35,986 bases of DNA, taken from a virus. The notes under the pieces were generated by a model. It searched no databases and was not told the DNA's origin. It saw only the letters and a program-made list of their open reading frames with translations. Positions within the stretch are counted from its first letter, which is position 1, and the number at the start of each line of letters is the position of its first letter. The stretch lies in the IMG/VR virus record IMGVR_UViG_3300043436_003356, positions 1-35,986 of that record; one strand, written 5' to 3'. Of this stretch, positions 1 to 35,986 are shown one piece after another. The translations under genes and the position numbers were made by a program.

Positions 1-242
1 TGTGCACTAGGCATAGTTTTCTTTGCATATGGTCCTTCAGATGGAATACCCTTTGTACGTGCGTATGTGAAGCCTACAGAACCAGGAATAGATCCACCCA
101 TTTGAAACTGTCCACCCCATGCAGGAGACTTCCATTGAGGACCATTAAAGGTTCCTTCACCAACAAACCCTGGTGGTAAACTTACTTTAGAATCATTAAA
201 ATTATCCAACCATCCAGTGGTTTGTTGAGTTTTATTTTTCAT
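1..242 (-). CDS. N-terminal fragment of a virion protein (cut by window edge)
   Basis: The reading frame starts at the ATG at 242-240 and runs off the left edge, giving about 80 residues. The visible part is rich in Gly, Pro and Ser and includes LPPGFVGEGTFNGPQW, SPAWGGQF and GSVGFTYAR. From memory this resembles the N-termini of large crAss-like tail or internal virion proteins that begin with a short Trp-Leu segment and a G/P-rich stretch; I could not verify this by search. Its start overlaps the end of the upstream HNH gene by 11 bases, so the two are probably translated together. The fragment is too short to assign a function. Confidence 0.75.
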   Translation of the reverse strand, partial: MKNKTQQTTGWLDNFNDSKVSLPPGFVGEGTFNGPQWKSPAWGGQFQMGGSIPGSVGFTYARTKGIPSEGPYAKKTMPSA

Positions 243-756
243 TTATATTATTTCTTCTATTGTTACAATTTTCCTTTTTAGTAACCCATCTACAATTATC
301 TGGTTCATAATTTCCATCATTATCTATTCTATCTATTTCTAGATATTTTTGGTATGTAGGATACATATCTTCAATGAATAAATTTATATCTTTCCATCTA
401 TTACATACTTTAATACCTCTACCTCCATAATATTTATTAGTTATATCATTACATCTATATAATATATTATTCCAAACACTATATAAAGGATGTTTTTTTT
501 GGCCATGTGTTATATTGTTTAAACACATTTTTTTCATTTTTTCTTTTTGCAAACATCCACAAGAAGTTTTATTAATCTTAACTTTATCTATTAGTGCTTC
601 AAACTGATTTCCACAAGAACATATAAATAAAGCTTTTCTTCTTTTACGAGTTCTTTTACTTTCTTCTGTTTTTAAAACAATTTTAGGAGAAACTTCTTTT
701 ATAAATGTACAATCACCTATTATATCTCCTTTAACATAATTTACTTTAGTTTTCAT
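232..756 (-). CDS. HNH homing-type endonuclease
   Basis: This 174-residue protein has a basic N-terminal part with a CSCG...SCGCL cysteine cluster (residues 46-69), suggesting a zinc-binding or DNA-binding module. A C-terminal HNH-like nuclease region follows (about 84-170), with the motifs YGGRGIKVCNRW, LEIDRIDNDGNYEPDN and CRWVT. These are typical of free-standing phage HNH endonucleases that cut DNA at intron-less or intron-containing alleles and spread by repair. It sits between two structural genes on the same strand, and its end overlaps the start of the next gene by 11 bases. It is probably a mobile gene inserted in the tail operon. The nuclease family call is fairly secure; the target is unknown. 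Confidence 0.85.
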   Translation of the reverse strand: MKTKVNYVKGDIIGDCTFIKEVSPKIVLKTEESKRTRKRRKALFICSCGNQFEALIDKVKINKTSCGCLQKEKMKKMCLNNITHGQKKHPLYSVWNNILYRCNDITNKYYGGRGIKVCNRWKDINLFIEDMYPTYQKYLEIDRIDNDGNYEPDNCRWVTKKENCNNRRNNINEK

Positions 757-809
757 AATAAATATTTATTTGTCCACCAAATGTAAGCATTTTTATATTA
801 TCTGACAAA

Positions 810-1676
810 TTATTTGTATGAAATCTGAGCTACTCCCAGGATGAATTGACTCACTAAGTGTGTTGTTGCAGAGTTATCAAGAATATGTCTCACCTTCAAT
901 TCTTTTGCTCTTATAGTTGCTTTCTTAAAACTTCTAGGACCATAGTCCATGTTCTCTTGATTCACTTCTTTATCTATTGACATAGACTCACATGATGATC
1001 TAAACAACGGAACTTGTGAACTCTTCTGTAATGCCCAGAATGTATTATACTGATAGAAGTTATCACTCTTTGTGTATGTGATTGTTTTACTATCTGTATT
1101 GTATATTGGATATTGCATGTAAGCACGCATGTCATTTAATGGTTTAGCTACAAGCTCAAGAACACCAGAACTCTGTTGTCCGTTATATAGAATAGCTTTA
1201 TTAAACCATTTGTCGTTTGTTTCTATTTTTAAATTAGAATCAAATGCTTCATATGGATTTCTTATGTATTCATATGCTTTTGTATAATCTTTTACATTCT
1301 GTAAAATCTCATCTTGGTATTGATAAGCAAATGGATATTCAATTATATATGGTTTTATGTTTCCATAGAAATGATTATAGATTTGTGTGTTTGTTAAATG
1401 TCTCCATAAACATGCTGTTTTAGATTGTTTATATCCAGCGTTTGAATATTCTGTATATAGAATATTTTTTAATGGGAAACTTTTTTCAAAAGAACAACTA
1501 CCATTTGATTTTAATATTATAACTGTAACTTTATTATCAACTAAATAAGTTTTACCTCTAATTAATTGTTTTCTACTTACATTATCTTCAATTAAATTTC
1601 CGTAATTATCGTAAACACTGAAAGGTCCTGTATTAGGACCTGTTTGTGTTAATTTTATTGTCACTTCTTTTTTCAT
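810..1676 (-). CDS. Tail-associated protein with N-terminal GPF module
   Basis: This 288-residue protein is not recognised as a whole. Residues 1-65 form a beta-rich module (TIKLTQTG..GPFSVYDN....VSRKQL..G.....KSNGSCS) that closely matches the first about 72 residues of the protein at 11,116-11,604, so the module is duplicated inside this genome. The remainder is rich in Tyr, Asn and Lys and has no motif I know. Its start codon overlaps the last base of the giant tail gene (1,676-7,528), so translation is probably coupled. The neighbour ends in a Thr/Ser tract, and in the 11,116 protein the same module is directly followed by such a tract. That suggests modular exchange. A structural tail role is inferred from context. 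Confidence 0.75.
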   Translation of the reverse strand: MKKEVTIKLTQTGPNTGPFSVYDNYGNLIEDNVSRKQLIRGKTYLVDNKVTVIILKSNGSCSFEKSFPLKNILYTEYSNAGYKQSKTACLWRHLTNTQIYNHFYGNIKPYIIEYPFAYQYQDEILQNVKDYTKAYEYIRNPYEAFDSNLKIETNDKWFNKAILYNGQQSSGVLELVAKPLNDMRAYMQYPIYNTDSKTITYTKSDNFYQYNTFWALQKSSQVPLFRSSCESMSIDKEVNQENMDYGPRSFKKATIRAKELKVRHILDNSATTHLVSQFILGVAQISYK

Positions 1677-4600
1677 TATATTGATGTAGTAGTTGTTGTT
1701 GTTGTACTAGTTGAAGAAGAACTTGTTGTTGTTGTTGTTGTAAGTCCTAATGGAACTGTAACACAATCCATAATTTGACTACCTGAAATCAACGATAGAC
1801 CTGTGTTTGAAATGTATAACAAATTAAACACTCCATCATTATTTAACATATACAAATCACCTAGCTTATCTATTAAATAAATATTACAATTACACTCATA
1901 TAAAATAATTCCTCCAACATTGTTTATTAATACATCATTTTCCAATGTTGCTGTAGCATAATCATATTGTGATATGTAATAGTCTGATGTAAATACATCT
2001 TGGTTAACAACAATTAATTTACCATTTGTTGTGTATAAAATGTTACTAGTTGCTTCTCTATCCGTTTGTAATGTAAACATTGTTGTAATTACAGCAGATG
2101 TTCCAGATATATTAATTTCTACAACTTCTTGTGGAGTGGTTGAATCTGTAATTGCAATTAACACATCATTACTGATTGCAACAATTCCTGAATTAATTGT
2201 AAACCCTAAAGGAAGAGATATTGCTCTATTAAAGATTGTTGTAAATGGATCTAATGTAATGTTCCATTCTTTAACCTCAGTATCTAATGACCATAATAAT
2301 GTATTGTTTATTGCTATTCCTTTTGCTGATATGTATTCTGGAACATCTAAATCTATCACTGTACCATCTTGTTTAAGTATAGATAAGTTAGAACTAGAAT
2401 TAACTATAACATCACAGCATTCTTCCATTATAGGTTGAATCGTTGTAGTGGTTGTTATAGTGCTACAAGAACATTCTGCAATTTCTATAATAACACCATT
2501 TTCAACATGATATACAATTTCTGAATTAGCACTTTCATCTGTATAATACCAACCATCAGGTATTACATTACAGCTAGTATCAAATATATTTTCATATACA
2601 GTTTGACCAATCTCTAAAGCAATAACACTAACTTCAATTGATGTAAACTCAAATGTTACACTTTCATCATTAAATAACCCCACTCCAGAACAAGCTTGTT
2701 GTAAACTAACTGTTGTATCAATTACATTTAAACTTAAGTCTATATATCCAGTTACAAAATTATATCCTTGAACTCCAAAAGGTCTTTGACAAATAGTTGT
2801 TGTAGTTGTTGGAGGAACAGTGATTATTGCATCTCCTTCAAGATTACATAATGTTTCAATAACTGTTCCATTAAGTGTACAATCTAACACTGTAGTTGTT
2901 GTAGTTGTTGTTGGTAAAGGTATAGGTACTGATGTTGTTGTAGATGTTGTAGTAGGAATATCTCTATCAAGTGTTCCAATTAAAGCTGTGAACGTAGCTT
3001 CTCCATTTACAGAATCACAACATCCGTTCAGTCCTGAATAGAAGAAATTATTTTCTGCTATATAGAAATTAGGGACATAACTGTGAAAACTCACCCAAGA
3101 CTTTGTATTGAAATTAAATGATATTGTAAATGATTTGTTACAGAAAAACTCTGAATCATCTAAATATACAACATCTCTAAATACAACATTGTTTATTGTA
3201 TTCTCAATATAAAACTCTTTTGTCTCTTCATCATATTTAATATCTTCATCTAATGGAACATAATCTAGTTTTGTAATAATCACTCTATCAAACTTAGCAT
3301 CATACACTCCATGTAAACCAATACCGTTAAAATGATTATCAACATCTACATTTCGAAAATATCTTAATATTTTAAATGGTAGATGATCTGTCATAAATCT
3401 ATTTACACCAGAACCAAATGCTGTAAGATCTACAGCTTGTGTTCCTGATATAAGAAATATTTGTCCTCTTTTAGCATCAACAGTGATTTGTCCTTGAGGA
3501 ATCTTTAACAAAAATACATTTTGTGTTCCTACATATCCAAGATCTGTTTCAGCAAAATCAACTGGAGGAGATGATGCAAACAATGTTGGGTTACCAATAT
3601 AAGCAGCTTGAGGATTACTTGTATCGATTGTAAGCATTGTGTTATATAACAATGATTTATTTTCAAATCTAGCAAGAATAGCTCTATTCTGAATACCATC
3701 TAAGGAAACAAGATCTCCATAGTTTTGTGGAAAATCATAATATGAAAGAGCTCTGTATATTAACCAGTTATTAACTTTGTTATCAGCATCTGTAAATTGT
3801 TTTTCAGAATATATTGTTCTAAATGGATAATTTGTTGAACATACACCTTTCCAATCAATTGGAAGATTTGTAAATGAATTTTCTCTATTTTGTTTAGAGA
3901 AAGTTACATTATAATAATATGTATTGTCTTGTTCAATTGGAACAAATGATTGTTGCACCCAACTATCAGGAATACCTGTACTTACATGTGGCCAAAAATC
4001 ACCTTCTCTATTATTAAATGCTTGTCTTAAGTCTGTATTGTAAGAACTCTCACAATAGAAACTAGGTACACCATATGCAAACATATAGAAATATCCATCA
4101 TAATAAGTTAACTCACTAGGTGAATTAACACTAGTATATTGTGTTGTATCATTAGGGCAATCAAAATTATTAGCTTTATATGATATAAAGTTTACTAATT
4201 GTGTATTTGCTGCTGTTGCATTTGTTAATACACTTCTTGCAGAATGCCAGTATTTTGGATATGCAATGTTTCCTATTGCATCATAGAAAACATCAGAGTC
4301 ATCAGGAGCATTCACTCTATTTTCTAAAAAGAATGGTAGTTTTGTTTTAAATGCAAACTTACTAATAAATGTATCTCCTCCAAACACCGTTGATTCTTCA
4401 GGAGTGAATTGTGAAAACATTATCTGAAATCCTGTATCTACTTTCTCATATGAATATATTTGACCCCATTGTCCAGGAACAATATTTTTAATTGATCCAT
4501 AATATGAAACAACATTAATATCTTGTTCTCTTTGTGGAGTGGCACAAGCATTTGTTCCTCCAATTGTAAATCTAGAATTATCTTCAATCAAAGGATTTCC

Positions 4601-7528
4601 TAAATACAATAATGAATTTGTTTCACTTGGAAATGGTAAAGTTTCATCTGTTTTTAAATAAACAGAAGTTTCTCTATTATAATTATTGATATTAAAATCA
4701 TCACCAACGTTTTGTAATCCAGGAATTAAATATCTTTTGATATCAAGACTTCTTTGTTTGATTCCAAGATTATTGTAAACAGGTGAATGATATCCATAAC
4801 TAGCAATAGAATTAAATGAATAAGCATAATTCTTTCTAGTGATACCATTTACATATATTTCTAAGTAAGCTTGATAAGCTGCAAACACAGCATTTATATC
4901 TTCTCGACCTATAGTTGAAGAACTTTGTAATGCAACTTGTTGAGCTTCTTTACTTAGAAGTCTATACTTAGCATTGTTTCTCACTTCAACAAAATGAGCT
5001 TTTCCTCCTCCATACATTACATTCTCAAGTTTCAACACTTCTCCTAAGAATGGTTGTCCAAAAGATGTTTCTGGAGAATTGAATATTTGTCTATTAGCAA
5101 GATTTTCTGATAAAGGTTTTAATGGTTCTTCTTCTTCACAATCCCCCACTCTAACTTCTCCATTTTTTGTTTTTATATAAGCACCACTGTTACCAGCACA
5201 TTGTACAGGTTCAGTATCTACTCTTACGTATATTAAAAATCCTCTTCCTGATCCTTGCCATGGTCCAGAAATAGAGCCTTCAACAGCATCATTCCAACAA
5301 GATCTAGTTCCTGCTCTTCCGTTTTTTGTTTCTACAGTCCAAATATCATAATTAGCATATCTAGAATATGCTACACATTTATCTTTTTCAGGAACATACT
5401 CCCATGGGTTAAGTGGGTTATTTTGATAAGAAGCATACCCATAAGCAATAGGACCTCTTCTTCCTCTTTGTTGTTCTATTTCATTAAAAACACCTTCTCC
5501 TAAAAATGTAGGTTTTGTTATTGAACAAAGTCTTAATGGAGCATCATCTAGATAAAGTTGTCTAATTTTTTGTGTAGTAATTTTATTTGTATTACAATCT
5601 GTAAATTTTACTTCTATATAAGGTCCTAGTTCATCTTCTTTATTAAATTTACGAACAACAATATCAAATGGTTGACATACATCAAAATATGCATTATTAT
5701 TAGCATTTAAAAAAGGATCTTCTTTAAGATCGTTATATGGATAGTTTGGATAATAATATGTTTCTTCTTCTTTAACATAACTTCCTACATTACGAAGAAT
5801 ACCTTTAGCAACAATAGATTTATTTGTTCCTCTATCTCCTCTAACTATTTTATATCCTACAACATCATCTTTTTCTTCATTTGTTAAATCAGACTCTTGA
5901 ACTAATTGTATAATTTGTTGATTATTAATTTTTACACCAAGTGGATAAACTGCACTACTTTGTTGCAATTCCACTTGATATTTGTCTGAAACAATTACAG
6001 GAACAGATGATTCAAATGCAGGACTAATTAATATATCTGGAAACTTATGATGTCTAATTTGTTGATTAGCTAATTCTCCCCACACTTCTACATTACAAGG
6101 ATATGTTTCTGTAGATTCCCAATATGCAAATTGTCCATATTGATATGGTCCTTTGTAAGAAGGGTCTGGAGAATATTCTGGATAGGTTCCTGTTACAGAA
6201 GCTGTATTATATATTTTCCAATAAGGAGCAGAAGTTCCTTCTCCTATAAAATCAGGATTTGTGTTTGGAACATCTGGTTGACTTATTATTTCATTGTTTG
6301 TTTGTCTTCTACCTGGAATATGGAAACCATCTGTTTGTTTTCCATTCTTTAACAAGAAAACAATTTCAAATGCATACACCTCATCTCTTAAATATCCTCT
6401 AAGATTTGTAGCATTAAATTCATCTGCATAGTTTTCTGTAGATGGGATTCTCCAACTTTCCCATTGAAGAGTTATTTGATTAGCTATCTTCTGATAGTTA
6501 ACTCTATCAATAGCTGTTAATTGGTCCCATACTAATATGTCTTGAACCACTGTAATATCTTGTGCTACATCATAATAAGGAAACTTTTCAAAAATATCAT
6601 TTATAGAAAGTCTTATGTCGGTTTTATTTTGTCCTGTATAAGTTATTTGTTGTGTAAAATTATCTATGAAGTATGTTCCAACTAACTCAACAGATGAAAT
6701 AGCATTAATTGTTTTTATAACTGCTAAGTTATAATATTGATATTTTCCAGATACATCTAAATTGGTAACGTCAATCACAATAGACTTACCTACTGGGTAG
6801 TTAAAATTTACAGATGTAAAATTTGGATCTGCAATAGGTGTAGGGTTTGTTACAGAATAATAAGAAGTGAAAGGATTACCTTGAGCATCTGCATATTGTA
6901 CAGCAAATTGATAAGTTCCTGCTACAAGATCTCCTCCTGATATAACATCAGTGATTTCTAATTGAGGAATGTTAAAGTTGGGTTGTATTTTTAATTTATT
7001 ACAATCTAATTCATTTAATGTAAATACACCACAAGTGTTAGGAATAATTTCTGTTACATATGGAACATTATCAATGTCCATATATCTTCTAGCATTTAAT
7101 CCATCTGTCCAATATATTTCTGTAGAACAGTTTGTTATCCTGTGTACAACTTTATGAATTGGATAGTCAATATTAAAATTCAAACAATCAGCATTTACAA
7201 TTGTTCTGTAAACACAATCGTTACCAATCATTTGTCCAATCTCACTTTGCCCTGTAGAAGAATTAACAATAAAGAATATAACTTTATTTCTTTCTTGTAT
7301 GAAATGACTTCCAATTAATGAATATCCATCAGGAAAACTTACACATAGTTCATTCCCTGGCTCATTCTGATAATTAACAGAACTAGCATCAAAGTTTTCA
7401 ACAGCAGCGTTTAATGCATATGTAAGTGTACCTGGTTTAATTTGGTTCAAAGTTTGATCCATATTAAGCCCTACAGTAGCACTATTGAATTCTTGTCTTA
7501 TATTTCCTTGTTGTTGTTCTTCAGCCAT
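1676..7528 (-). CDS. Giant tail protein (muzzle-like candidate)
   Basis: At 1,950 residues this is the largest protein in the window. It begins MAEEQQQGNIRQEFNSATVG and continues as mostly beta-type sequence rich in Asn, Tyr, Gly and Thr, without transmembrane segments. In the cultured crAss-like phage phi-crAss001 a very large protein of the distal tail is called the muzzle; size and position after ring-like proteins fit such a role, but I cannot show homology. The last about 430 residues are split by Thr/Ser tracts at about residues 1520-1550, 1573-1580, 1690-1700 and 1929-1950, which separate small modules. The protein ends inside a tract (...TTTTTSI). It lies 5 bases after the 7,534-8,502 gene and overlaps the next gene by one base. 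The coding call is very secure and the function moderately so. Confidence 0.8.
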   Translation of the reverse strand: MAEEQQQGNIRQEFNSATVGLNMDQTLNQIKPGTLTYALNAAVENFDASSVNYQNEPGNELCVSFPDGYSLIGSHFIQERNKVIFFIVNSSTGQSEIGQMIGNDCVYRTIVNADCLNFNIDYPIHKVVHRITNCSTEIYWTDGLNARRYMDIDNVPYVTEIIPNTCGVFTLNELDCNKLKIQPNFNIPQLEITDVISGGDLVAGTYQFAVQYADAQGNPFTSYYSVTNPTPIADPNFTSVNFNYPVGKSIVIDVTNLDVSGKYQYYNLAVIKTINAISSVELVGTYFIDNFTQQITYTGQNKTDIRLSINDIFEKFPYYDVAQDITVVQDILVWDQLTAIDRVNYQKIANQITLQWESWRIPSTENYADEFNATNLRGYLRDEVYAFEIVFLLKNGKQTDGFHIPGRRQTNNEIISQPDVPNTNPDFIGEGTSAPYWKIYNTASVTGTYPEYSPDPSYKGPYQYGQFAYWESTETYPCNVEVWGELANQQIRHHKFPDILISPAFESSVPVIVSDKYQVELQQSSAVYPLGVKINNQQIIQLVQESDLTNEEKDDVVGYKIVRGDRGTNKSIVAKGILRNVGSYVKEEETYYYPNYPYNDLKEDPFLNANNNAYFDVCQPFDIVVRKFNKEDELGPYIEVKFTDCNTNKITTQKIRQLYLDDAPLRLCSITKPTFLGEGVFNEIEQQRGRRGPIAYGYASYQNNPLNPWEYVPEKDKCVAYSRYANYDIWTVETKNGRAGTRSCWNDAVEGSISGPWQGSGRGFLIYVRVDTEPVQCAGNSGAYIKTKNGEVRVGDCEEEEPLKPLSENLANRQIFNSPETSFGQPFLGEVLKLENVMYGGGKAHFVEVRNNAKYRLLSKEAQQVALQSSSTIGREDINAVFAAYQAYLEIYVNGITRKNYAYSFNSIASYGYHSPVYNNLGIKQRSLDIKRYLIPGLQNVGDDFNINNYNRETSVYLKTDETLPFPSETNSLLYLGNPLIEDNSRFTIGGTNACATPQREQDINVVSYYGSIKNIVPGQWGQIYSYEKVDTGFQIMFSQFTPEESTVFGGDTFISKFAFKTKLPFFLENRVNAPDDSDVFYDAIGNIAYPKYWHSARSVLTNATAANTQLVNFISYKANNFDCPNDTTQYTSVNSPSELTYYDGYFYMFAYGVPSFYCESSYNTDLRQAFNNREGDFWPHVSTGIPDSWVQQSFVPIEQDNTYYYNVTFSKQNRENSFTNLPIDWKGVCSTNYPFRTIYSEKQFTDADNKVNNWLIYRALSYYDFPQNYGDLVSLDGIQNRAILARFENKSLLYNTMLTIDTSNPQAAYIGNPTLFASSPPVDFAETDLGYVGTQNVFLLKIPQGQITVDAKRGQIFLISGTQAVDLTAFGSGVNRFMTDHLPFKILRYFRNVDVDNHFNGIGLHGVYDAKFDRVIITKLDYVPLDEDIKYDEETKEFYIENTINNVVFRDVVYLDDSEFFCNKSFTISFNFNTKSWVSFHSYVPNFYIAENNFFYSGLNGCCDSVNGEATFTALIGTLDRDIPTTTSTTTSVPIPLPTTTTTTTVLDCTLNGTVIETLCNLEGDAIITVPPTTTTTICQRPFGVQGYNFVTGYIDLSLNVIDTTVSLQQACSGVGLFNDESVTFEFTSIEVSVIALEIGQTVYENIFDTSCNVIPDGWYYTDESANSEIVYHVENGVIIEIAECSCSTITTTTTIQPIMEECCDVIVNSSSNLSILKQDGTVIDLDVPEYISAKGIAINNTLLWSLDTEVKEWNITLDPFTTIFNRAISLPLGFTINSGIVAISNDVLIAITDSTTPQEVVEINISGTSAVITTMFTLQTDREATSNILYTTNGKLIVVNQDVFTSDYYISQYDYATATLENDVLINNVGGIILYECNCNIYLIDKLGDLYMLNNDGVFNLLYISNTGLSLISGSQIMDCVTVPLGLTTTTTTSSSSTSTTTTTTTSI

Positions 7529-7533
7529 AATGA

Positions 7534-8502
7534 TTAATTATTACGTCTTCTTCCATAACGATTAGTTCTGCTAGGAAGCTCATACATATTAAATCTATTA
7601 AGATCGTTTTTGATTCTTCTTTGTTTCTCCCAAGGAGATTGTTTCTTCATTTCAATCTCAGCCATGATGTATGCTTCTTCATAAGCTTGTTTGTGATACA
7701 TCATTTTTTGTTGAAGTTGATTGAAAGTTTCATCATTAGTTTGATTTGTAAGCATTTCAAACACCTTAAACTTAATGAATGCTTCTATATACTCTCTTAT
7801 ACGATAATTGTCAGGAATCATTTGATTTCCTATATCATCATATTCTGTAGCATAGAATAATAAATGAACTGTTCCATTTCTGAAATTAGTTACAAACTTA
7901 TTATCTCTAATATCAAAACTATCATAACTAGCAGCTCCAGGAGTAAATTGATGAATAGGAGGAGCTTCTGCATACATTTCCCAGTTATTTGTATATTCCA
8001 CTCCACAATTTTTTCTTGCAGAAATATTACCAGGTCTAAGTAAATACTCATGAGTAAATGCTCTAGCTACACTATTGTTTGTTTTATATACAGCTTGTAC
8101 TAACTCAGGCATACATGAAGGACATCCTGTTGTACATTCAAGATTTGTACAAGGAGTTCCATTTGAAATAACTGGACTCACTTGAATAGTGGTAGCACTA
8201 GCTGCTTGAGAATAAAATGAGTTAGCTGATTGATAAGGATAACCATTAACTTCTGTACACATCCATGCTTCTCTAACAGCAAAAAAGTTATCAGGAAGTC
8301 TAGCTTCAAAATCTTCTATAAAGAGAATTTCTTCACTAATCACAAATGTAGTTCGTCCTAACTTTCTTAGAGCTTTGTCTAAGTAAGTAGGAAACAAAAG
8401 ATCATCCACTGCAGCAGTATCAAAATAACTCTTAAGTTCTTCTTTAACTGTTGAATAGACAGGCTCTGGGGATACGAAATTATATTTATAGTAGTATGAC
8501 AT
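7534..8502 (-). CDS. Head-tail connector / tail ring-like protein
   Basis: This 322-residue protein has an N-terminal half reminiscent of phage tail tubular or P22 gp4-like connector proteins: an N-terminal helix pair (TVKEELKSYFDT, YLDKALRKLGRTTF) followed by beta segments (LPDNFFAVREAWM). A CxxxxCTTGCPSC cluster around residues 118-131 may bind metal. The C-terminal helical part (IREYIEAFIKFKVFEMLTNQ and KKMMYHKQAYEEAYIMAEIE) ends in an Arg-rich tail. It sits between the 159-residue gene and the giant tail gene. In crAss-like virions several ring proteins occupy this region of the gene map; assignment to one particular ring is not possible here. Confidence 0.65.
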   Translation of the reverse strand: MSYYYKYNFVSPEPVYSTVKEELKSYFDTAAVDDLLFPTYLDKALRKLGRTTFVISEEILFIEDFEARLPDNFFAVREAWMCTEVNGYPYQSANSFYSQAASATTIQVSPVISNGTPCTNLECTTGCPSCMPELVQAVYKTNNSVARAFTHEYLLRPGNISARKNCGVEYTNNWEMYAEAPPIHQFTPGAASYDSFDIRDNKFVTNFRNGTVHLLFYATEYDDIGNQMIPDNYRIREYIEAFIKFKVFEMLTNQTNDETFNQLQQKMMYHKQAYEEAYIMAEIEMKKQSPWEKQRRIKNDLNRFNMYELPSRTNRYGRRRNN

Positions 8503-8508
8503 AGTTCA

Positions 8509-8988
8509 TTATTTTTTCCATTCTCGGTAAATATTTTGGTACTTATCGTTGGTTTTTATGTAATGTGATAACAGTCTTGATGTAAGTCTGGAAGGTTTGA
8601 AATACCATAAATCAGAGTGTCTGAAACGTGCTGTATTTTTAAACCACATCCAACCAAAGAAATATCCTTCTGTATGATAGTTAAAGTTGTATATCACCTT
8701 TCCTTTCTCTCTAGTTTTTTGCCAATCAATTGGTAGATTCACAAACTCTTTACCATCTACATTATTCTTTAACTTTCTTCTTTTCTTTTTATTAATTGAG
8801 AACTCTCCAAATCCATAAGGTAGCTTTGCTTTCTCTCCTGTTTCTAAAATATATTCTTTAAAAGATTCATTGAATGTGTAGAGAATATTTCTCCACTCAT
8901 CGTATGTAAGTTTTATAGAAGGATGTTTTTTACAAAACTTATTATAGTTTTCCTTACTAGAACTTCTCCAATCAATCTTTGTTCTCAT
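8509..8988 (-). CDS. Conserved-looking basic protein of the tail-connector cluster
   Basis: This 159-residue, strongly basic protein is rich in aromatics and Lys/Arg. It has an N-terminal helical part (KLTYDEWRNILYTFNESFKEYI) and a central GFGEFSINKKKRRK segment that faintly recalls the GFG arm of HU/IHF-type DNA-binding proteins. The C-terminal half is Trp/Tyr/Phe-rich (HTEGYFFGWMWFKN, DLWYFKPSRL). Its start overlaps the stop of the upstream gene by one base (TAATG type). I do not recognise a defined family. A small virion or DNA-binding protein of the head-tail junction is possible, but only on context. Confidence 0.65.
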   Translation of the reverse strand: MRTKIDWRSSSKENYNKFCKKHPSIKLTYDEWRNILYTFNESFKEYILETGEKAKLPYGFGEFSINKKKRRKLKNNVDGKEFVNLPIDWQKTREKGKVIYNFNYHTEGYFFGWMWFKNTARFRHSDLWYFKPSRLTSRLLSHYIKTNDKYQNIYREWKK

Positions 8989-9716
8989 TAATTAGTTGGT
9001 TTTGAGTTTGGAGCTTGACCATCTATTCCTTCTGAACTTACATCAGTCTTAAGATTGAAATATGTAGATAGAAGTTTTTGTGAAGTAAGCTGTAATACTT
9101 GTTGTTCTAAATATCCAGGAAGAGCAAACTCTTTATCTAATGGATTTTTACATATTTCATCCAATGTATAATCTGAACTCCCACATCCACATTCTGGATA
9201 CATGATTTCATTTTCAACATCTTCTTCAAAGAATGCTACAAATCTAATTGATTTAATCATTGGATTGTTTATATAAAGATATCCATTAGTGATCCAGTAA
9301 TATTCTTCTTTCTTGATTACAGGAAGCTTCAATAGATTTATGTATCTATTAACAGATATTTCTTTTAATTTCTTTCCTTGGCCACCTAATGCATTAATAG
9401 AATAAACTCCTTGTATTACATATTGGTAATTACCTTCTGATATACGTGGAAGTTTAAGTTTAGTTCTAGCAATAGTGCATTCATCTACATAGTTACAACA
9501 TTCAGAGATAGGTACTTCTATCATCTCTAAACATGGAATAGTAGTGAACAATGTATCAGTTGCCCAAAGTTTTCTAAGATTGGTTTCTCTTTTAATGAGT
9601 AATAGAGCATTGTTTCTGATCTCAGAAGCAATAGCTCTATCTGTAATAAGACTATCTGTAGAAAGTATCTTGTGGACACTTCTAACATCTGATACTAATT
9701 TTCTTAATGTTGCCAT
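8988..9716 (-). CDS. Tail ring / connector-like protein
   Basis: This 242-residue protein starts MATLRKLVSDVRSVHKILST and continues with LITDRAIASEIRNNALLLIK and NLRKLWATDTLFTTIPCLEM. That arrangement is familiar from conserved connector-region proteins of crAss-like phages (recall, not verified). The central part is beta-rich (YQYVIQGVYSIN, YYWITNGYLYINNP), and a CGCGS cluster lies near residue 175. It follows the metallophosphoesterase gene by two bases and overlaps the next gene by one. It is probably one of the small ring or adaptor proteins between portal and tail. Confidence 0.65.
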   Translation of the reverse strand: MATLRKLVSDVRSVHKILSTDSLITDRAIASEIRNNALLLIKRETNLRKLWATDTLFTTIPCLEMIEVPISECCNYVDECTIARTKLKLPRISEGNYQYVIQGVYSINALGGQGKKLKEISVNRYINLLKLPVIKKEEYYWITNGYLYINNPMIKSIRFVAFFEEDVENEIMYPECGCGSSDYTLDEICKNPLDKEFALPGYLEQQVLQLTSQKLLSTYFNLKTDVSSEGIDGQAPNSKPTN

Positions 9717-9718
9717 AG

Positions 9719-10933
9719 TTATATTCTAGTTTCAAACTCTGCTATTTTACCTAGATTACGATCATAGACTAAAGCAAGAGCAGCACGTACTGAATGTACG
9801 TAGTTATTATCTAAGTGCCATCTATCAGTTCCTGAAAGACTAGGCATTTGTTGTATTCTCACTCCCTTAATCTCTTTAGCCATATAATGATGTTTATCAC
9901 CTGTATGAACTTCTCTGTAAACAGCATCACCAAATTGGTGACTATATTTTGGATGTGTTGCAAACAATAAAGGAAGATCTTCTATCTTACAGTTACCATG
10001 ATGCCATCCAATAAATGTATTTCCTAATGTAACTCCTTTAACTACACTATGTTCTCTCATAAACTCTACATCCAATGCATCTTTAAAGAATACATCTAAT
10101 GCATGTGCTAAGTAGAATGATTTAGTTCTATCATGGTTTCCTTGTACAAGAACAACAGTTACATTGTTACAACGTTGTCTCAACATATTAATTGTATCTA
10201 CAAGAATAGCAAAGCCTAATTCATACTCTTCTGCATAATCCATTATAGTGTCTTGTGGAGTACCGTTTGTAGTTTGGTGTTGATAGTTATCAGTGTGAAA
10301 ATAATCGTTGGATATAGGAAGAATTATGTTGTTTACATTGTAATTACTAGTCACTTTCTCAATCAAAGACTGAGCCACACTAACATATCTTAAAACTCTT
10401 GTAGTTATATCATTGTCACCATCCACTGTTCTCTTAGCTAAATGATAATCAGATATAGAAATCTCTACATCTACAAAGTCTTTATCTACAGAACGATCTA
10501 CTTTGGTAATTGATATATTATTTGGTTTGTAGTTTTCTAAAAATCTTGCAAAGTCTTCAGGAGAGTAATCTTTTGCTTCTTTTCTTTTTGAAAAGACTGA
10601 GGAAGTGAATTTACCGTTAGGTAATAATTTAGACCAATAGTTTGTTATAACATATTTATCTAAGTTTATCTTATGTAGCTTAGCTAATTCAATGTCATCT
10701 TTAGGTTCAAAGTCTGTAACTATTGTACTTTCTATTGTACCTTTTTCAACATTCACTTTGCGTTCTCCTGCAATAGTTTTTATTACATCTTCATTATCTT
10801 TTTCTCTAAGTTCTTTCATGAGCTCATTGACCTCAAATTCACTTATTCCTAATTTCTCAGCGTAGAATTTTTTACTTTTCTTCTGACTTAATAACTCTTC
10901 TAATCGGTGTAACAAGCTTTGATTTTCAGACAT
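9719..10933 (-). CDS. Calcineurin-like metallophosphoesterase with N-terminal HTH
   Basis: The 404 residues include an N-terminal helix-turn-helix-like segment (KKFYAEKLGISEFEVNELMK, about 21-40). From residue 150 follows a metallophosphoesterase domain with the metal-ligand motifs SDYHL (161-165), NDYFHTD (209-215), GNHD (265-268), HHG (311-313) and HTGDKHH (343-349). The family hydrolyses phosphodiesters or phosphomonoesters using two metal ions and includes DNA nucleases such as SbcD/Mre11. The first motif reads D-x-H as in the family, and all five motifs are in order, so the enzyme is probably active. It has its own promoter-like element (10,963-10,995) and lies after an intrinsic terminator, so it can be expressed apart from the fibre genes. 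A role in DNA processing during entry or packaging is inference. Confidence 0.85.
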   Translation of the reverse strand: MSENQSLLHRLEELLSQKKSKKFYAEKLGISEFEVNELMKELREKDNEDVIKTIAGERKVNVEKGTIESTIVTDFEPKDDIELAKLHKINLDKYVITNYWSKLLPNGKFTSSVFSKRKEAKDYSPEDFARFLENYKPNNISITKVDRSVDKDFVDVEISISDYHLAKRTVDGDNDITTRVLRYVSVAQSLIEKVTSNYNVNNIILPISNDYFHTDNYQHQTTNGTPQDTIMDYAEEYELGFAILVDTINMLRQRCNNVTVVLVQGNHDRTKSFYLAHALDVFFKDALDVEFMREHSVVKGVTLGNTFIGWHHGNCKIEDLPLLFATHPKYSHQFGDAVYREVHTGDKHHYMAKEIKGVRIQQMPSLSGTDRWHLDNNYVHSVRAALALVYDRNLGKIAEFETRI

Positions 10934-10962
10934 ATTTGCTCATGTTAGTTAAAAAAATATTG

Positions 10963-10995
10963 TAAAGATAAACAATAGTTTTTATATATTCCAAA
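10963..10995 (-). promoter_or_regulatory. Bacteroidota-type promoter for the phosphoesterase/tail genes
   Basis: On the minus strand the sequence reads TTTG (10,995-10,992), 21 bases, then TATCTTTA (10,970-10,963). This fits the Bacteroidota primary-sigma consensus TTTG-N19-21-TAnnTTTG except for the last base. It lies about 30 bases upstream of the start codon at 10,933 and just downstream of the terminator at 11,050-11,074, which supports a new transcript starting here. Confidence 0.6.
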
Positions 10996-11040
10996 TAATT
11001 TTAGTTAGAGATGTAATTATTTATAATTAAATTAGTTATA

Positions 11041-11074
11041 AACAAAAAATCCTAGGGACAATTTGCCCCTAGGA
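11041..11074 (-). terminator. Intrinsic terminator after the fibre gene cluster
   Basis: On the minus strand TCCTAGGG and CCCTAGGA pair perfectly over 8 bases (11,074-11,067 with 11,057-11,050) and are followed by TTTTTTG, a typical rho-independent terminator. It lies between the fibre gene ending at 11,116 and the phosphoesterase gene starting at 10,933. Confidence 0.8.
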
Positions 11075-11077
11075 ATA

Positions 11078-11107
11078 AAATCTTGTAAAACCAACAAAAC
11101 AAGATTT
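11078..11107. terminator. Second hairpin, possibly a bidirectional terminator
   Basis: AAATCTTGT (11,078-11,086) pairs perfectly with ACAAGATTT (11,099-11,107). The plus side continues in a run of T, and the minus side reads TTTTATT after the stem. It lies directly in front of the terminator at 11,050-11,074 and may strengthen it. Confidence 0.55.
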
Positions 11108-11115
11108 TTTTTGTT

Positions 11116-11604
11116 TTATTTCATTAAAGGTAGAGATGTAGTAGTAGTAGTTGTTGTACAAACATCACCATATTGAAAATCTCCAGTTCCACATAAATAT
11201 ACAGGAGGGGGATAATTTAACATACAGAATGTAAGAAATTCTCCTGAATTAGTTTCAACTGTTCGAATACTTCCTTCACAGTCTGTATATTGAATCAATG
11301 CATAATCTTGATCTGGACAATTTGTAGAAACATCAATTGATATTTCCATACACATCACTGCCATTGTTGTAGTGGTAGTAGTTGTAGATTCTAATAAGAT
11401 ATCTACATAGTTTGTACACACTCCGTTAGATTTAACTCTAACTGTTGTTGTAAAGTCAGGAACTAACGCAGAAGAATATCCTGCAAGCAATGCTGATTTA
11501 GAAACTCCTGATTCAAAAGCTGATGTATATCCATCTAGATTTGAATAAAGATCAAATGGTCCTGAATCAGATCCTGCTGTTGTTAATGTTATTAATACTG
11601 TCAT
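11116..11604 (-). CDS. Small tail/fibre protein: GPF module plus Thr tract
   Basis: This 162-residue protein begins with the same beta-rich module as the protein at 810-1,676 (ITLTTAG..SGPFDLYSN....ESGVSKSALLAG....VRVKSNGVCT, residues 1-72). A run of Thr follows, then a second small Cys-containing module (residues about 85-150), and the protein ends in a second Thr run with a short SLPLMK tail. No enzyme motif is visible. It is the last gene of the fibre cluster, upstream of the terminator. Proteins of this design are probably exposed virion decorations or fibre parts; that is inferred from context and composition. Confidence 0.75.
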   Translation of the reverse strand: MTVLITLTTAGSDSGPFDLYSNLDGYTSAFESGVSKSALLAGYSSALVPDFTTTVRVKSNGVCTNYVDILLESTTTTTTTMAVMCMEISIDVSTNCPDQDYALIQYTDCEGSIRTVETNSGEFLTFCMLNYPPPVYLCGTGDFQYGDVCTTTTTTTSLPLMK

Positions 11605-11627
11605 ATGTTATTGATTTTAAATTAAAT

Positions 11628-12257
11628 TTAACAAGGTGTACATCCTGGAGGACATTCTGTTCCTACATAAATTGAGCAACCTCCTCCACAATCACAAAAC
11701 ACTTCTGTTGGTTCTTCAGTTGTAGTTGTAGTAGTTGTTATAGGAGTAATTGTTGTTGTAGTGGTAGTTGTTGAACTACTAGTGCTAGTTGTTGTACTTG
11801 TACTAGTTGAAGTAGACGTACTAGTAGATGTACTAGTTGAAGTGCTAGTAGACGTGCTAGTCGATGTGCTAGTACTAGTTGACGTACTTGTTGATGTGCT
11901 TGTTGATGTTGAACTACTACTTGTAGTTGTAGTGGTAGGTTGTTGTGTTGTTGTTGTAGTGGTAGTAGGAGCTAATGTAGTTGTAGTGGTTGTTGTAGGA
12001 CAACATATGTTCAATTGATTTTGAATATTAGTCACATCCTCTGTTATAATCATTACATCTTCTGTAAGATTCATTACATCCTCTGTAAGAGAATCGACAT
12101 TAGCTTTTACATTACATATAATAGCATCAAACTTACTAAGGATAGTATTTAATCCATCACATGTATTCACGTCTGTACAAGGAAGTGGGGTGCTATCATA
12201 TTTGACAGCACTCGTTCCATGTATTGTTATATTATTTACTTGAGAGCAATTTGACAT
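11628..12257 (-). CDS. Fibre-like protein with long Thr/Ser stalk
   Basis: This 209-residue protein has three parts. Residues 1-87 carry a DGLNTILSKFDAIICNV segment and three near-identical heptads (LTEDVMN, LTEDVMI, ITEDVTN), a clear coiled-coil oligomerisation stem ending in NICC. Residues 88-180 are almost only Thr and Ser, with a long alternating Ser-Thr stretch. The last 29 residues form a Cys-rich tip (CDCGGGC..Y.GTECPPGCTPC). The stem matches the one in the next protein (12,306-13,403). The likely shape is a trimer with a long flexible stalk and a small disulfide- or metal-stabilised tip. The stalk DNA is a trinucleotide-like repeat and is a candidate for length variation. Confidence 0.8.
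   Translation of the reverse strand: MSNCSQVNNITIHGTSAVKYDSTPLPCTDVNTCDGLNTILSKFDAIICNVKANVDSLTEDVMNLTEDVMIITEDVTNIQNQLNICCPTTTTTTTLAPTTTTTTTQQPTTTTTSSSSTSTSTSTSTSTSTSTSTSTSTSTSTSTSTSTSTSTSTSTTTSTSSSTTTTTTTITPITTTTTTTEEPTEVFCDCGGGCSIYVGTECPPGCTPC
11761..11960. repeat. Thr/Ser-coding microsatellite-like repeat
   Basis: About 200 bases made almost only of trinucleotide-like units (GTT, GTA, GTG, GAC, CTA on the plus strand) encode the Thr/Ser stalk of the 11,628-12,257 protein. Similar, shorter stretches occur at 1,680-1,745, 2,880-2,960, 12,966-13,050, 14,575-14,695 and 15,810-15,865. Confidence 0.8.
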
Positions 12258-12305
12258 TTATATTGATTTTTTAAATTAAAAGTGAGTATGATGTATATAT
12301 GTATA

Positions 12306-13403
12306 TTAAGCTGGTACTGAAGGGCAACCATTTAATATACTTGATAACATTGCACCTGTTACACCTGGGCTACCCCATTCAGAATAAGTACCAATAGGGT
12401 AATAACTTGAATTAAGTAATGGTTGTAATACAGGTGCAAAGTCTTCAATAGCATAAACCCATTGACTGCCATTGTAATATAAACTACCAGGAAAAGGTCC
12501 TCCAATATTATAAACAGGTCTACCATTTTGAAAAGGTGCATTTCCTTCTAATGGTATTTCTTCTATATATAAAATAGGATTTCCACCTCCTACATTTTCT
12601 TGAAAAATAGCAAAACATATAAATTCAGGACAATTACCTATTGTAGAATCAGATACAAAAAACTGGTCTCCAATAATTTCCCAATCACCTACAGGATAAT
12701 CTTGGACAACTGAAGAAATATTATATGAATATACATTACCAAATGTTGCATTATTTAATTCAGAAACAACCCATTGATTTACATAATCACCTGATGTGGA
12801 GAACCATACATATACAGGTTCATCACCAGTATTTAAAAATGGAGTTGTACAATCTGGCAGAAGAAGTTTATAATATGGCTTTCCATTTACTAAACCTGCT
12901 TCAGGTTCAATAGTACAAGAATATGGACCACCTGGACCTTCTCCTCCCATGTAGAAACACATAGAAGCTATAGTAGTGGTAGTTGTCGTAGTGGTTGGTG
13001 CTAATGTTGTACTAGTTGTAGTGGTTGAGCTAGATGTAGATGTAGTGGTAGTAACATTGCAACATACATCTAATGTATTGTTAATATTAATTATATCACC
13101 ATTAATATTTATTATCTGTTGAGTGATATTATTTACTTGAATGTTTAATGAATTAATTTGAGTAAGTAAGTTACATATAATCTCATCAATCTTTTGTAAT
13201 ATTACATTAAGTGTATCACAAGGCTCAGCTATAATACAATCCAATACAGGACCATTATAAAGCACATTACTAGATAGAATTACATTTGTCCCACATGGAG
13301 ATTGTCCACAATTATGGTTAGTAATTGCAGGACTACATCCACAAGAGTTGTTTATAACTACATCTGTGCAGCAAGGATTAACTGGTAAAAAAGGATATGC
13401 CAT
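12306..13403 (-). CDS. Fibre-like protein: Cys-rich base, coiled coil, Thr tract, beta head
   Basis: This 365-residue protein has an N-terminal Cys-rich part (residues 10-65). A coiled-coil-like stem follows (about 63-114; CDTLNVILQKIDEIICNL, then Ile/Asn-rich repeats ending in LDVCC), clearly related to the stem of the 11,628-12,257 protein. Then come a Thr/Ser tract (118-144) and a 220-residue beta-type C-terminal region with Gly, Tyr and Trp. The order base-stem-linker-head suits a host-contact fibre. The head sequence is unfamiliar and may be the specificity part. Confidence 0.75.
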   Translation of the reverse strand: MAYPFLPVNPCCTDVVINNSCGCSPAITNHNCGQSPCGTNVILSSNVLYNGPVLDCIIAEPCDTLNVILQKIDEIICNLLTQINSLNIQVNNITQQIININGDIININNTLDVCCNVTTTTSTSSSTTTTSTTLAPTTTTTTTTIASMCFYMGGEGPGGPYSCTIEPEAGLVNGKPYYKLLLPDCTTPFLNTGDEPVYVWFSTSGDYVNQWVVSELNNATFGNVYSYNISSVVQDYPVGDWEIIGDQFFVSDSTIGNCPEFICFAIFQENVGGGNPILYIEEIPLEGNAPFQNGRPVYNIGGPFPGSLYYNGSQWVYAIEDFAPVLQPLLNSSYYPIGTYSEWGSPGVTGAMLSSILNGCPSVPA

Positions 13404-13416
13404 CTTGATAAATTAA

Positions 13417-14547
13417 TTAAGGTATATAAATAATATAACGACAACCAATTGATGGTTGAATATTAGAGTGAGCATCTCCACTACCTATAGCAGAATTAGT
13501 AACAAAAACATTTTGTCCTGCTCCTGTTCCTTTTAATCCTGTTACACTTGAAGTAGTAGGAAGAAAACTAGGAAAAGTATTTTCTGGAAACGAATCACAA
13601 TCTCCATCACAATTAACTCTGTTAGCTTGAAAACCATGATCTACAGAAGTATGAATATGTCCTGGATCATTAATTGTTACTGTAGCACTATGTGTATGAT
13701 TTGGAATTTGTGTAAGGTTTAATGTTATTTGATTTGCTCCAGTAGTAGTTCCTATAGAATAATTAGGATTACCTGCAATAGTAGGATCAACTGCTGCTGC
13801 CATTGTTCCTCCTAACATTGTACCATCTGTAACACCAACTAATGTTCTACCTCTTAAATCAGGAGTACCATTATTACCATTACATAAATAAATATTAATC
13901 CAATCTCCTGTACCAGCTCCAGATCCATTAAAATATGTTATTGGACCATAATATGGAACTACAGCAAAAGGAACCATTCTGTTTTTAATTAATGTAGTTT
14001 GTCCAGATTCATCAATGTAATTTTGAATGTAATAATCAATACCAGGATAACCAGGAGAACCGATAATAGGTACATAATTATTACGAATATCTAAAGCTAA
14101 TGCTGTTAAATCAATTTGCACTTGACATAGTTTATTAATAACAGCTTGTACAATAGCATGCGTTCCTGAAGATGCTGTAACACCTGTTAAACAATTTACA
14201 TTATAATCTGCTTCTATTATAGCAACATCTGCTACAATATCATCTACTTGTTCCTGAAGATCACAAGCAGCTTGCACAAGAGCTTTTGACACATCTACAA
14301 TAGAAAGATCTTTACATGTAGGTAGATATTGTTTTACAAGATCACATATTATTACAGGTGCAAGATCAATCTTCACTCCTGTACCATCTAATGTAAATGT
14401 AAGGAATGTAATCAATGCTTGTTCTACATAAGACAAAGAATCTCCTGTTTGAATTCCTAGGACAGGAACATCTATTCCTGTATATTTAACACATCTGTCA
14501 GAGACAATCTCTGTACATCCGTTATAACAATTTGAGCAAATGGACAT
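13417..14547 (-). CDS. Phage tail-collar domain fibre protein
   Basis: This 376-residue protein has an N-terminal Cys-containing part (SICSNCYNG) and helical segments up to about 160. A Gly/Pro hinge (GSPGYPGIDYY) leads to a collar domain from about residue 192 (MVPFAVVPYYGPI, W..IYLCNGNNGTPDLRGRTLVG, NLTQIPNHTHSATV). It ends in the typical IQPSIGCRYIIYI closing strand. This is the Phage_Collar/microcystin-dependent-protein pattern found in receptor-contacting tail fibres. It lacks the Thr/Ser tract of its neighbours. It starts 20 bases after the gene at 14,567-15,031. The domain call is secure and the receptor unknown. Confidence 0.85.
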   Translation of the reverse strand: MSICSNCYNGCTEIVSDRCVKYTGIDVPVLGIQTGDSLSYVEQALITFLTFTLDGTGVKIDLAPVIICDLVKQYLPTCKDLSIVDVSKALVQAACDLQEQVDDIVADVAIIEADYNVNCLTGVTASSGTHAIVQAVINKLCQVQIDLTALALDIRNNYVPIIGSPGYPGIDYYIQNYIDESGQTTLIKNRMVPFAVVPYYGPITYFNGSGAGTGDWINIYLCNGNNGTPDLRGRTLVGVTDGTMLGGTMAAAVDPTIAGNPNYSIGTTTGANQITLNLTQIPNHTHSATVTINDPGHIHTSVDHGFQANRVNCDGDCDSFPENTFPSFLPTTSSVTGLKGTGAGQNVFVTNSAIGSGDAHSNIQPSIGCRYIIYIP

Positions 14548-14566
14548 ATTATTTATTTTAAAAGAT

Positions 14567-15031
14567 TTAAGCTATTGTTGTTGTTGTTGTTGTTGTAGTA
14601 GAACTACTTGTACTTGTAGAAGTGCTGCTAGAACTTGTAGTGGTAGTGGTTGGTACTAAAGTGGTACTAGTACTGGTTGTAGTACTAGTAGTATTTGGTA
14701 CAATAGTTATATCACAAGGTTCCTCTATACAAGGTGATGGTTCATTACATCTACTTACACATCCTGCAGTAAGTCTTATCACTCTACTAGCAATCATTTG
14801 AACAGAATACTTTGATACATAATTAGGATTGTAATATTTGTACATAAGAATTCTTCTATATCCAATTAATTGAAGTATATCACTAGAAGGCACAGATTTA
14901 TTCAACATATATGAAATATTGTTGTACAAATTATTGCCAAGTTCTGCCAACTTGCAATCAATTTTTTTAAGTAAAGAAGGAATGTCCGAACATTCAGGAC
15001 AGTTGGTTAGTCTTGGTGATAACATAATCAA
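14567..15031 (-). CDS. Small structural protein ending in a Thr/Ser tract
   Basis: This 154-residue protein has about 114 residues of folded-looking sequence (NCPECSDIPSLLKKIDCKLA, then helices with YRRILMYKYYNPNYV, then Cys pairs). The last 40 residues are almost only Thr and Ser, and the protein stops there (...TTTIA). The second Met (MLSPRLTNCPEC) is an alternative start. The tract-at-the-end design is shared with the giant tail protein, which suggests a C-terminal module has been lost or is exchanged by recombination. A virion role is inferred from context. Confidence 0.7.
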   Translation of the reverse strand: MIMLSPRLTNCPECSDIPSLLKKIDCKLAELGNNLYNNISYMLNKSVPSSDILQLIGYRRILMYKYYNPNYVSKYSVQMIASRVIRLTAGCVSRCNEPSPCIEEPCDITIVPNTTSTTTSTSTTLVPTTTTTSSSSTSTSTSSSTTTTTTTTIA

Positions 15032-15038
15032 GTCTTAT

Positions 15039-15134
15039 TTATTTTTGAACTTTAGATGCGCAATGTGCACATAACCCATTGGTTAGTTGACATCCACATC
15101 CCACTTTAGCTCCACATGAAGTACATTGTGCCAT
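15039..15134 (-). CDS. 31-residue Cys-rich mini-protein
   Basis: A short frame starting at the ATG at 15,134-15,132 and ending in TAA encodes MAQCTSCGAKVGCGCQ and then LTNGLCAHCASKVQK. It has six Cys and one His, in two CxxC-type pairs (CTSC, CAHC) plus CGC. This is the layout of a minimal zinc ribbon. It fits tightly between two structural genes with a three-base gap on one side, which supports translation. It could be a small zinc-binding virion or assembly protein. Confidence 0.65.
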   Translation of the reverse strand: MAQCTSCGAKVGCGCQLTNGLCAHCASKVQK

Positions 15135-15136
15135 AA

Positions 15137-15700
15137 TTAATAAAAGTTTATTACGTAGTTATTACCAGAACAACCACAGTTGGATTTTAAAAAGCTATTT
15201 AACATATTATCTGCTTGAGCATATAATGTGTTGGATTCATATTCTGCGCAGTTATTAGCTGCTGCAATTGCTCCTTGAATAAAGAAGTTGATTGTATTTA
15301 GTTGTACACTAGATTGAGTTTTAAGAGCTCTATCACACTCCATCATATTTAATTGTAAAAACGCATTGTCAAACTTTTCTTGAAGTTTGTCAACACGTAA
15401 TATTGTTTTCTCCACATAGTTTGCATATGCAGGAGCTACAGAATATCTCAATCTATACACTCCATCAGGAAGTGGTTGATTACAACCAGGTTCTGTTATT
15501 CCTAAATTAGACGATGTAAATACATTGATTTCATTAGGAACAAATGGTAATATTTTGGTTCCGAATCCTGGAATATCAATCTCAATAGATGGTGCTGACA
15601 CCACTGGAGGATTGGTAGGATATACAGAAGCATCTGCAACACCAAGTGTAAGTACACTATAAGTAGGGACTACTAATATATCTAATTTTAAGTTTGCCAT
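15137..15700 (-). CDS. Unknown head/tail structural protein
   Basis: This 187-residue protein has a beta-rich N-terminal half with Pro (LVVPTYSVLTLGVADASVYP, IEIDIPGFGTKILPFVP). A helical C-terminal half follows (VEKTILRVDKLQEKFDNAFLQL), and the end is Cys-containing (SNCGCSGNNY). It lies after the hairpin at 15,719-15,759. I do not recognise the family. Its position among virion genes suggests a minor structural protein. Confidence 0.7.
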   Translation of the reverse strand: MANLKLDILVVPTYSVLTLGVADASVYPTNPPVVSAPSIEIDIPGFGTKILPFVPNEINVFTSSNLGITEPGCNQPLPDGVYRLRYSVAPAYANYVEKTILRVDKLQEKFDNAFLQLNMMECDRALKTQSSVQLNTINFFIQGAIAAANNCAEYESNTLYAQADNMLNSFLKSNCGCSGNNYVINFY

Positions 15701-15718
15701 ATTTGTTTTTAAATAAAT

Positions 15719-15759
15719 ATGCCAGAGGAATATGAGTGATATCCTCTTTCCCCTGGCAT
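15719..15759 (-). terminator. Hairpin between structural genes, terminator-like
   Basis: ATGCCAG (15,719-15,725) pairs with CTGGCAT (15,753-15,759), and inside it AGAGGA pairs with TCCTCT. On the minus strand an AT-rich tail (ATTTATTT) follows. It separates the strongly expressed-looking gene at 15,796-16,962 from the genes downstream, so it could lower read-through or protect an mRNA end. Confidence 0.5.
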
Positions 15760-15795
15760 AGGTTATTTTAATAATTTATTACCTCTTCTTTATTC

Positions 15796-16962
15796 TTAAG
15801 GAATAAGAGTTGAAGTGGTAGTTGTAGTTGGTGCAGGTTCTCCAGTTGTAGTAGTTGTAGTTGTGATACAGTCGTTATCAAACTCTACTTCACCTAAAGC
15901 AGCTTCTAAGATATCTTGGAAATCACCAGATAAATTACCACCACCTTGTGGAACAGCAAGAATCACTGTAGAATCTTCATGAATATAATCACCCCATACA
16001 TATGCAGATCTATCATATTCGTTGAATTTGATATAATATGTATCATAAGTTTCTCCATTAGATACATAAGACTCAAAGTTCTCGTTGTAACCAGCCATTC
16101 TGTATAAGTGTTTCAAGTAACCTGCTTGGTAGCTGTAGAAGTTTTTCTCTAATTGAATAATTTCTTCAGAAGTACCAGTAGCATAGCTAGAACGTTGAGT
16201 GATTACAGGAGTAGCAACAATGTTACAATTATCAGCAACAATAAAGTCAGCAGTAGTAGCTGGACCAGAGTACACAAATGTTCTAAACCACATTCTGTCA
16301 TATTCAAATGGGAACGCCATAACATCACAAGGTTGACCATATTTAGTTAATGGTTTTCCAGAGATACGTAAAATTGTTCCACCTACATTTTCAAATGTAT
16401 AGAAAGTGTTAAAACTAATGTTGTCAGGGTTAATACCTGGAGCTTGTGCTGTTAATTTTGCAATGAATTGATCAATTAAAGCAGAAGTGTCAACAGTGTC
16501 ACAAGGATCACCACCACAATCACAACAAGGTGCTTGTACAGTTACTGAACGAGTGAAACCATTGAAGTACAATGTATCAATGTAAGAAGAGTGTGCTCTT
16601 AAAGTTAATGTCACAACATCTCCACATTTTACATCCCAACCATCAACATCAGTTATCTGAGTTGCAGGCGTAGAACATCCTCTAACTGCATACCATTCAG
16701 TTACGTTACTTTTACAAGAAGATCCATTAGGACATCCAGAAATTTTATCTGAACGTTTAGATCCTTGAAGATAAGTGTTTTGTCTTCCTTGAGCGATGTA
16801 AAAATAAGGAGCAGCAGCAATGTTTAATGCTGTAGCTGCGGTATAATCGTTTTTGAAAATACCAACTTGACCAGCTGTCAAGTCTTGTGTCGAACCAGAG
16901 CTAGGGATCGATGATTGCCCCACTGGCACCACGAATACCGTGGTTAATGAAAAATCAGCCAT
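15796..16962 (-). CDS. Probable abundant virion protein with C-terminal Thr tract
   Basis: This 388-residue, mostly beta-type protein begins MADFSLTTVFVVPVGQ. It has Cys clusters around residues 75-97 (SGCPNGSSC, RGCSTP) and 143-153 (CCDCGGDPC). It ends with two Thr tracts (TTTTTTTGEPAPTTTTTST). It lies in the head-tail part of the operon and is followed by a hairpin. Codons look less AT-skewed than those of nearby genes, as in the major capsid gene, which suggests high expression. I do not recognise a family. Auxiliary capsid, head-fibre or tail-sheath-like roles are all possible. Confidence 0.7.
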   Translation of the reverse strand: MADFSLTTVFVVPVGQSSIPSSGSTQDLTAGQVGIFKNDYTAATALNIAAAPYFYIAQGRQNTYLQGSKRSDKISGCPNGSSCKSNVTEWYAVRGCSTPATQITDVDGWDVKCGDVVTLTLRAHSSYIDTLYFNGFTRSVTVQAPCCDCGGDPCDTVDTSALIDQFIAKLTAQAPGINPDNISFNTFYTFENVGGTILRISGKPLTKYGQPCDVMAFPFEYDRMWFRTFVYSGPATTADFIVADNCNIVATPVITQRSSYATGTSEEIIQLEKNFYSYQAGYLKHLYRMAGYNENFESYVSNGETYDTYYIKFNEYDRSAYVWGDYIHEDSTVILAVPQGGGNLSGDFQDILEAALGEVEFDNDCITTTTTTTGEPAPTTTTTSTLIP

Positions 16963-16987
16963 TTTATTTATTTATTAAGTTAAAAAT

Positions 16988-17719
16988 TTATTCGTTTGTT
17001 TGTATTCTGAATTGAGCACTCTGAGCTGCAGATGCATTTTCAGTATACATTGCTAGATTTTGTACTGTTAAGTCTAACAATTCATCCTCTAAATATAATT
17101 CAAGTTCACAATCTTGATCAACTGATGGATTTCCATCTAACATTATATATCCTGCTTTGTTTATATATTTAGGATATCTCATGTACATTATGTAAACTTT
17201 TGTTGGAGTGAATGTACCATCTGTAAAGTAACTTATCTCATCTGATGACAAAGAATTGAATGTTTCTTGATATTCAAAACTTGGTTTGTAATGATCATTG
17301 TTTAATATAAACTGAAGATCACCATGTTTTGCAAGATCTCGATTAATCCAAATCTTTCTATCCTTACATCTTCCTTTATCTGCCAATAGATATGAATCTA
17401 CATAGAACATATATTTTGGCTCAAGTTCATGTACATATGTACACCATTGATTTAATTCAGAATTCTTTAATGTAAGATCTAAAGGCTGGTGATTATAATT
17501 CATTATAAGACTTTGTAGGTCTTCATAACGTTTTTTAAATGAATCCATCCCTAATCCACTAGGTACACTAAGACCATCAATTTTTTGTTTTATCAACTTA
17601 ATCTGAGCCTCATTCAAAGCTAAGATCTTGTCTTCTAACTGAATCTGTTGGTGCTCATTAGTTGATAGTTTATTTAGTTTCTGATCGATCTTATATAATA
17701 AACTATCTACTGGTATCAT
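16988..17719 (-). CDS. Unknown structural-region protein with N-terminal coiled coil
   Basis: In this 243-residue protein, residues 5-48 are a heptad-like helix (LLYKIDQKLNKLSTNEHQQI, LEDKILALNEAQIKLIKQKI). The rest is mixed, with a Tyr-rich central part (YVHELEPKYMFYVDSYLL) and an acidic C-terminal helix (DCELELYLEDELLDLTVQNL). It lies between the 322-residue gene and the 388-residue virion gene. Family unknown; a head-completion or assembly role is possible from position. Confidence 0.7.
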   Translation of the reverse strand: MIPVDSLLYKIDQKLNKLSTNEHQQIQLEDKILALNEAQIKLIKQKIDGLSVPSGLGMDSFKKRYEDLQSLIMNYNHQPLDLTLKNSELNQWCTYVHELEPKYMFYVDSYLLADKGRCKDRKIWINRDLAKHGDLQFILNNDHYKPSFEYQETFNSLSSDEISYFTDGTFTPTKVYIMYMRYPKYINKAGYIMLDGNPSVDQDCELELYLEDELLDLTVQNLAMYTENASAAQSAQFRIQTNE

Positions 17720-17736
17720 ATTCTTTTATATTTATA

Positions 17737-17767
17737 AAACTAGCTCCTTATATAGAAGCTAGTTTTT
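17737..17767. terminator. Hairpin enclosing a stop codon
   Basis: AAAACTAGCT (17,737-17,746) pairs perfectly over 10 bases with AGCTAGTTTT (17,758-17,767), with an 11-base loop. The stop codon of the 17,748-18,716 gene lies in the loop. T runs flank both sides (stronger on the plus side), so it may act as a weak terminator or as an mRNA-end stabiliser. Confidence 0.55.
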
Positions 17768-18716
17768 TAGTTTTTAATTTGCCTTCTAATATTAATAACT
17801 CATCTTGGTTATCATCATCAGCAAGGAATTTAATTAAATCTTCTTCATCTGTAGCCACCTCAAACTCACCTTCATAAACCTTACCATTTGGTTTCACTCT
17901 ATAAATAGAATGTGTGATAGCTTGTTTTACTAAATCTTTAATATGGAGTAAACTTTCTTTCATTTCAGCAAATCTATTAAAAACTTCAATTGGATTCAAT
18001 CCTGAATACTTACCATTCTTGAATTCTGTTTGTTTCAATATATTATCTACTAAGTTGTACACCACTTCTTCTTTTGTATCTTCTGTAACTGGAAGTCCTA
18101 AAAGTCTTGCAACTTTTTTCTTCTTATCAGGAGTCATAGAATCAAACCTAACAATTGCTTTGTTAATCAATTGTTTTTTCTTGAAGATCACTGCATTCTC
18201 TATCTCATCATCTACCACATAAAACTGTGTATCTGCTGGATATTCTCCTCTTTCCCATGCTTGGTAAGAAGATGCAATAGTTGGATGTACTCTCAACCAT
18301 GAAAAGGCTATTTCTTGGAAAGCATTTGATAAATCAAAATAGTTATCACCATCCATTAATTTAACTGCTTGTACGTGAGTTTGATCATCTGGAGATAATG
18401 ATAATCCATAGTTCCAGAATTTAGAACGTGGTCCAAGATCAATATCACCAATTTCATTCTCAAGTTTTGCTTTAAGAGCTGTTACTCTTTCAATCTCAAG
18501 TTGTCTTTCAGTATCATCTTTAATACGTTTGATGTAAGCAGCGTCTGGATCAAGTCCTGTTCTATACTTACCATCTAATTCTTTATAAGGATATTTGAAT
18601 ACACCTGTTCCAGGGATTCTAGTCATACCTTTTTGTGCTAACCCACTATCCATTGTTTGTAATTGAGAACTATTATATTCTCTCTTAATAGTAGAAATTT
18701 TGCCTGTTTTACCCAT
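17748..18716 (-). CDS. Unknown head protein following the major capsid gene
   Basis: This 322-residue, charged and mainly helical protein has no transmembrane segments. It includes KDDTERQLEIERVTALKAKL (a helix likely to be coiled coil), FNRFAEMKESLLHIKDLVKQ, and a C-terminal acidic then basic end (LADDDNQDELLILEGKLKTK). Without the inserted HNH gene it would be the first gene after the major capsid gene, so an assembly, head-completion or capsid-associated function is likely. I do not recognise the family. Confidence 0.7.
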   Translation of the reverse strand: MGKTGKISTIKREYNSSQLQTMDSGLAQKGMTRIPGTGVFKYPYKELDGKYRTGLDPDAAYIKRIKDDTERQLEIERVTALKAKLENEIGDIDLGPRSKFWNYGLSLSPDDQTHVQAVKLMDGDNYFDLSNAFQEIAFSWLRVHPTIASSYQAWERGEYPADTQFYVVDDEIENAVIFKKKQLINKAIVRFDSMTPDKKKKVARLLGLPVTEDTKEEVVYNLVDNILKQTEFKNGKYSGLNPIEVFNRFAEMKESLLHIKDLVKQAITHSIYRVKPNGKVYEGEFEVATDEEDLIKFLADDDNQDELLILEGKLKTKKLASI

Positions 18717-18747
18717 CGTAATTTAATATTTAGTTATTATTGGTTTA

Positions 18748-19182
18748 TTATTTATGTTTTCTTCTAGTGTCAGTCATTATTTTATGACAATTAGCACATC
18801 GAACTTCACATTTATTTATTTCTTGTTTTAATTTTTCAATAGACCAAGAATCTTTTACACCTACAGAAACACAATCTATTTTAGTTCCTCTAACATGATC
18901 AAATTCTAAAACTCTTATATCTGAATTTCCACAATCTACGCAAGGATGTGTTTTTAGATAATCTAACACCACTTCTCTATTTCTAGCTTTGCTTTTATTA
19001 ACAGAACCAATTCTTATTTTTTTATACTCTATGTCTTTTCTTTTAGTACTAAAATGTTCTAAATTTTTATCATGTTTTAAATAATAATAGACTGAGCTTA
19101 AATTACAATTTAGAAGTTCAGCAATTTCTCTATATTTTTTGCCTTCACTTCTAAGTCTGAGTATAGTTTCTTTTTTACCCAT
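18748..19182 (-). CDS. HTH-HNH homing-type endonuclease
   Basis: This 144-residue protein has an N-terminal helix-turn-helix (KETILRLRSEGKKYREIAEL, then NCNLSSVYYYLK, residues 4-36). A compact HNH nuclease follows, with a zinc site C81-x2-C84 and C129-x2-C132, the catalytic-type DH in LEFDHV (92-97), and NCHKIM (131-136). Such proteins are mobile genes that cut a target near their insertion point. It lies between the major capsid gene and the next head gene and has the same leader (AACTACATATG) as a structural gene, so it is expressed within the late operon. Nuclease assignment is secure. Confidence 0.9.
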   Translation of the reverse strand: MGKKETILRLRSEGKKYREIAELLNCNLSSVYYYLKHDKNLEHFSTKRKDIEYKKIRIGSVNKSKARNREVVLDYLKTHPCVDCGNSDIRVLEFDHVRGTKIDCVSVGVKDSWSIEKLKQEINKCEVRCANCHKIMTDTRRKHK

Positions 19183-19492
19183 ATGTAGTTATTTAATAAT
19201 ATTTGGTTTAATTAGTAGAGTGGTCCCATCGAAGGAACCTGATCCTGGATACTATCCATATCAAACACTCTTGTTTATTTTTTTAAAGTGCAGAGCTAAG
19301 GCAAATGCTTAGTTGGGCACTATACCTAAAACTGTCCAAACTAGTTCCTGCTTTCGCTGTCTAGAATTTTGTTCTGTTTTAGGGTTGAGAATCATCCCCT
19401 CGTAGGAGGGAGAGGAGTTGAGGGGACTCATCTCGGAAAAAAGAGATGTGTGCTGTTCTATTATGGGAAGCATCACATCTACATTTTCGTTA
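19183..19492 (-). other. 310-base gap after the capsid gene with stems, no clear gene
   Basis: No convincing gene is seen; a 68-residue frame overlapping the capsid gene end has unusual composition and no motif. Three stems are visible: AGTGC/GCACT enclosing CTAAG/CTTAG (19,287-19,321), CCCCTC/GAGGGG (19,396-19,425) and CATCTC/GAGATG (19,429-19,448). A 15-codon frame (19,212-19,259, ending MGPLY) might be a leader peptide or a gene remnant. The stretch is more GC-rich than its surroundings. It may be a regulatory 3' region of the capsid mRNA or DNA brought in with the HNH gene. Confidence 0.5.
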
Positions 19493-21055
19493 TTAGAATT
19501 GTGGGATTTCCTCAATCAACACAGTTCTAGAAAGATCTTCGATAAATACATCACATCTGTCTTTCATCCAGATTTCGTATCCTGGGAATTTGTTAGCAGA
19601 ACTCATACCTTGAGACTTAGCAAAACCTAAGTGATGACGAGTACCATCAATGTATCCCCATGTCATAGAAGGAGCACCTTTCATACGTACTTCTCTAATG
19701 TTGTTTATCATTGAACCATCAGACATTGGAGAAACATCAAACACCATAAATACTGGAGTAGATTTTTTGTTTTGTCCAAACTCTAAGTTAGTTTGTGGTA
19801 AATCTAATTCTTTTAAGTGGATCAATTCAACTCTACCAGTCTCACGAGTTACCATTGCATCAAATGCAAAGTTGTAAGTGATGTGTTGTCCTTCTCCTTG
19901 TAAATATCTGTTTCCAGAATCAGCCATGAAAGTAAGACCAGAATTTAATGCATCATTTTTAAGAGCTTGTTGGAACACGTCAAAACCAGCCTCATTAGTA
20001 TACATTTTAACACTTCTATCTTTTACGTCCACACGTCTGTAGAATAAATCTCCAAATACAGAACGGATTAAGTTAGCAGAGAACTCACCTCTGTTGTATT
20101 GTACTAAGTTACCATTGTTACGCATTCTGTGGTAAACACCAGCAGATGTACGTTTTAATTCTTGTTTAGAACCATTAGTTTTAACTGTACCAGGCTTAGC
20201 CCAAATCATACGTTTAACTTTTAATTCTAACATAGACTTACGCATCCAGAACTCAATAAACGGTTCCCATTTAACATCATTACGAGTTAAAGGTAATTGG
20301 TTTCTTCTTTGTGGAGCATATACTAAGATGTCTAATGGTTTACCAGAAGCATCTCTCATCATTTTGTCATCAGCCCACTCAGTGATTTTGTGCTCATATC
20401 CATATGCAGAACCTAAAGATTCGAACATAGTGATTTGCTCACCTAATCTAGGAAGACCTAATAAATCTTGGTCAAACTCACCAATTGCAGCATCAACTAA
20501 TTCTAATTCAACACCATATTGTAAGAATGTAGGATTTACAAAGTCAACTGTTGGATTGTCAGTTACTAATGTAAATGTGTACAAGAATCCCATGTTCCAT
20601 GGTTGTGGATCTTTGATCACGTAAAAACGTGGACCATATTGACGTGTACCTACAGAGACGATAGCATTTTTAGAGAACTCGTTAGTATCTAATACTAAAG
20701 TGAATTCTTGACCATCGATACCTGTTTTACCAGATGAAATTAACTCTTGTGTGGTAGAAGGAATGTCAATAATTTTTGGGAACTTGTAAGGAACAGCTAC
20801 TTGCCATTTCCAAGCATCACTATTATTATCAATGTAATAAGGTGTGCTTTTGTTGATCATGTCTAAGAAGTCGTTACTATACAATGAGCTCTGAGTATAT
20901 AAAGAGATGATCTTTTTATCATAATCTGCAGGCTCAGTAGAGTGAAAACTCTCTAAGTGGTTAGAGTCTGTAAGTTTTCCTACTGCACGCTTATCCATAG
21001 ATGCAACACGAGCGTAAGTAAAACCTGTTAACCCAGGGATTGTTTGAATTGCCAT
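19493..21055 (-). CDS. Major capsid protein (crAss-like, HK97 fold expected)
   Basis: This 520-residue protein is encoded two genes after the portal, directly after an acidic scaffold-like gene, the usual place of the major capsid gene in crAss-like phages. It begins MAIQTIPGLTGFTYARVASM and has long beta and helix-rich stretches. These include IGEFDQDLLGLPRLGEQITM and the alpha/beta C-terminal part with FMVFDVSPMSDGSMINNIRE. Codon use is richer in C and G than in nearby genes, which suits a highly expressed protein. No short diagnostic motif exists for this fold, so the call rests on position, size and general resemblance. About 500 residues is typical. Confidence 0.8.
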   Translation of the reverse strand: MAIQTIPGLTGFTYARVASMDKRAVGKLTDSNHLESFHSTEPADYDKKIISLYTQSSLYSNDFLDMINKSTPYYIDNNSDAWKWQVAVPYKFPKIIDIPSTTQELISSGKTGIDGQEFTLVLDTNEFSKNAIVSVGTRQYGPRFYVIKDPQPWNMGFLYTFTLVTDNPTVDFVNPTFLQYGVELELVDAAIGEFDQDLLGLPRLGEQITMFESLGSAYGYEHKITEWADDKMMRDASGKPLDILVYAPQRRNQLPLTRNDVKWEPFIEFWMRKSMLELKVKRMIWAKPGTVKTNGSKQELKRTSAGVYHRMRNNGNLVQYNRGEFSANLIRSVFGDLFYRRVDVKDRSVKMYTNEAGFDVFQQALKNDALNSGLTFMADSGNRYLQGEGQHITYNFAFDAMVTRETGRVELIHLKELDLPQTNLEFGQNKKSTPVFMVFDVSPMSDGSMINNIREVRMKGAPSMTWGYIDGTRHHLGFAKSQGMSSANKFPGYEIWMKDRCDVFIEDLSRTVLIEEIPQF

Positions 21056-21090
21056 TGTTATTCGTTTTTGTTATTAATTATTTATTTTTG

Positions 21091-22341
21091 TTATAAAAAC
21101 CATGAATTAGGTTTAGTTCCTGAACTACTAGCTGTTTTAGCTTTAGTCACTTGTCTTGCAACTTCTCCAAACAGTTCGTTAGATTTTTTTGTAACACCTG
21201 TTTTTTGTATAGTTGATAATGTAGGATCTTTCTCTAACATCTTCATAAGAAGACCTAACTTAACTTTCATTGCATGATTCTCTGGTCTCTTCATATCCAA
21301 GATAGCACGATCAAAGTCTGTTAGTGTTTCTCCTGAAGGAGTTTTCCACTTATCAACTAATAAGAAGTCTTGTAGTTCTGTTGCTAATTTTGGATTGATA
21401 GGAATACCATCAAACTCTTTTGCTTTTACTTTATCTTGTAAAATAGTTTGTACGTTATTTACGTATTGCTGTCTAATAGCTGCTTTTTGTTGTAATTCTT
21501 GTTGAGACTTAGCTTCCATTTGTTGAAGCTTAGCTGCTTCTTTTTTAACTAACACCTTGTGATGTTTGTTTGCTACAGTTTCAAGATCACCATAATTTTT
21601 AAGTCTTTCAACTTCTGTTTCTATATCTTCAGGATCAAAACCTTGATCAGCTAAAGCTTGTTTGATAACTCTGGTTTGATTCATCTCATCAGAAAGATCC
21701 ATCTCAGCAAAGCTAACTATTTCGTTATATGTTCCAAAATACTCCTTAGGATTTACTCCTTTTACAAATATGGCTTCAAAAGCTTCTTGGTAATCTTCTC
21801 CAAATTGTGCTATGAAATTTTGTACCATTTCAGAGGCACCTTTTTTCTTCTCTTCATTAAATCTCTCTAAGAACTCTTCTGCTGTAGAGATTGGTTCTGG
21901 ATCTTCATCTTCATCATTGGTGAATACACCTAATTTGTAAAGATCATTTGCAAGAGCAGTGAATTGTGTTCCTTGTGGTTCATCATCTTCATCAGCAGCA
22001 GCTTCTGTAGCTTTTGCAGGTTTTGCTGGAGCAGAATCTTCTTCTTCTTCATCATCAGAATCACTTAAGAAATCAGATATTAAAGATTGTCCTTCTTGTT
22101 TCTCTTCGTCTGTTTTACCATCAACGCTTTTAGGAGGAACAATATCCTTACCTTTTGGTACTGCTGGTGCATCTGGTGCAGCAGGAGCATTTGCATCTTT
22201 TATGATTGGTGTAACATCATCAGGATTAGAAGATGCTGTCTCAGGTTCGAATAACCCTTGAAGTAATTCTTGGTTACCCATACCCATTTCCATAGTATCC
22301 TGGATACTAAAGTTACCCATAGTTTCTAAATTATCAGCCAT
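21091..22341 (-). CDS. Scaffold-like acidic protein upstream of the capsid gene
   Basis: This 416-residue protein has an N-terminal half that is highly acidic and of low complexity (Pro/Ala-rich, then DSDDEEEEDSAPAKPAKA, and DEDEDPEP). The C-terminal half is helical and coiled-coil-like (VLVKKEAAKLQQMEAKSQQE), ending in a basic tail. Acidic, helical proteins encoded between portal and capsid genes are often internal scaffolds that guide procapsid assembly. It has its own promoter-like element at 22,373-22,403 and the AACTACATATG leader. Role inferred from position and composition. Confidence 0.65.
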   Translation of the reverse strand: MADNLETMGNFSIQDTMEMGMGNQELLQGLFEPETASSNPDDVTPIIKDANAPAAPDAPAVPKGKDIVPPKSVDGKTDEEKQEGQSLISDFLSDSDDEEEEDSAPAKPAKATEAAADEDDEPQGTQFTALANDLYKLGVFTNDEDEDPEPISTAEEFLERFNEEKKKGASEMVQNFIAQFGEDYQEAFEAIFVKGVNPKEYFGTYNEIVSFAEMDLSDEMNQTRVIKQALADQGFDPEDIETEVERLKNYGDLETVANKHHKVLVKKEAAKLQQMEAKSQQELQQKAAIRQQYVNNVQTILQDKVKAKEFDGIPINPKLATELQDFLLVDKWKTPSGETLTDFDRAILDMKRPENHAMKVKLGLLMKMLEKDPTLSTIQKTGVTKKSNELFGEVARQVTKAKTASSSGTKPNSWFL

Positions 22342-22372
22342 ATGTAGTTGTATTTATGTTTGGTTTATTATG

Positions 22373-22403
22373 TAAAAGTATAATAAGAGTTTTTAATATC
22401 AAA
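22373..22403 (-). promoter_or_regulatory. Bacteroidota-type promoter for scaffold/capsid genes
   Basis: On the minus strand TTTG (22,403-22,400), a 19-base spacer and TACTTTTA (22,380-22,373) match TTTG-N19-21-TAnnTTTG with one mismatch at the end. It lies about 30 bases upstream of the start codon at 22,341, between the portal and scaffold genes, and would give extra transcription of the capsid genes. Confidence 0.5.
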
Positions 22404-22459
22404 GGAATATACATCAATGTGGTCCAATTTTCCAGATAATATAGCATTAATGTTATTCA

Positions 22460-22475
22460 CCCCTCCGAAGAGGGG
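22460..22475. terminator. UUCG-capped hairpin between portal and scaffold genes
   Basis: CCCCTC and GAGGGG pair perfectly over 6 bases. In the minus-strand RNA the loop is the very stable C(UUCG)G tetraloop, but no T run follows on that strand. On the plus strand the loop is CGAA and a T6 run follows after four bases, so it would be a terminator for stray plus-strand transcription. On the late mRNA it may block 3'-exonucleases or reduce read-through. Confidence 0.55.
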
Positions 22476-22483
22476 CAACTTTT

Positions 22484-25069
22484 TTAACCTTTTTTGTTAT
22501 TTCTACCCTTAGCATTCTCTTTTGCAACAGCAAGATCGTTTGCCATATTCTCTCTAGCTACAGCAATTTTCTCCATTTCTATTTGCTTCTTGTCGCTAGA
22601 TTCTTTTGATTTAACTTGTATCTCTTGCATTTTCAATTGATATGCTTGAGCAGCTTTAGATTGATCATTTGATAATTTACTAACTTCTAAAGCATCAGCC
22701 ACTCCTGAATTATCAACATCTGCTGCTGCATTTTCATTTCTACCTAATGCGTTAATAAGAGCAACTTCTTTTTTATTGATTCTATCAAGTTCGTTTTGGT
22801 AATCCTCATGAGCTTGATCAGCTTGTTTCATTTGAATAGCTTGTTGCATTTGAGCTTGTGCTTGTTGAGCTTGTTGTTCAAGTTTTTGTTGCTCAAGTTG
22901 TTGAGCTTGTTGTTGCATAGCAAGTTGTTGGTCTCTAAGATCTTTGAATGTTTTCTTCATTTCTCTCATAGACTTAGTGCTATAAAGTTCAATAACATCG
23001 TATAATGAACCACCATTCTGCATCAAAGGTTGTGCCAATTGTCTTAATTCATTAAACATTTGAGTGTCTTCTGGTCTATTAGTTAAGAACACTTTAAGAT
23101 CTCTAAACTTAAGATCTGATCCATTCACTTGTACAAATGCAGATTCTCCTTCATTTGTAATGTATGAAAGCGTACTCTGTGGTTTAGAACTTTCTACATA
23201 TAATGCAGCATCAATAATAGCTTGGTATAATTGACCCATTACATATTCATGTGCTATAAATAAAGGTTCTGTTTGAGAATAAGATTGTTGCACTGCTGTA
23301 TTAACTCCTGTAGCACTTTCTGATGCAGATACAGATCCCATACGTTGTCTTGACATACCTATAAGTTCCCAACATTCAGCTTTCATTTGTTGAGCTAGTG
23401 TATATCTAGATTGTATCTCCTGTGTACGTGTAAGATCAAGAGATGTAAATTGATTAAATGAACTAGGAGCTTTTAAGTTCTCTGGAGAGTCATCAATAAA
23501 CACCACACCTCTGTTACGTGCTTCCATTTCCCATATGTCAAGAGCATCTTGCGCATCTCCATCTTTAGGAATAGGAATATGTCTTAATGACATAAGTTGC
23601 ACTTTACCAACCTCTTTCTCTAATAATTTGTACAATTGATTCATACAAACATTATATATCACTTGGAAAGGTTTCATTAAGTCTACCAAAGATCTAGCTT
23701 CTGTATTCTTCACCTCATATGTTGTACCTATAATAGGACAGTAGTTCAATAACTTAAATGGTTTAATGTGATAGATGTCTGGTCCAATCTTAGTTCCTTG
23801 ATACCATTCATTAATCCATCCCCATTCTAATGATTGTTGTGTAGGAATAGTTCCTGATTTGTAAGTTTCATCAACAAGCATAGATTGCTCATTACCCATC
23901 TCATCAATATAGATAAGCTTACCTATTTTTCTTTTAGAGATCCAATAACTACGTACAACAACATACTTGTAACCAAATGAGCTTACGTTATTAGTAAGTC
24001 CTAAGAAGTCTTTTAGTCCATCATTATTCTCTTTCATCTCTGATTCAATAATCATACGAGTTTGAAGAACTAATGGGTCAAATGTATCATACATTACAGA
24101 ATCTTGTCCAGGAATAGCATCTGGATTACCAAGATTTGATTCACGTACATTAATTAATCCATAGTCTTGTAATGATGAGCGTAAGTGGTCAATCTCCTCT
24201 TTCGTAAGATCTGGTATGCTTTCAATGATCTCCGAAAGCTCCATAACTTGTACTGTACCAGCAGCATAGGCTCCCTGAGCTCTACCTGTGGGATCAGATA
24301 TCCATTTTCTATCAGGAGTGGTAAGAAACCAAGTGTTCTTTGGGTTAGCCACTTCGATGTTGAAACCAAGTTTTGAGTTGTCTTCATATATATGGTAAAA
24401 TTCTCTTGCAGATATTAACATGTCTCTGAAAGCATCTTCAGATTTTTCTTTTAAATTAAACTCAGCTTTCTGACATGTAAGAATGTGATTAGCCCATTTC
24501 TCAGCAACAGATGTATAGCTATCTAACTGATCTTGAACCTGTTCCATTGTCATTTGCTCCAATTGTTCAGGATCAACTTCTTCTCCTGCCATTGCTGCTT
24601 TTGCAAAAATTTGTTGTTTAACTTGATTGATTACATATTTCTGTAAAGTTTCTGTTTTAAATTGTAACTCTTCAGCTTGACTGTCATCATCAAAAGCTTT
24701 CACTCTAAATGTATCAGGACGTTTAGAAATCTCTCCTACCAACTCATTAACAGGAGTGGTAATAATAGAATACATCTTTACATAAGCAGGAAGTTCAAGA
24801 TCTGCTGTAAGTACGTCTGTAAAGCTTCTCACCTCTGGTTCTTGATAGAAATCCTCCATACGTAAGATTCCTTTCATAAGATCATAATTCTTGACGAATG
24901 TGTCTCTATTCTTGATGTACTCAGCATATGCTTTATTGGAGAAATAATCCATAGTATTTTTTATCCAACTCTCATCTTGTTTCTCCTTTTCAGTTTTAAA
25001 CTGATCTGGAAAGATGTTTAAATAAGCATACCTAATGGTAGCATCTTTTGTATATCTAATTATTGCCAT
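22484..25069 (-). CDS. Portal protein
   Basis: This 861-residue protein is encoded directly after the large terminase with a one-base gap, the classic place of the portal gene, and the size fits crAss-like portals. It has helical N-terminal segments (KNTMDYFSNKAYAEYIKNRD) and mixed wing/stem-like regions. A long Gln-rich coiled-coil C-terminus (about residues 690-760, many QQ repeats) is followed by charged helices and a basic tail (KENAKGRNNKKG). The Gln-rich end is probably the barrel or a flexible internal extension. The portal forms the dodecameric DNA channel that binds terminase and the connector. The call is mainly from order and size. Confidence 0.85.
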   Translation of the reverse strand: MAIIRYTKDATIRYAYLNIFPDQFKTEKEKQDESWIKNTMDYFSNKAYAEYIKNRDTFVKNYDLMKGILRMEDFYQEPEVRSFTDVLTADLELPAYVKMYSIITTPVNELVGEISKRPDTFRVKAFDDDSQAEELQFKTETLQKYVINQVKQQIFAKAAMAGEEVDPEQLEQMTMEQVQDQLDSYTSVAEKWANHILTCQKAEFNLKEKSEDAFRDMLISAREFYHIYEDNSKLGFNIEVANPKNTWFLTTPDRKWISDPTGRAQGAYAAGTVQVMELSEIIESIPDLTKEEIDHLRSSLQDYGLINVRESNLGNPDAIPGQDSVMYDTFDPLVLQTRMIIESEMKENNDGLKDFLGLTNNVSSFGYKYVVVRSYWISKRKIGKLIYIDEMGNEQSMLVDETYKSGTIPTQQSLEWGWINEWYQGTKIGPDIYHIKPFKLLNYCPIIGTTYEVKNTEARSLVDLMKPFQVIYNVCMNQLYKLLEKEVGKVQLMSLRHIPIPKDGDAQDALDIWEMEARNRGVVFIDDSPENLKAPSSFNQFTSLDLTRTQEIQSRYTLAQQMKAECWELIGMSRQRMGSVSASESATGVNTAVQQSYSQTEPLFIAHEYVMGQLYQAIIDAALYVESSKPQSTLSYITNEGESAFVQVNGSDLKFRDLKVFLTNRPEDTQMFNELRQLAQPLMQNGGSLYDVIELYSTKSMREMKKTFKDLRDQQLAMQQQAQQLEQQKLEQQAQQAQAQMQQAIQMKQADQAHEDYQNELDRINKKEVALINALGRNENAAADVDNSGVADALEVSKLSNDQSKAAQAYQLKMQEIQVKSKESSDKKQIEMEKIAVARENMANDLAVAKENAKGRNNKKG

Positions 25070-25070
25070 T

Positions 25071-27092
25071 TTATCTAAACAATTTACTTTTTGGTGTGTT
25101 AAACATTGTTCTGCTCTCTGTGAACAGCGTATTCTTTTTGTTCTTAGTGAACATTGATTTAATTCTTACATCTTGCTCTCCACCTATTTTACCCATTACA
25201 GGATCTAGTTTCATAGCAAGAGCTATTGCAAGTTCTGCAGCAATGATTCTATCAAAGTTACCTGATTCATTATACTGAATCATCTCCTCTAATAAAACAG
25301 GGTCAAATATCTTTGACATACCTTTTATCTCTGATATAATGTTTCCATCATCATCTTTCTCTATATGTATAGCTTCTTCTGTATATTTCTTAAGACATCC
25401 ATGTAAGAAGTCTCGTATTTTCTCAGAAGATCTGTGTATTCCATAATCCCTTCTAACTGTGGTGTTTGGAACAATCTCTTTTAACCAATCTGGTTGTCTT
25501 TCTAAATAGTGAGCATCTCCTTTAGATATCATGTAGTCTATAAAGGAGATTTCATCATTCTCACATAATGTACGTGCATTGTAATATTTGATAAGGTAGC
25601 GAGCTTGTTCTTCCCATGTTTCTTTCTTATCTGGTCTAGCACAATAACTAGCTACAAACATATCTTGATACTTCTCTCCTGAAATACTATGCATACGTTT
25701 ATATATGTAAACAGATCCTAATGAACTTGAATATGCAGACTTACCTTGTCTGTAGGGGTCAACTCCTGCAACATATAATCCATATGGAGGAGCATCAATA
25801 GGAAACTCATATATCACTACAGGAGCATCTTTCATGTCTGTATTTTTTAATGGGAAGTTTGATATAGGTAGTTTATCTGTAAACTCATGTTTAACACCAT
25901 TCCCATCATCATATAAAATAACAGGTGTTCCTGTTCTTTCTTGAGCTAATAGTCTGGATTTCTGACGTTTAGCTGCTTCAATATCAAATATATTTGTATC
26001 TTCATTCAAGAATATGTCATCCACTTCTTGTGGGTAGTACATCTTCTCTTTTAGATAGGCCATTCTGTCACCAGCTTTTTTAAGTTTCTCTAAATTACTG
26101 TTAGTGATTTCTGTAGCTTTCTCTTCATTAGACACCATCATCTTCACTTCATGTAAAGAAGAACCTGCTGGTCTTTCTAAGAAGGCACCAAGAGAACTCT
26201 CCTCTTTGGCTTCCATTCTATATTTGTGAGAGATGAATAATCCATGCACTCTCTTTTCATCCTTTGCATTGTTATACTCCAAGAAGTTAAAATTCTCAAC
26301 ATCGAACATTAAGCTCTTTGCATCCATAAACTTCTTCATATCTCCACCTGTACCTGTAAGAATTGGAGAACATCCCCAACCAAATGGTGTTGTAAACCCA
26401 GGAATAGCAGCTTGAAGACCACGTAAGAAACTTCCCTTACCTATTTCATCAATAATAAGCCTTCTAGGCTTAGTACCTGCAATAGCCTCTTCATTGTTAC
26501 CCTCATCTAAGTTTCTAATAAGAATCTGAGAGAATGGTATTCTCTCTCCTGACTTAGTCTTAATTCCTAGTGTCACCTGGTTTTTCCAGTTGTCCTCAAC
26601 CCTCTGCCATCTCCAGGCTTTAGGTAGAAAGTTAAGTCCTTTATCAATCTTATCTGTAATCAATTTTATATCTGGAGCATTCAGTCCAGCAATAATGTTT
26701 TGTGAATTTTCATCAAATGTAGCTCCTTGGCCTATATAGCTTGCTTCTATTACAGATTTAGCAAACCTTCTAATACCAAGTATCACTAATCCTTTTTTCT
26801 CCTTGTGAGCCCTGTCTATTTCGTTTGTAACCAACCACTCATTATCTCTAAGTAATGGGTTTGCATATTTCTGATTAATCCTACCATATTCATCAAGAAC
26901 ATCCACCTCTGTATGCCATATGTTTAAGTGCCAATATAGAAAGGGATTGATATATTGTCCATCCATCATACAGCCATTCATACATATCTCCTTATGTAAA
27001 TTGAAGAATGCTTTGTATTCAGCAGATGTTTCATCTGGTATACGTTTTTGATTGATGAACCAATCTTTATATTCTATATCATGTAGTTTCAT
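25071..27092 (-). CDS. terL: Terminase large subunit (TerL)
   Basis: This 673-residue protein has an N-terminal ATPase with a P-loop variant GIRRFAKS (residues 106-113) in the place of the usual GxxxxGKS/T. Walker B is LIIDE (212-216) and the coupling-type motif is LTGTGG (245-250). The C-terminal RNase H-like nuclease begins at YVAGVDPYRQGKS (440-452, first acidic D445), followed by ENDE and a late Asp. It pumps and cuts the concatemeric genome into procapsids. It follows the small upstream genes without gaps and is followed by the portal. The altered P-loop, with Ala before Lys instead of Gly, is typical of several phage terminases. Confidence is high. Confidence 0.95.
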   Translation of the reverse strand: MKLHDIEYKDWFINQKRIPDETSAEYKAFFNLHKEICMNGCMMDGQYINPFLYWHLNIWHTEVDVLDEYGRINQKYANPLLRDNEWLVTNEIDRAHKEKKGLVILGIRRFAKSVIEASYIGQGATFDENSQNIIAGLNAPDIKLITDKIDKGLNFLPKAWRWQRVEDNWKNQVTLGIKTKSGERIPFSQILIRNLDEGNNEEAIAGTKPRRLIIDEIGKGSFLRGLQAAIPGFTTPFGWGCSPILTGTGGDMKKFMDAKSLMFDVENFNFLEYNNAKDEKRVHGLFISHKYRMEAKEESSLGAFLERPAGSSLHEVKMMVSNEEKATEITNSNLEKLKKAGDRMAYLKEKMYYPQEVDDIFLNEDTNIFDIEAAKRQKSRLLAQERTGTPVILYDDGNGVKHEFTDKLPISNFPLKNTDMKDAPVVIYEFPIDAPPYGLYVAGVDPYRQGKSAYSSSLGSVYIYKRMHSISGEKYQDMFVASYCARPDKKETWEEQARYLIKYYNARTLCENDEISFIDYMISKGDAHYLERQPDWLKEIVPNTTVRRDYGIHRSSEKIRDFLHGCLKKYTEEAIHIEKDDDGNIISEIKGMSKIFDPVLLEEMIQYNESGNFDRIIAAELAIALAMKLDPVMGKIGGEQDVRIKSMFTKNKKNTLFTESRTMFNTPKSKLFR

Positions 27093-27425
27093 TTATCCTC
27101 TACCTTTTAAAAATTCTTCTGCCATAGAGCCTAATTCTGCACCACCACGTGTTTCAATCTTTTTAGCTTCTTCTTTCTCACGTAGCTTATCCACTTGCTC
27201 TAATAAAGCTAGATAGTTTTTCATTGTCTCTTGTACAAATTTACCCTGACTCTCAATAGAAGCAATCACCATAGGAAGCATTCCCCCTTTAGCTGTTGGT
27301 TTCCATTCTATCCTATCCTTTAATAGATGTAATGGATTAGCATCAACGTATTCTTTCCAAGAGGAAAGCTGTTGTTCTGCCCAATCAAGTTCTGCAGAAA
27401 CATATGTGTTCTTTTTTACTGCCAT
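27093..27425 (-). CDS. Small protein directly upstream of TerL, small-terminase candidate
   Basis: Start chosen at the Met of MAVKKNTYVSAELDWAEQQL (27,425), which has the AACTACATAATG leader; an earlier ATG at 27,458 would overlap the previous gene by 20 bases. The 110-residue product is helical, with a C-terminal helix (ETMKNYLALLEQVDKLREKE) and a short basic/Gly end. Its place directly before terL makes a small terminase or packaging adaptor plausible, but no DNA-binding motif is obvious. Confidence 0.6.
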   Translation of the reverse strand: MAVKKNTYVSAELDWAEQQLSSWKEYVDANPLHLLKDRIEWKPTAKGGMLPMVIASIESQGKFVQETMKNYLALLEQVDKLREKEEAKKIETRGGAELGSMAEEFLKGRG

Positions 27426-27438
27426 TATGTAGTTTTTA

Positions 27439-27714
27439 TTAGTCTTCCTCTTCCTCAAGGAACATTCTCTCCAAATTCATGCCACCTTTTATTATCTTCT
27501 TTAGATCATCTTCATCTACATGTGGGTAGTCTATGTTAAGCTCTATCTCATATTTCTCTAAAGCAAGTAAAAGTTCCTTATCACTTACGCCCCAAACATC
27601 ATTGTATTCATGTAATGCTGTTGATAGGTGTCTACCCATATTATATGTTGGATAGGTTTTTTGTAAACGACTGAGCGTTCTTATTATCTGGCGGTAGTAG
27701 TTTGGTTTTGCCAT
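27439..27714 (-). CDS. Unknown small helical protein of the packaging region
   Basis: This 91-residue protein has a basic N-terminus (KPNYYRQIIRTLSRLQKTYP), a middle helix and an acidic end (ERMFLEEEED). Its start overlaps the stop of the previous gene by one base, and the next gene begins soon after, so it belongs to the same translation-coupled string. Function unknown. Confidence 0.65.
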   Translation of the reverse strand: MAKPNYYRQIIRTLSRLQKTYPTYNMGRHLSTALHEYNDVWGVSDKELLLALEKYEIELNIDYPHVDEDDLKKIIKGGMNLERMFLEEEED

Positions 27715-27986
27715 TATATTAAATCATTTATATCCTCATCAGAAAGACTTGATCTGTCACCATCTTCTTCTGACCACTCTAAGTCCAATTCCTGTTCTAA
27801 GCTCACTCCACTTTCTTCATCAAAATCAGATAGATATTCAGGCTTCACTGTAAGTTTGATTGTATCTCTTGGAACACCATCAACATCTGTGTCTCCTGAT
27901 ATATCAACGTAATCAGCTCCACCATCGTAGAGCTCTTGAAGAATTTGAATAAGCATTTCTAAAGGAATTTTACGTAGTGGATCCAT
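27714..27986 (-). CDS. Unknown small acidic protein
   Basis: This 90-residue protein is very acidic in its second half (DFDEESGVSLEQELDLEWSE), with a short first helix (IPLEMLIQILQELYDGG). It overlaps the upstream zinc-ribbon gene by 17 bases and the next gene by one. DNA mimicry or an assembly adaptor role would fit the charge, but nothing shows it directly. Confidence 0.65.
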   Translation of the reverse strand: MDPLRKIPLEMLIQILQELYDGGADYVDISGDTDVDGVPRDTIKLTVKPEYLSDFDEESGVSLEQELDLEWSEEDGDRSSLSDEDINDLI

Positions 27987-28251
27987 TGTCTTCTATGATT
28001 GGTTGTGGAAGCCATTTCTTCAATGGACATTCACAGGTTAAACATTTAGTCTTAGCAGATAATGTACATCCACAATTAGTGCAATGTGCATCTTTTCTTA
28101 ACGACTTATAATCTTTCTTATTTGAAGAATGCTCTTCACAAGCTCCACATATAGCTAGTCTTGTAGAACTAACATGTTTTATAAAAGCTTTTTTTCTGTC
28201 CTCAGGTAGAAGATGATTCTTCCATCCCTCATATATTTGTCCCAGACTCAT
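27970..28251 (-). CDS. Small zinc-ribbon protein
   Basis: The 93 residues include a first CxxC at LAICGACEEH (about 33-42) and a later cluster CTNCGCTLSAKTKCLTCECP (about 57-76). Together they give at least eight Cys, enough for two zinc sites. Related short zinc-ribbon proteins are common in packaging regions of Bacteroidota phages (recall). It overlaps both neighbours slightly, typical for this compact gene string. It probably binds nucleic acid or a protein partner. Confidence 0.75.
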   Translation of the reverse strand: MSLGQIYEGWKNHLLPEDRKKAFIKHVSSTRLAICGACEEHSSNKKDYKSLRKDAHCTNCGCTLSAKTKCLTCECPLKKWLPQPIIEDNGSTT

Positions 28252-28573
28252 CGATTTTTGGTTTTAATGTTTTTATACTGGATTCTACTATCTGCATTTT
28301 AAATTCAAGAGCGTTTCTTTTTGTATCTGTAATATTCTCATCCAACAACATCTTCTCATATGCATTTTTAATGTTCAACAACTTATTATATTGTTTAAGT
28401 GCTCTATTCTGGTTGAAATAAAACTTCCCAAACCCAGATATCTCTACACTCTTATGTATGTTCAATGCATCATTAGCTGAATCAAACTGATGTGTAACAA
28501 CAGAATCAATCACCTTCTCTGATATCACCATACTAATGGACATCTTTTTGATGATCCACTCCTTTATTGACAT
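28229..28573 (-). CDS. HU/IHF-like DNA-binding protein
   Basis: I prefer the start at MSIKEWIIKKMSIS (28,573); an earlier ATG at 28,591 gives six more residues and a larger overlap with the upstream gene. The helical N-terminal half (ISEKVIDSVVTHQFDSANDA) is followed by SVEISGFGKFYFNQN, the beta-turn core of HU/IHF proteins (GFGKF). A helical C-terminal extension completes the protein. HU/IHF-like proteins are a known feature of crAss-like phages and bend DNA during replication, packaging or transcription. Confidence 0.75.
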   Translation of the reverse strand: MSIKEWIIKKMSISMVISEKVIDSVVTHQFDSANDALNIHKSVEISGFGKFYFNQNRALKQYNKLLNIKNAYEKMLLDENITDTKRNALEFKMQIVESSIKTLKPKIDESGTNI

Positions 28574-28937
28574 TGATTGTGGTTTCTTCATGTACTAGCT
28601 TTATATCTAACATTAAATCTTTATTAAAATCAATCACTATAACAGGATTAACCTTCACCTTTCCATTCTCCTTAATAAATATACCTATCTTCTTAAGTTT
28701 GGAAATAATGTTGTTGATGGTAGGTGATGTAGTGTTGTATGTCTTGCAGAATTCTTCTCTCACATTAGCAAATGTAATGTTCCCTTTAATAGCTGTAAAA
28801 GCTATGAGTTGAATTTCTCTTTGTGTAAGACTAAGAGAATTTATAGCAGATAGAATAGTGTAGTATTTCTCAGCTAACTCTATGTTAGTCTTTACATCCT
28901 TTTTCAGTCTTTGTACTATAATCTTTGTTGGTTCCAT
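28533..28937 (-). CDS. Winged-helix-like protein, first gene of the late operon
   Basis: This 134-residue protein has a helix-turn-helix-like middle (LTQREIQLIAFTAIKGNITF, NVREEFCKTYNTTSPTINNI, ISKLKKIGIFIKENGKVKV). That pattern ends in a beta wing and resembles RepL/MarR-type winged helices. It is the first gene after the two leftward promoters, so it could be a regulator of the late genes or act in replication. Function is inferred. Confidence 0.6.
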   Translation of the reverse strand: MEPTKIIVQRLKKDVKTNIELAEKYYTILSAINSLSLTQREIQLIAFTAIKGNITFANVREEFCKTYNTTSPTINNIISKLKKIGIFIKENGKVKVNPVIVIDFNKDLMLDIKLVHEETTINVNKGVDHQKDVH

Positions 28938-28962
28938 AATTTAGTTTTGACATTCTTACGGA

Positions 28963-28992
28963 CAAAGATATAGAATAAAAACTTATAATCAA
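28963..28992 (-). promoter_or_regulatory. Leftward late promoter, proximal
   Basis: On the minus strand: TTG (28,992-28,990), 19-base spacer, TATCTTTG (28,970-28,963), a full match to the Bacteroidota -7 box TAnnTTTG. It lies about 25 bases before the start codon at 28,937. Confidence 0.7.
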
Positions 28993-29059
28993 CATATAAA
29001 AGAGAAATATTTTACTCCTATGCTATATTATGAACCTTTTTTAGAGACATACAAGGCAT

Positions 29060-29250
29060 ATAGACAAACCCACCCACCCGCCAAAGATATAAAACATTTC
29101 ATGTTTCCACCAAATTTTTTTTCAAAAATTTTTTTCAAAATTTAGAAACCCATTGTGTGTATGGGGTGTGAGACCCCTTCCAACCACAACCCCACGCATG
29201 ATTTGGAAGGTTAGGGTAGTCCCCCTAATCAAAAATATAACAATTAAAAA
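29060..29250. promoter_or_regulatory. GC-rich inverted-repeat patch between divergent blocks
   Basis: In the gap between the divergent blocks, C-rich runs (29,069-29,081) and AT runs (29,105-29,145) precede a hairpin GGGGT-gtgag-ACCCC (29,163-29,177). An inverted repeat CCTTCCAA/TTGGAAGG follows (29,176-29,183 and 29,203-29,210, loop 19). The stretch is much more GC-rich than the rest of the block. It may be an operator, an attenuator in front of the 29,260 gene, or part of an origin. Confidence 0.45.
29082..29114 (-). promoter_or_regulatory. Leftward late promoter, distal
   Basis: On the minus strand: TTTG (29,114-29,111), 21-base spacer, TATCTTTG (29,089-29,082), a perfect match to TTTG-N19-21-TAnnTTTG. 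It stands in tandem with the proximal promoter and has the same -7 box. Confidence 0.7.
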
Positions 29251-29259
29251 ATAGAAAAA

Positions 29260-29655
29260 ATGGCTTTAAATTTCAAAAATTACGAAAGAGCAGAAAGAAC
29301 TGAATTAGGAACTGTTGCAGAACTTATTGGTAAAGGCGGTAAAATTAAATTATCTCCAAGAAACTTTGCTGATGATAGCAAGCGTGTTGCTGTTATCCTT
29401 GAACAAGCAAATGGTTCAAGCGATATGGTTATCTGTTCCGCTGAATTAAGCAAACGTTTAAGAAGTAAAGAAATTACGTTGTCTAACTTAATTGGTTTCA
29501 CTATCACTGAACAGTTGAGTACAACAGGCGAAATGATTAACGTTATAACATTACCAACAGGAGGCGGAATGATTGAGGTTAGCATTGATGATGTGAAAGC
29601 AACAGCTTACGAGCCTGTTAGCACTTTCAATGCTGAAGAACTTGTTGCATTCTAA
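29260..29655 (+). CDS. Unknown 131-residue protein, first rightward gene
   Basis: Starts MALNFKNYERAERTELGTVA and ends in VSTFNAEELVAF. It is beta-rich with an acidic C-terminal tail, a shape also seen in phage single-strand DNA-binding proteins, but no diagnostic motif is visible. Codon use differs from the other plus-strand genes (more GC-ending codons such as AGC, GGC, CGT), suggesting high expression or a different history. It is the only gene on its transcript: a strong terminator follows 10 bases after the stop. Confidence 0.75.
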   Translation: MALNFKNYERAERTELGTVAELIGKGGKIKLSPRNFADDSKRVAVILEQANGSSDMVICSAELSKRLRSKEITLSNLIGFTITEQLSTTGEMINVITLPTGGGMIEVSIDDVKATAYEPVSTFNAEELVAF

Positions 29656-29664
29656 TAAAGGAAT

Positions 29665-29689
29665 AGGGCTCTAACGAGCCCTTTCTTTT
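29665..29689 (+). terminator. Intrinsic terminator after the first rightward gene
   Basis: AGGGCTC-TAAC-GAGCCCT is a perfect 7-base stem with a 4-base loop, followed by TTCTTTT. The GGGCTC/GAGCCC core recurs in two other places on this strand. Confidence 0.9.
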
Positions 29690-29951
29690 ATATATAGGGT
29701 GGGTTTTGTGAAATAGGGTTGGGCTCTATAAAATACAAAACAAACGTTTATTGCATTATTCTCAGTTTTATAAACTTTCTACGAGGAGCGTATTAACTTT
29801 TCTTCAATGAAAATAGCAAAACACTGAGAATTCTTCAATAAATTATATATTTGTTGGAGTGTAAAATAGTTAACGTGTTCACCTATACACTATAAAAGGG
29901 TCAAATAGACAAACAAACAAATCAACCAACTAACAAAATATATATAGCATT
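29690..29951 (+). ncRNA. Noncoding stretch with a closed multi-stem element
   Basis: No gene is seen. ATTCTCAG (29,758-29,765) pairs perfectly with CTGAGAAT (29,824-29,831). Inside it lie GTTT/AAAC, TACG-AGGAG-CGTA (29,780-29,792) and TTTTC-TTCAAT-GAAAA (29,798-29,813), making a closed multi-branched shape. A TATATTTG box (29,846-29,853) matches the -7 consensus and may start the transcript of the 29,952 gene. AGTGTA/TACACT close another small stem about 29,858-29,892. Confidence 0.5.
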
Positions 29952-30140
29952 ATGAAACAATTAACCTATTCAGAGATAGAATTATTGCAACATACATTAA
30001 AGATGTATATGAATAGTAATAATGATCAACGTGACTATCTTAAATCATTACAGAATAAACTTATTGTAATGAGATCTCAATTAGAACGTACTAAGTATTA
30101 TAAAGATCTTACACCTCAAGAAGTAATGAATACTATTTAG
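29952..30140 (+). CDS. Unknown small helical protein
   Basis: This 62-residue protein is helical and charged (YSEIELLQHTLKMYMNSNND, LKSLQNKLIVMRSQLERTKY), probably a coiled coil. It ends in TAG. The leader is A/T-rich without Shine-Dalgarno. It lies between two structured noncoding stretches, so it may be transcribed with them. Function unknown. Confidence 0.65.
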   Translation: MKQLTYSEIELLQHTLKMYMNSNNDQRDYLKSLQNKLIVMRSQLERTKYYKDLTPQEVMNTI

Positions 30141-30149
30141 AATAATAAT

Positions 30150-30239
30150 GGGCTCTTCAACAGGTATGCTGTTGTCCTATGAAATAATTAGGTTAACGAG
30201 TAACAGTAAAGATGAAACAGTACTGCATTGAGCCCTTTT
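30150..30239 (+). ncRNA. Self-closed multi-hairpin RNA ending in a T run
   Basis: GGGCTC (30,150-30,155) pairs with GAGCCC (30,230-30,235), followed by TTTT. Inside are CAACAG-GTATG-CTGTTG (30,158-30,174), CCTA/TAGG (30,176-30,192), a short TTA/TAA stem (30,193-30,203) and CAGTA/TACTG (30,204-30,225). The result is a cloverleaf-like RNA about 90 bases long, but it is not a tRNA because no T-arm or anticodon pattern is present. Confidence 0.6.
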
Positions 30240-30249
30240 AATATATTAT

Positions 30250-30357
30250 AATAGTCTTGCTAGTCTTAATCAGTTAATCTGAGAGAGATGAAACCTTATC
30301 AAGTATATGTTCCTGAAGTATAGTAGGGATTAGAGATATACAATCTGCAAGACTATT
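30250..30357 (+). ncRNA. RNA element closed by an 11-base perfect stem
   Basis: AATAGTCTTGC (30,250-30,260) pairs perfectly with GCAAGACTATT (30,347-30,357). Flanking AT tracts extend the pairing in part. Inside, CAG/CTG (about 30,271-30,281) and GTATAT/ATATAC (30,303-30,308 with 30,336-30,341) pair. No reading frame is present. Confidence 0.55.
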
Positions 30358-30367
30358 TATAATATAA

Positions 30368-30444
30368 TGTGTGAGTGTATACATTTGCTCGTGTATACAG
30401 CAATAGAGAGTAGAGAAATCAAATAAAGCTTCTCACACATTTTT
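30368..30444 (+). ncRNA. RNA element closed by TGTGTGAG/CTCACACA, with T5 end
   Basis: TGTGTGAG (30,368-30,375) pairs with CTCACACA (30,432-30,439), and T5 follows. Inside, TGTATACA-TTTGCTCG-TGTATACA (30,376-30,399) forms an 8-base hairpin. The end looks like a terminator; the gene at 30,467 begins 22 bases later. Confidence 0.6.
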
Positions 30445-30466
30445 AACTAACTAAATAATAAATATT

Positions 30467-30793
30467 ATGACAATATACACAGCACATTGGAAAGAATACA
30501 CTGATGATTATTATGCTCCACATAATAGAAAGATGTTTATTAATAGAGAAGATGCTGATAAATATCTAGATGATCTTCTTAACTATGAAGGTATAGGTAG
30601 TTATTACATTCTTGAAGAAACAGTATTTGAACAATATTCTCCTATAAACTATATAATGGAGAGTGATTGGGAATGTTCAGAAGGTACATTACACAGCCAT
30701 GATGATGTTTGTAATTGTGATGAATATGCTGATGGTTGGTCTAATGATGATGAAGAAGAGATTAATCCATTAGATAGATGTAATTGGGACTAA
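30467..30793 (+). CDS. Unknown acidic protein with Cys/His cluster
   Basis: This 108-residue, very acidic protein contains CSEGTLHSHDDVCNCDEYAD, which has three Cys and two His and could bind a metal, and a DDEEE stretch. The N-terminal part is aromatic-rich (YTAHWKEYTDDYYAPHN). Leader ATAATAAATATT-ATG, typical for this phage. The next gene starts one base after the stop, so the two are probably translated together. Family unknown. Confidence 0.7.
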   Translation: MTIYTAHWKEYTDDYYAPHNRKMFINREDADKYLDDLLNYEGIGSYYILEETVFEQYSPINYIMESDWECSEGTLHSHDDVCNCDEYADGWSNDDEEEINPLDRCNWD

Positions 30794-30794
30794 T

Positions 30795-31010
30795 ATGAAG
30801 AATAAGGAACAAAGATATGCTACAAGAGTCTTCAACAGTCTTAGGAGTGCTGAAGGCTTTAAAGCTCAGCTTGGTGATAGATGTAAACAAACTATTAAAC
30901 AAGATAAACTTGGTAGATATAAGGTGAGATGGTTAATAGATAAATCTAGACCATTAGTAGATAAATATTCTGGACCAACACCAGATTTTGAAGAACATTG
31001 GAAATTTTAA
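30795..31010 (+). CDS. Unknown small basic protein
   Basis: This 71-residue protein is basic (KNKEQRYATRVFNSLRSAEG, DKLGRYKVRWLIDKSRPLVD) and ends in PDFEEHWKF. It is coupled to the upstream acidic protein; opposite charges make a complex conceivable. No domain recognised. Confidence 0.7.
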   Translation: MKNKEQRYATRVFNSLRSAEGFKAQLGDRCKQTIKQDKLGRYKVRWLIDKSRPLVDKYSGPTPDFEEHWKF

Positions 31011-31019
31011 ATCCTTAAT
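31010..31019 (+). promoter_or_regulatory. AATCCTTAAT leader motif, copy 1
   Basis: AATCCTTAAT stands 10 bases before the start at 31,030. The same 10-mer occurs before three other small genes (31,418, 31,619 and 34,169). It is not a Shine-Dalgarno sequence. A shared translation-enhancing or processing signal is likely. Confidence 0.55.
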
Positions 31020-31029
31020 AACAAATAAC

Positions 31030-31239
31030 ATGAAAATATTACAAATCGTCCTATTATTAATTATAGGATTTGTCATTGGTGTTACATCATTGTATTTTGA
31101 TACAAGATTTAACAAGCCTACAGAATATCAATTTACAGTGATAGATGATTCAATATCTGTTACAGATTTTGATAGAGAAGTGGGAACAGTTTTAATTGAA
31201 GGTCAATTAAAAGAGTTAATCAATAAAGATAATGAATAA
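31030..31239 (+). CDS. Small membrane-anchored protein
   Basis: Start chosen at MKILQIVLLLIIGFVIGVTS (31,030), which has the AATCCTTAAT leader 10 bases upstream; the first ATG of the frame (30,988) lies inside the previous gene. Residues 3-20 form a transmembrane or signal-anchor helix, followed by an about 45-residue soluble acidic domain. It is probably bound to the inner membrane. A function in lysis or superinfection control is possible but not shown. Confidence 0.7.
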   Translation: MKILQIVLLLIIGFVIGVTSLYFDTRFNKPTEYQFTVIDDSISVTDFDREVGTVLIEGQLKELINKDNE

Positions 31240-31249
31240 ATAACATATT

Positions 31250-31317
31250 AGAGTGTGCACTAAATTTAGCTATGGTTAAATTAATTTTTTTGGGGAAGCG
31301 ATGTGCACACTCTTTTA
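31250..31317 (+). ncRNA. Closed RNA element with T run just before the tRNA-like gene
   Basis: AGAGTGTGCAC (31,250-31,260) pairs perfectly over 11 bases with GTGCACACTCT (31,303-31,313), followed by TTTT. Inside, AATTTAGC-TATG-GTTAAATT (31,263-31,282) makes an 8-base hairpin with one G-U pair. It works as a terminator and may also shield the 5' flank of the tRNA at 31,321. Confidence 0.65.
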
Positions 31318-31320
31318 TAT

Positions 31321-31415
31321 AGTCAGGTGGCGGAATTGGTAGACGCTAATTAGGTTAAGTGTACTCATAATCTATAAACTCGGTACACATACAGGTTCGA
31401 ATCCTGTTCTGACTA
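31321..31415 (+). tRNA. tRNA-Leu-like gene with abnormal anticodon region
   Basis: The acceptor stem AGTCAGG pairs with TCTGACT (31,408-31,414, last pair G-U), with discriminator A at 31,415. The D-arm GCG-GAATTGGTAGA-CGC is typical for Leu tRNAs, and the T-arm is ACAGG-TTCGAAT-CCTGT (31,391-31,407). Between D- and T-arm lie 44 bases where about 32 are expected. No canonical 5-base anticodon stem with a 7-base loop fits. GTGTAC/GTACAC and TAGGTTA/TAATCTA stems compete instead. CCA is not encoded. It may be a decayed tRNA or one with an unusual arm. Confidence 0.65.
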
Positions 31416-31417
31416 CT

Positions 31418-31427
31418 AATCCTTAAT
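31418..31427 (+). promoter_or_regulatory. AATCCTTAAT leader motif, copy 2
   Basis: Located 11 bases before the lipoprotein start (31,439) and directly after the tRNA-like gene, so the processed mRNA could begin close to it. Confidence 0.55.
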
Positions 31428-31438
31428 AATAAACAATT

Positions 31439-31627
31439 ATGAAAAAAAGAATCTTATTTGTAATTATAGCTGTTGCTATTGCTGTGTTCACAACATCTTG
31501 TAGATCAAGATGGTCTTGTAAAAAGCGTTATGTTAATGCAAAACCTTATAATTTTAAACAACATCACATGTTAAAAAACTATGACAAAATGATGTTAGAG
31601 AAGTATGATAAAAAAATAAATCCTTAA
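31439..31627 (+). CDS. Small lipoprotein
   Basis: This 62-residue protein has a basic start (MKKR), a hydrophobic core (ILFVIIAVAIAVF) and the lipobox-like TTSC with Cys at residue 21, a clear lipoprotein signal peptide. The mature part is about 42 residues, very basic and Tyr-rich (KKRYVNAKPYNFKQHHMLKN). It should sit in the outer or inner membrane of the host. Phage lipoproteins of this size often block superinfection or act in lysis; which one applies here is not visible. Leader motif AATCCTTAAT lies 11 bases before the start. Confidence 0.8.
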   Translation: MKKRILFVIIAVAIAVFTTSCRSRWSCKKRYVNAKPYNFKQHHMLKNYDKMMLEKYDKKINP

Positions 31628-31628
31628 T
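31619..31628 (+). promoter_or_regulatory. AATCCTTAAT leader motif, copy 3
   Basis: Four bases before the start at 31,633; it overlaps the stop codon of the lipoprotein gene. Confidence 0.5.
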
Positions 31629-31632
31629 TATT

Positions 31633-32019
31633 ATGAATACATTTATTAGTACAATAGCGTACGAAGAAGAGTTTAAAACAATAGGTAAAACTGGTTGGGG
31701 ATGTGGATATGTTCATATTCCCAAAGACCATCCAATACTAGTTAAAACATTAGTTAGTGATGGTTGGGGAGACTATTTACAACCTGATGGTTGTCCAGAA
31801 GAGATAACATTATCTCAATGGGACAAAGAGCAAGAGTATTTTATAATAGGATTTGATACAGCTCATTCATATAACAATGATTCACATGATGAAGCATATG
31901 TTACAGAACAAGCTAATGCTATCAAATTATTAGTTGATGCTTATACATTTGAACAAGCAAAGAAATTTGCTATGGATGAGATTGGTAAAGTGACACGTTT
32001 ATATTCTAAATATTTATAA
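31633..32019 (+). CDS. Unknown soluble 128-residue protein
   Basis: This mixed alpha/beta protein contains GKTGWGCGYVHIPKDHP, PEEITLSQWD, YFIIGFDTAHSYNND and EQANAIKLLVDAYTFEQAKK. The Gly/Trp-rich start and the FDTAHSYN segment look conserved and catalytic-like, but I do not know the family. It has the AATCCTTAAT motif 4 bases before its start and follows the lipoprotein gene by 5 bases. Confidence 0.75.
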   Translation: MNTFISTIAYEEEFKTIGKTGWGCGYVHIPKDHPILVKTLVSDGWGDYLQPDGCPEEITLSQWDKEQEYFIIGFDTAHSYNNDSHDEAYVTEQANAIKLLVDAYTFEQAKKFAMDEIGKVTRLYSKYL

Positions 32020-32021
32020 TT

Positions 32022-32213
32022 ATGAAAATAGAACAAATAGAATCTAGAATACAAGACATCAGGAATCAAATATATTCTTTAGATGGTCTTAAAAATTCTT
32101 ATGATGATGTAAATGTACACATTATAGAAGAACAAATTGATGTATTATTAACTGAAAAACACTCTCTAATGGATTTATTAGAGAGTTGTTTTGATGATAT
32201 GATTGGTATATGA
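32022..32213 (+). CDS. Unknown small coiled-coil protein
   Basis: This 63-residue, helical, acidic protein (QIESRIQDIRNQIYSLDGLK, IEEQIDVLLTEKHSLMDLLE) has a heptad pattern. Its stop overlaps the next start (ATGA). Probably oligomeric; function unknown. Confidence 0.65.
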   Translation: MKIEQIESRIQDIRNQIYSLDGLKNSYDDVNVHIIEEQIDVLLTEKHSLMDLLESCFDDMIGI

Positions 32214-32389
32214 TTTTGTTATACATATTCATATCCTACATGATAATGTTAGGAATGATAATACAAGACTCGAATGATAATGTACCAAATTATGTTTGGG
32301 CATTTTGGATATTTAGTCCAATTGTTCTACCAATAGTGATTGGTATGATGTTAGTTGAAAATAAACCAAAATCTAATAATTATGAGTAA
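32210..32389 (+). CDS. Small two-helix membrane protein
   Basis: The 59-residue frame starts at the ATG at 32,210, overlapping the previous stop by four bases (ATGA). Two hydrophobic stretches are present (residues 2-18, LLYIFISYMIMLGMI; and 29-49, VWAFWIFSPIVLPIVIGMML), separated by a short polar loop. It ends in ENKPKSNNYE. Overlap with both neighbours supports real translation. Such short proteins can be holin-like, but nothing proves it. Confidence 0.65.
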   Translation: MILLYIFISYMIMLGMIIQDSNDNVPNYVWAFWIFSPIVLPIVIGMMLVENKPKSNNYE

Positions 32390-32630
32390 AAAAGAAAAAA
32401 CAATCGAAGAAATAATTGATTCACTTACTAAACTTGTAGAAGATTATCAAAAAGCTTTAGATGTTTCTAATAATCTTATTAATATGAAAAACAGATTTAT
32501 AGAACTATGCGAAGAAGAAACAGAAATATATAAGAGAGAGTGTAAGAAATTAAGAACATCTCTAATAATATTAGTAGCTGTTCTTGCACTTTCCACTTTA
32601 ATGCATCTAACATATTTATTCTTAATCTAA
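32382..32630 (+). CDS. Small protein with C-terminal membrane anchor
   Basis: Start chosen at MSKKEKTIEEIIDSLTKLVE (32,382), which overlaps the previous gene by eight bases; an earlier ATG at 32,355 is less likely. The 82 residues form a cytoplasmic coiled coil followed by a terminal membrane helix (LIILVAVLALSTLMHLTYLF). The topology is a tail-anchored protein. Together with the preceding two-helix protein it forms a small membrane-protein pair. Confidence 0.7.
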   Translation: MSKKEKTIEEIIDSLTKLVEDYQKALDVSNNLINMKNRFIELCEEETEIYKRECKKLRTSLIILVAVLALSTLMHLTYLFLI

Positions 32631-32785
32631 TGAGACCTAGAATCACAAGAGGTACATTTGTAGGCTCAACTAATAAGTTTAAAGCCATCAAAGCTAAAAG
32701 AATGATTATCGAAGTGTTATATAACTTCAGAAATGGAGTTGTAAAAGAAAAATTAGTGAATGTTAGAGAGACATTAGAACAATAA
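32630..32785 (+). CDS. Unknown small basic protein
   Basis: A 51-residue frame (MRPRITRGTFVGSTNKFKAI, then KAKRMIIEVLYNFRNGVVKE, ending LVNVRETLEQ). Its start overlaps the previous stop (TAATG). It is basic, with one clear helix. The coupled start supports translation. Function unknown. It is the last gene before a 1.4-kb noncoding stretch. Confidence 0.6.
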   Translation: MRPRITRGTFVGSTNKFKAIKAKRMIIEVLYNFRNGVVKEKLVNVRETLEQ

Positions 32786-32934
32786 GTTTAGTTAATTGTT
32801 TGTTTTATTAATCCCTGTGATGTATATTTGCAGGGATCTGTATAATCACTGGGGACTATAATCGCCACAAAGTAGTTTAAATAGTCAATGTATGTGCTGC
32901 GTATCACTGAACTTACCTATATTATACATTTTTA
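32786..32934 (+). ncRNA. Noncoding element with three stems and T-rich end
   Basis: ATCCCTG/CAGGGAT (32,811-32,817 with 32,831-32,837), GACTAT/ATAGTC (32,854-32,859 with 32,881-32,886) and AATGTAT/ATACATT (32,887-32,893 with 32,924-32,930) are all perfect. The last stem is followed by T5. Probably a structured 3' end or separate small RNA. Confidence 0.5.
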
Positions 32935-33276
32935 AAATGTGAAAAAATTTACTTATATTTGTATAGCGAAAAACAAAATATTTTGGTAATTTAAACACAC
33001 AATAGAAAGACAAACAAGTAAACAAACTCAGATTTAGTTATCCCTGAGAGTGTGGAGTGAACTGTAAAACTTCTTTATTACAACATTATCAAGAAGTGTT
33101 ATGTTTGTTGAGTATGATGATGAAAGTATATGCGGTAGGACATCAACCTACATACTGAATTCATCCCAATCTTGATGGATTGTGTGTTTTAAAATTTAAG
33201 CATCTTGGTAACGTAAATGCTTTCTAAATCTTAACGTTACAAAAAAAAGGTTAAACATTGAATACCTTTGTAAATT
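32935..33276 (+). ncRNA. Noncoding stretch with promoter-like boxes and stems
   Basis: A TATATTTG box (32,954-32,961) and a TACCTTTG box (33,263-33,270) match TAnnTTTG; only the -7 part is clear. Between them lie CTCAG/CTGAG and CTTCTT/AAGAAG. A two-part hairpin is closed by AGTAT/ATACT around GTAGG-ACATCAA-CCTAC (about 33,126-33,157). AAGCAT/ATGCTT and GTAACG/CGTTAC overlap at the end. A short frame from ATG about 33,115 is broken by TGA. I see no gene. Confidence 0.45.
33263..33270 (+). promoter_or_regulatory. -7 promoter box upstream of the tmRNA region
   Basis: TACCTTTG is a perfect match to the Bacteroidota -7 consensus TAnnTTTG. No clear TTTG is found 19-21 bases upstream (the region is A-rich). 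Transcription would start near 33,277 and cover the hairpin chain and tmRNA up to the terminator at 34,131-34,158. Confidence 0.45.
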
Positions 33277-33615
33277 AAAAGATGCCGATTGTAATGGCTC
33301 ATTTAGAAATAAATGGTAAGTGGTTTAAATCCACAATGATTTACATAAAGATACTATCAGTAATGGTAGATGTGTTAAGTAAGGTGAGAACTTACTGCCT
33401 GTCTAAAAACAAAGTAGCAAATAAGGTTGCTATAACACAAATGAGTTCTCAGCAAGTAGTTAGTAAGAGGCCCTTACATTTAGTATAACTACGTGACCCT
33501 ACTCTTGGTCCAGCTACGCAAGCTGATGCTGCTTGCATGAAAGAGGGTGCTAAATAAGTTGATCATTGGTCAACAACACAACTAATTGACAAGTGCTCTC
33601 ACATGAGGGGATAAT
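33277..33615 (+). ncRNA. Hairpin-rich noncoding RNA directly upstream of the tmRNA
   Basis: A chain of stems is visible: CTATC/GGTAG (about 33,353-33,368), AGTAAG-GTGAGAA-CTTACT (33,378-33,396, perfect), TAGCAA-ATAAGG-TTGCTA (33,415-33,432, perfect), GTAAG-AGGCC-CTTAC (33,463-33,477, perfect), GACC/GGTC (33,495-33,510), GCAAGC/GCTTGC (33,518-33,536, perfect) and TTGATC/GGTCAA (33,559-33,573, one G-U). A 68-codon frame at 33,282-33,488 overlaps several stems; I think it is accidental. The region could be a leader removed from the tmRNA or an independent structured RNA. Confidence 0.55.
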
Positions 33616-33993
33616 GGGGATGACATGGAATTGATTTAATAAGCATGGGTTACAATTCAGCCAGAGAGATAACTGTAAACTAAGGTGAATTTAATAAATG
33701 GCAAAAACACAAACAGTGTAGTATCTCAAGGAGACAACGCACAAATCGTAGCTAACATGACTGTAGTACACAACATTTTAAATGGTGGTACTGAAGTTAA
33801 ATCAAATGACATTATTGAATTTGAATTAGCAGCCTAAATTAAACAAGATTTCTCTGTTAGATTAAACAGAGTGGTGGATTCTCAACTATTACAGTTGACC
33901 CTTCTAACGTAAAGAGTTTAAAGAAACGTAAAGCTGTATAAAATTGTAACTATTTGAGTATTAAAGACTTGGGTTCGAGTCCCAACATCTCCA
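33616..33993 (+). ncRNA. ssrA: Phage-encoded tmRNA with a 45-codon tag frame
   Basis: tmRNA rescues stalled ribosomes and adds a degradation tag. The 5' end GGGGATG pairs with CATCTCC (33,986-33,992), with the G3-U pair that alanyl-tRNA synthetase recognises; the discriminator is A. The T-arm is TTGGG-TTCGAGT-CCCAA. P2 forms from TTTAATA (33,635-33,641) and TATTAAA (33,959-33,965). PK1 is TTACA/TGTAA (33,650-33,654 with 33,674-33,678), with loop TTCAGCC pairing GGTGAA (33,684-33,689). Ten bases later GGC (33,700) is a good resume codon, since Bacteroidota tags usually begin with Gly. Its frame runs 45 codons to TAA (33,835-33,837) and ends IIEFELAA, a ClpXP-type LAA end. Stems CTCTGTT/AACAGAG (33,852-33,871) and CAACT/AGTTG (33,883-33,897) follow. 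CCA is not encoded. An alternative frame at GCA (33,701) would give only AKTQTV. Confidence 0.85.
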
Positions 33994-34130
33994 CAGCAGT
34001 TACTTGACGCAAATAGCACAGTAACAGACATTGGGTAGTTTGCATACCACGAATGTTAAGTCCTTTCCACGCAGAGAAGGAGTTGAGTACTTATGGGAAG
34101 AAGTGTATACCAAGTTCCAATCTCAACACT
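33994..34130 (+). ncRNA. Structured stretch downstream of the tmRNA
   Basis: Stems are GTTACT/AGTAAC (33,999-34,004 with 34,020-34,025), ACATT/AATGT enclosing GGTA/TACC (34,028-34,056) and CCTT/AAGG (about 34,063-34,081). No reading frame is present. It lies between the tmRNA 3' end and the terminator, so it is probably a trailer that is processed away. Confidence 0.5.
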
Positions 34131-34158
34131 AAGGCTATCAGAAATGGTAGCCTTTTTT
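34131..34158 (+). terminator. Intrinsic terminator of the tmRNA transcript
   Basis: AAGGCTA (34,131-34,137) pairs perfectly with TAGCCTT (34,148-34,154), followed by TTTT (T6 in total with the end of the stem). No gene lies between it and the tmRNA. Confidence 0.85.
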
Positions 34159-34168
34159 ATTTTGTATT

Positions 34169-34178
34169 AATCCTTAAT
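34169..34178 (+). promoter_or_regulatory. AATCCTTAAT leader motif, copy 4
   Basis: Eleven bases before the start at 34,190, just after the tmRNA terminator. Confidence 0.55.
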
Positions 34179-34189
34179 AATTATAAAAC

Positions 34190-34336
34190 ATGAAAAAAAT
34201 TGAATTAAAACCAGCGGAATTTTACCATTTTAGACAGTTAGCGCTAAGTATGGGAATTACATTTGCATGTGTAATAGTAAAAAGCATGTATGTAATAGAA
34301 GCCAATATAGACCAACTAGAGAAGTTGGGTTATTAA
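34190..34336 (+). CDS. Unknown 48-residue protein
   Basis: The frame MKKIELKPAEFYHFRQLALS continues with MGITFACVIVKSMYVIEANI and ends in DQLEKLGY. It has the AATCCTTAAT leader 11 bases before the ATG, as three other genes do, and a terminator directly after it, so it is probably real. It is too short for a domain call; a hydrophobic middle (residues 19-36) could be a buried helix. Confidence 0.65.
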   Translation: MKKIELKPAEFYHFRQLALSMGITFACVIVKSMYVIEANIDQLEKLGY

Positions 34337-34348
34337 GGAGGGAAATTA

Positions 34349-34371
34349 AAGGGCTCTGTAATGGAGCCCTT
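34349..34371 (+). terminator. Intrinsic terminator
   Basis: AAGGGCTC-TGTAATG-GAGCCCTT is a perfect 8-base stem followed by a T-rich tail (ATTTCTTTATT). It shares the GGGCTC/GAGCCC core with the stems at 29,665 and 30,150. Confidence 0.85.
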
Positions 34372-34405
34372 ATTTCTTTATTAATTAACTATTAAAATTT
34401 TTAAA

Positions 34406-34723
34406 ATGATACACACTTATATACAATTAGATGAAAAATCTAGTTTATTTAAAAATCTAAAAAAAAGAGGAGTATTAGATTGTTCAGATAGATTATTTAT
34501 TAAGCTAGAACATAAACCTTGTATAGGAGAAGTTATATGTTTACATCAATGGAGTGTGAACAAAGAACAAAATCTTAATCTTTATGAATATTTAAATAAT
34601 AGAAAAACACCTTTATATTTTAAAATAATGGATCTTTGTCATACTCCATATTTTTTAGGAAAATCATTGTTTAATACATTATCTTTAAAATGTGCACAAG
34701 GAGATTATAAAAACTGGAAATAA
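34406..34723 (+). CDS. Unknown 105-residue protein
   Basis: Starts MIHTYIQLDEKSSLFKNLKK and ends CAQGDYKNWK. It is basic and mixed alpha/beta, with the segments HKPCIGEVICLHQW and NRKTPLYFKIMDLCHTPYFL. No known motif. Its stop overlaps the start of the next gene by one base. Confidence 0.7.
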   Translation: MIHTYIQLDEKSSLFKNLKKRGVLDCSDRLFIKLEHKPCIGEVICLHQWSVNKEQNLNLYEYLNNRKTPLYFKIMDLCHTPYFLGKSLFNTLSLKCAQGDYKNWK

Positions 34724-34983
34724 TGAATAAAAAAGAAAGAATACTCTATCACAAATTAGCTGTATTGTCTAATCTATTGGTAATGGAACTAGATGAAATG
34801 AAACCTACAGCAGAGATTGGTGCAAATATGCATCAGAAAGCTAAAGAGTTTGTCGAAACATTAGAACCATTCATAGAAGCATCATTTGACAGTGAACAAG
34901 TGAGAAGTGGAACATATTTAATTGATGTATGTCATAAAGTGGATACAGTGATTAGAAAGAATTATGAACAAATAACACATTAA
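34723..34983 (+). CDS. Unknown 86-residue helical protein
   Basis: Helical and acidic (RILYHKLAVLSNLLVMELDE, MHQKAKEFVETLEPFIEASF). It overlaps the previous gene by one base (TAATG) and is followed by the next gene three bases later, so it belongs to a small coupled operon. Function unknown. Confidence 0.7.
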   Translation: MNKKERILYHKLAVLSNLLVMELDEMKPTAEIGANMHQKAKEFVETLEPFIEASFDSEQVRSGTYLIDVCHKVDTVIRKNYEQITH

Positions 34984-34986
34984 GCT

Positions 34987-35751
34987 ATGAAAAACATACA
35001 CGTATTACCAACAGATAAACCAAGTAGGTTACACCTTTGGACTGATGAAAATGGTACAAGACCTGCATTGTGTGAATTAGAATATTCGCACACAAGAAAT
35101 ACTCAAAACATCTACATCACATCTTCTGATGAAGAAATTAAAGAAGGAGAGTGGTGTTTTGATGGAAGTTACCTTATACAAGCAACTCCAAAATTAGTGG
35201 ATGCTCAAGGATTGTTTGATAGAAGAGATTGGAGAAAAATCATACTAACAACAGACCAAGACTTAATCAAAGATGGTGTACAAGCTATTGATGATGAGTT
35301 TTTAGAATGGTTTGTGAAGAATCCAAGTTGTGAGTTTGTAAAAGTTTCTAAAATTTATAATTCTTATGGTGAAATAGACATATTTGATTTAGTTTGTACT
35401 CCACATTCTTTTAAATACAAAACAATCATTCCAAAAGAAGAACAAGTATTAATCCAAAGTAGTATTGATGGAGATGTTATCTGGAGTGATAAACAAGAAA
35501 CACTTGAAGATTTATTAAATAAAAAAGCAAAACAAAGTAGTAGAGCTGATTTAGATGCTTATGCTAATGGGTTAGATGATGGTGCTAATTGGCAAGCTGA
35601 AAGAATGTATAGTAAGGAAGAAGTTGAACATTTGATACATTTAGCAGTATTCCAATCTCATTGTGGTGTAAAAGACAGAGTAAAAATCCCAAATAGTAAT
35701 GAATGCGCTGGTTTTGTAAATAAATGGTTTGAACAATTTAAAAAGAAATAA
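34987..35751 (+). CDS. Unknown 254-residue protein
   Basis: The first about 140 residues are beta-rich, with Trp and Asp (LHLWTDENGTRPALCELEYS, EGEWCFDGSYLIQATPKLVD, WRKIILTTDQDLIKDGVQAI). The last about 80 are helical (LEDLLNKKAKQSSRADLDAY, YSKEEVEHLIHLAVFQS). Similar long proteins with a WCFD-type core occur in Bacteroidota phages (recall), without known function. It is third in the coupled string. Confidence 0.7.
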   Translation: MKNIHVLPTDKPSRLHLWTDENGTRPALCELEYSHTRNTQNIYITSSDEEIKEGEWCFDGSYLIQATPKLVDAQGLFDRRDWRKIILTTDQDLIKDGVQAIDDEFLEWFVKNPSCEFVKVSKIYNSYGEIDIFDLVCTPHSFKYKTIIPKEEQVLIQSSIDGDVIWSDKQETLEDLLNKKAKQSSRADLDAYANGLDDGANWQAERMYSKEEVEHLIHLAVFQSHCGVKDRVKIPNSNECAGFVNKWFEQFKKK

Positions 35752-35754
35752 GAT

Positions 35755-35986
35755 ATGTATGTTCCAAAATGTTTTCAAACAAATATAACTAAAGAAGAGT
35801 TAATTAAAAAAATGAAAAATAAAGAAACACTTGAAGAAGCTGCTGATGCTATTGAGACGAAATACACAAATGGTAAAAGAAATAATTTTAAATACGACAT
35901 TGATTGGGTAAAATACATACTATGGACAATAATTTGTGTTTGTTTTGGTATGGTGTTAGGAATGTTTACTACTAAATTAATATACG
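35755..35986 (+). CDS. Small membrane protein, cut by window edge
   Basis: The frame starts at the ATG at 35,755, three bases after the previous stop. About 77 residues are visible. A charged N-terminal part (TKEELIKKMKNKETLEEAAD) is followed by a transmembrane helix (YILWTIICVCFGMVLGMF). The end lies outside the window. Function unknown. Confidence 0.65.
   Translation, partial: MYVPKCFQTNITKEELIKKMKNKETLEEAADAIETKYTNGKRNNFKYDIDWVKYILWTIICVCFGMVLGMFTTKLIY

Follow-up and report, generated by a model that had tools for sequence, protein, structure and literature searches.

The tRNA cluster of phage T4 is an RNA-gene array that includes the small stable RNAs C and D, whose function is unknown. 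Arrays of tRNA genes occur in other phages, such as Leptolyngbya phage Lbo-JY46, where folded RNAs lie head to tail with short spacers, beside small genes and near terL. The phage-linked large structured RNAs GOLLD and ROOL are noncoding RNAs described as several hundred nucleotides long and as forming multimers (PMC12286853). Y RNAs, which are associated with Ro/TROVE, are small RNAs closed by a terminal helix, and a TROVE gene is found amongst the early genes of crAss001 (PMC8375218).

Herein we analysed a 36-kb virus record, IMGVR_UViG_3300043436_003356 from IMG/VR (positions 1 to 35,986; "the window" denotes this whole stretch of 35,986 nucleotides), in which closed, hairpin-rich elements lie between small genes. 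These elements recall T4 RNAs C and D in kind, as putative small phage RNAs in an array, and differ from them in comprising several unrelated families that are swapped between phages, mostly without intervening tRNAs. They share their layout with phage tRNA arrays such as that of Lbo-JY46, yet they are not tRNAs and differ amongst themselves. Like GOLLD and ROOL they are structured, noncoding and phage-linked, but at 75–110 nt they match no Rfam family, Rfam being a resource that covers described families. Finally, they have in common with Y RNAs the closing terminal helix; however, a TROVE domain was found in none of 19 related records, 13 of them longer than 100 kb, in a search whose control was positive, and an identity as Y RNAs with a TROVE partner was rejected on this basis. 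Related phages retain, rearrange and exchange the elements as whole units, which suggests that the elements are phage RNAs yet to be characterised and not the usual kind of transcription terminator.

The phage and its early gene block

The structural genes of the window occupy its left part on the minus strand, and its terL and portal genes match phrog_6681 and phrog_6547, respectively. Amongst named phages the nearest terL is that of Leptolyngbya phage Lbo-JY46 (40% identity), followed by those of Cellulophaga phages phi17:2 and phi4:1 (33%) and of human-gut crAss-like phages (26–31%). The phage is a distant relative of the crAss-like group, and its relatives point to a host amongst the Bacteroidota. 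In its nearest named relative by terL (PP438436.1, L228), 18 tRNA genes form tight arrays adjoining terL at positions 118680–123220.

From approximately 29 kb onward the window carries small genes on the plus strand, a block that, judging from gene order, looks like the early genes. Expression of the crAss001 early genes takes place within 10 minutes, and a similar block in phi14:2 is transcribed by the virion RNA polymerase that is injected (PMC8375218). One small early gene, an ORF of 62 amino acids on the plus strand (29952–30140) with protein homologues in L022, L011 and other loci, separates the first element, E1, from an array of three, E2, E3 and E4. Further downstream, a long noncoding stretch contains a phage-encoded tmRNA (RF00023, 63.9 bits; 33616–33996, plus strand), a gene that also scores above the family cut-off in 11 of 20 related records.

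Closed elements in the window

The initial annotation had described four stretches, each closed by a perfect stem of 6–11 bases, two of them ending in T runs, which share a design but not a sequence. All four are present where it placed them, on the plus strand, and fold as it described. E1 (29758–29831) stands where the early block starts; this hairpin element contains the motif AACTTTYTACGAGG and is closed by a 9-bp stem (ATTCTCAGT/ACTGAGAAT). E2 (30150–30239) has a 6-bp closing stem, GGGCTC/GAGCCC, followed by TTTT, and encloses a conserved core at approximately 30164–30230. E3 (30250–30357) is multi-branched, with two inner hairpins inside an 11-bp closing stem (AATAGTCTTGC/GCAAGACTATT), and E4 (30366–30445), which has a strong inner hairpin and a terminal T run, is closed by AATGTGTGAG/CTCACACATT, a stem that reaches 10 bp when the start of the element is set at 30366. 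The T-run ends thus belong to E2 and E4. E2, E3 and E4 follow one another in the same orientation, separated by AT-rich spacers approximately 8–10 nt long. A fifth closed element, E5 (31250–31313, plus strand), has an 11-bp closing stem, lies 7 nt before a tRNA-Leu gene and is probably of the same kind; relatives of it were sought amongst the loci of related phages and none was found, which makes this single sequence the weakest part of the set.

Folding z-scores calculated from single sequences were only moderate (−2.5 for E1, −1.95 for E2, −3.2 for E3 and −1.9 for E4). Folding energy by itself is not convincing; it is the abundance of long closing stems that lies beyond chance. We counted perfect stems whose arms lie 35–170 nt apart, with dinucleotide shuffles as the control, and found eight stems of 9 bp or more in noncoding DNA of the window's early region, as opposed to 2.4 ± 1.6 in shuffled sequence, with none of 200 shuffles reaching eight. 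For stems of at least 10 bp the count was five versus 0.7, and at 7–8 bp the window taken by itself showed no clear surplus. Across 80 relatives, 167 stems of at least 9 bp were counted versus 64 ± 6.6 in the shuffled controls. Automatic clustering of stems returned mostly coding sequence and served for leads only.

Neither strict nor lax searches of Rfam 15 gave a family that came close to its gathering threshold at the elements, the remaining hits being weak chance matches; the only Rfam matches in the window are the tRNA-Leu and the tmRNA, both away from the elements, and neither ARAGORN nor Rfam detected a tRNA or tmRNA at the elements themselves. Named phages, near and distant, contained no match to any element, and a degenerate E2 pattern scanned across bacterial genomes gave six chance matches in surroundings unlike those of E2. 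These negative results for Rfam, the phage collection and the E2-scanned bacterial genomes hold at the sensitivity used. Our search of the open-licence literature yielded no description of such elements.

E1 is associated with the start of the early block

At least 11 relatives have E1 in one and the same place. The core motif of E1, AACTTTYTACGAGG, was found in 31 loci, with a single occurrence per locus, and in other phages it stands without the hairpin. The covariation of E1 did not rise above its shuffle control. Because its place is fixed, its motif also occurs hairpin-less and inverted, and the control matches its covariation, we rejected E1 as an equal member of the set. We take it instead to belong to the beginning of the early block, as a leader or a promoter-associated element, and not to the exchangeable RNAs.

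Two further features of this site were observed. The motif (region 29785–29798 in the window; also L023, L026, L122, L168 and L200) marks the early-block start in many related phages, and some of these, L023 and L026 amongst them, carry it in the opposite orientation to the early genes, which looks as though a short segment could flip. In addition, the outer stem of E1, ATTCTCAG/CTGAGAAT, encloses a very different interior at the E1 position of two reversed loci (L031, 15006–15094; L052, 14396–14481), as if the inside had been replaced.

E2, E3 and E4 recur in other phages with their closing stems intact

Approximately 230 loci were gathered by protein scans and DNA patterns, and all of the phages found to carry the elements are metagenomic. 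The initial annotation had named conservation of the closing stems in relatives as a test of its proposal, and the stems are indeed kept, that of E2 being rebuilt with other sequence and that of E3 showing a compensatory change. E2 recurs in three other phages (L014, L011 and L013) with its core nearly unchanged, even in L013, whose terL is just 25% identical. The closing stem is different, and perfect, in each of the four phages: GGGCTC/GAGCCC, GGCTCTT/AAGAGCC, AAACTTGCTCAG/CTGAGCAAGTTT and ACAATTG/CAATTGT. The combined probability of these rebuilt stems is approximately 2e-7, as estimated by Monte Carlo with shuffled flanks. E3 recurs once, as a 91% identical copy at another position in L067, where it stands before the early leader; in this comparison of two sequences, the stem substitutions turn one G-C pair into C-G, with compensation, and produce one wobble change, and the remaining changes are unpaired.

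E4 is present in five other phages (L015/L020, L042/L017, L022, L007/L018 and L016) at 95–100% identity, with differing neighbours and with similarity that stops at the closing stem. In those that have terL, the third codon positions of this gene are 65–75% identical to those of the window; a value of 30.4% for the window against L067 came from a frame slip and was left out. The near-identity of E4 could reflect recent transfer rather than constraint, and its variation is too small to judge compensatory changes. Compensatory changes that keep pairs, the mark of a conserved structured RNA, were found in E2 and E3 of the window and in two families of the relatives, X2 and F1, described below.

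A shared slot holds several unrelated families

The same slot in relatives holds further elements, of which X2, X3, F1 and F2 were each found in several phages and X1, G1 and G2 in one phage each; none of the seven is related in sequence to the elements of the window. Amongst nine X2 sequences 100% of pairs are kept, three of them doubly changed, with very unequal hairpin lengths, and the covariation score was reached by one of 500 shuffles. The closing stem of F1 contains three doubly changed pairs amongst five sequences, a result matched by 0 of 500 shuffles. F2 keeps its junction strands, GATGTAGNACATATA and GAATAACTA, around a variable inner hairpin. In X3, approximately 44 nt towards the 5′ end and 20 nt towards the 3′ end are kept, with a variable middle between them; this middle ranges from approximately 45 to 180 nt of unrelated sequence (L001 7170–7285, L006, L019, L022, L039, L054 and L057).

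The order of the elements also varies, from E2-E3-E4 in the window to X1-E4-X2-X3 in L020, E4-X3 in L022, E4-F2 in L007 and E4-F1 in L042, and to arrangements that include genes, namely G1-X2-gene-F2 in L060 and E3-leader-genes-G2-F2 in L067. Covariance models of X2 and F2 recovered a single copy in each genome and no noteworthy weaker relatives. They had no match in the window, and a single family for all of the elements was rejected. The proposal of one family of small phage RNAs held in part: the elements are conserved and structured, but they form several unrelated families of similar design, with E1 standing apart.

Alternative explanations

The strongest alternative is that the elements are ornate terminators, 3′-end stabilisers or processing signals, in which the helix and U tract end or protect the upstream mRNA and the interior is filler or a fold for stability. 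A role in termination is possible: E2 and E4 end in T runs, E2, with its end GAGCCCTTTT, takes the place of a plain terminator present in L001 and L007, and a few T residues follow most 3′ arms. Nevertheless, we regard this explanation as unlikely, albeit deserving of real weight, given that two to four elements can follow one another with no intervening gene, that plain short terminators adjoin them, and that E3 in L067 precedes the early leader. The conservation of the E2 core while its stem is rebuilt is, moreover, the opposite of what a terminator needs. An identity as intrinsic terminators, short hairpins directly followed by a U tract, was set aside, as a U tract is present only in E2 and E4, the arms lie approximately 60–90 nt apart, and the interior is conserved and structured. 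Comparison supports the reading of the elements as conserved, strand-specific structured phage elements and as more than terminators.

Control of the following gene by cis-acting leaders, whether of a riboswitch-like or a protein-binding type, is improbable. The three-way-junction form of F2 and X2, with its conserved junction strands, would fit such leaders, and F2 is followed by the same type of gene in four of five phages; this partial exception aside, an identity as riboswitch or cis leader was rejected because the next gene differs in every phage, in all five for E4 and in all four for E2. Tandem elements, furthermore, have a single next gene in common, and no Rfam leader or riboswitch matched.

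We give still less credence to small mobile or recombining DNA palindromes of the MITE or REP type, for which RNA folding would be a by-product. The elements are indeed stem-bounded units at changing places, many of which begin with AAT and end with ATT, but they are single-copy in each genome, and all matches in the loci that were oriented fall on the strand of the early genes, which led us to reject an identity as selfish palindromic DNA; their cores and junctions are conserved, and their inner hairpins contain compensated pairs.

That the elements encode very short peptides is highly unlikely, although F1 may overlap a short frame, conserved in part and about 21 codons long or longer. ATG-started frames occur in E3 (11–12 codons), E4 (19 codons) and the E2 core (ATG-AAA-TAA). 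Against them stand a 1-nt deletion in L020 that disrupts the frame of E4, the stops or indels found in each frame of E2, X2 and F2, in-frame changes in E3 that alter residues while pairs are kept, and the lack of any conserved reading frame in E2, E3, E4, X2 and F2. The two-codon frame of E2 lies within the fully conserved core (30182–30190 in the window, and its homologues) and recalls the bar minigenes of phage lambda.

Discussion

On balance, comparison of the sequences leads us to think that E2, E3 and E4, and perhaps E5, are independent small structured RNA units that are exchanged horizontally and act in trans, whatever their function. Each would be an autonomous folding unit shut by its own terminal helix, in a layout like that of a tRNA array. 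By analogy with mapped crAss-like phages, an early transcript starting near E1 would cover the elements. The closing helix would then define the unit, which may be cut out or protected at that point, such that discrete RNAs accumulate, and the freed units would act in trans. Phages would gain, lose and exchange the elements as cassettes bordered by the helix, whatever protein gene adjoins them. Because this exchange between phages occurs at a site of small accessory early genes, a role in host takeover or counter-defence would fit, and E2, E3 and E4 may have such a role, exerted through a host protein, RNA or signal to which they bind.

A more specific version of this proposal is speculative and, taken as a whole, rather doubtful. 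The slot where the early genes begin may be an accessory RNA island, filled from a shared pool of approximately ten unrelated multi-branched cassette RNAs, each of which, as a decoy or signal-binding aptamer, would put a different host factor or defence out of action. If this is true, the island would correspond, at the level of RNA, to an accessory island of anti-defence genes. Searches for phage accessory genes usually look for proteins, and a slot of exchangeable structured RNAs, absent from Rfam and unseen by gene callers, would represent a class of phage effectors that standard annotation misses. E2, E3, E4, F1, F2, X2 and X3 are concrete sequences that would make RNA function directly testable once a phage of this group is cultured.
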